Shown: positions 1 to 51,240 of the stretch, piece after piece | Numbering within the stretch: the first letter of the stretch is position 1 | Layout: each line of letters begins with the position of its first letter | Assembly (NCBI GenBank): GCA_016183775.1 | Contig: JACPDY010000036.1 | Location: 1 to 51,240 of the forward strand | Direction: 5' to 3' | Source of the DNA: Bacteroidota bacterium | Lineage (GTDB): Bacteria > Bacteroidota > Bacteroidia > JABDFU01 | Length of the DNA: 51,240 nucleotides | The notes under the pieces: model-generated | What the model saw: only the letters and a program-made list of their open reading frames with translations | Database searches by the model: none | What the model was told of the DNA's origin: nothing | Made by a program: the position numbers and the translations under genes

Positions 1-125
1 GTGGATTTTCCCGCCCCATTTTTACCTGCAAGTCCTACCCTGTCCTTTTGGTTGATCAGAAAAGAGATGTCCTCAAAAAGAAAAGAACCTCCAAACCCAA
101 CACTCATTCCATTTACCGATATCAT
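1..125 (-). CDS. ABC-F family ATPase, N-terminal fragment
   Basis: Only the first 41 codons lie in the window; the gene continues beyond position 1. Read from the ATG at 125, the protein starts MISVNGMSVGFGG and reaches a Walker A motif GKNGAGKS(T) at residues 34-42. This layout, a short beta-strand lead followed by the P-loop with no membrane segment, is typical of the duplicated-ATPase ABC-F proteins (Uup/YdiF/EttA type). These act on ribosomes rather than as transporters. A TAccTTTG promoter element lies just upstream on the same strand. The exact subfamily cannot be decided from this fragment, and an ordinary ABC transporter ATPase remains possible. Confidence 0.72.
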   Translation of the reverse strand, partial: MISVNGMSVGFGGSFLFEDISFLINQKDRVGLAGKNGAGKS

Positions 126-146
126 CTTCCACTATTTTTAAGCCTG

Positions 147-154
147 CAAAGGTA
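147..154 (-). promoter_or_regulatory. Bacteroidota -7 element for the ABC-F gene
   Basis: On the minus strand positions 154-147 read TAccTTTG followed by C, matching the Bacteroidota sigma-A -7 consensus TAnnTTTG. It lies 21 bases before the ABC-F ATG. No clear -33 TTG was found at ideal spacing. Confidence 0.5.
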
Positions 155-346
155 CGAAATGTAACTGGTTGAGCGCTATAAGGGTCAGGCAAAAATAAGC
201 TTTACCTTTTCCTGCAAAAGCGCAAAGAGCGCAAAGGCTTTTAACAAACCTCTTTTATCTCTCTTTTTCTTCGCGCGAAACCAACACCGAGCATATCTAT
301 AATATGGCCCTGATAATTATCATACCCCTTTATTCCTGTTATATTG

Positions 347-354
347 TACTTTTG
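347..354 (+). promoter_or_regulatory. Bacteroidota -7 element for the DUF983 gene
   Basis: TActTTTG followed by C at 347-354 matches TAnnTTTG. It lies 12 bases before the ATG at 367 and inside the longer open frame that could start at 304. If it is the real promoter, the 304 start cannot be used. Confidence 0.5.
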
Positions 355-366
355 CAAGTATATTTT

Positions 367-750
367 ATGAATTTCAGGGGAACCAAATTATACAGCATAG
401 TAAAGGCTAAATGTCCGCGTTGCCATGAAGGGAATTTTTATGAAACAACCAACCCATACAACCTGAAGAAATTTGACAAGATGCATAAACGTTGTCCCGT
501 TTGCGGGCAGGATTTTGAACGTGAACCTGGCTTTTATTATGGAGCTACTTATGCCAGCTATGGTATGACGGTAGGATTTGGCATTCTCACGTACTTATTA
601 AGTACTGTTGTTTTCAAAATTGATGATATTCATTTTTTATATTTCTTTCCTGCACTGATAGTCCTTTTGGGCCCCGTATTTTTCCGTACTTCGCGGCTGG
701 TATGGATCAATCTGTTTGTGAAATATGATCCGGCGGCGAATAAAAGTTGA
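367..750 (+). CDS. DUF983 family membrane protein
   Basis: The protein has 127 residues from the ATG at 367 and belongs to the DUF983 family of small zinc-ribbon-like membrane proteins, whose function is unknown. Two CxxC pairs (CPRCHEG near residue 14 and CPVCGQDF near residue 43) probably bind a metal on the cytoplasmic side. They are followed by the family segment REPGFYYGATYASYG and two hydrophobic helices (about residues 60-80 and 88-106). The frame is open back to 304, but the promoter-like TAnnTTTG inside that extension and its lack of family similarity favour 367. No operon partner is evident; the next gene is 85 bases away. Confidence 0.8.
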   Translation: MNFRGTKLYSIVKAKCPRCHEGNFYETTNPYNLKKFDKMHKRCPVCGQDFEREPGFYYGATYASYGMTVGFGILTYLLSTVVFKIDDIHFLYFFPALIVLLGPVFFRTSRLVWINLFVKYDPAANKS

Positions 751-835
751 TCGGTAAAACACATACATTTTTAAAATTTATCCCTTACTTTGTTCTTGAA
801 ATAACGGGCCTGCATAAATAGTGCCGACGCTTAAC

Positions 836-2581
836 ATGGGAAAAAAGAACAAACAATCTCAACCAAACAAACCGGTACAACAAAGCCCCAAGCCGGAAAC
901 CAAAAAAACATGGCTTATAGCTGGAGGAATTGTACTGGTAACACTGCTTTGTTACACCCCTTTATTCAACAATGATTTTTTGAAAACATGGGATGATATG
1001 GCCTATGTTACAAACAACGAACTAATAAAGGATCTTTCTGCCAATGGTATTGCGCGTATATTTAAGGAGGATGGGGGTCTTTACGCCAACTATCACCCGC
1101 TTACCACATTGTCGCTCGCCCTTAATTACCACGAAGGTGTTACACCTTTTCCTTTTCAGTTCACCAACCTGCTGTTGCACCTCTTCAATACCGCACTTGT
1201 ATTTGTATTTATTTACCTGCTTAGCGATAAAAAGATCATCCTCGCGTCGATCGTTTCATTATGGTTTGGCATACACCCCATGCATGTGGAAAGTGTAGCC
1301 TGGATCTCTGAACGTAAAGATGTACTTTATACATTCTTCTTTCTCACCGGACTTGTTACCTATTGGAGGTATATTACTTCCAACTTCGCGCTAAAATGGT
1401 ATATACTTACCATGCTTTTATTTGCGCTAAGCATGCTTTCGAAGGCAATGGCGGCTTCCTTCCCGGTAGTTTTACTTTGTGTGGATTACCTGGTGAAACG
1501 AAAATTCAGCGTAAAACTCATTGCTGAAAAGATCCCATTTGTGGCCTATGCAATAGTGATGGGAATTATAGCCATAAAAATGCAGGCTGCCGGCAATGCA
1601 ACTACCGCTTTAACATTTCCTGCATTCAGCAGGTTGCTGCATGCCTCCTATGGCTTCACCATGTATATTTCAAAAATGCTTGTTCCCACAGGGCTTTCGG
1701 CTTTTTACCCTTATCCCTACCCGCTTACCAATTCATATTGGAACATCGACGTCATTCCCTCAGAGTTATACACAACACTAGCTGTAACACTTTCTATTAT
1801 TGCTGCTGTGATATATATTGCGGTAAAGCAAAACTCGTTAAGCCGATGGATATTGTTTGGCATGGGTTTTTACCTAGCTTCTATAGCCCTTGTGCTGCAA
1901 TACTTTCCAGTTGGCAGAGCCATTATTTCCGATCGATATTCATACGTACCATATATAGGCTTGTTTTGCATTATTGGAGCATTTATCCAACACTATGTTA
2001 CTTCGTCCAACACTAAACAAATGGGCAAAATACTCCTGGGTGCGGCCGGAATATATTCATTGGTATTATGCTACAAAACATACCAGCAGGTACAGGTATG
2101 GAAGAACGATGATACACTTTGGTCGAATACAATAAAAAAATACCCGGGTGATAACCGCATAGTGTTGAGTTATTTCAATCGTGCTTCTTACTATTATATG
2201 CAGAATAAATTCGATGCCGCGCTGAATGACTTTTTAGTGATCTCCAAACAAAACTCAAAAGACGACAATGTTATGGTGCGCATAGGAACTATATACGGCC
2301 AGCAAAAAAACGACCTTAACAACGCTATTTTATACTTCCGGAAAGCTTATGAAGTGAACCCGCAAAACACAGAAGCATTAAAATACCTGGCTACTGCCTA
2401 TGGCCTCAAAGGGGACTTTACAAGTTCACTGGCTTACGCGCAGGAAGGCATTAAACTATCTCCCAACGACCCCGACCTGTACATAAATGCGGCAGTGAGT
2501 CTGCATAACCTGGGAAAAATTGAAGAAGAAACCATTTACAAAAACAAAGCGGAAGAGCTTAAAAGGCAAAAGGGGCAGTAA
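836..2581 (+). CDS. TMTC-like polytopic membrane protein with C-terminal TPR repeats
   Basis: The protein has 581 residues if it starts at the ATG at 836; a GTG at 821 would add five. After a charged, Pro/Gln-rich cytoplasmic tail (about 1-25) come roughly nine or ten membrane helices up to about residue 410, then two or three tetratricopeptide repeats (about 430-575). The stretch HPMHVESVAWISERKDVL near residue 147, with WDDMAYV and the YHPLTTLS motif before it, is characteristic of the TMTC/DUF1736 group. This group is related to GT-C glycosyltransferases that use lipid-linked sugars; eukaryotic TMTCs are O-mannosyltransferases. Bacterial members have no settled substrate. The acidic WDD in the first loop would be the likely catalytic site. 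It stands alone on this strand. Confidence 0.75.
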   Translation: MGKKNKQSQPNKPVQQSPKPETKKTWLIAGGIVLVTLLCYTPLFNNDFLKTWDDMAYVTNNELIKDLSANGIARIFKEDGGLYANYHPLTTLSLALNYHEGVTPFPFQFTNLLLHLFNTALVFVFIYLLSDKKIILASIVSLWFGIHPMHVESVAWISERKDVLYTFFFLTGLVTYWRYITSNFALKWYILTMLLFALSMLSKAMAASFPVVLLCVDYLVKRKFSVKLIAEKIPFVAYAIVMGIIAIKMQAAGNATTALTFPAFSRLLHASYGFTMYISKMLVPTGLSAFYPYPYPLTNSYWNIDVIPSELYTTLAVTLSIIAAVIYIAVKQNSLSRWILFGMGFYLASIALVLQYFPVGRAIISDRYSYVPYIGLFCIIGAFIQHYVTSSNTKQMGKILLGAAGIYSLVLCYKTYQQVQVWKNDDTLWSNTIKKYPGDNRIVLSYFNRASYYYMQNKFDAALNDFLVISKQNSKDDNVMVRIGTIYGQQKNDLNNAILYFRKAYEVNPQNTEALKYLATAYGLKGDFTSSLAYAQEGIKLSPNDPDLYINAAVSLHNLGKIEEETIYKNKAEELKRQKGQ

Positions 2582-2647
2582 AATATTTGTTCCACATTAA
2601 TACAGAACCTTCTGAAAAACTATCTCAAGAAATACTATGCAACAAAC

Positions 2648-2685
2648 AGCCCGACTCGTCAGGCTGGCTAAGTCGAAGTCGGGCT
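2648..2685. repeat. GC-rich hairpin between genes
   Basis: AGCCCGACT at 2648-2656 is the exact reverse complement of AGTCGGGCT at 2677-2685, with a 20-base loop. It lies in the 259-base gap after the TMTC-like gene and may act as a terminator, although no strong T-run follows. The rest of the gap shows no gene. Confidence 0.5.
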
Positions 2686-2840
2686 CCGGCAAGCTTATAC
2701 AAAAATTTTTGGATGACAGACACGCTCAAACCCAGCACCGACAACTGAATTACCATTTTGGTATTTAGCCGCAAACACAAACTTTTTTTATTGAATTGTC
2801 TTGAGTACCTTAGAGGAATAAACTAACACAATTAAACACC

Positions 2841-3365
2841 ATGCTTGTAAAACTTAACCTTGCACTTGCTTTTGAAACGCTTGTTTTAATTGCCGCGCTT
2901 TTTTTATTGATATATATTAATAAAAATCAACTGAGTAAATGGTACCGGTATGCCGGCATAGCCATTGTCGTTTTTATTATGGGATTAATGTTATGTTCTG
3001 TTGCAGCCAGCTGCCGCATGTGCGGACATAAAAAAATGGGCGGCTGTGAAATGAGCGGCATGGGGAAACACAAACGCATGATGTGCATGAGTGCAACAAT
3101 GCAGGGCGGTTGTTGTGAACAGATGATGCAGGGTTGTGGCAACAAAATGATGGGTTGCGGAATGGGACATGGAATGGGAATGGGAATGCATCATGGATCC
3201 TGCGGAATGGGTATGGGTAGTGGCTGTATGATGGGTTCTGACAAAGGCCACTGCGGAATGGACAAAGAAGACTGCGGAATGAAAAACGATGATGAAAAAG
3301 AAGAGTGCATGAAAAAATGCGGCAAAGATTCCATTATTAAAAAAGAAGTGATCATTAAAAAGTAA
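2841..3365 (+). CDS. Met/Cys/Gly/His-rich membrane-anchored protein
   Basis: This 174-residue protein is not a family I can name. It has two hydrophobic helices (about residues 4-27 and 36-58), then a tail that is almost wholly low-complexity Gly, Met, Cys, His and Lys with repeated units such as CGMGMG, GHGMGMGMHHG and MMQGCGNKMMGCG. About 15 cysteines and 25 methionines are present. Such soft-ligand-rich tails suggest binding of Cu(I), Ag(I) or another thiophilic metal, but no CxxC metallochaperone fold or cupredoxin is visible. The last 30 residues become charged, ending in KKEVIIKK. The antisense frames across this region are artefacts of the biased composition. It stands alone, with no copper ATPase or regulator beside it. 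Confidence 0.65.
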   Translation: MLVKLNLALAFETLVLIAALFLLIYINKNQLSKWYRYAGIAIVVFIMGLMLCSVAASCRMCGHKKMGGCEMSGMGKHKRMMCMSATMQGGCCEQMMQGCGNKMMGCGMGHGMGMGMHHGSCGMGMGSGCMMGSDKGHCGMDKEDCGMKNDDEKEECMKKCGKDSIIKKEVIIKK

Positions 3366-3402
3366 AAAAAGACTTGGGCTAAAACCCTCATTTCCCAGCC
3401 AA

Positions 3403-3438
3403 TTTAATTGCCCCGGCATTAATGCCGGGGCAATTAAA
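3403..3438. repeat. Perfect 36-bp palindrome (REP/terminator-like)
   Basis: Each half holds 18 bases, with the core CCCCGGCATT at 3411-3420 and its exact complement at 3421-3430. The palindrome is flanked by a second, looser inverted repeat: GGGCTAAAA near 3377 and GGCTTTAGCC near 3453. The nested symmetry resembles a dispersed REP-like element that may also terminate the upstream gene. Confidence 0.6.
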
Positions 3439-3505
3439 ATTCAGTATCTCCGGCTTTAGCCCCAACCTACAAATCGACAATTGGTTAATTTCATAATCTC
3501 CTGTT

Positions 3506-4165
3506 ATGTTAAATCCTCAAACATTAAAGTTTTTAGCTTCGTTAAAAAAGAACAACAACAAAGAATGGTTTGATAAAAACCGTCCGGCATACGAAACTGC
3601 GAGAAAGGATTTTCAGACTTTTGTTGACACCCTCATACCCGAACTTGCACGTTTCGACAAGGCTGTGACGGGACTTGAAGGCAAAAAGTGTTTATTCCGC
3701 ATAAACCGAGATGTACGCTTTTCGAAAAACAAATCTCCCTACAAAACCAATTTTGGCGCCATTATTAATCCAGGCGGGAAAAAATCAAACCTGCCCGGTT
3801 ATTATATTCATATTGAGCCGGGAGCGGCCTTTATTGCAGGTGGCGTATGGATGCCAGAAGCTGATAAACTGAATGCCATTCGCCAGGAGATCGATTACAA
3901 TCTCCCCGAATTTCAAAAAATAGTGAACGATAAAAATTTCAAAAAGCATTTCGGAAAATTAAGCCAGGAGGATAAACTTGTCAATCCACCCAAAGGGTAT
4001 GATAAAGAAAATCCCGCACTTGAATTGTTAAAATTAAAAAGCTTTATTGCCTATAAAGATCTGAATTCAAAAGTGCTCACTTCCAAAACATTCTTAAAAC
4101 AATGTGTTGAAACATTCAAAGCGATGTATGCATTGAATTTGTTTTTGAGAAGGGCGATGGATTAG
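3506..4165 (+). CDS. DUF2461 (TIGR02453) family protein
   Basis: The protein has 219 residues and matches the DUF2461 family from the start: LKFLASLKKNNNKEWFDKNR, then FRINRDVRFSKNKSPYKTNFGA near residue 75 and GYYIHIEP near 100. No biochemical function is established for this family. Length agrees with usual members. The last residues (NLFLRRAMD) run into a low-complexity inverted repeat at 4176, so the natural C-terminus may be slightly altered. No signal peptide or membrane segment is seen, so it is probably cytoplasmic. Confidence 0.85.
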   Translation: MLNPQTLKFLASLKKNNNKEWFDKNRPAYETARKDFQTFVDTLIPELARFDKAVTGLEGKKCLFRINRDVRFSKNKSPYKTNFGAIINPGGKKSNLPGYYIHIEPGAAFIAGGVWMPEADKLNAIRQEIDYNLPEFQKIVNDKNFKKHFGKLSQEDKLVNPPKGYDKENPALELLKLKSFIAYKDLNSKVLTSKTFLKQCVETFKAMYALNLFLRRAMD

Positions 4166-4175
4166 CCTCACCCTG

Positions 4176-4194
4176 CCCTCTCCGAAGGAGAGGG
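4176..4194. repeat. Short hairpin of the CCCTCTCC type
   Basis: CCCTCTCC at 4176-4183 pairs exactly with GGAGAGGG at 4187-4194 around a 3-base loop, directly after the DUF2461 gene. A related CTCTCTCC/GGAGAGAG hairpin occurs inside the small insertion near 32.1 kb, so this is a word shared by repeats of this genome. Confidence 0.6.
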
Positions 4195-4238
4195 TGCTAA
4201 CGCACTTGCCTTGTTTTCAAAAAACATCCGAAAATTAT

Positions 4239-4246
4239 TAACTTTG
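4239..4246 (+). promoter_or_regulatory. -7 element of the toxin-antitoxin pair
   Basis: TAacTTTG followed by C at 4239-4246 matches the Bacteroidota -7 consensus. A TTG at 4211-4213 could serve as the -33 element, though the 25-base gap is somewhat long. The antitoxin ATG follows 25 bases downstream. Confidence 0.5.
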
Positions 4247-4271
4247 CATCGTATCTAAAATCATAATTACT

Positions 4272-4502
4272 ATGACAGCTACTGCAATAAAAAAAGAGTT
4301 AAACGCTTATTTGCCTCTGTTATCAAACAAGCAACAAGAATTATTGCTATCTATGGTAAAAAACATATTACACATAGAACCATCCGGCCAACGGATAAGC
4401 GTTAAGCAATATAATAAAGAAATAGCCAAAGCAGAAAAGCAAATAGCCAAGGGGAAATTCACAACACAAGAGGATTTGAAAAAAGAAATGAAGGGATGGT
4501 AA
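4272..4502 (+). CDS. Putative antitoxin of a RelE/ParE-type module
   Basis: This is a 76-residue, charged, mostly helical protein without a membrane segment. Its function rests mainly on context: it is immediately followed, with a 7-base overlap, by a RelE/ParE-like toxin gene. The C-terminal half (KQYNKEIAKAEKQIAKGKF then EDLKKEMKGW) resembles the toxin-wrapping tail of small Bacteroidota antitoxins. A clear DNA-binding fold is not visible in the first half (NAYLPLLSNKQQELLLSMV). It would neutralise the toxin and probably autoregulate the promoter at 4239. Confidence 0.7.
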   Translation: MTATAIKKELNAYLPLLSNKQQELLLSMVKNILHIEPSGQRISVKQYNKEIAKAEKQIAKGKFTTQEDLKKEMKGW

Positions 4503-4804
4503 AAGGTAAAGCTTATAAAATAATTTGGGCTGACTTAGCCAAAGAACAACTAAAAGATATTTACAAATACATTAAAAAAGATTCTGAGCAAAATGCTAAA
4601 AAAGTGCGCTCGGCTATTTTGGTATCCACAGCTGTTTTAGAAACAGGCAAGGAAATATACAAAGCGGCTCAACTCAAAATAAATAATAAAGGGAATTACA
4701 GAGCCTATATTATTTACAGTTACCGCATAACATACAAAATAGAAGTTGATACCATTGAAATATTAAGAGTGAGACATACCAGCAGAGAACCACTGGAGCA
4801 TTGA
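4496..4804 (+). CDS. RelE/ParE superfamily toxin
   Basis: The protein has 102 residues. The order IIWADLAKEQLKDIYKYIKK, then NYRAYIIYSYRITYKIEVD and IEILRVRHTSREP, is the RelE/ParE plan: N-terminal strand, helical hairpin, then a beta-sheet with conserved Arg and Tyr and a C-terminal RVRHTSR motif. RelE members cleave ribosome-bound mRNA and ParE members poison gyrase; the sequence alone does not decide, though the RHTSREP tail is more ParE-like. The start overlaps the antitoxin stop by 7 bases, indicating translational coupling. The gene looks intact. Confidence 0.8.
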   Translation: MVKGKAYKIIWADLAKEQLKDIYKYIKKDSEQNAKKVRSAILVSTAVLETGKEIYKAAQLKINNKGNYRAYIIYSYRITYKIEVDTIEILRVRHTSREPLEH

Positions 4805-4841
4805 TTTTCCCATTGTGCACTTTTTTGAGAAGGGTGAGGAC

Positions 4842-5567
4842 CTACTTCCTCAACTCAAAATTCTTCCCCAAATAAACCTTCCTCACCTGCTCATCATTCG
4901 CAAGGTCTTCGGCCGAACCGGCTTTAAGGATAGAGCCTTCAAACAACAGGTAGGCCCGGTCGGTGATACTTAATGTTTCGTGTACATTGTGGTCGGTGAT
5001 CAATATGCCGATATTTTTTGCTTTCAGCTTATGCACTACGGCCTGTATATCTTCAACAGCAATGGGATCAACACCGGCAAAAGGTTCGTCGAGTAAAATA
5101 AATTTAGGATCAACAGCGAGGCAGCGTGCTATCTCTGTTCTTCTGCGCTCACCGCCCGAAAGCCGGTCGCCGATGCTTTTGCGTATATGCTGCAGGCCGA
5201 ATTCATCCAGCAGCAGCTCCAGTTTTTCGGCCTGTTCCTTTTTATCAAGCTTTGTCATTTCAAGAATGGCCTTTATGTTATCCTCCACACTCAGCTTGCG
5301 GAATACCGATGCCTCCTGCGGCAAATAACCAATACCCATCTGGGCGCGTTTGTACATGGGCTGTTCGGTAATATCTGTGTCATCCAGGAAAATTTTACCG
5401 GAGTTCGGTTTTATCATTCCCACGATCATATAAAACGATGTGGTTTTCCCCGCACCATTAGGACCCAGCAACCCAACAATCTCGCCCTGGCTTACCTGCA
5501 CCGACACATCTTTTGCCACCGCGCGGCTTTTATATTTTTTGGTAATATTTTCTGTACGTAAAATCAT
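4842..5567 (-). CDS. lptB: LPS export ABC transporter ATP-binding protein LptB
   Basis: From the ATG at 5567 the protein has 241 residues; the frame is open to 5621, but family members start with MILRTEN-like sequence. It carries Walker [10 protein letters not shown], the LptB-typical [19 protein letters not shown], signature LSGGERRR, Walker B FILLDEPF followed by [12 protein letters not shown], and the switch histidine in [10 protein letters not shown]. LptB powers extraction of lipopolysaccharide from the inner membrane with LptF/LptG, which are not in this window. It lies downstream of the DUF5686 gene on the same strand with a 102-base gap. Confidence 0.93.
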
Positions 5568-5669
5568 ACTACTACGCCCATTGCCTGAATAAGATTGCGA
5601 CTTCAGTAAATCCTGATTCATATTTTACTTTATTTGAATTATGTAACATAAGCTTCGTAGTACGCTGTA

Positions 5670-8075
5670 TCAGAATGAAAGTTGAATAGAGCCCCGTATA
5701 CCAAATTTAGAAATATCCGGTTTATCTAAGTACGTCAATCTCCAGAAAGCATCAAAGCGGAAAATTTTGGCGATATTTTCAACGCCCGCGCCTACTTCGG
5801 CATAAGCGCCCTTATCCAGCCAGGATAAACCGTTTGGCAGAACAGTTACATCAAGATTCTTAGGGTTTAAGTGTCCCAGCAATCCTTTCGCGATAAACAC
5901 TTCTCTCCATTTCAACTTTCTGAATAACGGAATACGGTTAAAAAAGAACCCGTCAAAGTGGTGAAATATGGAAATCGTAATATAGCGGTCGCTCACAAAC
6001 TCGAAAAAATTCATGAGGTTGTAGGAAGAGTAATCGTAAATGTATGTTTCATTACCGGGATGAATAAAGCCGAAAGGGGTGAAATACAAACGATCATCAA
6101 TGCTCGCTACCATTCTGTGATAATCATACTCCCCTCCAAAAATGCCGCTCCCTCCATACGTATACTGAAAGGTTAACACAGGCGAGCGTGTTCCAAGACT
6201 GGTACGGGTAAATCCATCACCAACAAATTTTTCATCACGCGCATAACGTGTAACAAGACTAAATTCAGACGCATTAATGAATTCCCGTTCATCCAGTTTG
6301 CTGTTGAGTGTATTAAATAAATATTTGTCACCCAATATCTGGCTAAATATCCTGTTCGTAAAAAGCAACTTATTGCTGAATCCGGGATACCACTCCTGTT
6401 CATAAAAAGCTTCGGTCTTTTCAATAGCCGTCATGTTTTTAAGCGATCGCGCCCTGAAAACGGATGACAGGATATTATCCTGCGAAAAAGCGGTTGCGCT
6501 TTGTCCCAGCACTTCGTAATCATTCTTGTAAGATACACCGGCTATTATCCTGGGCTTCTTGGATAAAAATGTTTTGTAACCCATACTGTATTTGAACTGC
6601 TTATCCTTTATTCCGTAAGCTACGTATCCGTTCAGTTCATACCATTCGCTGAAAGCAATACTTGTACGGCCCCCGAAACGCAAACGCCAACCCTCTATTC
6701 CGTTAAAACTTGCCAGGTTATAATAGGGACCAATATCAAAGTAATTAAATGTTTTATACCCGCTTATAAAAATTGTCACAATATCCACCCAGGTTTTATA
6801 TATAGGAAGCGTTTGAATGGTATCAACCATTTTGTAAATAGCCTTTTCATTTTTAGTGAGTGTATCATGGCGCACACCATTCCAATAGTCATCATTCCTC
6901 TTCAACGCCTCATCATCAACAACCAGGTTAGTGGCATCTGAATAAAAGTCGCCGAAATGTGGTTTGTTAATGACAAAGTTTTTATACGAAGTTGTTTTAC
7001 GTCCGTATATCCCCATTGTATTGTCCTTAACCGAAAAGTCGATCACCAGCTTATCTTTATGGAGCATCCAAACGCTGTCAACACGTTCGTAATCCTGTAT
7101 CACAGACAAGCCATTAATAAAATTAATATTGGCATCATTGGCTATACTCATCTCCAGGCGCTTAATAGCGAACGTTGTATCCGCGATCCACATGTTTCCC
7201 TCAAAACAAAATTCCTGTTTGCGTTTGGGCTTGAATTGGATCTGGTAGCACCAGTGATTGTCAACATACATACTATCGATCAGGTAATACTTATAAAAGA
7301 AAAGTCCATTATCAGAAACGGGACTGGCAAAACCCTTGGAGAATAGAATAATGCTGTTTTCATAGACATTAAGATTCAGATACATATCGCCCAGAAATTG
7401 TGATATACTGGAGTTCTGCACACCGGAAATTTTACTTGCTTTTACAACTTCCTTTTTCTCTTTCGGATCGCGGCGATAATAATAATCGGAAAGCGTTTCG
7501 GTTATAAAAAGCGGGAGAAAAGGTTTTTCACTCCTGTTTGTGCTGTCAATATTATCAAAAATAAATTTAATGGGTTTCATTATTTTCCGATTCTTGAATT
7601 CCTTGTTGATATTATTCAGATCGAACTCCAGCTTGTTGTAAGATTCATACTGGTATGCATCCAAAAGATCTCTGTCATTTTTAGGTTTATGAGCGATCAC
7701 TTTACGCAATATCCGGTGAGCCGGATTTTCACCCGCTTTCACTTCAACCACCTGCAGGTTGATAGCATTCTCTTCCAATAAAATTGTAATGTTCTGGGAG
7801 ACATTACGCCTGATCCCGACCGTCGTACTCTTATATCCAACAAAGGTCGCGACAACAGAATCCGAAACCGCATTGGTGCTTATATCGTAATTGCCGTCAA
7901 AATCACTGGTGGCACCATTCTTCGTGCCTTTGAAAATAACATTTACAAATGGTAAAGGCTCCTTGGTTTTAGCATCGAGTATCTTACCGGTAACTCTTGT
8001 CTGCGCAAAGGCTCCACCTGTCAGCAATAAAATTGCTATCACACAAAATAAACCTCTCATAATACGTAGTGCCAT
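5670..8075 (-). CDS. DUF5686/carboxypeptidase-regulatory-domain outer-membrane protein
   Basis: The protein has 801 residues. A signal peptide (MALRIMRGLFCVIAILLLTGGAFA) is followed by a carboxypeptidase-regulatory-like beta-sandwich (about 25-110; GKILDAKTKEPLPFVNVIFKGTKNGATSDFDGNY split across the usual motif) and then the DUF5686 region. The latter begins with NPAHRILRKVIAHKPKND and ends in amphipathic beta strands with a terminal Phe (IRGSIQLSF), as expected for an outer-membrane barrel. These proteins are widespread and abundant in Bacteroidota, and their role is unknown. Its position next to lptB may be chance. Length is normal and no frame damage is seen. Confidence 0.85.
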   Translation of the reverse strand: MALRIMRGLFCVIAILLLTGGAFAQTRVTGKILDAKTKEPLPFVNVIFKGTKNGATSDFDGNYDISTNAVSDSVVATFVGYKSTTVGIRRNVSQNITILLEENAINLQVVEVKAGENPAHRILRKVIAHKPKNDRDLLDAYQYESYNKLEFDLNNINKEFKNRKIMKPIKFIFDNIDSTNRSEKPFLPLFITETLSDYYYRRDPKEKKEVVKASKISGVQNSSISQFLGDMYLNLNVYENSIILFSKGFASPVSDNGLFFYKYYLIDSMYVDNHWCYQIQFKPKRKQEFCFEGNMWIADTTFAIKRLEMSIANDANINFINGLSVIQDYERVDSVWMLHKDKLVIDFSVKDNTMGIYGRKTTSYKNFVINKPHFGDFYSDATNLVVDDEALKRNDDYWNGVRHDTLTKNEKAIYKMVDTIQTLPIYKTWVDIVTIFISGYKTFNYFDIGPYYNLASFNGIEGWRLRFGGRTSIAFSEWYELNGYVAYGIKDKQFKYSMGYKTFLSKKPRIIAGVSYKNDYEVLGQSATAFSQDNILSSVFRARSLKNMTAIEKTEAFYEQEWYPGFSNKLLFTNRIFSQILGDKYLFNTLNSKLDEREFINASEFSLVTRYARDEKFVGDGFTRTSLGTRSPVLTFQYTYGGSGIFGGEYDYHRMVASIDDRLYFTPFGFIHPGNETYIYDYSSYNLMNFFEFVSDRYITISIFHHFDGFFFNRIPLFRKLKWREVFIAKGLLGHLNPKNLDVTVLPNGLSWLDKGAYAEVGAGVENIAKIFRFDAFWRLTYLDKPDISKFGIRGSIQLSF

Positions 8076-8379
8076 TTAAACTATTAAAATACATTTTTTT
8101 ACGCAGTGTGCGCAGCTTTTGTTTCAATTATCCATGACTGCACCATATAATTCAGGAGTCCAATTAAAAATTGTATTCTTCTTTCGATCGGCATTATACC
8201 ATTGGGCTTATACCTTTTTAGTATCAACATTAGTTGGGATCATCCTGAAGGAATTCCGGCTGGAGAAAAAGGGTTCCGGGCCTACATTTATACCATGGCT
8301 ATATGAGTTTGCGGAAAGCAAACTGGCCAACGCTGCTGGTGTGTATACTGCACTAGAAAAAGCTGTTCAAAGGGAAGAC
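8076..8379. other. 304-base gap without a recognisable gene
   Basis: A plus-strand frame that could start at 8134 stays open through this gap but then runs antisense through the thiE/tenI-like gene. The opposite strand has an in-frame stop near 8216. Neither reading matches a family I recognise. The gap may hold a decayed gene fragment. Confidence 0.4.
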
Positions 8380-9009
8380 TCATTCAGCAGGGATACCAAG
8401 CTCTTTAAACTTATTAATATAACTTTCAAATTCAGTTACAGGATCATCAATATTCCATATAGAACTGTGGATTGCAAGTCCGTAAAATCCAATCTCCTGC
8501 ACTTTCGCTATATGATCAACATCAACTCCCCCGCGTGCTATAACTTTATAAGGTGTCTTTTTCAATGTGCCTATCAGGCTATGCTCGGTAAACCCGGCCT
8601 GGTACTTGGATGTTGAACTGTCGAAGATAGGACTGAGAAAAACATAATTGTATTGCTTTTCGGCTTCCAGTATATTTCCAAGCTTAGTGTATGAAGTTGT
8701 AACCAAAATACCGGGCTTCCGTCTTCTGATCATCATAAGTGTAAACCAGGTCTTGAGCCTTCTCCGTTTATGGGATTTGGTAAGATGTATCCCCTTCAGA
8801 TCAAATTTTAAGGCCAGGTTGTGATGCGAATGAATAATTATACGGTTATGGTATTTAGATGGAATACTTTGCAGAAACTTCCTGAGTTTTGGCGTGGAAT
8901 ATTTCGGCTTGCGGAGATGTAGTGTCTGAAGCCCCTTTTCAAACAGACTCGTTAATATCTCTACTTCCTTTTCAATACCCGATGATGATGAAATCAGTAT
9001 CAGCTTCAT
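8380..9009 (-). CDS. Thiamine-phosphate-synthase-like protein (ThiE/TenI family)
   Basis: The protein has 209 residues, the usual length for this TIM-barrel family. Recognisable elements are LHLRKPK near residue 31 (in place of the classical QLREK), KGIHLTKSHKR near 73, VFLSPIFDSSTSKY near 123 and the phosphate-binding VIARGGVDVDHIAKVQEIGFYGLAIHSSIW near 156-185. Because several ThiE catalytic positions differ, it may be the divergent TenI-like member common in Bacteroidota rather than a proven thiamine phosphate synthase. It starts 11 bases after the pcrB-like gene and is the last gene of a three-gene operon. Confidence 0.7.
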   Translation of the reverse strand: MKLILISSSSGIEKEVEILTSLFEKGLQTLHLRKPKYSTPKLRKFLQSIPSKYHNRIIIHSHHNLALKFDLKGIHLTKSHKRRRLKTWFTLMMIRRRKPGILVTTSYTKLGNILEAEKQYNYVFLSPIFDSSTSKYQAGFTEHSLIGTLKKTPYKVIARGGVDVDHIAKVQEIGFYGLAIHSSIWNIDDPVTEFESYINKFKELGIPAE

Positions 9010-9020
9010 ACAATCCCCAC

Positions 9021-9767
9021 TTAATTATTCAAAATAATACCCTTATGAACAGCCTCCGCTATTGATAATAAAAGTCCGGCATCACTCTCAAGCGCGTTAC
9101 CGATAACAAGTATATCCGCTCCGGCCTGTACAGCTATATTCGCTTGTTCAACCGACTTTATACCGCCTCCAACAACCAATGGTACCCTAATATTTTCTTT
9201 AACACTTTTAATCATTTGTCCGCTTACCGGTTTAAGCGCCCCGCTTCCGCCATCAAGATAGATCAGTTTAAGTCCCAGCATTTCACCTGCCATTGCAGTA
9301 CAGGCCGCGATATCGCTTTTATCATGCGGAAGCGGCATCGTATTACTGATATAGGAGGCACTGGTTTGTTGGCCGCTGTCAACTAAAATATAACCGGTTG
9401 AAAGTATTTCGAGACCACTGTGCTTTAAATACGGGGCTGCAACAACATGCTGTCCGATTAACAGATCGGGATTGCGGCCGGATATAAGAGATATCAATAA
9501 AATACCATCCGCTTTATCACAAATCTGCATTGTGCTTCCCGGGAAAATAATGACAGGTATAGTGGAATGTTTTTTTATTTCCTTTATGCAGCGCTCAATG
9601 CTTCCTCCGGCCATAAGGCTTCCTCCCACAAAAAAATAATCAACTTTAGCGTCATTTGCGATTTCAACAATTTCAGTTGACTCAAATTTATCGGGGTCGA
9701 TCAAAACAGCAAGTTGTTTTTGCCCGGAACGAATTTTTTCCTGAATTGTAGTGTATATGGAAGCCAA
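9021..9767 (-). CDS. Geranylgeranylglyceryl/heptaprenylglyceryl phosphate synthase (PcrB/GGGPS family)
   Basis: The protein has 248 residues. The motifs LAVLIDPDK near residue 19, VDYFFVGGSLMAGG near 43, VIIFPGSTMQI near 72, LIYLDGGSGA near 169 and PLVVGGGIKS with GADILVIGNA near 195-225 are the substrate and phosphate loops of this family. The enzyme joins glycerol-1-phosphate to a polyprenyl diphosphate. This is the first step of archaeal-type ether lipids but is also present in Bacteroidota, where the final product is poorly defined. The chain length used cannot be read safely here. It lies between a phosphopantetheinyl transferase (29 bases upstream) and the ThiE-like gene. Confidence 0.88.
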   Translation of the reverse strand: MASIYTTIQEKIRSGQKQLAVLIDPDKFESTEIVEIANDAKVDYFFVGGSLMAGGSIERCIKEIKKHSTIPVIIFPGSTMQICDKADGILLISLISGRNPDLLIGQHVVAAPYLKHSGLEILSTGYILVDSGQQTSASYISNTMPLPHDKSDIAACTAMAGEMLGLKLIYLDGGSGALKPVSGQMIKSVKENIRVPLVVGGGIKSVEQANIAVQAGADILVIGNALESDAGLLLSIAEAVHKGIILNN

Positions 9768-9796
9768 TATACTTTCGTTTAGTTTTACAATATTAA

Positions 9797-10423
9797 TTAA
9801 TCATTAACATAAACCAACATGTAATCACCTGTTTTTTCGTAACAAAGAGACACATCAATGTTGATGTGTGATGTTTTTATATGTCCAACCAGCTTTCCAC
9901 TTGCATTTTGAGCGAAAGGTTCAACAAAAATATTTTCACGGAACAACAATTCCTTTTTGCCATAGTATTTGTAAAGCGTTTCTTTAGCACACCAATAGGT
10001 GATCAATTGTTCGATCCGGTTATTATTATCCAACTGTTTAAGCTCCGCTTCACTCATGAACCGCCGGGCAATACGTTCAACCTTTGATTTAATAAGCTCA
10101 ATATCAATACCTGTTTCGTTAACCTTGTTGATTATCACTGCTACCCGATCATGCGCGTGTGAAATTGAAATTTTTGTGGTCGAATTCATCAGGGAGGGTT
10201 TGTTATAACTGTCATATTTAATTTCGTTACAGGGTTCCGTGCATAACAGGTTCACTAATATCCTGGCGCTAATACGCTGTTTCTTCAACTGCTCATTTAC
10301 ATTTAATACCAATGGATCGATCCTGCAGTTAAGTAGCAACAATAGTCCATCAACGCCTTCGGTGATATGCCACAAAGCCAGCTGACTATTGGGGGTAATA
10401 TGCTTATTGAACAGCAATGGCAT
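9797..10423 (-). CDS. 4'-phosphopantetheinyl transferase superfamily protein
   Basis: The protein has 208 residues. The Sfp-type signature is clear: ISISHAHDRVAVII near residue 86, TGIDIELIKSKVERIARRFMSEAEL near 102-127 with the magnesium-binding GIDIE, and the catalytic YWCAKETLYKYYGKKEL near 142. It transfers phosphopantetheine from CoA to carrier proteins. It heads the minus-strand operon with the pcrB-like and ThiE-like genes and is divergent from ahcY. The carrier protein served is not in the window. Confidence 0.87.
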   Translation of the reverse strand: MPLLFNKHITPNSQLALWHITEGVDGLLLLLNCRIDPLVLNVNEQLKKQRISARILVNLLCTEPCNEIKYDSYNKPSLMNSTTKISISHAHDRVAVIINKVNETGIDIELIKSKVERIARRFMSEAELKQLDNNNRIEQLITYWCAKETLYKYYGKKELLFRENIFVEPFAQNASGKLVGHIKTSHINIDVSLCYEKTGDYMLVYVND

Positions 10424-10496
10424 ATATATAGTTCATTATCAGTATATTAATAAATAATTTTGTGATCATCCTTGTCGAATAATAACCTATAATTTT

Positions 10497-10527
10497 TTGG
10501 GCTTTTAAGGTCACTTTCATACATTTG
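10497..10527 (+). promoter_or_regulatory. ahcY promoter
   Basis: TTG at 10497-10499 and TAcaTTTG (followed by C) at 10520-10527 are separated by 20 bases, the best full match in the window to the Bacteroidota promoter TTG-n19/20-TAnnTTTG. The ahcY ATG is 40 bases downstream. Confidence 0.65.
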
Positions 10528-10567
10528 CAGGCTAAAATTCTGATAATCAAATTAAAAATAAAAAAAC

Positions 10568-11917
10568 ATGGCACAAACAGCAACTGCTGAAAAGAAAACT
10601 TCGGGTAAAAATCCTCCTCCGTTTTTAAAATACAAAGTAAAGGATATATCATTGGCCGAGTGGGGTCGTAAAGAAATAAAATTGGCTGAGCAGGAAATGC
10701 CCGGCTTAATGTCGCTCCGCGAAGAATTTGGTCCGAAAAAGCCATTAAAAGGTGCCCGCATTGCCGGTTGCCTGCATATGACCATTCAAACCGCTGTGTT
10801 GATCGAAACATTGGTTGAACTGGGTGCTGATGTTACCTGGTCATCCTGCAATATTTTTTCAACACAGGACCACGCTGCTGCAGCTATTGCCGCTGCGGGT
10901 ATTCCTGTTTATGCCTGGAAAGGAATGACCAACGAAGAATTCGACTGGTGCATTGAACAAACACTTTTCTTTGGTGAAGACAGAAAACCATTGAATATGA
11001 TACTTGATGATGGCGGCGACCTTACCAATATGGTTTTGGATCTATACCCACATCTTGTAAAGGATATTAAAGGCATCTCTGAAGAGACCACTACAGGTGT
11101 TCTTCGCTTACATGAACGTGTAACCAAAGGAACTTTACCGCTTCCGGCTATTAACGTTAACGATTCTGTTACAAAATCCAAATTCGATAATAAATACGGC
11201 TGCCGCGAATCATTGGTGGATGCTATACGCAGGGCCACTGACCTTATGCTTGCCGGAAAAGTTGCTGTTGTTGCCGGTTACGGTGATGTAGGAAAAGGTT
11301 CCGCTGAGTCATTAAAAGATTCAAAAGTTCGTGTTATTGTAACTGAAATCGACCCGATATGCGCGTTACAAGCCGCCATGGAAGGTTATGAAGTGAAAAA
11401 AATGGACGAGGCTATTAAAGAAGCTGATATTGTGGTTACCGCTACCGGTAATTTCAACATCATTACTGACCGCCATTTCAAAGCTATGAAACACAATGCC
11501 GTTGTTTGTAACATTGGTCATTTTGATAATGAAATTGACATGGCCTGGCTGAACAAAAACCATGGCAAAACAAAAGACACCATTAAACCACAGGTTGACA
11601 AATATACTGTTGATGGTAAAGATATTATCGTACTTGCTGAAGGCCGTTTGGTAAACCTTGGTTGCGCAATGGGTCACCCTTCATTTGTAATGAGCAACTC
11701 GTTTACCAACCAAACACTTGCTCAATTGGAACTATGGATGAATCCAGGCAAATATGAAAACAAAGTTTATACGTTGCCAAAACACCTGGATGAGAAAGTA
11801 GCCCGCCTGCACTTGAAAAAAGTTGGTGTAGAGATTGACACATTAACTGATCAACAGGCTAAATACATTGACGTTCCTAAAAACGGTCCGTTTAAGAAGG
11901 ATACATACAGGTATTAA
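10568..11917 (+). CDS. ahcY: Adenosylhomocysteinase
   Basis: The protein has 449 residues and catalyses reversible hydrolysis of S-adenosylhomocysteine to adenosine and homocysteine, removing the inhibitor left by methyltransferases. Diagnostic stretches are [54 protein letters not shown], the NAD-binding [15 protein letters not shown] and the C-terminal [14 protein letters not shown] with the conserved Lys-Tyr that contacts NAD of the neighbouring subunit. The start fits the promoter at 10497. It is a single-gene unit ending in two hairpins. Full length and intact. Confidence 0.97.
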
Positions 11918-11924
11918 AAGTAAA

Positions 11925-11990
11925 GCGGGTTTAAAACCCGCCTTTCATATAAAAGGGCTGAGATTGCAACGAGCAATTTCAGCCCTTTTT
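11925..11990 (+). terminator. Double hairpin terminator after ahcY
   Basis: A first stem GCGGGTT/AACCCGC (11925-11931 with 11935-11941) is followed by a longer stem with AAAGGGCTGAGATTGC at 11952-11967 and its near-exact complement at 11973-11988, ending in a run of T. The second is a good intrinsic terminator. Confidence 0.75.
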
Positions 11991-12038
11991 ATTTTGCCAA
12001 CAATAGTCCTGAAAAGGCTTCCTCCAGTTATAAATAGA

Positions 12039-12484
12039 AAACTCTACGCACCTTTCCCGATTAAGGAAATTATGAAACTAATAAGTATAGAACAAATAAA
12101 TAATAAAAGGAGGAAGTTTTTTAATTCATCCTCCTTTATTAGCAATCAAATTTATTTGACTGCTTTTCCTATTGCAACACCAATTTGTATTCCTAATATA
12201 ATAGAATACAAAGAAACGAAGCAAATTTGGAAACTATGGGTTTTACTCATAGCTTACATTAGACAAAGGGATAACGCAACCTTTGGGAAAGTCTACACGT
12301 TACTTTGTCTAATTATCTTAAAGGATTTATTTATTTGCCATTATTACATAGAAAGGAAAATAACGGATATAAAGTCATTCTTAGATGACATTACATCTTT
12401 CTTTCGTAACAACATTTCCATAAATGTAATAAATTGTTTCTTGTTTATTCACTTTTCCTTAATCGGGAAAGGTGCGAAACTCTA
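12039..12484. mobile_element. Non-autonomous insertion element with 23-bp inverted ends and 8-bp target duplication
   Basis: Perfect 23-base inverted repeats occupy 12047-12069 (beginning CGCACCTTTCCC) and 12454-12476 (ending GGGAAAGGTGCG). Immediately outside, the 8-base word AAACTCTA is present in direct orientation at 12039-12046 and 12477-12484, the expected target duplication. The 430-base body is AT-rich, encodes no recognisable transposase, and carries two internal hairpins (about 12102-12140 and 12259-12312). Eight-base duplications are known from families such as IS256, ISL3 and IS1595, so the element was probably moved by such an enzyme encoded elsewhere. It lies between the convergent 3' ends of ahcY and the TonB receptor. 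Confidence 0.85.
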
Positions 12485-12536
12485 TCAAAAATGGGGTAAA
12501 TTATACTCTAAAAACGCACACGCAATGCCGCGGTAA
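12072..12536 (+). CDS. Possible passenger ORF of the 430-bp element
   Basis: An ATG at 12072, just inside the left inverted repeat, opens a frame of 154 residues that stays open across the whole AT-rich element and stops at 12536, overlapping the end of the receptor gene on the other strand. About 135 open codons in such AT-rich DNA is more than expected by chance. The product (MKLISIEQINNKRRKFF..., hydrophobic stretches near residues 25-40 and 55-85) matches nothing I recognise, and the last 20 codons lie outside the element. It could be a remnant or an accident. Confidence 0.25.
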   Translation: MKLISIEQINNKRRKFFNSSSFISNQIYLTAFPIATPICIPNIIEYKETKQIWKLWVLLIAYIRQRDNATFGKVYTLLCLIILKDLFICHYYIERKITDIKSFLDDITSFFRNNISINVINCFLFIHFSLIGKGAKLYQKWGKLYSKNAHAMPR

Positions 12537-14925
12537 TGTTCCTGCCTGCAGCACTTATACCTGATGAATACGGCCGATACAGTTGATCGGTGATATTTTC
12601 AAGTCCTGCGTTTAAAACAAGGTATTGATTGATGAACCATGCTGCTTTAAAATTAAGTGTATACCAGCCGGGAGTAAAAGGATTTCCGTTTGCATCTTTA
12701 GCGAAAGACGAATTATCAATACGATCAACCAAAGGAAGACGCTCAAAATCCATTTTACCATTATATAATGCGTAAAGATCAAACTTGAGTTTTTTGCGCT
12801 CATAAAACAAATGAGTACCTCCAAACAAAGGCGCAACATGCGGTTTAGGGTAATAGATTAAACTATCTTCACTTTGTTCTTCACCCCGCTGATAGCTGAT
12901 CGTGCTTTTTAATCCGACCCCTTTACCAAAACTGAATTCAATACCTGCCTGCACACCATAAACATTGGCAGCAGTGATGTTTTGGACTGCCAATACCTGG
13001 CTCAACTGTCCATCGTAAATAATACTGTCTTGTCCGTTATATTGAAAATTTCTGCGGGCCAAAGCATCCTTCAACAAAGTGTAATATGCGGCAAAATCTG
13101 CTTTCAGAAAGCTGCCAAACGTTTTAGCCGTGCCTATTTCCGCATTGTAAGCATATTCCGGCTTAAGATCTGCATTGGGAACAACCACACTTTCGGCCTG
13201 TGAATCAAACACCTTCCCCAGATCATCTATATTGGGAGCGCGAAAGCCGGTTGATCCATTCAGATACAACTGCCATGTGGTGTTAGGACTGAAAACAAAA
13301 CCAATGCTGCCATTTAAGGCGCCATTACTGTTTTCCGCATGAACAAACGGGAAAGGGAACAGCGAAGTGTCAAAATCAGCTTTTATCATGTATTGGGTGT
13401 AACGTGCCCCCGCGTTCATGATCCATTTTGAATTTAACTTGTATTTCAAATTCGTAAAAGCTCCGTATGCCCGCCAGGTTGAACCATCAGGATAGCGCGT
13501 GGTGGTTGGTGTTTCTGCAAATGTTACCCTGTGTACCCGGTTGGCGACCGAACCTACTTTATTGTGAACAAACTCCGCCCCGAAGAACAATATCGCTTTT
13601 TCATTTATCCTTTTGTCTAAATCAAGATTGAATGAAAGAGCGTCAACAGTTTCTGTCTGGTTACGAAGTCGATTGTCATTAAACTTTCGGTCATGGCGGC
13701 TTTCCTCATAATCCTGCATAGCTGCTGCAAAACGTAATTGGTCATACAGCTTGCTGCTTTTTGTATTAGAAATGCCCAGACGATTCATCATCCACTTTTG
13801 GGGACCATAATACCATTCCGCATTATCAAGTTTACCATCGCTATTTAAATCCTGCACCAGCCGGTCATACCGCCCGGCGTCAGAGGTTTCAGAGTAATGA
13901 AATGCATAATCAAAATCCCATGCTTCATTCGGTTTAAACCGAATTTTTTGCATAAAATTTGTTTGGCTGAATGCAGAACCGACCTGCAAAGAGGAATCGC
14001 TGTTCACAAACATGGAATCTTTTCCATTTACTGTCTTCACGTATGAAGGACGAAGGAAATAAGAATTCCCTTTTGAACCGGCACGCAGATCGGCATAGTC
14101 GGCGTAAGTATAACTGGTTGTAAACGCCCATTTTTTCAACCCGATGCTTAAATCCATATGACCTGTTTTTTCATTATTCGCTGAAGAGAAGCGGCCAAAT
14201 ACATTTCCGGTGAATAACAACTTATCCCCTTCAGAGAATTTCGGCTTTAACGTATGGAAATCCATCACACCGCCTATTGCATCGCTGCCATACATTACCG
14301 CTCCGGGCCCGAAAAGAATTTCAGTGCTTTCAAGCGCATTGGCATCTATCGATATTACATTCTGAAGGTTGCCGGCACGAAAAATAGCATTGTTCATCCG
14401 AACACGATCCACAACGATCATTACACGATTGGTCGCGAAGCCTCTCAGGTTTGGTGAGCCTCCTGCCTGCTGACTCTTTTGAATATAAGCATACCCGCTT
14501 GTCTCCAACATATCTGCTGTTGTCTGAGGGTTCTTAAAAGCAACATCCCGCCTGCCTATTTTCTCAACACGAGCGGGAACTTCAACTTGCTTCTCTTCCC
14601 AACGATTTGAAGAGACGACCACTTCATTCAGTGAAATATTATCTTCCACCATTTCAACTTTAAATTGCATGGCTTCAAGCTGCTTATAACTATATACCGA
14701 TTCTTTAAAACTTATAAACCGAAAAAAAATACTGTCAGCATTTTTAAAAGCAGAAATGTCAGCCTGACCCTTTGCATTGGTTGTGGTTGACAAATTCGGA
14801 TTTTTGCTATAAATAGCACAACCCGGTAATGCCTGTAAAGCATTGTTGTCAATCACTTTTACTGTCTGGGTATAGCCCGTCACAGACCATATCCATAAAA
14901 ATATTACCATAAATCTCCTTTTCAT
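12508..14925 (-). CDS. TonB-dependent receptor
   Basis: The protein has 805 residues: signal peptide (MKRRFMVIFLWIWSVTGYTQ), a carboxypeptidase-regulatory-like domain (about 21-95), a plug (about 110-225; ADMLETSGYAYIQKSQQ, GGSPNLRGFATNRVMIVVD, GPGAVMYGSDAIGGVMDF) and a 22-stranded-type barrel ending in ITAALRVRF. The segment GSTGFRAPNIDDLGKVFDS is the FRAP motif frequent in haem and iron-complex receptors, so a HmuR-like or other metal-complex substrate is possible but not proven. Two small envelope-protein genes lie upstream on the same strand. The 3' end is 24 bases from the 8-bp duplication of the inserted element, so its reading frame was spared. Confidence 0.88.
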   Translation of the reverse strand: MKRRFMVIFLWIWSVTGYTQTVKVIDNNALQALPGCAIYSKNPNLSTTTNAKGQADISAFKNADSIFFRFISFKESVYSYKQLEAMQFKVEMVEDNISLNEVVVSSNRWEEKQVEVPARVEKIGRRDVAFKNPQTTADMLETSGYAYIQKSQQAGGSPNLRGFATNRVMIVVDRVRMNNAIFRAGNLQNVISIDANALESTEILFGPGAVMYGSDAIGGVMDFHTLKPKFSEGDKLLFTGNVFGRFSSANNEKTGHMDLSIGLKKWAFTTSYTYADYADLRAGSKGNSYFLRPSYVKTVNGKDSMFVNSDSSLQVGSAFSQTNFMQKIRFKPNEAWDFDYAFHYSETSDAGRYDRLVQDLNSDGKLDNAEWYYGPQKWMMNRLGISNTKSSKLYDQLRFAAAMQDYEESRHDRKFNDNRLRNQTETVDALSFNLDLDKRINEKAILFFGAEFVHNKVGSVANRVHRVTFAETPTTTRYPDGSTWRAYGAFTNLKYKLNSKWIMNAGARYTQYMIKADFDTSLFPFPFVHAENSNGALNGSIGFVFSPNTTWQLYLNGSTGFRAPNIDDLGKVFDSQAESVVVPNADLKPEYAYNAEIGTAKTFGSFLKADFAAYYTLLKDALARRNFQYNGQDSIIYDGQLSQVLAVQNITAANVYGVQAGIEFSFGKGVGLKSTISYQRGEEQSEDSLIYYPKPHVAPLFGGTHLFYERKKLKFDLYALYNGKMDFERLPLVDRIDNSSFAKDANGNPFTPGWYTLNFKAAWFINQYLVLNAGLENITDQLYRPYSSGISAAGRNITAALRVRF

Positions 14926-15032
14926 ATTCGATCAGTTTAACTATTTTAATTTTGAAAAAAATAAACTATCATACAAAAACGATGGAGATTATTTATCCAC
15001 GTCCTTATTATGAAAGAAAAAATAAAAATCAA

Positions 15033-15557
15033 TTAAACTAACCTGGGTGGGGGGGAGGGAATTTCTCTGATACAAGAAATGAGTGAAGATTGAAACCTGC
15101 ACGGTAATTGAATGGATTTCTCCTGAATAAAAGAATTCTGATTATTTGTTGGCAAATAAAGATTTGAAAAAAACTCGGGTAGCTTTTGTCCGCCTTTTCC
15201 TGTTGCCGGATTCTCTGTGTTTTGTTGCGTTTGCTCTTTAAGGTTAACAATAAGTTCCTTTTCTTTTTTGTCATTAAGAACTTCGACTACAATATTCCCA
15301 TTGCCATCCGTTTTCTTTCTTACCACATCATATAAATTTCCTTTATAACGGAACTCATTTCTTTCAACCCATTCAAGGCTTTTATATTCATCCCCATCAA
15401 AAACAAATACAGTTAAGTCATTCTGGGGAACGGGATTTTTAATTTTTTGATACACCTCATCCTTTACCTGGCTCTGAAAATACAGGAACACAGGGTAATA
15501 TCCCACAATGTTGTAGAGAAACAGAATAAGGAATAAGCACGAAAACACTCTTCTCAT
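15033..15557 (-). CDS. Hypothetical secreted or membrane-anchored protein next to TonB receptor
   Basis: The protein has 174 residues from the ATG at 15557 (MRRVFSCLFLILFLYNIVGYY); eleven more residues are possible to 15590. One N-terminal hydrophobic helix could be a signal anchor. It is followed by a soluble region (FVFDGDEYKSLEWVERNEFRYKGNLYDVV), then a charged linker and a Pro-rich end (PSPPPRLV). Proteins of this plan often precede TonB-dependent receptors in Bacteroidota, but no function is known to me. The gap to the receptor is 107 bases. Confidence 0.65.
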   Translation of the reverse strand: MRRVFSCLFLILFLYNIVGYYPVFLYFQSQVKDEVYQKIKNPVPQNDLTVFVFDGDEYKSLEWVERNEFRYKGNLYDVVRKKTDGNGNIVVEVLNDKKEKELIVNLKEQTQQNTENPATGKGGQKLPEFFSNLYLPTNNQNSFIQEKSIQLPCRFQSSLISCIREIPSPPPRLV

Positions 15558-15629
15558 AAAATAAAAATGCCTTTTTACCGGGGCAAACAATTTAAACAGA
15601 AAGAACGATCGCCCTCAGTTTACTATCAA

Positions 15630-16064
15630 TTAATTAAAAATATGAATAGTATTTGTACCGTCGAAAGTGGCCTGATACTTTGTTAATGGAATAGTTGCAG
15701 GACCAACATTTACACTTCCATCGCTCATTAAAAATTTTGAACCGCAGCAAGTATCAATGGCAAAAATACCACCCGGCTCTCCGTTAATTCTCGCACAGGC
15801 ATCTGATGGCGTATATGTACAATTGCGTTCATACGCCATAAAGTCGGTACTGTTTTTACGATAAACAAGAATTCCACGTACTCCTCCGTTCACATACACC
15901 CAGCCTGTCGGGCTGTTCAAAGCCGGATTACTGGTGATATAAATATACATGTCAACCGGCGCGGTTGGAACACCGCTCTTATTATTCTCCGAATTTTTTT
16001 TGCAGCTATTGCATATAAAACAAAACAATAACCCAATAAAAATATATTTTCCTGTATTAAACAT
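15630..16064 (-). CDS. Small lipoprotein with a degenerate Rieske-like domain
   Basis: The protein has 144 residues from the ATG at 16064. The N-terminus is a lipoprotein signal with Cys near residue 21 (FICNSCKKN). The core resembles a Rieske fold: GGVRGILVYRKNSTDFMAYERNC, then DTCCGSKFLMSDGSVNVGPATIPL, where a true Rieske has CxH and CPCHGSxF followed by the G-P-A loop. Here the histidine ligands are replaced (NCTY, DTCCGS), so a 2Fe-2S cluster of the normal kind is unlikely; the cysteines may instead form a disulfide. A TAtcTTTA element at 16079-16072 supports this start over the one at 16085. Confidence 0.65.
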   Translation of the reverse strand: MFNTGKYIFIGLLFCFICNSCKKNSENNKSGVPTAPVDMYIYITSNPALNSPTGWVYVNGGVRGILVYRKNSTDFMAYERNCTYTPSDACARINGEPGGIFAIDTCCGSKFLMSDGSVNVGPATIPLTKYQATFDGTNTIHIFN

Positions 16065-16147
16065 AATGCTGTAAAGATAGGGCATTTATGCCCTTTTTAA
16101 AAGAGTGTGTAAATTTTCGTATAATTGTTACCCCACATTCCCAATTT

Positions 16148-16471
16148 ATGAGCAAAATATATAAGCGCATAATCCTATTTGCTGTCCTTTTTATGCCTTT
16201 AATAGCATTTGCCCAGGAGGCAGCCAAAACAGACAAAGAACAACAGCCTAAAACCACACGCGCCCAACGCAAAGAAGCAAAAAAGATGTGGAAAGAAAAA
16301 CGAAGGAACGAACGAGCCGAAAAAAAGAAAATTAAAGAGCACCATAAACGTATTCAGACAAAAGAAGTGCGAAAAAGAATGAAAAAAGACAGGAAAACTG
16401 CTATTCGAAACAACCAACACAAACGCGAATTCTTTCTCAAACGCTGGTTTTCAAAAAAACAAAAAGTCTGA
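16148..16471 (+). CDS. Small secreted, highly basic protein
   Basis: The protein has 107 residues starting at the ATG at 16148 (MSKIYKRIILFAVLFMPLIAFAQ), a clear signal peptide with cleavage after AFA. The mature part is almost wholly charged and helical, with runs such as AQRKEAKKMWKEKRRNER and KEVRKRMKKDRKTAIR; Lys and Arg make up a large share. Such a periplasmic or surface peptide could bind LPS, nucleic acid or peptidoglycan, but no family is recognised. The next gene begins directly after its stop, suggesting coupling with the sensor kinase. Confidence 0.7.
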   Translation: MSKIYKRIILFAVLFMPLIAFAQEAAKTDKEQQPKTTRAQRKEAKKMWKEKRRNERAEKKKIKEHHKRIQTKEVRKRMKKDRKTAIRNNQHKREFFLKRWFSKKQKV

Positions 16472-19453
16472 TTGAAGAAACATACAGAATATAGGAGCTG
16501 TTGCGCATTATTAATTATTAATTTTTCATTATTAATTTCTTTATCTCCCCTATTCGCGCAATCCTATTACTTCCGGAATTACTCAGTTGATAATGGTTTG
16601 CCATTTATACAGGTATCTGCCATTTTCCAGGACAGCAAAGGCAATTTATGGACAGGTGGCTACGGCGGCTTAAGCAAATTCAACGGTCGCACATTTACAA
16701 ATTACAGTCCTAAGAACGGACTCATACACCATTCCGTCAGATCAATCACAGAAGACAAACAGGGAAATATATGGATTGGCACAATTGATGGAGTGAACAA
16801 ATTTAACAATGGAAAATTTACATCATATACTACTGCAAATGGCCTGCCCGACAATTCCATCCGCGCTTCTTTAACTGACTTTGAAGGAAATATTTGGTTC
16901 GCTACAGGCAACGGGATCTGTAAATACGATGGAGAACGATTTGAACTCATTAACTCCGGCAACGGACTCATCTCAAACGATGTATTGTGTTTACATGAAG
17001 ATGCTGCGCACCTGATCTGGATCGGCACTTCCCAGGGATTATGCTCATACGCAAACAAGAAAATTACAAATTATTCAGTCAATGATGGATTGCCTGATAA
17101 AAGCATAAGAACCCTGTGCAGCGACTTAAATGGAAATTTATGGATCGGCACCAGTAACGGCTTAAGTGTACTCAGTAAAAATAAGTTTGAAAACTACTTT
17201 ATACAACAAGGCTTGCCCGACAATGAAATTAAAACCGTGCAAACAGACGCGCTAAAAAACGTATGGGCTGGAACAGAAAAAGGACTATGCAAGATCATTC
17301 ATTCACCAAATGGCATTTCATTTAAAAAATATGTTCCGGGACCCGAACTTAACAGTAATATCATTGAAAGTCTTTATACGGATTATGAAGGCAATTTCTG
17401 GATCGGAACGTACAACGGCCTGTATCGATACCGGAGTGATGTGTTTGGCTTATTTGCAGAGAAGGAAGGAATGCAAAGCACATTTATATACCAGATCTTA
17501 CGCGACAAAAACAACAACCTGTTTATAGGCACTAAAAACGGAGGGTTTTATATTTATGACGGAAAAACTTTCACTAACTATACCACCAAAAACGGATTAA
17601 GCGGAAATGATGTGAATGCCGCAGTACTTGACAAGAACAATGATCTGTGGATCGGAACCAATAACGGTCTCAGTAAATTTGACGGACACACTTTTGTAAA
17701 CTATACTAAAAAGAACGGACTTACCAGCGATTCGGTAACTGCGCTTTATATTGACAACACCGGGATCATATGGCTGGGACAAAATAACCGTATTGCGTTG
17801 TATGATGGAAAAAATTTCAAAACAATTCCTCTTCAAAGTCCGAAAGGAAACTTCGATGTATGGACAATAGCGCAGGATAAGAATAATACCATATGGCTCG
17901 GCACATATCTTGGCGGCTTGTTTAAGTATGACGGAAAAGAATTTGCCGAATACTCAAAACAGATAGGAGTTACCAGTAATTCTGTTTTCAGTATACTTCA
18001 GGATACCGAAGGAGATCTTTTTTTCGGAACACTTGACGGCGTGTTCATGTACGACGGAAAACAAACCACCCATTTCAGCGAGTCGGACGGCATGAGTTCC
18101 GACCTGGTTTATGTAATGCTCCTCGATGATAAAGGATTTTTATGGGCAGGCACAAACCAGGGTATCAATAAAATAAATGTAAACGAATTCAGGAAAAGCG
18201 GGGAAAAACGAATTCAGCCCTACGCGAAGGAAGAAGGATTCCAGGGTGTTGAATGTAATACGAATGGCGCGTTCAAGGAACCTGATGGAAGCCTTTGGTT
18301 TGGCACCGTTAATGGCCTCATAAAATATACTCCGTCAGAGGATCGGTTAAACACCCTTGAACCCAAAACAAGCATTATCAGCATTGCTCTTGCCGAAAAG
18401 GATACTGTATTAAACAACAATTGCAAACTGTCCTATGATGAGAATACCATTTCATTCGGATTTATCGGCGTGTGCCTGACCAATCCGGCCAAAGTCCGGT
18501 ATCGATATATACTTGAAGGCGCGGATAAACAATGGGCGCCTGTAACCAGTGAGAACTTCGTAAAATATTCCAGCCTGCCGGCCGGGCATTATACATTTAA
18601 AGTGATCAGCTCAAATAATGAAGGTGTTTGGAATAAACAGCCAACACAATTTTCATTCACTATTGTTCCGCCATTTTGGAAAACATGGTGGTTCAGGACG
18701 CTTGCAACGATCGGAATAATCACTGCGGTGTTCCTGTTCATTTATTATCGCATAAATCTTGTACGTACACAGGAACGACAGCGCTCCGAACTTCAAAAAC
18801 GCATCGCGAATGTTGAACTCCTTGCCTTACGTTCCCAGATGAATCCGCATTTTATCTTTAATATAATGAGTTCCATTCAGCACTATATCGCGAACAACGA
18901 ATCCGATGCAGCTTTAAAATATCTTTCCCGTTTCGCCAAATTGATGAGGGCAATTATGGAAAATACCAAACAGCCTTCGATCACTATTAAAGATGAACTT
19001 GATACGTTAAAACTATATCTCGAGCTGGAAGCTATGCGTTTCGACAATAAATTTGAATACATCTTCAGGGTCGATCCGAAAATAGATGTTAACAACGAAG
19101 AGATACCTTCCATGTTAATACAACCTTATATTGAAAACGCTATTATCCACGGCTTGTTACCAAAAACAGGGAATGGCAAACTGCTCATTGATCTTACAAA
19201 AAATGATGATTTTATTATTTGCACAATAGAAGACAATGGTATAGGGCGCGCTAAAGCGAAAGAATCAAACAAAAGCAGGATCAGCCAGCATCGTTCGCTT
19301 GGCATGTCAATTACGAAAGAACGCCTGTCTATTCTGAATCATATTAATAATAACAACACCAGCTTAAGCGAAGAAGTTGTAGATTTAACAGATGCTAACG
19401 GAAACCCTGCCGGGACACGCATTGTAATATTTGTACCCGTTGAAAGCAGTTGA
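16472..19453 (+). CDS. Two-component propeller sensor kinase (Reg_prop - Y_Y_Y - LytS-type His kinase)
   Basis: The protein has 993 residues starting at a TTG directly after the previous stop. A signal peptide (about 1-30) leads to about 14 propeller repeats of the form GN-W-GT-GL (about 40-640), enough for two seven-bladed propellers. A Y_Y_Y domain follows (about 673-730), one membrane helix (about 740-760), then a LytS/YehU-type kinase: LRSQMNPHFIFN near 785-796 with the phosphoacceptor His, the N-box IQPYIENAIIHGL near 880, and DNGIGR near 920. It senses something in the periplasm. No receiver is fused; the separate LytTR regulator 148 bases downstream is its likely partner. Confidence 0.92.
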   Translation: MKKHTEYRSCCALLIINFSLLISLSPLFAQSYYFRNYSVDNGLPFIQVSAIFQDSKGNLWTGGYGGLSKFNGRTFTNYSPKNGLIHHSVRSITEDKQGNIWIGTIDGVNKFNNGKFTSYTTANGLPDNSIRASLTDFEGNIWFATGNGICKYDGERFELINSGNGLISNDVLCLHEDAAHLIWIGTSQGLCSYANKKITNYSVNDGLPDKSIRTLCSDLNGNLWIGTSNGLSVLSKNKFENYFIQQGLPDNEIKTVQTDALKNVWAGTEKGLCKIIHSPNGISFKKYVPGPELNSNIIESLYTDYEGNFWIGTYNGLYRYRSDVFGLFAEKEGMQSTFIYQILRDKNNNLFIGTKNGGFYIYDGKTFTNYTTKNGLSGNDVNAAVLDKNNDLWIGTNNGLSKFDGHTFVNYTKKNGLTSDSVTALYIDNTGIIWLGQNNRIALYDGKNFKTIPLQSPKGNFDVWTIAQDKNNTIWLGTYLGGLFKYDGKEFAEYSKQIGVTSNSVFSILQDTEGDLFFGTLDGVFMYDGKQTTHFSESDGMSSDLVYVMLLDDKGFLWAGTNQGINKINVNEFRKSGEKRIQPYAKEEGFQGVECNTNGAFKEPDGSLWFGTVNGLIKYTPSEDRLNTLEPKTSIISIALAEKDTVLNNNCKLSYDENTISFGFIGVCLTNPAKVRYRYILEGADKQWAPVTSENFVKYSSLPAGHYTFKVISSNNEGVWNKQPTQFSFTIVPPFWKTWWFRTLATIGIITAVFLFIYYRINLVRTQERQRSELQKRIANVELLALRSQMNPHFIFNIMSSIQHYIANNESDAALKYLSRFAKLMRAIMENTKQPSITIKDELDTLKLYLELEAMRFDNKFEYIFRVDPKIDVNNEEIPSMLIQPYIENAIIHGLLPKTGNGKLLIDLTKNDDFIICTIEDNGIGRAKAKESNKSRISQHRSLGMSITKERLSILNHINNNNTSLSEEVVDLTDANGNPAGTRIVIFVPVESS

Positions 19454-19485
19454 CCAGCGCACAAAAGCATTCAGTTGGCAAAGAT

Positions 19486-19547
19486 CAGTTTGCAGTTGGC
19501 AAACAGCAATCATTGCCAACTGTAAACTGCCTTCTGCCAACTTTTTT
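19486..19547 (+). terminator. Hairpin of CAGTTGGCAA words with T-run
   Basis: CAGTTTGCAGTTGGCAA at 19486-19502 pairs with 19513-19529 (one G-U pair), followed by a T-run at 19542-19547. The word CAGTTGGCA occurs twice before and in inverted form twice after the loop, one of several word-based hairpins in this window. It may attenuate read-through from the kinase into the regulator gene. Confidence 0.55.
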
Positions 19548-19600
19548 ACATTTTGAAAAACAAATTATTCAATGTTACCTCATAAACTTTAAACAAAAGC

Positions 19601-20347
19601 ATGAAAGCAATACTTGTAGATGACGAAAACGGATCACGCGAATCTTTAGCCCTGATCCTTGAAAAATATTGCCCGCAGGTACATATACTCGCCAAAGCTG
19701 ATTCCATGACCAGCGCGCTAACAGCGATACAGAAATACGAACCGGAGTTGGTTTTTCTTGATATTGAAATGCCCAATGGCAGCGGATTTGATCTGCTTGA
19801 AAAAATAAAGGACATTGATTTTGATGTAGTGTTCATCACCGCCTATGATCATTATGCCATCCGGGCGATCAAATTCAGCGCGGTTGATTACCTGTTGAAA
19901 CCCATAGATCCCGAAGATCTTAAACATGCGGTAAAAAGGGTGGAAGAAAAACGTTTAAGTAAAAAATCACTGGGCGATAAATACAAGACACTTCTTTCCA
20001 ATGTAAAAAGCGAGTCCAAGCTGAAAAAGGTTGCAATTCCTGATGGCGATGGTTTGGTTTTTATAAACCTTACAGATATCATCCGTTGTGATTCGGACGG
20101 CAACTATACATATTTCATTTTGAACAACGGCAAAAAGATCATGTCATCCCGAACACTGGGCGAATACGAAGAAATGTTTGAAGGAGAGAATTTTTTCCGT
20201 GTGCACCGCTCACATTTAGTGAATCTCGATCATGTAAAAAAATACATTAAGGGAGAAGGCGGCTATGTAGTGCTATCTGATAACTCACAGGTTGAAGTAT
20301 CACGCAGAAAAAAGATCGAATTCCTCGAAAAGCTGGGTGGACATTAG
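19601..20347 (+). CDS. LytTR-family response regulator
   Basis: The protein has 248 residues. The receiver domain (about 1-120) has acidic residues D7/D8, phosphoacceptor D54 (FLDIEMPNGSG), the Thr in VVFITAY and the Lys in YLLKPID. The C-terminal LytTR DNA-binding domain (about 145-245) shows IIRCDSDGNYTYFIL, RTLGEYEEMF and FFRVHRSHLVNLDHVKKY, the classic helical-turn motif. It pairs with the propeller kinase upstream. Targets are unknown; the receptor/secreted protein/PorV genes downstream are tempting candidates. Confidence 0.93.
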   Translation: MKAILVDDENGSRESLALILEKYCPQVHILAKADSMTSALTAIQKYEPELVFLDIEMPNGSGFDLLEKIKDIDFDVVFITAYDHYAIRAIKFSAVDYLLKPIDPEDLKHAVKRVEEKRLSKKSLGDKYKTLLSNVKSESKLKKVAIPDGDGLVFINLTDIIRCDSDGNYTYFILNNGKKIMSSRTLGEYEEMFEGENFFRVHRSHLVNLDHVKKYIKGEGGYVVLSDNSQVEVSRRKKIEFLEKLGGH

Positions 20348-20349
20348 TT

Positions 20350-20467
20350 TTGTTCAATGTTCCGGGTTCAATGTTCAATGTTTGATTGTCCTCGAATATT
20401 GCTCCTGATTGCCAAACAGCATCTATCTCATCGACCCCGTTTAACTTTGAACTTTGAACCTTGAACT
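20350..20467. repeat. Intergenic word-repeat inverted structure (GTTCAATGTTC / GAACTTTGAAC)
   Basis: The left arm (20350-20384) repeats the word TTCAATG, and the right arm (20440-20467) repeats its near-complement CTTTGAA, separated by about 55 bases. The arms could pair into a long imperfect hairpin after the regulator gene. It is built from tandem 7- to 8-base words rather than a unique sequence. Confidence 0.55.
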
Positions 20468-20560
20468 AAATAGGTAACCGTTTATCATAATTATCCCACC
20501 ACTTAAAAAGTAAGCACCTCCCTTCGGAAGAATGCCACAATAAACACTGTTTTTACTGCG

Positions 20561-20568
20561 TAATATTG
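20561..20568 (+). promoter_or_regulatory. Possible -7 element before small ORF
   Basis: TAatATTG at 20561-20568 is one base from TAnnTTTG and lies 22 bases before the ATG of the 40-residue ORF at 20591. Confidence 0.3.
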
Positions 20569-20590
20569 TCATAACCAAAACCTAAAGATC

Positions 20591-20713
20591 ATGAAGGCAA
20601 TTTCGAAAAGAAGAGTCAGTTACCACAGAGTGGTCGACTCATGGATTCGCTGGTGCGGTGCTGCAACCTTAGCGTTTATTATTTACAATGTAATAGTAGT
20701 AATAACAAGTTAA
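20591..20713 (+). CDS. 40-residue single-helix membrane peptide (candidate small gene)
   Basis: An ATG at 20591 opens a 40-codon frame: a basic start MKAISKRRVSYHRVVDSW, then a hydrophobic stretch ATLAFIIYNVIVVI that could span the membrane, ending TS and stop. It lies in the 706-base gap between the LytTR regulator and the TonB receptor, which otherwise holds only repeats. A promoter-like TAatATTG precedes it. No family is recognised. The positive-inside pattern and promoter support a real small protein, but expression is unproven. Confidence 0.4.
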   Translation: MKAISKRRVSYHRVVDSWIRWCGAATLAFIIYNVIVVITS

Positions 20714-21053
20714 ATAGATTAACATTCTTTTCCTTCAACAGAAAGAGAAAGTAGGAAAAGGTGGTCGCCGGGCAAGCAGGAAGCTTAAACAAAAAGCGTG
20801 GGGCTTAACCTTCAGGCTTGTCCGGAACAGACCAAAAAACAAATAAATGACGCGTAAAAAAAAATGGCAAATTTACAGCATACAAACCGCTGCCAGGAAG
20901 AATGAAATTAAAATTTAAATAGCTGATATGAAGTGTCTTATAGGGAAAATAAAGATGGAAATAAATTTTTATAACTTTTTGACAATTATTCCTATATTCG
21001 CCCTTCGCATTGTACAAAATAAATCATATTACGTTTAACATAAACTTCTCAAA

Positions 21054-24000
21054 ATGCTACGAAAAATACTACTCGTCTTTTCTTTCGTTGTAGCCGGAAC
21101 AGTATTGTCATACGCGCAAACTGGCTCATTAAAAATAAAACTCGTTGATAAATCCAACGGCGAGCCTATGCCTTTTGCGAATGTATTGGTTGAACAAAAT
21201 GGCGCTAAAGTCGCTATTAACCAAACCAACCTTGACGGTGAAGTTCAATTTACAGCACTCCCTCCCGGAAAATATGATGTAAAAGCCACTTTTGTCGGCT
21301 ATCAAACAATACAGCAAACAGGTATTATTGTGTCTGCCGATAAAGTTACTTACCCTAAGCTTTCTATGTCAACCGTAGCAGGTGGTGTTGAATTGAAAGC
21401 CGTTGAAGTATCCGAATACAAGGCTCCTCTCATCGACCCTGAAACCAAATCAGGTTCAACCATCACACGCGACCAGTTCATTAATATGGCGCAGAAAAAC
21501 GTTAACACCATTGTTGCACAAACAGCCGGTGTATTCCAGGCCGATCAGGGAGGCGCATTAAGTATACGTGGATCTCGGGCGGATGCTACTTCTTATTTCA
21601 TTGACGGTGTTCGTGTGATCGGCGGCTTTGGTGTATCACAACTAGGTGTGGAGCAAATCACAACAATTACCGGTGGTATTCCTGCACAATACGGTGATGC
21701 CACGGGTGGTATAGTTTCCATCACCACACGCGGTGTTCAGCCAAAATTCTTCGCTTCGGTACAGGGTGAATCATCACAATACCTGGATGCTTTTGGCCAT
21801 AATCTATTAGGCTTCAGCCTTGGCAGCCCCCTCTATTCAAAACGCGATACAGCAGGAAATAAAAAAGCTGTAATAGGCTTTGTTCTTTCAGGTGAATTCA
21901 TTCACAGAAAAGACCCTAACCCATCAGCAATTGGTTCGTATAAAGTAAAAGATGATGTTCTGAAAGGTCTGGAAGAAAATCCATTAATACCTTCTCCTAC
22001 AGGAGCCGGAAATTTACGCGCTGCCGAATTCATCACAATGAATGACCTTGAAAAAATAAAATTCCGCCAGAATGTTGCTCAATCAGGTATCAACTTAAAT
22101 GGTAAACTCCAGTTTAAAATTGCTGACAATACCGACCTTACCATTGGAGGAAACTATTCTTACAATAACCAATCTGCATTTGTATATGAATATGCGCTCT
22201 TCAATCCGCAAAACAACCCGCAAACAATAAACAATACGTATCGTGTAAATGCGCGTCTGGTTCAGCGCTTTAATACAAAGACTGAAACGGAAAAGGACAA
22301 ATCAAACTCAACTATTACAAATGCTGTTTATACTTTACAGGCAGAATATACCAAAAACATGTCTGTTACGCAGGATGCCGACCACAAAGACAATTTTTTT
22401 GACTATGGTTATGTCGGGAAATTCGACAGGCTGAGAACAAGATATACCTTCTACGATGCAGGAAGTGACCAATATTACCCGAATTTTTCTTATAGCGCTT
22501 CGAAAAACGCTTTCGTGCAGACCGGAGCACCCGGCGATTCATTGGTACTCTTCACTCCGGCCACAATAAATCAAACAGGAGCAAATTATACATCACAATA
22601 TTATCAATACGAGAATAATAAGGTTCACAATTTCAATGAAATTCAAAATGGTTTGGGTTTATTAAATGGCGACAGGCCGGGCAACATATATTCATTATGG
22701 TACAATACCGGCCGGCAATACAATGGTTATAGCATCAGGAATGATGATATCTTTCGGGTTTATACAAGTTTTTCGGCAAGCGTTAAAAAGCACAATATCC
22801 AGATCGGATTTGAATATGAACAGCGGATACAACGTGGCTTCAATGTCAATCCTATTGACCTATGGACATTGATGCGTCAATTAACAAACAGCCACCTGAC
22901 GCAATTGGATACGGCGAATCCTACAAGAGTGAATCTTGGCGGCACTTATGATTACATTTTTTATGATCAAAAATATGATGGGAACAGCCAAAAGCAGTTT
23001 GACAAAAATTTACGTGAAAAGCTCGGAATGCAAATTAACAATACTAGTTTAATAAATACTGATGCCTATGCTCCTAGTTTTTATTCATTAGGAATGTTCA
23101 GCCCGGATGAACTATTTAACAATGGAAGCGCACTGGTTTCATATTGGGGGTATGATTATACAGGAAAAAAATCAAGTGCTACACCCAGCTTTGACGCATT
23201 CTTTAATGACAAAGACCCTGCAGGCAACTTTAAACGCCAGATCGGTGCATTGCAACCTATTTATATTGCAGGGTACATTCAGGATCAGTTTGATATAGAA
23301 GATCTGAAATTCCGTTTAGGTTTACGCATTGATAGGTATGACGCCAACCAAAAAGTATTAAAAGATAAATACTCGCTGTATGAAATGAAAACAGTCGGTG
23401 AGGTTAGTAATCTTGGTAATCACCCTACCAGTATTGGTAATGATTATGTTGTTTACGTAGATGATGTTAAAAACCCATCGAAAATTGTCGGGTACCGCAA
23501 TGAAGACAAATGGTATAACCCTCAAGGCACAGAAGTGAACGACCCCAATGTGTTAGCCAAAAATGCAAGTATAAGTAAATTATATCCATATCTGGTTGAT
23601 CCGAACAGTTCGGCTATCAGTTCAAAAGCTTTTAAAGATTATGAACCTCAGATCAATTTAATGCCTCGTATAGCTTTTGCCTTCCCAATATCTGATCTTG
23701 CTCAATTCAACGCCAACTACGACATTACAACACAGCGCCCCGGCAATAACTTAGCACTTCCGACTGAATATCTATTCTGGACTTACAGCGGCCAATCTCC
23801 TTTTGTAAGCAATGCTGCCCTGCAGCCACAACGCACAACCAGTTATGAGATCGGTTATAAACAAGTTCTTAATGAACGTAAAAATGCAGCAATCACTTTA
23901 TCCGCTTTTTATAAAGAGTCACGCAATTTAATTCAAGTAAGAAATGTTATACAGGCATACCCCTCGCAATATTTGACGTTTGACAATATTGACTTTTCTA

Positions 24001-24758
24001 CTATTAAAGGATTTTCAGTATCCTTCGATCTGCGTAGAACAAATAATGTTCAGATAGGCGCCAACTATACACTGCAGTTTGCTGATGGTACCGGTTCAGG
24101 TGCAACCGACGGGCTTAATTTAGTTTCTGCCGGATTACCAAATTTAAGGACATTGATTCCTCTTAATATTGACAGGCGTCATACAATGAACGTGGTACTT
24201 GACTATCGCTTTGGCACCAAGGGGGAATACAATGGCCCCGTTTGGATCCGCCACAAAGGACAGGAACAGGAAAAAGTCCTGAAATTACTGCAGGACGTAG
24301 GATTCAATTTGGCTATGAGAGCAGGTTCCGGCACCCCTTTCAGCAGACAAACCAACGTAACTCAGGATGTGGCAACCGGAATTTCGCAACGCTCATCACT
24401 AAGCGGAAACATAAATGGATCTAACCTTCCATGGTCGTACTGGCTTGATCTTAAGATCGACAAGAACCTTATAATGACCTGGAGAGCTGAGCAGGAAGGA
24501 AAAGCTGCTAAAACCGGCTCTTTAAATGTGTATATTGTATTTCTTAACCTGCTTAATACTCAGAATGTGCTTGCCGCCTATCGTTATACCGGCAACGCAA
24601 ATGATGATGGTTTTCTTTCTTCACCTGATGGACAAAAATACAGTGCTTCACAAAACAGCCCGACTGCTTTTAATGATTTGTATTCGGTTAAAGTTAATAA
24701 TCCGGGTCTATATAGTATGCCCAGGAGTATTCGTCTTGGCTTTATGTTGGGTTTTTGA
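21054..24758 (+). CDS. TonB-dependent receptor of a T9SS-associated gene triad
   Basis: The protein has 1234 residues: signal peptide (MLRKILLVFSFVVAGTVLSYAQ), carboxypeptidase-regulatory-like domain (about 24-110), plug (about 130-230: VNTIVAQTAGVFQADQGG, LSIRGSRADATSYFIDGVRV, GGIPAQYGDATGGIVSITT) and a very large barrel ending SIRLGFMLGF. It resembles the receptors that in Bacteroidota accompany secreted T9SS proteins rather than SusC: no SusD gene follows. Downstream, 54 bases away, is the 1309-aa secreted protein, then a PorV-family gene. The three probably form one unit that takes up or exports something at the surface. The substrate is unknown. Confidence 0.88.
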   Translation: MLRKILLVFSFVVAGTVLSYAQTGSLKIKLVDKSNGEPMPFANVLVEQNGAKVAINQTNLDGEVQFTALPPGKYDVKATFVGYQTIQQTGIIVSADKVTYPKLSMSTVAGGVELKAVEVSEYKAPLIDPETKSGSTITRDQFINMAQKNVNTIVAQTAGVFQADQGGALSIRGSRADATSYFIDGVRVIGGFGVSQLGVEQITTITGGIPAQYGDATGGIVSITTRGVQPKFFASVQGESSQYLDAFGHNLLGFSLGSPLYSKRDTAGNKKAVIGFVLSGEFIHRKDPNPSAIGSYKVKDDVLKGLEENPLIPSPTGAGNLRAAEFITMNDLEKIKFRQNVAQSGINLNGKLQFKIADNTDLTIGGNYSYNNQSAFVYEYALFNPQNNPQTINNTYRVNARLVQRFNTKTETEKDKSNSTITNAVYTLQAEYTKNMSVTQDADHKDNFFDYGYVGKFDRLRTRYTFYDAGSDQYYPNFSYSASKNAFVQTGAPGDSLVLFTPATINQTGANYTSQYYQYENNKVHNFNEIQNGLGLLNGDRPGNIYSLWYNTGRQYNGYSIRNDDIFRVYTSFSASVKKHNIQIGFEYEQRIQRGFNVNPIDLWTLMRQLTNSHLTQLDTANPTRVNLGGTYDYIFYDQKYDGNSQKQFDKNLREKLGMQINNTSLINTDAYAPSFYSLGMFSPDELFNNGSALVSYWGYDYTGKKSSATPSFDAFFNDKDPAGNFKRQIGALQPIYIAGYIQDQFDIEDLKFRLGLRIDRYDANQKVLKDKYSLYEMKTVGEVSNLGNHPTSIGNDYVVYVDDVKNPSKIVGYRNEDKWYNPQGTEVNDPNVLAKNASISKLYPYLVDPNSSAISSKAFKDYEPQINLMPRIAFAFPISDLAQFNANYDITTQRPGNNLALPTEYLFWTYSGQSPFVSNAALQPQRTTSYEIGYKQVLNERKNAAITLSAFYKESRNLIQVRNVIQAYPSQYLTFDNIDFSTIKGFSVSFDLRRTNNVQIGANYTLQFADGTGSGATDGLNLVSAGLPNLRTLIPLNIDRRHTMNVVLDYRFGTKGEYNGPVWIRHKGQEQEKVLKLLQDVGFNLAMRAGSGTPFSRQTNVTQDVATGISQRSSLSGNINGSNLPWSYWLDLKIDKNLIMTWRAEQEGKAAKTGSLNVYIVFLNLLNTQNVLAAYRYTGNANDDGFLSSPDGQKYSASQNSPTAFNDLYSVKVNNPGLYSMPRSIRLGFMLGF

Positions 24759-24812
24759 TCAGAGAAATATTTTTTTGCTTGTCTTGCTTAATAGAATTTA
24801 AATAGTACGAAA

Positions 24813-27800
24813 ATGAAAAATATAAAAACACTATTGTTACTGTTGGTTTTACTAACATTAACTACCCTTTGCACAATCGCACGCGAAAATATTGACCAGC
24901 CGCATTTTAAAAAAGCCCTGGTTGAATCGGTAATGTCCGGCTGCATACCTGCCAAAACCCAAACGGAGCTCGATATTAATAATGTTCGCACTACAATACT
25001 TACAGGCGGTGATATGTGGTGGAACCTGCTGTCAGCCAAATATGAAATTCCTAAAGGTGGAGGAGCCCATTCATTATTCTCCGGCTCACTTTGGATAGGC
25101 GGTATTGATGCCGGTGCTCAGTTAAAAGTTGCCGCAATGACCTACCGTCAGAACGGTAATGACTTTTGGCCAGGCCCTCTTGATACAACTACTGTAGATA
25201 TCTCCGCCGCCGATTGTGCTGCTTTCGACAAACACTTTACCATTACCCGAAAGGAAGTTGAAGATTTTGTAAACGGGGGGCCCATTACCCAAAATATTAT
25301 TAACTGGCCTGGAAACGGAAATACATCGATCGGACAGGGAAAATACCTTGCGCCTTTTTATGACAAAGATGGTAATGGTATTTATGATCCTGCAGCCGGT
25401 GATTATCCTAAATACAGCATGGATTCCCGGAAGTTTGCCTGTGATGACAGGCAGGTGTTCGGTGACAAAACCCTGTGGTGGGTGTTTAACGACAAAGGAA
25501 ATATTCATACTGAGTCGGATGGCAACTCAATTGGACTTGAGGTACGCGCACAAGCCTTTGCCTTCACTTCAACAGATGAGATCAACAATATGACCTTTTA
25601 TGATTATGAAGTAATTAACCGATCATCGATCCAGCTTAATAAAACATATTTCGGAGTATGGGTGGATGCCGATCTCGGTTATGCTTTTGATGATTATGTT
25701 GGTTGCGATGTACAAAACGGTATCGGGTATTGCTACAATGGTAACCCAGTTGATGGAAGCGGCGCACTTGGAACTTATGGCGCCAATCCTCCTGCAGTTG
25801 GTGTTGACTTTTTCCGCGGTCCTAAAGCGGCTGAACCTGGTGATGGGATAGACAGCTTAGTTAGTTATGTTGAGCCAAACGGCAGGATCAGCATGGCCAA
25901 GTTTGTCTATTACAATAACGACTTTACTGTTCAGGGTAATCCTACCAAACAAACAGATTATTATAATTATTTATCCGGCAAATGGATCGATGGAACTCCT
26001 TTCACATATGGTGGTAACGCCAAAGGCGGATCCACAGTTTGCGCCTTTATGTTTCCAGGTGATACTGACCCTTCAGGCAAAGGCACACAAAATGTGCCAC
26101 AAAGCGCTTGGACAGAAACTACCGTTGGTAATCCTGTAGGTGATCGACGTTTTTTGCAATCAGCCGGTCCATTTACATTGAAGCCGGGTGCTGTAAACAA
26201 TGTCACTATCGGATGTGTTTGGGCCAGGGCAACACAGGGAGGTCCGCTTGCTTCTGTATCACTCATGCGCGATGCGGATGTTAAAGCACAGGCCTTATTT
26301 AACAGTTGCTTTAAAATTACAAACGGCCCTGATGCTCCTGACCTGACTATACAGGAACTTGATAAGCAATTGATTGTTTACTTAACCAATAAGGCAACCT
26401 CGAATAATTATAAAGAAGGGTATAAAGAACGTGATCCTTTTATTTCTTCATTACCCGACAGTTTGTATGGATTTGAAGGATACCAGGTATACCAGATCGT
26501 TGATTCTACGGTAACTGTTACTGACCTTAATAACCCAGACAAGGCCCGTTTAATCTTCCAAACCGATCGCAAAAACGGAGTTGCGCAAATCGTAAATTAC
26601 TATAAGGATCAAAGTTTGGGCGGAGCTTGGGTTCCACAGCAAATGGTTTATGGTGCCGATGCGGGCGTTAGCCGTTCATTTACGGTTGACAAAGATTTGT
26701 TTGCCAAAGGCGATAACAAATTGGTGAATCACAAGCAATACTTCTTTACGGCAGTTGCCTATGGATATAATGTGGGTGAAGCAAGTGCCGATCCCATCAA
26801 CCGTCCCGACGGATATAACTTACCCTACATTTCAGGCAGAAGAAATATCAATAATTATGTAGCTATTCCGCATAATATAGCCCCAGAGGCAGGAGGAACT
26901 GAACAACATTCCAATTACGGCGATGGAGTTCAATTGACACGCATAGAAGGACAAGGTAACGGCGGACATATTCTGGATATTACTTCTAAATCAGTCACTG
27001 ACATATTAAGTTCAACCATCTCAAGGGCCATTAACATTACTTATGAACGCGGCAAAGGTCCTGTTGAAATTAAAGTCGTTGATCCTTTAAATGTACCTCC
27101 TGGTTGCTTTACCATCGCAATCAGTGACTCAACACCAAATGCCCGCTGGACTCTTAAGAACAGCACTACAGGTAGCATCATAGCTCAATCCGATACGAGT
27201 TTATTACTCGGATCAGAACAAATTATTCCCGAATTAGGTATTTCGATAAGAGCAACGTATACCTATGATGTGGGTTATGGGAATGCTCCCGGCAATAGCG
27301 GTATCCTTGAAGCAACAATATCATTTGCAGATCCTCTAAAAAATTGGTTATCAGCCCTGGCTGATGTTGATGGTACAACAGCCCCTTATGGCAATCTGAA
27401 CTGGATCCGTTCCGGAAAAACCTCAAGTACCCCGGCCAGTCCGTACGATGATTATTTTAGTGGCACGAATCCGGTGGATGGTTCACAGGATTTTGAAAAA
27501 TTATTGTCCGGCACATGGGCGCCATATAGGCTTTGTGCTTATAGTGATGCGGCACTTACATGTACCGGTGGTCCTGCATGGGATAAGCTGATCTCACAGA
27601 ATGATATAAGAAAAACACTTGCCAGTGTTGATATTGTTTTAACCTCTGATAAAACCAAGTGGACCCGCTGTCCTGTGATAGAAATGGCGGAAGAAACTGC
27701 TTTTGCTGAGGGCGGTGCACGCAAAATGGACCTCAGAAATTCACCATCGATCGATCAAAATGGTAACAAAGGTGATGGGACAACCTGGAGCACTAACCCG

Positions 27801-28742
27801 GCCGACCCCGGATATATTGCCCCAACAGGCATGGGATGGTTTCCTGGTTATGCAATTAATGTTGAAACCGGTGAGCGCCTGAATATGGCTTATGGTGAAG
27901 ATTCTGGATTGCCACTCGAAAACGGGCGTGACATGGTTTGGAATCCAACCTCAAATGTTTTCTCTTCATCGGGCGCGAACCCAATATTCGGCGGCAAGCA
28001 CTATATTTATGTATTCGCGCACTCTGCCGATCTCACCCCCTTCTCATCAGGTGATGCTGTTTTACCTAACGGGGCAAAGAGTCTTCCCCCATACGATCGT
28101 GGCAAGGCGATCTGGGAATTATTAAACACTGTAAAGGTTACTACAAGTAATAACAATTACAAAAGAGTTGTATATGTTGATGCCATGTGGGTTAATATTC
28201 CTTTGCTTTCTTCAGGCCACCAATTGCTGGAATCAGATGTGAAAGTGCGCTTGAGAGTTTCCCGAAAATTCCGGAAAGGATTCAGCGGTTTCTATGGTAT
28301 AACTGCAGCTTCACAAGCTGTTATTGACACGATTACACCTAGTCAAAACCTGAACTACCCCATGTACAGCTTCTGCACCAATGATCTTGAAGCACATAAG
28401 GGTGATCATGAGATCGCAAAGAATGCAATTGATCTCATTAATGTGGTGCCAAATCCTTATTATGCCTTTTCCGGCTACGAAACAGATCAGGCGGATAACC
28501 GTATCAAAATAACCAATCTGCCTGAGAAATGCACCGTACGAATGTATTCGCTTAACGGCACGCTTATACGTACGTTCAAAAAGGATGATCCGAAAACATC
28601 CCTTGATTGGGATTTGAAGAACCAGGCAAATATTCCGATAGCCAGTGGAATGTATATTATTCATGTTGATGCTCCGGGCGTTGGTGAAAAAATACTGAAA
28701 TGGTTTGGTGTAATGCGTCCGGTTGACCTTGATTCATATTGA
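24813..28742 (+). CDS. Large secreted protein with T9SS-type C-terminal domain
   Basis: The protein has 1309 residues with a signal peptide (MKNIKTLLLLLVLLTLTTLCTIA). A calcium-loop-like YDKDGNGIYDPAAGDYP lies near residue 183-199, followed by a conserved block (TLWWVFNDKGN, YDYEVINRS, GVWVDADLGYAFDDYVGCD, GVDFFRGP) that I know only from uncharacterised Bacteroidota surface proteins. The end (about 1215-1309) has VVPNPYYAFSGYE, VRMYSLNGTLIRTF and IPIASGMYIIHVDAPGVGEK, then KWFGVMRPVDLDSY, a beta-sandwich sorting domain of the type used by the type IX system. No catalytic motif is recognisable. It is probably surface-attached or released. It is flanked by its receptor and PorV-like partner. 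Confidence 0.82.
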   Translation: MKNIKTLLLLLVLLTLTTLCTIARENIDQPHFKKALVESVMSGCIPAKTQTELDINNVRTTILTGGDMWWNLLSAKYEIPKGGGAHSLFSGSLWIGGIDAGAQLKVAAMTYRQNGNDFWPGPLDTTTVDISAADCAAFDKHFTITRKEVEDFVNGGPITQNIINWPGNGNTSIGQGKYLAPFYDKDGNGIYDPAAGDYPKYSMDSRKFACDDRQVFGDKTLWWVFNDKGNIHTESDGNSIGLEVRAQAFAFTSTDEINNMTFYDYEVINRSSIQLNKTYFGVWVDADLGYAFDDYVGCDVQNGIGYCYNGNPVDGSGALGTYGANPPAVGVDFFRGPKAAEPGDGIDSLVSYVEPNGRISMAKFVYYNNDFTVQGNPTKQTDYYNYLSGKWIDGTPFTYGGNAKGGSTVCAFMFPGDTDPSGKGTQNVPQSAWTETTVGNPVGDRRFLQSAGPFTLKPGAVNNVTIGCVWARATQGGPLASVSLMRDADVKAQALFNSCFKITNGPDAPDLTIQELDKQLIVYLTNKATSNNYKEGYKERDPFISSLPDSLYGFEGYQVYQIVDSTVTVTDLNNPDKARLIFQTDRKNGVAQIVNYYKDQSLGGAWVPQQMVYGADAGVSRSFTVDKDLFAKGDNKLVNHKQYFFTAVAYGYNVGEASADPINRPDGYNLPYISGRRNINNYVAIPHNIAPEAGGTEQHSNYGDGVQLTRIEGQGNGGHILDITSKSVTDILSSTISRAINITYERGKGPVEIKVVDPLNVPPGCFTIAISDSTPNARWTLKNSTTGSIIAQSDTSLLLGSEQIIPELGISIRATYTYDVGYGNAPGNSGILEATISFADPLKNWLSALADVDGTTAPYGNLNWIRSGKTSSTPASPYDDYFSGTNPVDGSQDFEKLLSGTWAPYRLCAYSDAALTCTGGPAWDKLISQNDIRKTLASVDIVLTSDKTKWTRCPVIEMAEETAFAEGGARKMDLRNSPSIDQNGNKGDGTTWSTNPADPGYIAPTGMGWFPGYAINVETGERLNMAYGEDSGLPLENGRDMVWNPTSNVFSSSGANPIFGGKHYIYVFAHSADLTPFSSGDAVLPNGAKSLPPYDRGKAIWELLNTVKVTTSNNNYKRVVYVDAMWVNIPLLSSGHQLLESDVKVRLRVSRKFRKGFSGFYGITAASQAVIDTITPSQNLNYPMYSFCTNDLEAHKGDHEIAKNAIDLINVVPNPYYAFSGYETDQADNRIKITNLPEKCTVRMYSLNGTLIRTFKKDDPKTSLDWDLKNQANIPIASGMYIIHVDAPGVGEKILKWFGVMRPVDLDSY

Positions 28743-28835
28743 TTATTGGATGTAGACACCTCTGATAAGAAAAAATAAAAACAGCGTCGTATAAAATTGT
28801 TTAATGATTAACCTAGATAAAAGCAAATAACAGTC

Positions 28836-29915
28836 ATGGGAAAATTTATTAAAAAGATCATTAGTGCTCTTTGTGCATCAGCAGTGCTTGGCAGCAGCAC
28901 ATTTGCTGGCAATGCCGATCGTGCCGGTCAGGCCGGTGCGTCTGAACTGCTTATTAATCCCTGGGCGCGCAGTTCCGGTATGGCCGGAGCCAACACCGCA
29001 AGTGTTAAAGGGCTGGAAGGATCATTTTTAAATATAGCCGGGATCGCATTTACCCGGAAAACGGAACTGATATTCTCTCACACCGATTGGCTGAGCGGAA
29101 CTGATATCAGCATTAATTCGTTTGGTTTTACGCAAAGGGTTGGCGAAACGGGTGCTCTTGGCTTAAGTGTAATGAGCATGAACTTTGGCAATATTCCCAT
29201 TACTACGGTTGACCAGCCTGAAGGAGGTATAGGAACATTTTCACCATCATTTGTAAATATGGGTCTGTCGTATGCAAAAGGATTTTCCGACAATATATAT
29301 GGCGGCATGACAGTAAGAATGATCTCGGAAGCGATATCCGACGTTTCGGCACGCGGAGTTGCACTTGATGCAGGTATTCAATACGTAACCGGTCCTTTCG
29401 ACAATATTCATTTTGGGGTTTCCCTGAAAAATGTTGGCCCTCGTATGCGCTTTAATGGTGACGGTCTTTCTTTCCGCACTCCGATTCCAGCCAACAATCC
29501 ATCCGGAACCAAAACATTTACAGTTGAGAACCGTTCCGCCAACTTTGAATTGCCGTCCCTGGTAAATATCGGCGCTTCATACGATCTTTATTTTTCAAAG
29601 GACAGCGTATCAATGAAAAATCATCGTGTTACTATTGCGGGTAACTTTACATCTAACTCTTTCAGCAAAGACCAGTTCATGTTTGGTGCGGAATATGGCT
29701 TTAAATCATTCCTGATGGTCAGGGCTGGTTATTTGTTTGAAAAGGGAATAACCAGTACCGATGAAAGAACAACTGCTTTCACAGGTCCTACAGCGGGAAT
29801 AACGATTGAGATCCCCTTTAATAAAAGTAAATCTACATTTGGTTTTGATTACTCCTACAGGCATACAGATCCCTTCATGGGGGTACATAGCATAGGAGCC
29901 AGAATAAATTTGTAA
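28836..29915 (+). CDS. PorV/PorQ family outer-membrane protein
   Basis: The protein has 359 residues with a signal peptide (about 1-24). The mature start GQAGASELLINPWARSSGMAGANTASVKGLEGSFLNIAG is the hallmark of the PorV/PorQ family: FadL-like 14-strand barrels. The rest alternates strands and ends GVHSIGARINL. In the type IX system PorV carries cargo from the translocon to the attachment complex. This copy sits in one operon with a T9SS-type cargo protein, so it may be a dedicated shuttle for that cargo rather than the housekeeping PorV. Full length. Confidence 0.85.
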   Translation: MGKFIKKIISALCASAVLGSSTFAGNADRAGQAGASELLINPWARSSGMAGANTASVKGLEGSFLNIAGIAFTRKTELIFSHTDWLSGTDISINSFGFTQRVGETGALGLSVMSMNFGNIPITTVDQPEGGIGTFSPSFVNMGLSYAKGFSDNIYGGMTVRMISEAISDVSARGVALDAGIQYVTGPFDNIHFGVSLKNVGPRMRFNGDGLSFRTPIPANNPSGTKTFTVENRSANFELPSLVNIGASYDLYFSKDSVSMKNHRVTIAGNFTSNSFSKDQFMFGAEYGFKSFLMVRAGYLFEKGITSTDERTTAFTGPTAGITIEIPFNKSKSTFGFDYSYRHTDPFMGVHSIGARINL

Positions 29916-29934
29916 ATTAGTACTGTTTTTAGAG

Positions 29935-29965
29935 TACTACGAAGCTTTAATGAGCGTAGTAGTAT
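29935..29965. repeat. TACTACGAAGC hairpin repeat, copy A
   Basis: TACTACG at 29935-29941 pairs with CGTAGTA at 29955-29961. A diverged second copy occurs at 33645-33675 (ACTACGAAACTATGTAATGAG then CGTAGTAGTATA, same layout), and a 14-base match to the left part lies inverted near 5650-5663. Confidence 0.55.
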
Positions 29966-29970
29966 ATCAC

Positions 29971-30012
29971 ATAAAAGAGAATTTCTAACGGAGTTCTCTT
30001 TTATGGTTTTTT
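29971..30012 (+). terminator. Terminator after the PorV-family gene
   Basis: ATAAAAGAGAA at 29971-29981 pairs with TTCTCTTTTAT at 29994-30004, followed by a T-run (30007-30012). It should close the receptor/secreted protein/PorV transcription unit. Confidence 0.7.
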
Positions 30013-30013
30013 A

Positions 30014-30021
30014 TACTTTTG
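30014..30021 (+). promoter_or_regulatory. greA -7 element
   Basis: TActTTTG at 30014-30021 matches TAnnTTTG and lies 28 bases before the greA ATG, directly after the upstream terminator. Confidence 0.55.
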
Positions 30022-30049
30022 TAAATTACACTTATAACTACGTTTTATC

Positions 30050-30523
30050 ATGTCACAGGTTTCATATTTTACGGAAGACGGCTTAAAAAAGCTGAAAGAC
30101 GAACTCCACCATCTCGAAACTGTTGAGCGTCCCTCGATTTCAAAGCAAATAGCTGAGGCACGGGATAAAGGCGATCTGTCAGAAAATGCGGAGTATGATG
30201 CCGCGAAAGAGGCTCAGGGTTTGCTTGAGCTTAAAATATCGAAGATGAAAGAACTCATAAGCACAGCCAGGATTATTGACGAATCACAGATCGATACATC
30301 AAAAGTGTTTATTCACGCAAAGGTTAAGATCAAAAACCTTAAAAACAACGCTACCATGCAATACACATTGGTAGCCGAAAGCGAAGCTAACCTGAAAGAA
30401 GGAAGAATATCTGTTGACTCCCCGATCGGCAAAGGCTTACTCGGAAAAAAAGTGGGTGATAAAACTGAAATTAAGACCCCTGCCGGAAGTGTAAAGTTTG
30501 AGGTAATAAGTATATCACGATAG
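30050..30523 (+). CDS. greA: Transcription elongation factor GreA
   Basis: The protein has 157 residues. The N-terminal coiled coil includes EDGLKKLKDELHHLE, ARDKGDLSENAEYDAAKEAQG with the two acidic tip residues needed for stimulating RNA cleavage, and LELKISKMKELI. The C-terminal FKBP-like domain ends SPIGKGLLGKKVGDKTEIKTPAGSVKFEV. GreA rescues backtracked RNA polymerase by inducing cleavage of the transcript. It has its own promoter and stands as a single gene before the HIT gene. Confidence 0.95.
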   Translation: MSQVSYFTEDGLKKLKDELHHLETVERPSISKQIAEARDKGDLSENAEYDAAKEAQGLLELKISKMKELISTARIIDESQIDTSKVFIHAKVKIKNLKNNATMQYTLVAESEANLKEGRISVDSPIGKGLLGKKVGDKTEIKTPAGSVKFEVISISR

Positions 30524-30558
30524 TATATAATTCTATAGAAATAAATTCGACAAATAAT

Positions 30559-30665
30559 TTAGGCTTCAGGATTGGGGATTTAGGATTTATAAGACATAAT
30601 AAGTTGGGCAAAATAAAAGTAGTATACTCTTATTCCTCAATCCCAAATCCTCAATCCTAAATAAG
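30559..30665. repeat. Word-repeat inverted structure (AGGATTTAGGATT type)
   Basis: The left arm at about 30559-30590 (words GGATTTAGGAT) and the right arm at about 30629-30665 (words ATCCTCAATCCT) are imperfect complements, separated by about 40 bases. It is another member of the word-based hairpins in this genome, between greA and the HIT gene. Confidence 0.5.
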
Positions 30666-30718
30666 AAAGGGGCTAATTAATCATTTGATTTTGTTACTAT
30701 AAACTTAGCATTCACATT

Positions 30719-31120
30719 GTGGCATCCTTGTTTTCTAAAATAGTAAAAGGCGAGATTCCATGCTATAAAGTAGCTGAAACAAATGATTATTTGGCCTTTC
30801 TGGACATTTTCCCTCTTAAACAAGGCCATACCCTTGTAATTCCTAAAAAGGAAACCGATTATATTTTTGATATTGATGATCAGCAATTAGCCGGACTGCA
30901 CGTGTTTTCAAAACAAGTGGCACGCGCAATTGAAAAAGTTGTTCCCTGTAAAAGGATAGGTGTCGCGGTTATCGGACTGGAAGTACCACATGCTCACATT
31001 CACCTGGTACCTATGAATGAAATGAGCGACATCAATTTTGAGCGACCCAAACTCAAATTGCCACCAAACGAAATGGAAAGGCTGGCACAAGCCATACAAC
31101 AGGCTTTTAAGGCGCTTTAA
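30719..31120 (+). CDS. HIT family protein
   Basis: The protein has 133 residues and seems to start with GTG at 30719, giving MASLFSKIVKGEIPCYKVAE, the standard family start. The HIT histidine triad is present as PHAHIHLVPM near residue 96. GHTLVIPKKE lies near 39 and IGVAVIGLEVPHAH in the centre. These enzymes hydrolyse or transfer nucleotides from substrates such as AMP-lysine, Ap4A or ADP-sugars; the exact substrate is unknown. Full length. Confidence 0.9.
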   Translation: MASLFSKIVKGEIPCYKVAETNDYLAFLDIFPLKQGHTLVIPKKETDYIFDIDDQQLAGLHVFSKQVARAIEKVVPCKRIGVAVIGLEVPHAHIHLVPMNEMSDINFERPKLKLPPNEMERLAQAIQQAFKAL

Positions 31121-31129
31121 CTAACTCAT

Positions 31130-31350
31130 TATGGACTGAAAGTCCATAAGTTGTGGTAAAGAAAGAATAAAACTCTTTCCACAATACTAAATAAAAATGC
31201 TCAGTGTTTCTCTGTGTCACCTGTGTGCCTGCACACCGAAGTGTTTTGGCACACAGGTGTGAACTTTGTGTAACAAAAAATTACACAGAGAAAAAGGAGT
31301 TTCACAGAGTAGCAGGGTTTCAACTAACGAATGAGGGCAATGAAAATTAT
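31130..31350. repeat. Duplicated leader region, copy 1 (before redoxin gene)
   Basis: Shares with 31937-32260 an ordered set of words: CTGAAAGTCCATA, a CTCTGTGT-rich hairpin around CACACAGGTGTGAA, GTGTAACAAAAAA, TTACACAGAGAAAA and TTTCAACTAACGAATGAG, the last running into the start codon. This copy lacks the 96-base insert present in copy 2. Confidence 0.75.
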
Positions 31351-31921
31351 CCAGTCGGCAACAAAATTTCTATTCCCGCTTTTTCTACTTGCATGCTCTG
31401 CCCATCACACTAATAAAAATGAGTTGTTTACCATTACTCTTAAAACGATTAATGGCGTAGAATTTCCACTTCAGCAACTTTCAACAAATAAAGCATCGGT
31501 GTTTATTTTTTTATCGCCTGATTGTCCTGTGTGTCAGAGTTATTCTCTTACTTTAAATCAATTATTTGATAAATACAAAACGGATGGAGTGAAATTTTAC
31601 GGAGTGTTTCCCGGATCAAATTTTGACAGGTCAGAGATTGAAACATATATAAAAACTTACAATTTAAAGCCTGATCTGTTGATGGATGAAGAAAAACACC
31701 TGAGCACTTTACTTGGAGCAAAAGTCACTCCTGAAGTATTTGTCATAGACCGAATGGGGAACATTCTCTATAAAGGCAGTATCGATAACTGGATGTATGA
31801 ACCCGGACAAAAACGAACCCTTATCACAGAACATTATTTGGATGATGCATTGAATGCTCTTATATCAAATACTGCAATAAAAACAATTTCGACTGAAGCT
31901 AAAGGATGTTTAATTGAATAA
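31331..31921 (+). CDS. Redoxin-domain lipoprotein (thioredoxin fold)
   Basis: The protein has 196 residues (or three fewer from the in-frame ATG at 31340). The N-terminus is a lipoprotein signal, FLFPLFLLACSAHH, with Cys near residue 22. The thioredoxin-like domain has VFIFLSPDCPVCQSYS with a CPVC active site near residue 65, YGVFPGSNF, VTPEVFVIDRMGNILYKG with the cis-Pro (TPE) and a C-terminal helix. It is probably a periplasmic or outer-leaflet thiol reductase or peroxiredoxin-like partner. It precedes a cytochrome c/PHM-like lipoprotein and shares its leader sequence. In other phyla such domains occur fused to cytochrome and PHM-like domains. Confidence 0.82.
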   Translation: MRAMKIIQSATKFLFPLFLLACSAHHTNKNELFTITLKTINGVEFPLQQLSTNKASVFIFLSPDCPVCQSYSLTLNQLFDKYKTDGVKFYGVFPGSNFDRSEIETYIKTYNLKPDLLMDEEKHLSTLLGAKVTPEVFVIDRMGNILYKGSIDNWMYEPGQKRTLITEHYLDDALNALISNTAIKTISTEAKGCLIE

Positions 31922-31936
31922 AAAATAAACTAAACC

Positions 31937-32260
31937 ACCATGTGCTGAAAGTCCATAGTTAATGGTAAAGGAAGGATGAAATTCTGATTCTCTGTGTCTC
32001 CTCTGTGCCTGCGCACAGAAGTATTTTGTCACACAGGTGTGAAACTCTGTGTAACAAAAAAATTATACCAAATATAAATTAATCCGTAACTTCTCTCTCC
32101 TTTGGAGAGAGACAAAGAGTAAGGCCAAAAAACAAAGACTAATTTATATTTATAATTGGTATTACACAGAGAAAAGAGAGTAGCCACAGAGAGAAGAATT
32201 TTTTTAGAAACTGAAAGTGCAGATTTCAACTAACGAATGAGACCAATGAATAAGTATTTG
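31937..32260. repeat. Duplicated leader region, copy 2 (before cytochrome/PHM gene)
   Basis: This is the second copy of the leader seen at 31130-31350, here interrupted by a small insertion at 32066-32161. The similarity runs through TTTCAACTAACGAATGAG into the start of the downstream coding sequence. This 315-base gap holds no other gene. Confidence 0.75.
32063..32164. mobile_element. About 96-bp MITE-like insertion
   Basis: TACCAA at 32066 and TTGGTA ending at 32161 are the tips of imperfect inverted ends (TACCAAATATAAATTA against TAATTTATATTTATAATTGGTA). The centre has a CTCTCTCC/GGAGAGAG hairpin. Copy 1 of the leader is an empty site: there AAAAAATTACACAG is continuous, whereas here TTA is present on both sides of the insert, giving a 2-3-base target duplication. 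Confidence 0.8.
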
Positions 32261-33592
32261 TCTGTTTCTTCTATTTCCCTGTTTATATTTTTTTATTCAT
32301 GTCAACAAAAAGATCCTGTAACCTTCAGTGAGCATATCGCTCCTATTATTTATAAAAACTGTACCACTTGCCACAGGCCCGGATCTGCCGGCTCGTTTTC
32401 GCTTATCACCTATAGAGATGTTGCGAAACGAGCAAAGATGATCGGTAAAGTAACAGCATCCGGACTAATGCCTCCTTGGCCTGCCGACAACACTTATACT
32501 CATTTTATTGATGAGAAAGTATTGACTGAAGGTGAAATAAGTCTGATACAGCAATGGGCTGAAGCCGGCGCTCCATTGGGGGACACGACAAAACTTCAAA
32601 AGGCACCCGAATATATTGAAGGATCAATGCTTGGCAAACCAGACCTCGTCGTAAAAATGCCGGTAATATTTAATATAAAAGGTGATAACAAAGATAACTT
32701 CATGCTGATGAAGATCCCCTTCGAATTGCCGAACGACACATTTGTGCGCGCGATCGAGTTTGTTCCCGGAAACCGAAAACTCGTTCACCATGTAAACGGA
32801 CATCTCCTGCGTTATGAGTATGATAAAAAGAAAAATATTAATGACGGCGAAAAAATCGTAGACACACAAACAAACAGCGTGAAAGAATCATATGATAAAT
32901 TAAGGTTGGCCAATGATGACGGCACTTACCCATTACTTAAACAATCGTTTGTAAACTATTTACCAGGGGTGATGCCCGTTAAGTATCCCGATGGGATCGG
33001 AGGATTTGTCCTGAACCGTAAAAATGCCATCCTCCTGAAGGACATTCATTATGGGCCTTCACCTATTGACACTTCCGATCAATCCTGGTTCAATATTTTC
33101 TTTGATAAAGAAGCACCCAAACGGCCAACGCTGGAACTTCAGCTGGGCACATTAGGTGTTTCGGAAATAATACCTCCATTAGTTATACCGCCCAATGAAA
33201 TAAAAACATTTTATACCCGTACTGTAGCGCCTATGGATATGTCCATACTTACCATAAACCCGCATATGCACTTATTAGGAAAAACTTTTTGGGCCTATGC
33301 CTTAACGCCGCAAGGCGATACTATTCCGTTGATCCGGATCAAAAAATGGGATTTCAGATGGCAGTATTTTTATACGTTCAAAAAAATGGTGAAAATTCCA
33401 AGAGGCTCAGTTATAACAGCAGTGGGAGTGTATGATAACACAAGTAACAATCCCAATAATCCATTCAATCCTCCCCAACTGGTGCAGGAACGAAGTGGCA
33501 GTATGCGTACCACCGACGAGATGTTTCAATTTATTATCACCTATTTGCCTTACCGGACAGGCGATGAAAATGTTAATTTAGGGGGGAATTAG
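32237..33592 (+). CDS. Cytochrome c-type lipoprotein with PHM-like copper monooxygenase domain
   Basis: The protein has 451 residues. A lipoprotein signal (IFFYSCQQK, Cys22) is followed by a c-type haem site C42-TT-C45-H46 with a possible distal ligand M78 in SGLMPPWPAD. The C-terminal part is like the copper type II ascorbate-dependent monooxygenase (PHM/DBH) fold: H184-H185 in RKLVHHVNGHL as a first copper site, H343-x-H345 in NPHMHLLGK, and M429 in TTDEMF as the second copper site. Related proteins in other bacteria carry redoxin, cytochrome and PHM-like domains together. Here the redoxin is a separate gene just upstream. The substrate is unknown. The start may be the ATG at 32237 or 32246. 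Confidence 0.82.
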   Translation: MRPMNKYLSVSSISLFIFFYSCQQKDPVTFSEHIAPIIYKNCTTCHRPGSAGSFSLITYRDVAKRAKMIGKVTASGLMPPWPADNTYTHFIDEKVLTEGEISLIQQWAEAGAPLGDTTKLQKAPEYIEGSMLGKPDLVVKMPVIFNIKGDNKDNFMLMKIPFELPNDTFVRAIEFVPGNRKLVHHVNGHLLRYEYDKKKNINDGEKIVDTQTNSVKESYDKLRLANDDGTYPLLKQSFVNYLPGVMPVKYPDGIGGFVLNRKNAILLKDIHYGPSPIDTSDQSWFNIFFDKEAPKRPTLELQLGTLGVSEIIPPLVIPPNEIKTFYTRTVAPMDMSILTINPHMHLLGKTFWAYALTPQGDTIPLIRIKKWDFRWQYFYTFKKMVKIPRGSVITAVGVYDNTSNNPNNPFNPPQLVQERSGSMRTTDEMFQFIITYLPYRTGDENVNLGGN

Positions 33593-33644
33593 CTGCCGGT
33601 TGAGAAGCTTATGCGACAATTTATTAAATAAAACCTTACTGAGC

Positions 33645-33675
33645 ACTACGAAACTATGTAATGAGCGTAGTAGTA
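33645..33675. repeat. TACTACGAAGC hairpin repeat, copy B
   Basis: ACTACG at 33645-33650 pairs with CGTAGT at 33666-33671; the loop and right flank (ATGAGCGTAGTAGTATA) are shared with copy A near 29.95 kb. Confidence 0.55.
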
Positions 33676-33683
33676 TAATGACA

Positions 33684-33721
33684 CCAACCAACAACCGACA
33701 ACCCTTAACAAACAACCAATA
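33684..33721. repeat. ACCAACAACC word repeat
   Basis: The words CCAACAACC and ACAACC are repeated here. Similar sequence occurs at 34251-34285 in the same orientation and inverted at 34081-34108 (GTTGTCGGTTATTGGTTGTT). The three copies therefore bracket the ArsC-like gene. Confidence 0.5.
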
Positions 33722-33724
33722 CTT

Positions 33725-34078
33725 ATGAAAAAAATCTACTACCTATCCTCCTGCTCTACCTGCGCAAGAATAATGAAAGAGTTGGATATCGAAAGAAAAA
33801 GTTTCATCCTCCAAGATATTAAAACAGAAAAAATAACCGCAGCACAGCTCGATGAACTCAAAAAGATGGCCGGCACTTATGAAGCACTCTTTAGCCGGGT
33901 GGCGTTGAAATACAGAGCCATGGGCCTTGACAAAAAACAACTCACTGAAAAGGATTACAGGCAGCATATCCTTGAAGAATATACGTTTCTTAAAAGGCCG
34001 GTTATCATTGTGGGCAGCAGGATATTTATAGGGAACTCGAAAAATAATGTGGCGGCAGCAAAAGAGGTTTTGAAATGA
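33725..34078 (+). CDS. ArsC/Spx-family glutaredoxin-like protein
   Basis: The protein has 117 residues: KKIYYLSSCSTCARIMKEL with the CxxC/CxxxxR-type active-site region at the end of the first strand, then a helical insert and FLKRPVIIVGSRIFIGNSK with the cis-Pro typical of the ArsC/Spx family. Members include arsenate reductases and uncharacterised YffB-like proteins; no ars operon accompanies it, so arsenate reduction is doubtful. It stands alone between word repeats. The length is usual. Confidence 0.78.
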   Translation: MKKIYYLSSCSTCARIMKELDIERKSFILQDIKTEKITAAQLDELKKMAGTYEALFSRVALKYRAMGLDKKQLTEKDYRQHILEEYTFLKRPVIIVGSRIFIGNSKNNVAAAKEVLK

Positions 34079-34080
34079 TA

Positions 34081-34285
34081 CAAGTTGTCGGTTATTGGTT
34101 GTTAGAAACTTAAATAAAAACAGTGCGACGGGGACATTGAGCTTGTCGAAATGTAGCGTTGGCCGGCTTTCCCATAGGTTTCGAAGGAGCTTAACCTGGT
34201 ACACAATAATCACTATTTTTGAGACAGCTTAAAGTAAGAGTAGCAACTGAAACCAACAACCAACAACTGGTAACCAACAACCAGT
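34081..34285. repeat. Intergenic region with inverted word repeats
   Basis: The gap contains GTTGTCGGTTATTGGTTGTT at its left end and CCAACAACCAACAACTGG-like words at its right end, complementary to each other. Near 34131-34153 the short hairpin-like word ACATTGAGCTTGTCGAAATGT is present. No gene is seen. Confidence 0.5.
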
Positions 34286-35170
34286 ATGAACAAGAATCTC
34301 AAAGCACATATCGCATTACTTTTATCTCAGCTTATTTATGGGGCTAACTACTCCATTTCAAAACTGGCCATGCCGCAATACATTCAACCTTTCGCTTTTA
34401 TCTTTTTAAGAGTAACAGGGGCTCTGGGACTTTTCTGGATCACAGGAATTTTCGTTAAAGAAAAAATGGAAAAAGCCGACTTTAAAAAAATTCTGGTATT
34501 GTCTGTGTTTGGAGTGGCTATTAATCAAATGCTTTTTTACAAAGGTCTCAACATGACCACCCCCATAAATGCCTCTATCATTATGACATCAAACCCCATT
34601 GTTGTATTGTTATTAACGGCATTTATTCTGAAAGAGAAAATATCGGGTAACAAAATATTCGGGTTAATACTTGGCATAACAGGAGCATTAATGCTTATGC
34701 TTGTAAACAAAAACTTCACTTTTGGTTCGGATACAATCGTAGGCGACATATTGGTATTTATTAACTCAACTTCATGGGCCTTTTACCTGATTCTTGTAAA
34801 ACCACTGATGAAAAAATACAACTCTGTTACAATTCTGAAATGGGTATTCCTGGTTGGATTATTTTATATTACTCCTTTCAGTATTACCGAATTCAACCAG
34901 ATAAACTGGGTTACAATGCCTGCGACTATTTACTGGTGTATTGCGTTTGTCGTAGTTGGCACCACTTACTTTGCATTCCTGTTTAATACATACGCACTAA
35001 AGGAATTAAGTCCTTCTGTGGCAAGTATTTATATATACATGCAGCCTTTCCTGGCCTCATTGATAGCTATTGCTATAGGACAGGACAATCTCGACCCTAT
35101 AAAAGTATCTTCGGGAATGCTCATTATAGCCGGTGTATTTCTGGTCAGTAAACGATCGTCCATAACTTAA
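34286..35170 (+). CDS. EamA/DMT family transporter
   Basis: The protein has 294 residues with ten predicted membrane helices in two EamA halves (about 8-140 and 150-290). The first half begins LLLSQLIYGANYSISKLAMPQYIQP and contains NASIIMTSNPIVVLLLTAFILKEKISGNKIFGLILGI in pieces typical of the family; the second half has the matching SVASIYIYMQPFLASLIA. Such proteins export or import small metabolites; the substrate cannot be predicted. It stands alone. Confidence 0.88.
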   Translation: MNKNLKAHIALLLSQLIYGANYSISKLAMPQYIQPFAFIFLRVTGALGLFWITGIFVKEKMEKADFKKILVLSVFGVAINQMLFYKGLNMTTPINASIIMTSNPIVVLLLTAFILKEKISGNKIFGLILGITGALMLMLVNKNFTFGSDTIVGDILVFINSTSWAFYLILVKPLMKKYNSVTILKWVFLVGLFYITPFSITEFNQINWVTMPATIYWCIAFVVVGTTYFAFLFNTYALKELSPSVASIYIYMQPFLASLIAIAIGQDNLDPIKVSSGMLIIAGVFLVSKRSSIT

Positions 35171-35289
35171 CATAGTTCTATTTTATGTCCATTCTGTATT
35201 TGCTTCTCTGACTTCAAATTCCTTTTTAATTCCTATTTTTGAAGTATATATAACATTTATGAAACAGCCATAATACCTTCAATATCAAA

Positions 35290-35375
35290 AACACGGATGA
35301 ATATCATGGGTGTTCCCTGTCTGCCGACAGGCAGGCATCCGACAACCAGAAATTTTAAAAATATATACGGATGAA
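35290..35375. repeat. Dispersed repeat copy 1, carrying a 20-bp palindromic insert and ending on the yicC start
   Basis: ATGAATATCATGGGTGTTCC at 35297-35316 and the segment from ATCCGACAACCAG at 35337 to CGGATG at 35373 match, in order, a copy on the other strand at 47976-48031. Here they are split by 20 bases (CTGTCTGCCGACAGGCAGGC, 35317-35336), itself self-complementary. The repeat end includes the ATG of yicC. Confidence 0.75.
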
Positions 35376-36231
35376 ATCAATGACAGGTTTTGGGAAATCG
35401 ACCGGTGAATTGCCCAACAAAAAAATAACCGTTGAGATAAAATCACTTAACAGCAGGCAATTCGACCTTAACCTTCGCATACCAGGACTTTATCGCGAAA
35501 AAGAATCCGAACTACGCTCTGAATTATCAAAGCAGACTGAACGCGGCAAAATTGATTTCGGCATTTTTTCCGAATACACCGGCGAAGCTAACGTTGTCAG
35601 TATCAATAAACCTTTGGCAAAAGGCTATTATAATGAACTGAAAAAATTATCCTCTGAGCTGAACGAACCTGCAAAAGACATACTTTCTCTCATTATGAAG
35701 ATGCCTGATGTCCTGAAATCGGATCGCCAGGAATTGGATAAAAAAGAATGGGAACAGGTAAGAAAATTGATCGACGAAGCCATTAAAGATTTCCAAAAAT
35801 TCAGGGATGATGAGGGTACCGTACTAAAAAAGGAATTCATTAACCGAATCAACCTCATAAACAAATTATTGGAAGATGTTATAAAACTGGATGAGGAGCG
35901 CATTCCTCTTTTACGTGAAAAATTAAATAAGGGGGTAAACGAACTGAAAGAAAAGATCGATCAGAACCGTTTTGAACAGGAGCTTATCTATTATATTGAA
36001 AAACTTGATATCAGCGAGGAAAGGCTTCGTCTTAAAACTCACCTCGATTATTTTTTGAAAACCATGACTGAAACTTCTTCCGGCCGAAAACTCGGTTTTA
36101 TATCGCAGGAAATCGGACGTGAAATAAATACCATTGGCTCAAAGGCCAATGATGCAGGGATACAAAAGCTTGTAGTACAAATGAAAGATGAACTTGAGAA
36201 GATAAAAGAACAATTGTTAAATGTTTTGTAA
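35371..36231 (+). CDS. YicC/YloC family endoribonuclease
   Basis: The protein has 286 residues. It begins MKSMTGFGKSTGELPNKKITVEIKSLNSRQFDLNLRIP, the family hallmark, and ends FISQEIGREINTIGSKANDAGIQKLVVQMKDELEKIKEQL with the conserved QEIGREINT motif. YicC-type proteins cleave RNA and affect small-RNA stability in E. coli. It lies directly before gmk, a pairing conserved across bacteria. The start codon falls in the end of a dispersed repeat (35290-35375). Confidence 0.92.
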   Translation: MKSMTGFGKSTGELPNKKITVEIKSLNSRQFDLNLRIPGLYREKESELRSELSKQTERGKIDFGIFSEYTGEANVVSINKPLAKGYYNELKKLSSELNEPAKDILSLIMKMPDVLKSDRQELDKKEWEQVRKLIDEAIKDFQKFRDDEGTVLKKEFINRINLINKLLEDVIKLDEERIPLLREKLNKGVNELKEKIDQNRFEQELIYYIEKLDISEERLRLKTHLDYFLKTMTETSSGRKLGFISQEIGREINTIGSKANDAGIQKLVVQMKDELEKIKEQLLNVL

Positions 36232-36276
36232 TATGTGGCCGATTTGCGTCATTATTCGCTTTCTTTCGTAAATGAA

Positions 36277-36846
36277 ATGGATCAGGGTAAATTAATCATA
36301 TTCTCAGCCCCATCTGGTGCAGGCAAAACAACTATTGTGCATCATCTGCTCAATGTTCTTCCTTACCTGGAATTCTCCATTTCCGCCTGCAGCAGACCTA
36401 TGCGCAAAGGTGAACAAAACGGTGTAGATTATTATTTTTTAACTGTTGATGAATTCAAACAAAAAATTAAAACCAATGAGTTTATTGAATGGGAGGAAGT
36501 GTACACCGACAATTTTTATGGCACATTAAAATCAGAGATCCAACGGATATGGAAGAATAACCGGCACGCTATTTTTGATGTTGACGTAGAGGGTGGACTG
36601 AACCTCAAAAAACAATTTGGCGAAAAAGCGCTTGCTGTTTTTATAATGCCTCCATCTGTTCAGAGCCTTGAACAACGATTGCAACAACGTGAAACCGAAA
36701 CCCCGGAAAGTATTTCCAGGCGTGTAGGTAAAGCCGAAAGAGAATTAAAGCTTGCCGGTAAATTTGATAAAATAATACTAAACGACGATCTTGGCAAAGC
36801 TTTGGCTGAAGCCGAAAAAATAGTGGGGGAATTTCTTAAAACTTGA
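36277..36846 (+). CDS. gmk: Guanylate kinase
   Basis: The protein has 189 residues from the ATG at 36277 (MDQGKLIIFSAPSGAGKTT); an upstream GTG at 36235 would add 14 residues that are not typical. The P-loop is SAPSGAGKTT; the GMP-binding part shows SACSRPMRKGEQNGVDYYF and EWEEVYTDNFYGT; the lid has SISRRVGKAERELK. It converts GMP to GDP. It is preceded by yicC and overlaps by a few bases the next gene's TTG start, so the three genes appear to be cotranscribed. Confidence 0.95.
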   Translation: MDQGKLIIFSAPSGAGKTTIVHHLLNVLPYLEFSISACSRPMRKGEQNGVDYYFLTVDEFKQKIKTNEFIEWEEVYTDNFYGTLKSEIQRIWKNNRHAIFDVDVEGGLNLKKQFGEKALAVFIMPPSVQSLEQRLQQRETETPESISRRVGKAERELKLAGKFDKIILNDDLGKALAEAEKIVGEFLKT

Positions 36847-37529
36847 ACAGAGCTGCAAATACCGCCTTCATCTTTCCTATTCTTCTCCTTTTATTATTTA
36901 TCCCGAAATATAGTTCGGCTCAGATGCTGGATTCTATTCGACTGAGCTTCAACCAAAAATGGCGCTTTGTTGTCGGGGTCGATTCCCGTAACTCATTTAT
37001 CAGTAACGAAAGAGCAGAGATCCTTGGTTTAAAACTGGGAGTTCAATTTGGAAAAAAAATCGAGATTGGAATAAGCGGGCATTTAATGAATGGTCGAAAT
37101 TCGCATTTTTACAAAAACTATGCAGTAACGTCGCCTTCAAATACTACCGAAATAGTAAAAGCCCAGCTAAAATTATTCTATATCGCATATTACGCCGAAT
37201 ACATCTTTTTCAACAGCAAATACTGGAAGTTCAGTGTGCCCTTGCAGTTAGGTATGGGACGTTCAAGTTATGTATATAGTTATAACCGGAAAAATGTACG
37301 CACCGACAGGCATTTGGTACTGATCTATGAGCCCATCATTGCTACCGAATATAAAATATTCAGGTGGCTTTCAGCTACTGCAGAGGTCGGTTACCGGATA
37401 ATGCTGATCAACAATCCGGCTATAAAGGAAAATTTCAATTCTCCAACATACTCATTGGGTGCAAGCATTTCCTTTACCGAGCTTTATAAAAGATGTTTTC
37501 CTGAAAGCAAATTGGCAAATAAAATGTAG
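36843..37529 (+). CDS. Hypothetical outer-membrane beta-barrel protein
   Basis: The protein has 228 residues, starting at a TTG that overlaps the gmk stop (TTGA). After a signal peptide (FIFPILLLLLFIPKYSSAQ) the sequence is alternating amphipathic strands, e.g. IGISGHLMNGRNSHF, FSVPLQLGMGRSSYVYSY and AEVGYRIMLI, ending in SLGASISFTELYKRCF. This is a small barrel-like plan, but no named family is recognised. The tight coupling to gmk suggests cotranscription only. Confidence 0.65.
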   Translation: MNRAANTAFIFPILLLLLFIPKYSSAQMLDSIRLSFNQKWRFVVGVDSRNSFISNERAEILGLKLGVQFGKKIEIGISGHLMNGRNSHFYKNYAVTSPSNTTEIVKAQLKLFYIAYYAEYIFFNSKYWKFSVPLQLGMGRSSYVYSYNRKNVRTDRHLVLIYEPIIATEYKIFRWLSATAEVGYRIMLINNPAIKENFNSPTYSLGASISFTELYKRCFPESKLANKM

Positions 37530-37599
37530 TGTTGTTAATTATCGATTGTTTATATAATTGATCCCTAACAACTGACAACATAACATCAAAAAGTTTGTT

Positions 37600-37607
37600 T
37601 AAATTTG
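37600..37607 (+). promoter_or_regulatory. ruvB -7 element
   Basis: TAaaTTTG at 37600-37607 matches the Bacteroidota -7 consensus, 17 bases before the ruvB ATG at 37625. A well-spaced TTG was not found. Confidence 0.45.
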
Positions 37608-37624
37608 GACATTAACATAAATTC

Positions 37625-38653
37625 ATGAACCCAAGCATCAATCCTGATTCTGAAAATCTTTCGTCTGAAGAAAAGGAATTTGAAAAGGCTCTGCGGCCCG
37701 GCGAATTCTCTGATTTTACAGGTCAGTATGAAGTGGTTGAAAATTTAAAGGTGTTTGTGCAAGCCGCCAAACAACGCGGAGAAGCACTTGATCACGTACT
37801 TTTACATGGTCCTCCGGGTTTGGGTAAAACAACACTTGCCAATATCATTTCCACCGAATTGGCGGTAAGTATTAAAACAACATCCGGCCCCGTACTCGAA
37901 AAACCGGGCGACCTGGCCGGACTGCTTACTAATCTTGAAAAGTTTGATGTTTTATTTATTGATGAAATACATCGTTTGAGTCCTGTTGTTGAAGAGTATC
38001 TGTACTCTGCCATGGAGGATTACAAGATCGATATCATGATCGACTCAGGTCCCAACGCACGCACAGTGCAAATAAAACTTAATCCATTCACATTAATAGG
38101 CGCCACTACCCGCTCGGGATTGCTTACCGCTCCATTACGCGCCCGCTTCGGCATTAATTCCAGGCTCAACTATTACGATTCCAAATTAATCCGGAAAATA
38201 ATTGTTCGTTCATCCGAAATTTTAAATGTGCCCATAAATGAAGATGCGTCATTCGAAATAGCACGGAGGAGCCGTGGAACACCCCGTATCGCGAATGCTT
38301 TGTTGCGCAGGGTACGCGACTTCGCGCAGATAAAAGGCAAAGGCATCATTGACATGGAAATTGCCAATTATGCGCTTGCTGCATTAAATGTTGACAAGAA
38401 CGGACTTGATGAAATGGATACACGCATACTTACCACACTTATCGATAAATTTAAAGGAGGACCTGTCGGCATTACCACCATATCAACAGCTGTTGGTGAA
38501 GAGGCCGGAACTATTGAAGAAGTTTACGAACCATTCCTCATACAGGAAGGTTATCTTGTACGAACTCCGCGGGGCCGGGAAGCAACGGAGCTGGCATACA
38601 AACATTTGGGCCGGGTACCTCGCCATACAAAGGGATCATTGTTCGATATATAA
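37625..38653 (+). CDS. ruvB: Holliday junction branch migration helicase RuvB
   Basis: The protein has 342 residues. It shows [22 protein letters not shown], Walker [31 protein letters not shown], Walker [10 protein letters not shown], sensor 1 [20 protein letters not shown] and the C-terminal winged helix with [39 protein letters not shown]. It drives branch migration with RuvA, which is not in this window. Full length, with its own promoter. Confidence 0.97.
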
Positions 38654-38688
38654 CCTTCGGTTCTCCATTTACTCCGTGGGACCTTGCA

Positions 38689-39609
38689 ATGAATAAGACT
38701 CATCATACTGCGTTTGTTAAACAGGAAGCTAAGCGCCTTGGATTCGACTATTGCGGAATTTCGAAAGCAGAATTTTTAGCCGATGAAGCGCCGCGTCTTG
38801 AACAATGGTTGAAGAAAGGGATGCATGGCCGGATGAAGTATATGGAAAATCATTTCGACAAACGGCTTGATCCGCGCTTACTTGTTGATGGAGCCAAATC
38901 TGTTATTTCATTATTGCTGAATTATTTTCCCTCCGAAACCCAGGATGACATTGAAGCTCCAAAAATTTCCAAATATGCTTATGGAAAAGATTATCATTTT
39001 GTGATAAAAGAAAAATTAAAGTTGCTCAGTGACTCCATTAAAAAAAATATCGGAGATATAAATGGACGGGCTTTTGTTGACTCAGCGCCTGTATTGGATA
39101 AAGCCTGGGCAAAAAGATCCGGCTTAGGGTGGGTCGGAAAGAACAGCAACCTGATCAACAGGCAAAACGGTTCGTTCTTTTTTATAGCGGAACTGATTAT
39201 TGACCTTGAACTGGAATACGATGGAGCGATAGATGACTATTGCGGCACCTGTACAAAATGTATTGACGCGTGCCCGACAAATGCAATCGTGGAGCCATAC
39301 ATAGTCGACGGAAGTAAATGTATCTCCTACTTTACTATTGAACTTAAAGAAAATATTCCCGTTGAAGTAAAAGGAAAATTCGAGAACTGGGCGTTCGGAT
39401 GCGACATCTGCCAGGATGTATGTCCCTGGAACCGCTTTTCGACAGCACACAACGAACCGATGTTCGCCCCAAAGAAAGAATTGATTAACATGGACGCGAC
39501 TGATTGGGAAGAAATTACAGAGGAATTATTCGATAAACTATTTCATGATTCCCCCCTTCAGCGGCCAACTTATAAAGGCTTCAGGCGAAACCTCGATTTC
39601 TTAAAATGA
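38689..39609 (+). CDS. queG: Epoxyqueuosine reductase QueG
   Basis: The protein has 306 residues. The two 4Fe-4S cluster motifs are [12 protein letters not shown] (near residue 185) and [11 protein letters not shown] (near 237). The N-terminal part shows [35 protein letters not shown] and YGKDYH, and the middle shows [27 protein letters not shown]. QueG is a cobalamin-dependent enzyme that reduces epoxyqueuosine to queuosine in tRNA. It lies 35 bases after ruvB and may be cotranscribed. The length is short but within the range for Bacteroidota members. Confidence 0.94.
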
Positions 39610-39643
39610 CCTGAAATATTTTTCTGGTCCTCTCCCTATTTTA

Positions 39644-39838
39644 TCAAGTTTTGGTAACTGTTTTAAACACCTGCAGAATAATTTCACGATATTGAGTTCC
39701 AAACGTAGCCAGGCACCATACCTTCAACATCAATCGCTCTTCATGCTTTACCCATTGTACTGCTTTTTTTAATTCTTTGCGGAACAGTGAACGATCAAAG
39801 CTCACCTTTTCCAAAATCTTTTTACTTAGTTCAAACAT
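39644..39838 (-). CDS. Small conserved Bacteroidota protein
   Basis: The protein has 64 residues: MFELSKKILEKVSFDRSLFRKELKKAVQWVKHEERLMLKVWC, then a short ending with ILQVFKTV. It is basic and helical and resembles a small protein I have seen repeatedly in Bacteroidota beginning MFELSKKIL; no function is known. It is convergent with queG (34 bases apart). No membrane segment or signal. Confidence 0.7.
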   Translation of the reverse strand: MFELSKKILEKVSFDRSLFRKELKKAVQWVKHEERLMLKVWCLATFGTQYREIILQVFKTVTKT

Positions 39839-39969
39839 GGTGGGGAGGATTTAGGCTTATAAATATTGTTTTGATAAAAATCAGGAAGATTAATTTAAAA
39901 AAAAATAGCATGAAAATCTAATTCGCCTTTCAATAGTTTTTAACAAAGTGTTTGTTAATACCGATGCAA

Positions 39970-40041
39970 TATCAATGTCGTTAAGTTAAGTTCGAAGGGC
40001 TTATCTCAACAAACCATTACTCTTAACTTAACGGCATTGGA
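39970..40041. repeat. 72-bp inverted-repeat element (CGTTAAGTTAAG ends)
   Basis: CGTTAAGTTAAG at 39979-39990 is complementary to CTTAACTTAACG at 40022-40033, and the match continues outward with few mismatches to about 39970 and 40041. It lies between the small gene at 39644 and ubiX. The remainder of this 291-base gap holds no gene. Confidence 0.65.
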
Positions 40042-40129
40042 TGCTATAAATAGGAATCCCCATTCCTGAATATCACATTAACGACTAATATCCTCTGTTT
40101 TAAAGAAATTTGGAACTCTATCCGACAAA

Positions 40130-40702
40130 TTACCTGTCATTCCAACGGAAAGTGTCCTGTTCAAAACCTGCCAGGTCGAGAACACGATCGATCACAGTTG
40201 AGGCTAATTGTTCGAAATTTTTTGGGCTGCTATAAAATGAAGGGCTTGCCGGACAAATAATACCTCCTGCTTCAGTAACTGTTTTCATATTATTAATATG
40301 AATAAGGCTCAGCGGGGTGTCACGTGTAACTATAATCAGCTTACGTCTTTCCTTTAAAATAACATCGGCTGCACGTGTAGTAAGGTCATTGGAAATTCCT
40401 GAAGCTATTCGGGCAAGGGTACCCATTGAACAGGGGCAAACGATCATTATATTGTACATGGCCGAACCGGATGCAAATGGGGCTGTAAAATCAGTTTTTG
40501 AATATGTTTTAAAAGATATTTTCTCAAATGACCTATCACCTAGTTCATGCTGCCATACCTCTTTGGCATTATCACTCATCACCACACCAACAGCAGCCAC
40601 CTGGCTTTTCAATAGCTCCAGCTTTTGTAAAAGAACCCTGGCATAAACAGATCCACTGGCACCAGTTATTGCGACAATAACTTTATGTTTTAACTGCGGC
40701 AT
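40130..40702 (-). CDS. ubiX: UbiX-family flavin prenyltransferase
   Basis: The protein has 190 residues: AITGASGSVYARVLLQKLE for FMN binding, VVMSDNAKEVWQHE, IVCPCSMGTLARIASGISNDLTTRAADVILKERRKLIIVTRDTPLSLIHINNM in the order typical of the family, then GGIICPASPSFYSSP. It makes prenylated FMN, the cofactor of UbiD-type decarboxylases. No ubiD gene lies in the window. Full length. Confidence 0.93.
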   Translation of the reverse strand: MPQLKHKVIVAITGASGSVYARVLLQKLELLKSQVAAVGVVMSDNAKEVWQHELGDRSFEKISFKTYSKTDFTAPFASGSAMYNIMIVCPCSMGTLARIASGISNDLTTRAADVILKERRKLIIVTRDTPLSLIHINNMKTVTEAGGIICPASPSFYSSPKNFEQLASTVIDRVLDLAGFEQDTFRWNDR

Positions 40703-41012
40703 TATAATTCACTTTCAATTACTTAATCTGACAATACTCTATCAGCGTAAAACTACAATACATTACTCATTAATCCAGTCTTAATTTTTATGTATTGAAT
40801 AATTTTATTTTACAGAAACAATGGAAATTATAACATAATTAAAAATATATAATACGCTAGTAAATTTTGCAAATTACTGATAATCAATTTATTAAGTCTA
40901 TTGATTGAAGGCCAGAGTTGGAATTGAATAAAACATGACAGAAAATTTATCCAATAATTGCTTTTCAAATAATAATAATTTATATTTGGTCATAATCTAA
41001 ACTCATACCCTT
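40703..41012. other. 310-base AT-rich gap with the porP-like promoter
   Basis: No gene is seen. The right part has the porP/sprF-like promoter (40958-40988). The rest is AT-rich without clear repeats. Confidence 0.5.
40958..40988 (+). promoter_or_regulatory. Promoter of the PorP/SprF-family gene
   Basis: TTG at 40958-40960 and TAtaTTTG at 40981-40988 are separated by 20 bases, a good match to the Bacteroidota consensus. The ATG is 24 bases downstream. Confidence 0.6.
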
Positions 41013-42056
41013 ATGATTAAATCTATCCGCAATTCCATACTGGTTGGCTTATTCAGCATGAGTGTTCTTGTGAATGCGCAAGATATACACTTTAGCCAAT
41101 TTGATCAGGCTCCATTATTCCTGAATCCGGCTCTGACATGTTTAACTTCCGATTTCAGAATTACGCTTAATTATAAAGATCAGTGGGGAAGTATAAGTCC
41201 CGGAGCACCTTTCAGAACTTATGCCTTTACAGGTGAAATGGCTTTATTTAAAAAGCGTGGAAAAGGAGCTTACATGGGTGTGGGTCTTTCTGCATTTTCG
41301 GACAAAGCCGGCGATATTGAATATGGCAACAAAACAATAAGAGCAACTGTATCCGGCGTTGTACCGGTTAATGAAACAAATACCCTTTCAGCAGGTTTGC
41401 AAGGCGGATTCGGACAATTGTCATACAACCAGGATAAAATGAAATGGGGAAGTCAGTACAATGGTACTGCCTTTGACCCAACTATGGCGGGTGAAACCCC
41501 TAACTCCGCACAGGAAAGTTATGGTGATTTTTCGTTAGGTGTTCATTGGGCTTATGGTAAAGACCAAATGTATATCAGCGCCAACGACAATCTTAAATTT
41601 AACGTGGGACTTGCTATGTACCACTTAAACGCTCCTAAGGTATCCTTCTACACCAATGACCCTGATAAACTTTTTTCTAAATATGTTATTCATTCGAGTT
41701 GTACTGTTGGTATCAAGAATACTAACCTTCAATTATTGCCAAGTATGATGTATCTTGTACAGGGTCCTTCAACAGAGTTAACCTTTGGTACATTGATCAA
41801 ATACATTTTACGTGAAGATTCAAAATATACAGGCTTTGTAAAAGGAGCGGATGTTGGATTAGGTTTATATATGCGTGCGAAAGATGCTGTGATAGCCCAG
41901 TTACTTCTTGAGTTTGGAAACTATGGTTTAGGTGTGAGTTACGATGTAAATACATCAGATCTTCGCGCTGCGACCAATGCAAAGGGCGGATTAGAGATCA
42001 TGTTGCGCTATCGCAGTCCGAACCCATTCTTATATCAATCAAGAGCACAATTCTAA
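41013..42056 (+). CDS. PorP/SprF family type IX secretion outer-membrane protein
   Basis: The protein has 347 residues with a signal peptide (about 1-22). The N-terminus of the mature part, QDIHFSQFDQAPLFLNPALTC, is the hallmark of PorP/SprF. Strands follow, e.g. NYKDQWGSISPGAPFRTYAFTGE, ending GGLEIMLRYRSPNPFLYQSRAQF. Members are needed for surface attachment or gliding and often pair with a gene for a large adhesin with a type B sorting domain. No such partner lies nearby, so this copy stands alone with a strong promoter of its own. Confidence 0.9.
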   Translation: MIKSIRNSILVGLFSMSVLVNAQDIHFSQFDQAPLFLNPALTCLTSDFRITLNYKDQWGSISPGAPFRTYAFTGEMALFKKRGKGAYMGVGLSAFSDKAGDIEYGNKTIRATVSGVVPVNETNTLSAGLQGGFGQLSYNQDKMKWGSQYNGTAFDPTMAGETPNSAQESYGDFSLGVHWAYGKDQMYISANDNLKFNVGLAMYHLNAPKVSFYTNDPDKLFSKYVIHSSCTVGIKNTNLQLLPSMMYLVQGPSTELTFGTLIKYILREDSKYTGFVKGADVGLGLYMRAKDAVIAQLLLEFGNYGLGVSYDVNTSDLRAATNAKGGLEIMLRYRSPNPFLYQSRAQF

Positions 42057-42059
42057 TAC

Positions 42060-42743
42060 TTACATAAGCAATTGCTTAACTAAAGCAGGTACCCCGGTAC
42101 CTGCTTTTTCTTTTATAATTGTAAGATTACTTACATGCTCTGTTTTATCGACTGTAGGGTCAATGAGGTATTTTGGAATTTCGTCATGTGCATGATCCAA
42201 TAAGCCTGCTGCAGGATATACATTAAAGGATGTACCGATCACAATGAATACATCGGCCGCGGAGGTTATCTCATATGCCCTGAGCATATTTGGAACCGGC
42301 TCCCCAAACCAAACTATATGAGGCCTTAACTGTGAATTCTTGGCACATTTCTCGCCAAGCTCCAGCTTCCAGCCTTTAATATCATAAACCAGTGAAGGGT
42401 CCAGTGTACTGCGGCTTTTCAGAACTTCTCCATGCAAGTGCAACACTTTTTTTGAGCCCGCCCGCTCATGAAGATCATCTATATTTTGTGTGATCACCTG
42501 AACATCATAACGCAATTGTAATTCAGCCAATGCTATATGTGCGGGATTTGGCTTCGCTTCCAGCACCTGTTTTCTTCGCAGGTTGTAAAAATCCAACACC
42601 AATGCTGGATTCTTTTTCCAACCCTCAGGTGTCGCTACATCATTGATATCAAACTCTTCCCATAAGCCTCCGCTATCACGAAACGTTTTAATGCCGCTTT
42701 CCGCGCTTATGCCGGCACCTGTAAAGACAACGATTTTTTTCAC
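42060..42743 (-). CDS. Sirtuin NAD-dependent protein deacylase (zinc-free type)
   Basis: The protein has 227 residues: VVFTGAGISAESGIKTFRDSGGLWEEFD for NAD binding, ITQNIDDLHERAG, catalytic His in VLHLHGEVLKSR, LRPHIVWFGEPVP and VIGTSFNVYPAAGLL. The usual four zinc cysteines are missing: the region after HLHGE has one cysteine only. A Y-x-x-R pair (FYNLRRKQ) could favour acidic acyl groups as in SIRT5-like enzymes; this is inference. Its 3' end contains the terminator hairpin of the convergent PorP/SprF-type gene. Confidence 0.88.
   Translation of the reverse strand: MKKIVVFTGAGISAESGIKTFRDSGGLWEEFDINDVATPEGWKKNPALVLDFYNLRRKQVLEAKPNPAHIALAELQLRYDVQVITQNIDDLHERAGSKKVLHLHGEVLKSRSTLDPSLVYDIKGWKLELGEKCAKNSQLRPHIVWFGEPVPNMLRAYEITSAADVFIVIGTSFNVYPAAGLLDHAHDEIPKYLIDPTVDKTEHVSNLTIIKEKAGTGVPALVKQLLM
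42082..42110 (+). terminator. Terminator of the PorP/SprF-type gene, inside the sirtuin 3' coding end
   Basis: AAAGCAGGTACC at 42082-42093 pairs exactly with GGTACCTGCTTT at 42096-42107 around a 2-base loop, followed by a T-rich tail. It lies within the last codons of the oppositely oriented sirtuin gene (coding AGTGVPAL). Confidence 0.7.
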
Positions 42744-42827
42744 CTGGAATTATTTCCAATTAAACTCATAAAAGACATGGGCCGGCTTTCACCAAAAATA
42801 TAGCCTGCATGTTCGAGCCACACCAAA

Positions 42828-43550
42828 TCAATCCCAACCGCTTGCCAGAACATCTGCAATATGCATCACCTTCAATTTCTTTTGCCGCTTTTTGATGTAG
42901 CCATCCATATGCATTAAACATGACATGTCCGTAGAGATAATATAATCTGCGCCGACTTCCATTGCGTTTGCAACTTTATCCTGCCCCATACCAACAGCAA
43001 TGGGTTCAAATTTTACAGCAAAACTTCCGCCAAATCCGCAGCAAACATCCGTATCCTTCATCTCCCGCAGTTCAAGTCCGCGGACTTTTTCAAGCAATAC
43101 CCGAGGCTCTCTTTTCACGCCGTATTCGCGAAGAGCCGAACAGGAATCATGGTAGGTAGCAATGCCATTCAGTGCCGCGCCTATATTTGTGATCTTTAAA
43201 ATATTGACCAGGAAATCCGTGAACTCAAACATGTTCTTTTGCACTTGTTTAAATTCATTATGAAGCACGGAATTGTGAAACATCTCCGGGAAATAATTTT
43301 TAACAAAGCCGGTACATGAAGCCGAAGGACAAACAATATAACGATCGTTTTGAAACTCTTTAATGAATTTTTCACCCACCTCCTTGGCTTCTTTCCAATA
43401 GCCGGCATTGAAAGCCGGCTGCCCGCAGCATGTTTGTTCGGGGTTATAGTTAACAGAACAGCCCACCTTCTCAAGCACTTTAACCATATTTACTGCAGCC
43501 TGCGGATAGATCTGGTCGATAAAACAGGGAATAAAAATATCTACTATCAT
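42828..43550 (-). CDS. LutA/YkgE-type (Fe-S)-binding protein
   Basis: The protein has 240 residues from the ATG at 43550 (MIVDIFIPCFIDQIYP). Two cysteine-rich CCG motifs are present: EQTCCGQPAFNAGYWKEA near residue 40 and DVCCGFGGSFAVKFEPIAVGMGQDKV near 182-205, plus VCPSASCTGFVK and YHDSCSALREYG. It is the LutA subunit of the LutABC L-lactate oxidation complex or a similar heterodisulfide-reductase-like domain protein. No lutB or lutC lies beside it, so its partner is elsewhere. Confidence 0.85.
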   Translation of the reverse strand: MIVDIFIPCFIDQIYPQAAVNMVKVLEKVGCSVNYNPEQTCCGQPAFNAGYWKEAKEVGEKFIKEFQNDRYIVCPSASCTGFVKNYFPEMFHNSVLHNEFKQVQKNMFEFTDFLVNILKITNIGAALNGIATYHDSCSALREYGVKREPRVLLEKVRGLELREMKDTDVCCGFGGSFAVKFEPIAVGMGQDKVANAMEVGADYIISTDMSCLMHMDGYIKKRQKKLKVMHIADVLASGWD

Positions 43551-43649
43551 AGTGGACGAATAATCCACCTTCGCCGAGACTTGGGTGGACGAGGACGAAT
43601 TTACGAATAATTGGACGTGATAAACCGGGAAGTTTTTAACAGGAAGTGC

Positions 43650-44951
43650 TCACTCGGCTGCCTCGATAACCCTGCTTTTAGGGATGGTAAGCAGGATAAC
43701 AAAACCTACAACAAAAAACAAGATCAGCGCAAGCACTGAATTGCGCATGCCGCCTGATATTCCCTCAATATAACCAAATGAGAATGTTCCGATAACTATA
43801 CCTATTTTTTCACATACATCATAAAAACTGAAGTATGACGCGTGATCCTCTGTTTCCGGCAAAAGTTTGGAATAGGTTGAACGTGATAACGATTGAATGC
43901 CTCCCATAACAAGTCCTACGAGGGAAGCTATGATATAAAAATCGCCAGGAGTATACACCCAAAGGTAAGTTCCTATACAAATTCCTATCCAGATAAAAAT
44001 AGCGACTCCTAATGCCTTAATATTCCCTACCCACCCCGAAAGTCTCGAAAACAACATAGAACCCGCCACGCCGACAAACTGTATGAGCAGCACGCTGATG
44101 ATCAGATTACCGTCTTCCATACCAACAATTTCTTTTTTGGCAAAAAGAACTGCCATAAGCATAACAGTTTGAACCCCCATACTGTAAATAAAAAAAGACG
44201 TTAAAAAGCGCTTAAGCCTTGCGATATGCTTCAATTCGGACCACACTTGGTAGAGTTCCTTAAAGCCTTTGAAAACAATATTGCCTTCCGGTTTATGCCC
44301 GTAAATATTATTGGGCAAACGTGCGAATGTTATCTGCGCGAATCCTATCCACCAGATACCAACCGTAACAAATGAATAACGTGCATTCATCTCAAAACCC
44401 TTTATTAAGATCAGATTGATGATCAATAACAACGCACTCCCGATATAACCCATTGAAAACCCTTTCGCGCTGATGCGATCGTGATCCTGGGGATCGGCAA
44501 TTTCGGGAAGGTATGCATTGTAAAAAACAAGGCTGCCCCAAAAACCAACACTGGCAAGCAATACAGACAACAAACTGAAAAAAAGATTGTCAACACTAAA
44601 AAAATAAAGTGATGCGCATGATAATGAACCGAGATAACAGAAAAACTGCATGAATTTTCTTTTGTTACCCGAATAATCTGCTATGCCCGAAAGAATCGGA
44701 GCCAAAAGTGACACAATAATAAATGACAGGGAAACAACATAGGAATAAAGCTCAGTGTTCTTAAATTCCCTTCCGAACAATGATAAAGTATCACTCAATA
44801 ACTTACCATCGTTATCTACAACACTGGTAACATTCTGATAGAAAACAGGAAAGATGGCAGCAGTAATAACCAATGGGTAAGCGGAGTTGGCCCAATCGTA
44901 AAAGGCCCAGGCATTGATTAGTTTTGTATCTCCTTTTTCGATGTGGGTCAT
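43650..44951 (-). CDS. MFS transporter, UMF1 family
   Basis: The protein has 433 residues with about twelve helices. The N-terminal KLINAWAFYDWANSAYPLVITAAIFPVFYQ is the signature of the UMF1 family (related to Atg22 vacuole effluxers). ILSGIADYSGNKRKFM is the cytoplasmic loop after helix 2 and VMGGIQSLSRSTYSKLLPETEDHASYFSFYD is the typical motif of the second half. The substrate is unknown; eukaryotic relatives export amino acids. It starts 31 bases after the OmpA-family gene on the same strand. Confidence 0.9.
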   Translation of the reverse strand: MTHIEKGDTKLINAWAFYDWANSAYPLVITAAIFPVFYQNVTSVVDNDGKLLSDTLSLFGREFKNTELYSYVVSLSFIIVSLLAPILSGIADYSGNKRKFMQFFCYLGSLSCASLYFFSVDNLFFSLLSVLLASVGFWGSLVFYNAYLPEIADPQDHDRISAKGFSMGYIGSALLLIINLILIKGFEMNARYSFVTVGIWWIGFAQITFARLPNNIYGHKPEGNIVFKGFKELYQVWSELKHIARLKRFLTSFFIYSMGVQTVMLMAVLFAKKEIVGMEDGNLIISVLLIQFVGVAGSMLFSRLSGWVGNIKALGVAIFIWIGICIGTYLWVYTPGDFYIIASLVGLVMGGIQSLSRSTYSKLLPETEDHASYFSFYDVCEKIGIVIGTFSFGYIEGISGGMRNSVLALILFFVVGFVILLTIPKSRVIEAAE

Positions 44952-44982
44952 TTACTCCAAATCATAAAACGCTGGTATAAAA

Positions 44983-46071
44983 TCAATATTTCGTTATTTC
45001 AAATTCTACTCTCCTGTTTTGTTTCCTACCCTCTTCCGTAGCATTACTTGAAATAGGTTTTGTGCTTCCGTAGCCTTTAAAATCAATTTCATTAGCTACA
45101 CCTTTTTCGATAAGGTAATCGAATACGGCTTTAGCCCTTGCTTCCGAAAGTGCCTGGTTAGCATCCTCATTGCCCTGGCTATCCGTATGCCCATTGATAC
45201 GCAATTCCATTTTTGGATTTTGCTCAAGCTGCTCGATCAGCCTGTCCAATTCCGGGTACGAATCATCAACAAGGTCAGACTTGGCTGTTTCAAAGAAGAT
45301 ACTGCTCAAACGAACAACATCACCCGCTTTATACAAATTTGCTTCTTCAGGCACATGCATTTTATGAACCACGGAGCGCTTCATCTGAGCCAGAGTTGCA
45401 GGATCGATCTTTTCAACGAGTGAAACATCATCAACAAAATAATAGGACTCATGAAAAATCGCGAATAGTTTTTTCCGATTCAACCTGTACATGTCGCGTT
45501 TTGTTTTTTTTACAAAGTGACCAAGTGTAAGGTATCGTTCGCCTCCACTGGCAACAAAATCTCCTTCAAGCTTAATCCAGTCATAATTTCCAACGAGACC
45601 CTTTCGGTTATACATATAAAGCGAATTGGTTGAATCTACCTTATCGGAAAGAACAAAAGGTTTGATAGAGAAATAAACCCCCAGGTGCTTGAGGGCCATA
45701 GTACTGATAGAAAGTAACCGGAAATAACAAACAAAATGATACTCTTTACCCGGTTTTAATTTCTCAATGAGTTTAACATACAAAAACTCCTTATACTTTA
45801 ACTGAAAACGAAGTCCGACACTTGCCTCACCCGAATGAGCTCCGTGATATCTGCTTGTATCGAGTTTTAAAGCCTGCAGATAATAATCAACGGTTGCAAT
45901 TCCTTTCCAGGGAGCGCAATTCGATATAGATGCATTGCGCTTATTTTTGTGTGCTTCAAAACCGCCGTTAGGAACCAGGTTTTTCTGAGCATACAAGCCG
46001 GATGCCATGAACACCAATAACAGTGCCGGGATCACTTTTCTATATTCAATACAAAAGCCCATTCGCTTCAA
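44983..46071 (-). CDS. OmpA-family peptidoglycan-binding outer-membrane protein
   Basis: The protein has 362 residues: signal peptide (KVIPALLLVFMASGLYAQ), an N-terminal jelly-roll-like region (about 30-225; LVPNGGFEAHKNKRNASISNCAPW) and a C-terminal OmpA domain (about 255-362). The latter has FETAKSDLVDDSYPELDRLIE, NGHTDSQGNEDANQALSEARAKAVFDYLIEKG in pieces of the family motif, with the conserved Asp and Arg that hold diaminopimelate. NGGFEAH-type starts are common in Bacteroidota surface proteins. It follows hemE by five bases, so the two are cotranscribed. Confidence 0.88.
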   Translation of the reverse strand: MKRMGFCIEYRKVIPALLLVFMASGLYAQKNLVPNGGFEAHKNKRNASISNCAPWKGIATVDYYLQALKLDTSRYHGAHSGEASVGLRFQLKYKEFLYVKLIEKLKPGKEYHFVCYFRLLSISTMALKHLGVYFSIKPFVLSDKVDSTNSLYMYNRKGLVGNYDWIKLEGDFVASGGERYLTLGHFVKKTKRDMYRLNRKKLFAIFHESYYFVDDVSLVEKIDPATLAQMKRSVVHKMHVPEEANLYKAGDVVRLSSIFFETAKSDLVDDSYPELDRLIEQLEQNPKMELRINGHTDSQGNEDANQALSEARAKAVFDYLIEKGVANEIDFKGYGSTKPISSNATEEGRKQNRRVEFEITKY

Positions 46072-46076
46072 ACAGA

Positions 46077-47099
46077 TCAGAATTTGAATTCTTTAATAGT
46101 ATCAACAAAAAATTTCACTTTATCCTTTTCCGTATCCGGATACAGGCCGTGACCAAGATTTGCAATGTGTCTTTTAGGACCAAATGCTCTGAGCATTTTT
46201 ATTGTTTCTCTCTTTATCGTTTCGTTATCGGCATAAAGTAAACAGGGGTCCATATTACCCTGAAGCGTTTTACCCCATCCGATCAATTCACGGCTTTCAG
46301 CAATATCCATGGTCCAGTCGAGGCCAATTGTATTACACTTCAAGGTACTTAAATCTTTACGTACAAAAAAGGCGTCTTTAGCAAAAACTGTTAACGGCAC
46401 CTCGTTAATTGCTTCACATATCTTTGAAATATATTTCAATGCAAATTCCCTGTATTGTTCCGGGGAAAGCACACCTGCCCAGCTGTCAAACAGCTGGAGC
46501 ATATCAGCCCCGGCTTTCACTTGTCCTTTTAAATAATTAATGGAACTCTGCGTAATCTTATCCAGCAATTGGTGAGCCAACTGAGGATGTGTATATAAAA
46601 ATTTCTTAGCTTTTGAAAATGTCTTAGAGCCAGAACCTTCTACCATATAGGCAAGTATGGTCCAGGGCGCGCCACAAAAGCCGATCAAAGGAACACGATC
46701 ATTCAATTCATTTTTGGTAAGCTGCAATGCTTTCATTACGTAATGAAGGTCATCGGCCTGAGCGATCCGCAATTGGTCAATATCATTTTTGATCTGAATT
46801 GTCTTTTCAAACCAGGGTCCCTTCGCTTCTACCATCTGGTAGGGCAAACCCATTGCCTCAGGAATGACCAGAATATCGGAAAAAATTATGGCGGCGTCAA
46901 CACCTAAAATATCAACCGGCTGTATACTTACCTCGCATGCAAACTCAGGCGTTTCAACCAACTCTTTAAATCCGTTGAGCTTTGAGCGTACTGCGCGATA
47001 CTCGGGCAATACCCGCCCGGCCTGGCGCATGAGCCAGACAGGAGTTCGCTCCACATCCTCACCTTTTGCCGCACGTAAAATCAGATCATTTCTCAGCAT
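46077..47099 (-). CDS. hemE: Uroporphyrinogen decarboxylase
   Basis: The protein has 340 residues. The start [21 protein letters not shown] is the substrate-binding motif of HemE; later [34 protein letters not shown] and [15 protein letters not shown] are equally typical. The enzyme decarboxylates the four acetates of uroporphyrinogen III to give coproporphyrinogen III in haem synthesis. No other hem gene lies here. It heads a minus-strand run with the OmpA-family and MFS genes. Confidence 0.97.
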
Positions 47100-47165
47100 A
47101 CCTAAAGCCCCACTTGGTTTACTTTATCAATTTATAAACAGCCGATTACAAACCTACATGATTTT

Positions 47166-47864
47166 TTATAATATTTCCATTAACTCATTCAATGATTTTA
47201 TCTCATAACTTATTGTTTCAGCATGCTGCTTATCAGTTAAATTATAATACACCTGATCCATTCCTGCTGCACGTGCACCCAATATATCAACTTCCAGATC
47301 ATCCCCGATCATAATACAGTCAACCGCATTCGCCTTGACTTGCTTAAGAGCGTATTCAAAGATAAGTGGCGATGGCTTTTTATAACCTGCCTGTTCAGGA
47401 GTTATCACGCGTTTAAAATGAGTTTCAATTTTTGAGGCTTTTAATTTGGAAAACTGTGCATCTTCAAAACCATTAGTTATAATATGCAGTGAATACTTAC
47501 TTCCCAGATAATTTAATATTTCATACGTATATGGCTGTACAATGCTTTTATGCGGAGCGATTTCAACATAATCCTCACTTAAACTGTAACTCAGATCATA
47601 ATTTTTCACGCCAAAATGCTGCAGCACAAGTAAAAAACGTTTGTACCTGAGTGATTGCTTGCTTATTCTTCCTTTTGAATAATCGGCCCAGAACTTCTTA
47701 TTTATTTCATCGTATTTTTCAATGAACGCATCAAGCGAAACCAATCCTTTTTCCTGCAAAGCATATTTATAATACAACTCTTTTAATGTCTCAGCAGAGT
47801 TGGCATCCGCATCCCAAAGTGTGTGATCAAGATCAAAAAATATGTGCCGGTACTTTCTTACCAT
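47166..47864 (-). CDS. HAD-superfamily nucleotidase, YjjG-like
   Basis: The protein has 232 residues. The four HAD motifs are HIFFDLDHTLWDADANS (catalytic Asp pair near residue 11), HIITNGFEDAQFSKLKAS (Thr), YKKPSPLIFEYAL (Lys) and CIMIGDDLEVDILGARAAGM (Asp pair). The cap is helical. The overall pattern fits the YjjG/YfnB group, dUMP/noncanonical pyrimidine nucleotidases that hydrolyse damaged pyrimidine nucleotides. It lies 66 bases upstream of hemE on the same strand. Confidence 0.88.
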   Translation of the reverse strand: MVRKYRHIFFDLDHTLWDADANSAETLKELYYKYALQEKGLVSLDAFIEKYDEINKKFWADYSKGRISKQSLRYKRFLLVLQHFGVKNYDLSYSLSEDYVEIAPHKSIVQPYTYEILNYLGSKYSLHIITNGFEDAQFSKLKASKIETHFKRVITPEQAGYKKPSPLIFEYALKQVKANAVDCIMIGDDLEVDILGARAAGMDQVYYNLTDKQHAETISYEIKSLNELMEIL

Positions 47865-47975
47865 ATATTTTTAGTTTCAATGAGTCCCGGATACTTGTGC
47901 CCTTGAGGATATAATACCATCTGTGGTTTCAGACATGAATTGGGTGAGTCTGAAATCCAGGATGGAATAATATTT

Positions 47976-48031
47976 CATCCGCATATTTTTTTAAATTTCT
48001 GATTGTCAGATGGAACACCCATGATATTCAT
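47976..48031 (-). repeat. Dispersed repeat copy 2 (without the 20-bp insert)
   Basis: On the minus strand this matches the sequence before yicC (35297-35373) but is uninterrupted where that copy holds a 20-base palindrome. A further inverted stretch AACACCCATGAT / ATCATGGGTGTT pairs 48014-48025 with 48053-48064. This lies in the 201-base gap before the yjjG-like gene. Confidence 0.75.
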
Positions 48032-48065
48032 TTGTTATTTTGATTCCAAAGGAATCATGGGTGTT

Positions 48066-48563
48066 TCAATGAAAGATATACTGATAAATATTGTTGTAAA
48101 AAAAATACAGGACAACAGCCCAGCCCCCAATAGAAATAAACATATAGGACATTATTTTCTTCCTGTTTTTATAATATCGCACAGCTAAAAAAACACCCAG
48201 GGGTATTGATAAAAGTGAAGGGGTAAGAATTGCGAGGCCAAACAAACCGAATCTGCGTTTGACTCTCACGATCATTTTATTTGTAAAGGTAAATTTAGGC
48301 TTTGGTTTGACCTTGCTTTCCTCAGGATCCGGGTTACTCTTGTTTTCAATAAGCTTTTGTCTTACTTTTTTATACGAACGGATCAATGCCTCGCTGATAA
48401 AGGTAAACACAAATGTTCCGGTCATTCCGCCGCTAATGGTAACTGTTAACACTTTGAAAAACGACCAATTAGCGAATACAGCTGAGGGTACGCCGGCCAG
48501 ACCAAACTTTAAAGCACTAAGTACAAAAACACCGGCAATTTCAAGAAACTCTTTCCAGCCCAT
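48066..48563 (-). CDS. Hypothetical four-helix membrane protein next to upp
   Basis: The protein has 165 residues with helices at about residues 5-30, 34-60, 105-128 and 137-158. Between helices 2 and 3 lies a long charged cytoplasmic loop (SYKKVRQKLIENKSNPDPEESKVKPKPKF). The motif RFGLFGLAILTPSLLSIPLGVFLA is reminiscent of small export or DedA-like membrane proteins, but I cannot name a family. It begins 8 bases after upp on the same strand, so the two are cotranscribed. Confidence 0.65.
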   Translation of the reverse strand: MGWKEFLEIAGVFVLSALKFGLAGVPSAVFANWSFFKVLTVTISGGMTGTFVFTFISEALIRSYKKVRQKLIENKSNPDPEESKVKPKPKFTFTNKMIVRVKRRFGLFGLAILTPSLLSIPLGVFLAVRYYKNRKKIMSYMFISIGGWAVVLYFFYNNIYQYIFH

Positions 48564-48571
48564 AACAATAA

Positions 48572-49222
48572 TTATTGCTTTATACCAAATGACAGATCGC
48601 CGGCATCACCGAGGCCAGGCACAATGTATGACTGAACAGTAAGCTCCTCATCAACAGCTCCTATCCATAACGAAATAGTATCCGGCAAATGCCTTTTTAC
48701 ATACTCAACTCCTTCATGGCTGGCAATGACCGACACCACATGAATTTTTTTAGGAACACCCCTGCGGAGCAATGCCTTGTATGTAAGTTCGATGGAAGTG
48801 CCTGTGGCCATCATAGGATCTGCAAGAATGAGTGTTTTATTATTGAGATCGGGAGAGGCCATATATTCAACTTTAACATCAAAGCTCCCGTCTTTCTGGT
48901 GCTGGCGGTAAGCCGACACAAAGGCGTTTTCGGCCTTATCAAAAACATTGTGCATGCCATAATGCAAAGGCAATCCGGCTCTTAGTACAGTAGCCAGTAC
49001 AGGCTGTTCTGCCAAAACATTCGCATGAGCATGCCCAAGTGGGGTTGTTACTTCAATGGTATTATAAGAGAGTGTTTTGCTTATTTCGTAAGCAAAAACC
49101 TCACCCATTCGTTCAATATTCCTTCTGAAACGCATACTATCACCCTGTATTGTCACATCGCGTAATTCGGCCATATACTGGTTCATCACCGAATTCGTTT
49201 GACTCATTATTGTTACCTGCAT
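48572..49222 (-). CDS. upp: Uracil phosphoribosyltransferase
   Basis: The protein has 216 residues, or 211 from the ATG at 49207. The PRPP-binding motif is LILADPMMATGTSIELTYKALLRRG and the C-terminal uracil site shows YIVPGLGDAGDLSFGIKQ. In between lie RAGLPLHYGMHNVFDKAE. It salvages uracil to UMP. The N-terminal part MNQYMAELRD is typical for Bacteroidota. A membrane protein gene follows directly. Confidence 0.95.
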   Translation of the reverse strand: MQVTIMSQTNSVMNQYMAELRDVTIQGDSMRFRRNIERMGEVFAYEISKTLSYNTIEVTTPLGHAHANVLAEQPVLATVLRAGLPLHYGMHNVFDKAENAFVSAYRQHQKDGSFDVKVEYMASPDLNNKTLILADPMMATGTSIELTYKALLRRGVPKKIHVVSVIASHEGVEYVKRHLPDTISLWIGAVDEELTVQSYIVPGLGDAGDLSFGIKQ

Positions 49223-49284
49223 AATTGTTTCTGTTTATTTCTCATAAATATAGTACTTTAGGAGTAAAGGGGAAGAGCGTGCTA

Positions 49285-50589
49285 TCAGCTAACAGCATAT
49301 TTAACAACATCTTCATATAACTCCCGCCAGCCGAACCAAACTTTATCGTTACTCAATGTTTCATTGTGCCATAAACTCATGAACACACCATTTACAGCAC
49401 GCACTTCATCCACCAGAGGTTTAATGTAGTCCATCGCCTCCTCGGGATCAACTTTCATATAATATTTTAAAGTGGCATCCATCACAGCGAACGGATGAAC
49501 TTTGAGCCGTGTTTCAACCTCCTGATCGAGGTCATAAAAATTGAAAGGAGTACAGGTACCGGCCCTGAAACCAACCTGGTTGGCATAACCCATAGAATAA
49601 TCATCAGTTATATCGAGGTCAATCAGACTGCGATAGGTATCGGGAAAACGTAATTTCAGAAAATGTTGACGGCTTTTTGTGATCTCACGGTTAAGTATTG
49701 AAGACAACCGTTTAAGCTCCTTTTGCAACTGAGCCTTTTTTGCATTCGACGCATACGATGGGTGTATTCCAACATCTGCCTGGTCGGCCAGGTTTTTTAT
49801 TAGGGACCTGAACCTGTTATTTTCAGGGGAAATATTTTTGTCGTTGACATCATAATCGCCCAGCAAAACAAAATAGACCGGACGGAGCTTATACTTCCTT
49901 TGAATATCGAATAACAGATCATAGGTATCATAAGGATCTTTTTGCGCGCCCATCAACACTTTTGTGCGCTCCGTCACTTGCTGAAGGTTGAATTGTGTAA
50001 ATGATTTGGCATAACCACCCAGTGTGCGCATCACTCCCTTTTCCTTATACGCATAAGCATTATCTATATCAATTGTTGAGATGTACTTATACTTACGCTC
50101 CGGAAATTTTAAAGCAGGGTATCTCTTTGCTATAAGATCCCTGAGCCAGCCTGCCCATATATTTACTACCGGCTTGTGCAGAAAATTGTGCTTATACGCC
50201 AGGCTTTCAAAAGCGTTATAACGATCGTATTTATCACGGATATGAGGCAGGTACTCTTCATACCTGCTCACCAGGTAAAAAATAGCCGCAAAGGGATCAA
50301 AGGGAAGTGCGGAATGTTTCCCGATGCCACAAAACACGGCATTGTGCTCCCACTCAAACACCTGAATATTTTGTTCACTTATCCCGGTTTCGAACAGAAG
50401 CTTGTGGCACTGTACAAAAGGTTCATCACCAATAGGTTGTTGGGCATAACAAATTTTTTCCTGTGCGTAGTTTCTGAACCTATCAATATCCGACACCAGC
50501 TCAAAATCAACACCCAGCATATCCTTAAATACAAGATGGAAAATATACCTGCAGCGATTGGTAATTTTGGGAATGTAGATGAGCAGCAT
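49285..50589 (-). CDS. Polysaccharide deacetylase-family protein with N-terminal DUF7033-type domain
   Basis: The protein has 434 residues. The first 130 or so residues resemble the Bacteroidota-specific N-terminal domain (KITNRCRYIFHLVFKDMLG, FDPFAAIFYLVSRYEEYLP). The C-terminal NodB-like domain begins YKYISTIDIDNAYAYKEKG, where the D-x-D carries the metal-binding aspartate, then DVGIHPSYASN with the histidine, and FRAGTCTPFNFYDL and LWHNETLS complete the site. No signal peptide is seen, so it may act in the cytoplasm during glycan synthesis. It overlaps by one base the DinB-family gene. Confidence 0.85.
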   Translation of the reverse strand: MLLIYIPKITNRCRYIFHLVFKDMLGVDFELVSDIDRFRNYAQEKICYAQQPIGDEPFVQCHKLLFETGISEQNIQVFEWEHNAVFCGIGKHSALPFDPFAAIFYLVSRYEEYLPHIRDKYDRYNAFESLAYKHNFLHKPVVNIWAGWLRDLIAKRYPALKFPERKYKYISTIDIDNAYAYKEKGVMRTLGGYAKSFTQFNLQQVTERTKVLMGAQKDPYDTYDLLFDIQRKYKLRPVYFVLLGDYDVNDKNISPENNRFRSLIKNLADQADVGIHPSYASNAKKAQLQKELKRLSSILNREITKSRQHFLKLRFPDTYRSLIDLDITDDYSMGYANQVGFRAGTCTPFNFYDLDQEVETRLKVHPFAVMDATLKYYMKVDPEEAMDYIKPLVDEVRAVNGVFMSLWHNETLSNDKVWFGWRELYEDVVKYAVS

Positions 50590-51029
50590 CAGTCAATGAC
50601 TTGCTTTAAATGATGTTCAATATGGTCAACGTAATCATCTATTATAAATTGCAGCCTGAGTGTTCCCTGCTCATGAAAGTCGGCCACATTACTTAATTTA
50701 AAGCTATTCATACTCCTTAAAATATGAAGCAAATGCAGGTTATATATATGCCATAATTCAATAACATCAACCCATTTTCGCTGATTGTAATGCTGAACCT
50801 CCACCCATTCATTCTGCTTGTATTTGGGCAATTGCAGGTTATTATCAATCTGCATACGCACAAACCGTTGATGATTATTCGATGCGGAATCAACCAGGTG
50901 GCCGATCACTTCCTTTTTTGACCATTTGCCGATCAGCAAACGCTCGGAAGCTTCTTTTTCTGTGATTTTTTTTAATTTTTTTGGAGCTTCTTTCAGTATT
51001 TTTTCGAGTCGCTCAATTGCAGCTATCAT
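50589..51029 (-). CDS. DinB/YfiT-family protein
   Basis: The protein has 146 residues in a four-helix plan. Metal-binding histidines are in VIGHLVDSASNNHQRF near residue 45 and YVDHIEHHLKQ at the end. Families of this fold include thiol transferases that use bacillithiol or mycothiol, and DNA-damage-induced proteins; a specific role cannot be given. A TAaaTTTG promoter lies just before the start. Its stop shares one base with the start of the deacetylase (TGATG), so they are coupled. Confidence 0.83.
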   Translation of the reverse strand: MIAAIERLEKILKEAPKKLKKITEKEASERLLIGKWSKKEVIGHLVDSASNNHQRFVRMQIDNNLQLPKYKQNEWVEVQHYNQRKWVDVIELWHIYNLHLLHILRSMNSFKLSNVADFHEQGTLRLQFIIDDYVDHIEHHLKQVID

Positions 51030-51033
51030 ATTT

Positions 51034-51041
51034 CAAATTTA
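51034..51041 (-). promoter_or_regulatory. -7 element of the DinB/deacetylase unit
   Basis: On the minus strand 51041-51034 reads TAaaTTTG, four bases before the ATG at 51029. This implies a very short or leaderless transcript if used. No good TTG was found at ideal spacing. Confidence 0.4.
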
Positions 51042-51185
51042 TATATTATCATTACTGTTTTGATGTTTATATATAACGTTCTTTGAAAGTATTGTTATCA
51101 TTGAGTTACAGGGCTTTTAGTTGCTAAGACGATTTGAAATTGATTCAGCATTTTTTGAGTGTAATATGCTCAAAATCAGCGCTAA

Positions 51186-51240
51186 ATGAATCAAGGTAAA
51201 TATGTTTTTTCGCAGTTGACCGATCTTTTATCACAAACAA
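51186..51240 (+). CDS. IS4-family (DUF4372-type) transposase, N-terminal fragment
   Basis: Only 18 codons are visible. The start MNQGKYVFSQLTDLLSQT closely resembles the N-terminus of IS4-type transposases with a DUF4372 domain, which usually begin MNxGKYVFxQLxxFLP. The gene runs off the right end. The left terminal repeat of the element should lie between the DinB start (51029) and here, but it cannot be fixed without the right end. An insertion in this gap would separate the DinB unit from whatever stood upstream. Confidence 0.7.
   Translation, partial: MNQGKYVFSQLTDLLSQT

Follow-up and report, generated by a model that had tools for sequence, protein, structure and literature searches.

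The window analysed here, i.e. the whole stretch of 51,240 nucleotides of contig JACPDY010000036.1 from a Bacteroidota bacterium, very probably contains a MITE-like DNA transposon of 430 bp (12047-12476) that is non-autonomous, complete and recently inserted. The kind of mobile element is an ordinary one; what is odd is that we found a lone copy with neither relative nor partner, and that a stop-free frame runs through it from end to end.

Ends, target duplication and extent

The element is bounded by terminal inverted repeats which are identical in 23 of 23 bases: CGCACCTTTCCCGATTAAGGAAA at 12047-12069 (left end, plus strand) and its exact complement at 12454-12476 (right end, minus strand), 384 nt apart. 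By eye, each end holds a short inner TTTCC...GGAAA palindrome. The 8-mer AAACTCTA is duplicated exactly (8/8) directly outside both ends, at 12039-12046 and 12477-12484, and the G+C content of the element is 29.5% as against 39.9% in the whole window. The window contains 19 perfect inverted repeats with arms of 12 bp or more and a span of 60-3000 bp; the one that bounds the element is the longest (the next has 14 bp), and it alone is flanked by a duplication of 5 bp or longer. An earlier note on this DNA had described the 430-bp element with its exact 23-bp ends and 8-bp target duplication, and in this respect it was right. Its further claims, that no transposase lies inside and that the insertion is complete and recent, are likewise supported: no transposase was matched (Pfam and NCBIfam gave nothing, PHROGs weak matches to proteins of unknown function), and the perfect ends and perfect duplication agree with the absence of the element from the same gene pair in a genus mate.

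Insertion site

The insertion lies in the narrow space between two convergent genes, as the earlier note had it. The left neighbour is ahcY (adenosylhomocysteinase; stop at 11917; TIGR00936, 642 bits, cut-off 498); the right neighbour, on the other strand, is a TonB-dependent receptor gene (stop at 12508; PF00593 and PF07715), which in NCBIfam comes closest to a heme receptor subfamily, though below that family's cut-off. The genes are separated by 590 bp, or, by arithmetic, by 152 bp when the element and one duplication are subtracted. The terminator scan places an ahcY terminator with a 17-pair stem and a T tail on the plus strand at 11951-11989, which the insertion left intact. Because the element landed between convergent genes and downstream of this terminator, starting 57 bp past it, no gene is broken. 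The ahcY terminator is palindromic and may thus serve the convergent receptor gene, too; the scan of the window reveals no terminator between the receptor stop and the element, so that read-through from the receptor gene to the ahcY terminator would include the minus strand of the element.

Among five genus mates, no match to the element was found, an absence that is soft because these assemblies are only 56-85% complete. The gene pair is retained in one of them, G002, where ahcY together with its end can be aligned over 992 bp at 89% and the receptor has a protein identity of 41%. Its gap of about 300 bp consists of other sequence, and the element is directly observed to be absent from it; hence the element was gained or lost within the genus. 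The earlier note had proposed a check for empty sites; an exact empty site is not demonstrable in a gap so diverged. A 2-kb query aligned to G001 and G004 in its ahcY part only. The G002 gap (contig C213, L007) contains a stem of its own, which is rich in G+C and accompanied by a run of T on the minus strand; judged by eye, it is probably the receptor's own terminator, which is missing from this window.

Copies and relatives

The genome itself (4.54 Mb in 164 contigs, 97.7% complete) contains one copy; the further copies that the earlier note expected are not present in this assembly. When the DNA of the element (430-446 bp) was compared with 60 relatives, one other genome gave a match of 50 bp at 82%, without the ends and without the element. 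Among 395 genomes of the class, short matches of 25-54 bp appeared in 12 other genomes (best E 2e-6, the others 5e-5 to 1e-3; one of them, in G043, was read), and they are taken as chance similarity of A+T-rich sequence; among 395 genomes of the phylum, nothing reached 1e-5 except the genome itself. These two samples overlap, and at most two candidates per genome were scored. The plasmid collection yielded no match. The phage collection gave one 51-bp match (E 0.04), which lies in a Spiroplasma phage under an annotated 'putative transposase' and was taken as chance. Within the reach of each search, we accepted no relative, be it by DNA, ends, open frame or fold.

Search for a partner transposase

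MITEs are usually multicopy and accompanied by a partner IS. The earlier note predicted full-length IS copies with the same ends; none was found in any set searched, within a limited mismatch tolerance and, for the genome itself, an incomplete assembly. The exact 23-bp end did not occur elsewhere in the species genomes or in viral contigs, and with up to three mismatches it was detected in its own genome only in this element. The outer 20-mer, with up to three mismatches, occurs at 51 places in the 395 class genomes, 49 of them outside the own genome, and no contig except that of the element contains two such places. We examined 16 of these 49 places: 13 lie in long open frames, and none of the 16 has an inverted partner with fewer than 7 of 22 mismatches. 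A search with the outer 16-mer in the genome and the five genus mates found 31 places in the own genome, an excess over the 11 places of the reversed control. Apart from the element, two places facing inward on the same contig occur only in C44 of the own genome (6.2 kb apart) and in C4 of G001 (7.1 kb apart); both pairs were rejected, with three mismatches per end and ends that are, by eye, unlike each other. A 17-mer match in one viral contig was rejected as well, being located within a long open frame.

With regard to transposase families, the search covered ISL3 and DDE_Tnp_1. No ISL3 transposase (PF01610) was detected in the one genome examined for it, the own genome in its incomplete assembly; a partner of this family may have been lost or may have escaped assembly. 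Three DDE_Tnp_1 loci were found, which we take to be IS5/IS1182-like, and no sequence in any of them matches the 23-bp end with 7 or fewer mismatches. One DDE_Tnp_1 gene of this genome (L062 on contig C149, minus strand), presumably IS1182-like, consists of two open pieces in different frames with an internal TAG and looks broken. Several IS families beyond these two have 8-bp duplications, and multicopy IS are what is most often missing from assemblies in many contigs, as is the present one with its 164. The end sequences were not found in the text of the literature searched. For the earlier note, the lack of both a second copy of the ends and a related IS would weaken the mobile-element reading; because neither was found, the case is somewhat weakened by that measure. 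The ends and the duplication still carry it, despite the single copy.

Fold

The propensity of the element to fold, over almost its entire length, is a direct observation. As RNA, the element with its duplications reaches -125.7 kcal/mol (z -9.7 against 100 dinucleotide shuffles), to which the ends contribute part; the inner 384 nt without the ends have z-scores of -5.7 on the plus and -7.0 on the minus strand when folded as RNA, and of -6.8 and -6.3 on the two strands when folded as DNA. In energy gain over shuffles (12 each), the element ranks first of 86 stretches of the window. The second-ranked stretch (31801-32184) overlaps a dispersed repeat, so a strong fold alone is not unique to the element.

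The predicted structure, drawn on the minus strand, is a multi-branched domain (12093-12337), in which a closing helix (12093-12103/12327-12337) surrounds six hairpins. Hairpin 1 (12106-12137; AAAGGAGGA / TCCTCCTTT) has T-rich sequence following it on the minus strand and looks like a terminator by eye, though it is unlisted by the terminator scan with its loop limit of 8. It is followed by hairpin 2 (12141-12164), the long hairpin 3 with internal loops (12165-12233), hairpin 4 (12234-12252), hairpin 5 (12258-12313) and the small hairpin 6 (12315-12326); a second folded domain spans 12341-12432. Hairpin 5 had been proposed previously as a pairing of 12259-12268 with 12303-12312; it is real, extends to an 11-bp stem (12258-12268/12303-12313) and is one of the six in the closed domain.

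One might suppose that the element is a carrier of a structured RNA on the minus strand and that its fold was selected at the RNA level, a reading which we consider very unlikely. The RNA z-score of the inner part is stronger on the minus strand, and with 13 G-U pairs there against 6 on the plus strand the count tends to favour minus-strand RNA but is no proof of it; the difference in G-U pairs is weak because the DNA folds equally unusually on both strands. Moreover, all eight Rfam matches are under the gathering scores, and no relatives were found. A covariance model built from the single sequence of the element gave weak matches in 5 other genomes of 395, which are taken for chance: L055, L056 and L059 are terminator-type hairpins, L057 has only imperfect distant repeats, L058 has none, and L060 is the complementary strand at the L056 place.

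Stop-free frame

One plus-strand frame is free of stops throughout the whole element, across both ends (143 codons, 12048-12476); the other five frames contain 7 to 19 stops. Starting from ATG at 12072, the open frame encodes 154 aa and ends with a stop outside the element, at 12536. Shuffling did not produce a frame of 143 stop-free codons: the longest had 126 codons in 2000 dinucleotide shuffles and 127 codons in 5000 shuffles with preserved base pairs, which bears out the earlier impression of an unusually long open frame from 12072. The frame is not gene-like. Its codon score is -0.047 as against a minimum of 0.036 among 69 in-frame gene pieces, on a model trained on 22 long ORFs of the window and crude for a foreign A+T-rich element; codons starting with G make up 15%, half the gene level, compared to a minimum of 23% in the 22 long ORFs. 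On these two grounds, the open frame was rejected as a gene.

It is conceivable that the element is a transposon selected for harmless landing, being stop-free, adding 146 codons with the target duplication counted in, folding as a many-branched palindrome and thus able to enter genes in frame, much as Rickettsia palindromic elements (RPE) do, but about three times longer than these and with conventional ends of the DDE type; we give this idea very little chance. The narrower proposal that the stop-free frame is kept so that the element can enter genes unbroken, as RPE do, is in our view highly improbable. One frame is open through both ends, and the element plus one duplication amounts to 438 bp, i.e. 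146 codons, so that an insertion would keep the reading frame, for which the chance is one in three; in addition, contiguous open frames, some of them fused to genes, are reported for other bacterial MITEs in PMC2229807 and PMC10969869. Against this proposal, the sole copy is intergenic, and no in-gene copy was found in any set searched. That the element is autonomous, with the 154-aa frame encoding its own mobility protein of some novel kind, is extremely unlikely, for although the frame is open throughout beyond what shuffles reach, its codon usage is as described, its stop lies outside the element, Pfam and NCBIfam contain nothing that matches it with E up to 10, its PHROGs matches are weak and of unknown function (best E 0.079), tblastn against species genomes, viral contigs, plasmids and phages found no relatives, and AlphaFold on the single sequence gave a mean pLDDT of 45, which is weak and uninformative evidence.

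Comparison with known elements

The non-autonomous transposon works like a MITE, and we assign it to no named MITE or IS family. Its small size (below about 500 bp), A+T content, intergenic place and stable stem-loop fold match what is published for bacterial MITEs in PMC10969869. With type II MITEs (Correia/NEMIS, RUP, ERIC, QMITE, BrickBuilt), as portrayed in PMC4596501, PMC10969869 and PMC2229807, it shares inverted ends, a target duplication of the kind retained by young copies, the lack of a transposase, a length under 500 bp, A+T-richness, an intergenic location and stable stem-loops, and several of these families also have contiguous open frames. Unlike them, it is present in a single copy without a detected IS with matching ends, and it has 23-bp perfect ends, an 8-bp duplication and a many-branched fold instead of one long hairpin. 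Both the open frame through the element and its strong self-folding exceed chance, and both are already published for other bacterial MITEs.

Two further likenesses are drawn by description. RPE are self-complementary and have a frame open throughout, but they measure about 105-150 bp and occur as in-frame copies within protein genes, whereas the only copy of our 430-bp element is intergenic. The Yersinia palindromic sequence YPAL/RU-2 is mobile and folded and has a contiguous, hydrophobic-rich open frame, but it comprises 168 bp and 56 codons and is without long perfect ends.

Regarding IS families, Table 1 of PMC2266710 lists duplications of 8-10 bp for IS4Sa and 8-9 bp for IS50, with which the 8 bp of the element are compatible in length. 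The IS4-type ends given there begin with CA or CT or follow other patterns, and the ends of the element, beginning with CG, fit none of the subgroups (CA, CT, CW, -AATR, YT-AA); a derivative of the IS4 family was therefore rejected. The IS1634 end pattern C-----YT fits loosely, but duplications in this family are typically 5-6 bp according to the same paper, with exceptional members at 8-514 bp, and a derivative of IS1634 was rejected on the typical length.

Proposed course of the insertion

An 8-bp duplication indicates a DDE-type transposase with an 8-bp stagger. Such a transposase, made elsewhere, would bind both identical 23-bp ends in trans and excise or copy the 430-bp unit; by DDE chemistry, the unit would be joined to an AT-rich target whose two strands are cut with an offset of 8 bp, and gap filling would leave the AAACTCTA duplication. 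The interior, free of any transposase, is a filler rich in A+T and complementary to itself, which as a single strand folds up. The element now separates the receptor stop from the palindromic ahcY terminator, and a read-through transcript of the receptor gene would gain a new 3' end, formed by the folded minus strand.

Being a clear single copy whose ends are textbook-like and for which no partner is known, the element marks a transposase specificity – CGCACCTTTCCCG ends and an 8-bp stagger – that we could not match here to a catalogued family. If more copies appear, the stop-free frame and the many-branched fold will be directly testable traits.

Other repeats in the window

Also present in the window is a dispersed repeat that folds strongly and has inverted motifs of the CACAGAG type; it lies at 31990-32064, resuming after 32162, and at 31210-31280. 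A query of 31990-32150, which includes part of an inserted 98-bp element, gave 15 matches in the own genome at E up to 1e-3, counting itself and the second copy in the window. The 98-bp element (32065-32162) has imperfect inverted ends, ATACCAA...TTGGTAT. Another repeat copy of the same genome, L065, is uninterrupted at the corresponding place and hence serves as an empty site; the comparison suggests that the 98-bp element duplicated TA or TTA, which we take to be a trait of MITEs of the Tc1/IS630 type.

Follow-up and report, generated by a model that had tools for sequence, protein, structure and literature searches.

MITEs with IS630-type ends are already known, and the 96-bp element described here is itself routine. 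RUP of Streptococcus pneumoniae is thought to be moved by IS630-Spn1 and occurs in 108 copies at TA targets (PMC2229807). The IS630-Tc1-mariner group usually duplicates TA (PMC8533490); among its members, the fungal Fot elements of the pogo group have a 3-bp TAA duplication (PMC7386202). Here we consider a window of 51,240 nucleotides (contig JACPDY010000036.1, positions 1 to 51,240, forward strand) from a Bacteroidota bacterium (assembly GCA_016183775.1). The genome of this bacterium (G000; 4.54 Mb, 164 contigs) was compared with a draw of 395 genomes of the class; G002 belongs to the same genus and G219 to a different family. A plasmid search found nothing.

Like RUP, the 96-bp MITE is about 100 bp long and non-coding, has ends like those of a resident IS630-type IS and carries TA at its termini. 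It differs in having few copies and a 3-bp TWA duplication, against the 108 copies of RUP at TA targets. The parent IS resembles the IS630 family in its predicted DDE_3 transposase in two ORFs, its inverted ends, its length of about 1.16 kb and its AT-rich target, whereas it duplicates a 3-bp TWA instead of TA. With Fot it has in common membership of the IS630-Tc1-mariner group and a 3-bp duplication; Fot, however, is eukaryotic, uses TAA only and has a different transposase, whereas the parent IS uses both TAA and TTA. It is very probable that this MITE with IS630-like ends was inserted by a resident IS630-like transposase into a TTA of an IS200/IS605-type repeat, with a 3-bp duplication.

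The interrupted repeat and its empty sites

The features of the locus are as follows.

31119..31346, + strand: copy 1 of the putative IS200/IS605-type non-autonomous repeat, with about 60 bp deleted in its 3' part; borders approximate
31281..31283, + strand: empty target site TTA in copy 1
31928..32250, + strand: copy 2 of the putative IS200/IS605-type repeat, interrupted by the MITE; borders approximate
32063..32065, + strand: left copy of the TTA target duplication; seen in the sequence itself, the empty sites having one TTA
32066..32161, + strand: 96-bp MITE with IS630-like ends; borders set by comparison with paralogous empty sites; further copies in G000, G002 and G219
32066..32085, + strand: left inverted end TACCAAATATAAATTAATCC, short form
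32093..32111, no strand: central palindrome CTCTCTCCTTTGGAGAGAG, related to a dispersed palindromic repeat
32137..32161, - strand: right inverted end TACCAATTATAAATATAAATTAGTC, long form; matches IS termini in G000
32162..32164, + strand: right copy of the TTA target duplication; seen in the sequence itself, the empty sites having one TTA

The insert in the window reads AAAAAAATTA / TACCAA...TTGGTA (96 bp) / TTACACAGAG. The first-pass annotation had noted these inverted ends in copy 2 and the continuity of copy 1, and both the borders and the empty site can indeed be read directly. When the MITE and one TTA are taken out, AAAATTACACAGAG is restored, the same word as in copy 1; the flanks joined with one TTA give ...AACAAAAAAATTACACAGAG, and copy 1 reads ...AACAAAAAATTACACAGAG. 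The empty site that the annotation had described as lying in the same window is present there, but it is one of 16 paralogous empty sites (window copy 1 counted) and not the only one. The word AAAATTACACAGAG is exact in 14 of the 16 uninterrupted copies; one further copy (L124) is one base off and the other (L141) two bases off.

The two stretches at 31130-31350 (uninterrupted) and 31937-32260 (interrupted), previously described as duplicated leaders, are duplicated, but they are copies of a dispersed repeat of about 280 bp and not gene leaders. In G000 this repeat is present at least a dozen times, and in G002 several times (loci L121, L123, L125, L127, L129, L131, L133, L135, L119, L122, L124 and L128). 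It starts with AACTAAACCACTATGGACTGAAAGTCCATAGG and ends with GCACTGAAAGTGCATAGTTTCAACTAACGAATGAGACCAATGAA, with small hairpins CTATGGACTGAAAGTCCATAG and TTGCACTGAAAGTGCA near its ends and no terminal inverted repeats. Further, in a locus of another genome (L201:119-714, G373) the left 67 and right 60 nt of the repeat surround a 145-aa Y1 TnpA gene (NF033573, 142 bits; PF01797, 141 bits). Because the same ends surround a TnpA gene there, the repeat is best explained as a non-autonomous element of the IS200/IS605 type. It is like IS200/IS605-derived non-autonomous elements in having subterminal hairpins at both ends, no inverted termini and ends in common with a Y1 TnpA element, and differs from them in its length of about 280 bp and its long palindromic interior. 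An autonomous element with these ends was not found in the window's genome. Alignment of the repeat copies gave no obvious target duplication or fixed left-flank word, and the exact borders are approximate.

On this assignment, the 96-bp MITE would be nested in another mobile element, and its presence in one repeat copy gives the polarity: the MITE entered an existing repeat.

The window copies of the repeat reach the start codon of the next ORF, at 31331 (a thioredoxin-like protein) and at 32237 (a weak copper monooxygenase C-terminal match). In several copies the end of the repeat coincides with a start codon or lies close to one (in the window, MRPMN... or MRAMK...). Although the repeat folds very well (z -9.6), its interpretation as a structured RNA was rejected: RNAalifold on 14 copies gave no supporting covariation (term +1.32, one double change), and an Rfam search of the repeat gave no match at the gathering score. 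In addition, a palindrome-bearing stretch of about 35 bp, TGTGCCTGCACACCGAAGTGTTTTGGCACACAGG, located between TGTG words, is present or absent by repeat copy (L119, L131, L124, L133 and L128 compared with L121, L123, L125, L127 and window 31220-31262) and is found away from the repeat too (L146); it may represent a further small mobile palindrome.

The MITE, its copies and the parent IS

The 96-bp insert is a genuine MITE. It is short and non-coding, the sole ORF over it being a 66-aa antisense frame that extends past it, and it combines terminal inverted repeats with a target duplication, a precise empty site, repeated copies and ends common to an IS. The arms at 32070-32084 and 32137-32151 are 93% complementary over 15 bp, and the single-strand fold of the 96-mer beats 200/200 shuffles (z -3.8). 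The right end exceeds the left by 6 bases (TTATAA), and such a length difference is also found between copies. Since the G002 copies are long-form on the left too and the second G000 copy is short-form on the right, this asymmetry, judging from the copies compared, reflects a minor change in length, and the element is otherwise symmetric.

The first-pass annotation would have been refuted by an insert unique in its genome, and this one is not unique. A second copy in G000 (C87, about 2499-2611) is damaged at its left end and has additional bases in its central hairpin, G002 has two copies and G219 has two related ones among the draw of 395 genomes. The interior type CTCTCCTTTGGAGAG...GTGAGGTCAAAAAA...GACTAATT is common to both families, and the MITE is therefore not a one-off. 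It is low-copy, with two copies in G000. Present activity is unproven, the copies being diverged and the full IS not assembled in G000.

Several side observations concern these copies and their interior. The C87 copy (L002:1444-1556) carries 24 additional bases in its central-palindrome loop. Read outward, its right end includes TATATTTG ahead of an ORF starting MLDFATLKRNLKKD, where a contribution to a promoter is possible. Matches to CTCTCCTTTGGAGAG with up to one mismatch number 18 in G000 and 13 in G002 (reversed control 0). Both genomes have dispersed copies of the palindrome CTCTCCTTTGGAGAG with roughly GTGAGG after it (L159, L162, L164, L165, L175 and others; window 4178-4192). In several places it lies in frame inside long ORFs, for example one of 935 aa in L159, like the Rickettsia palindromic elements that reside inside protein genes.

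Over its last 22-28 bp the MITE matches the ends of an IS that occurs in many copies in G000. The termini that match the right end number 25 (ten 3' ends and fifteen 5' ends), and 23 of them are no more than about 275 bp from a contig end, where the termini of a multicopy IS that collapsed in assembly would be expected. No full-length copy of the parent IS is assembled in G000, and the transposase was therefore judged from homologues. Complete relatives with the same kind of ends occur in other families (L107, 1161 bp; L114, 1162 bp), and their second ORFs match DDE_3 (PF13358) at 64.5 and 61.6 bits respectively (cut-off 28.6), that is, the homologues have the DDE_3-type transposase of the IS630 family. 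The first ORFs have weak winged-helix matches. The NCBIfam IS630 transposase model (NF033545) matches both ORFs partially, each below the whole-protein cut-off of 100. L102, L107 and L114 all have an A7 run at one and the same position of the ORF junction; it opens a -1 frame with DDE motifs, and the -1 joined protein would have the motifs (Q/E)DE(S/T)RFG, LDNGAFHKAK and PELNPAE. The transposase is thus probably split over two ORFs that would be joined by a -1 frameshift.

The relation to a full IS with a TA or TTA target that the annotation had anticipated is found in this multicopy IS with matching ends, with complete relatives L107 and L114 and the target TWA. An assignment of the IS ends to two IS families was rejected, as the elements in L102, L107 and L114 have both types of end, one 3' and the other 5', on a single kind of IS. 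Beside an IS end in L011 there is an IS5-like coding stretch, which was discounted as a remnant of something unrelated. The DDE_3 matches in G000 at C56, C60, C68 and C79 come from another IS630-type element, whose ends differ. This second element lies at contig ends and has ends like TAGCGGTTTGGTATTA (L094, L095, L096 and L097, in C79, C56, C60 and C68).

Target duplication and alternative histories

Under a classical IS630 interpretation, the duplicated target would be the terminal TA of TACC/GGTA, and the flanking TTA would be a coincidence. TA is usual in the IS630-Tc1-mariner group (PMC8533490) and both MITE ends begin with TA, but the extra TA is absent from the empty sites: AAATTATATTACAC, the empty site expected if the terminal TA were the target, is found in 0 of the 16 uninterrupted copies. 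Because of this absence, the choice between 'TTA or TA' left by the first-pass annotation is settled as TTA; the duplication it saw is real, and the 2-base version is not borne out. Also, TWA lies next to all 25 IS termini in G000 (15 TAA, 10 TTA), with the fourth base unbiased and a background TWA frequency in the window of 0.048 per position. Where both flanks are readable they repeat directly (window TTA/TTA, L072 TAA/TAA, L191 TAA/TAA, L107 TAA/TAA, L114 TTA/TTA) and not inverted as parts of the ends would; the exception is one G219 copy, L188, with unequal flanks TGA/TTA. We regard the terminal TA as a very unlikely target, and the target duplication is 3 bp (TWA). The parent IS, with a 3-bp TWA duplicated on insertion instead of TA, is therefore filed as an IS630-like variant.

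Loss in place of gain, whereby copy 1 and the other uninterrupted copies would have lost the MITE by precise excision and copy 2 would have gained nothing, deserves hardly any credence. DDE elements can excise, though rarely precisely; this history, however, needs many independent precise losses in two genomes, which is implausible on parsimony, and the MITE is absent from all other repeat copies read. A further proposal is that the MITE also influences gene expression at this locus, serving the downstream gene as a promoter or structured leader. The ORF start at 32237 is about 75 bp downstream of the MITE, which folds well. The Bacteroidetes -7 box is TAnnTTTG, and the short-form end, read outward, contains TATATTTG, which resembles it. 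However, the short-form end in the window copy points away from the downstream gene, and MITE copies lie in unrelated places; such a role seems improbable.

Proposed history and significance

Insertion of the MITE by the resident IS630-like transposase, the history we prefer, may have proceeded as follows. The IS transposase would be produced via a -1 frameshift joining a DNA-binding half to a DDE half. It most likely recognised the TACCAATTATAAATA...TAGTC ends and moved the MITE in trans; the target would have been a TTA word in a copy of the IS200/IS605-type non-autonomous repeat that was already in place. The cut would have been staggered by 3 nt, and its repair would then have duplicated the TTA.

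No bacterial precedent for an IS630 with a TWA, TNA or 3-bp duplication was found in a literature search (ISfinder and most subscription papers lay outside it), and the absence of one is unproven. It is a serious though tentative possibility that an IS630-like lineage across several families of one class shifted its target from TA to a 3-bp TWA, paralleling the TAA of fungal Fot, and that its MITEs carry an embedded dispersed palindrome kept between families.

For annotation, the locus is a caution: what looks like a duplicated pair of regulatory leaders may turn out to be a mobile repeat present twice. As an element the MITE is ordinary, and the point of interest is the TWA duplication in an IS630-like lineage. 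The many paralogous empty sites fix this duplication without guesswork at 3 bp, in a group usually defined by TA, and the case is relevant to changes of insertion-site geometry in the IS630-Tc1-mariner superfamily.
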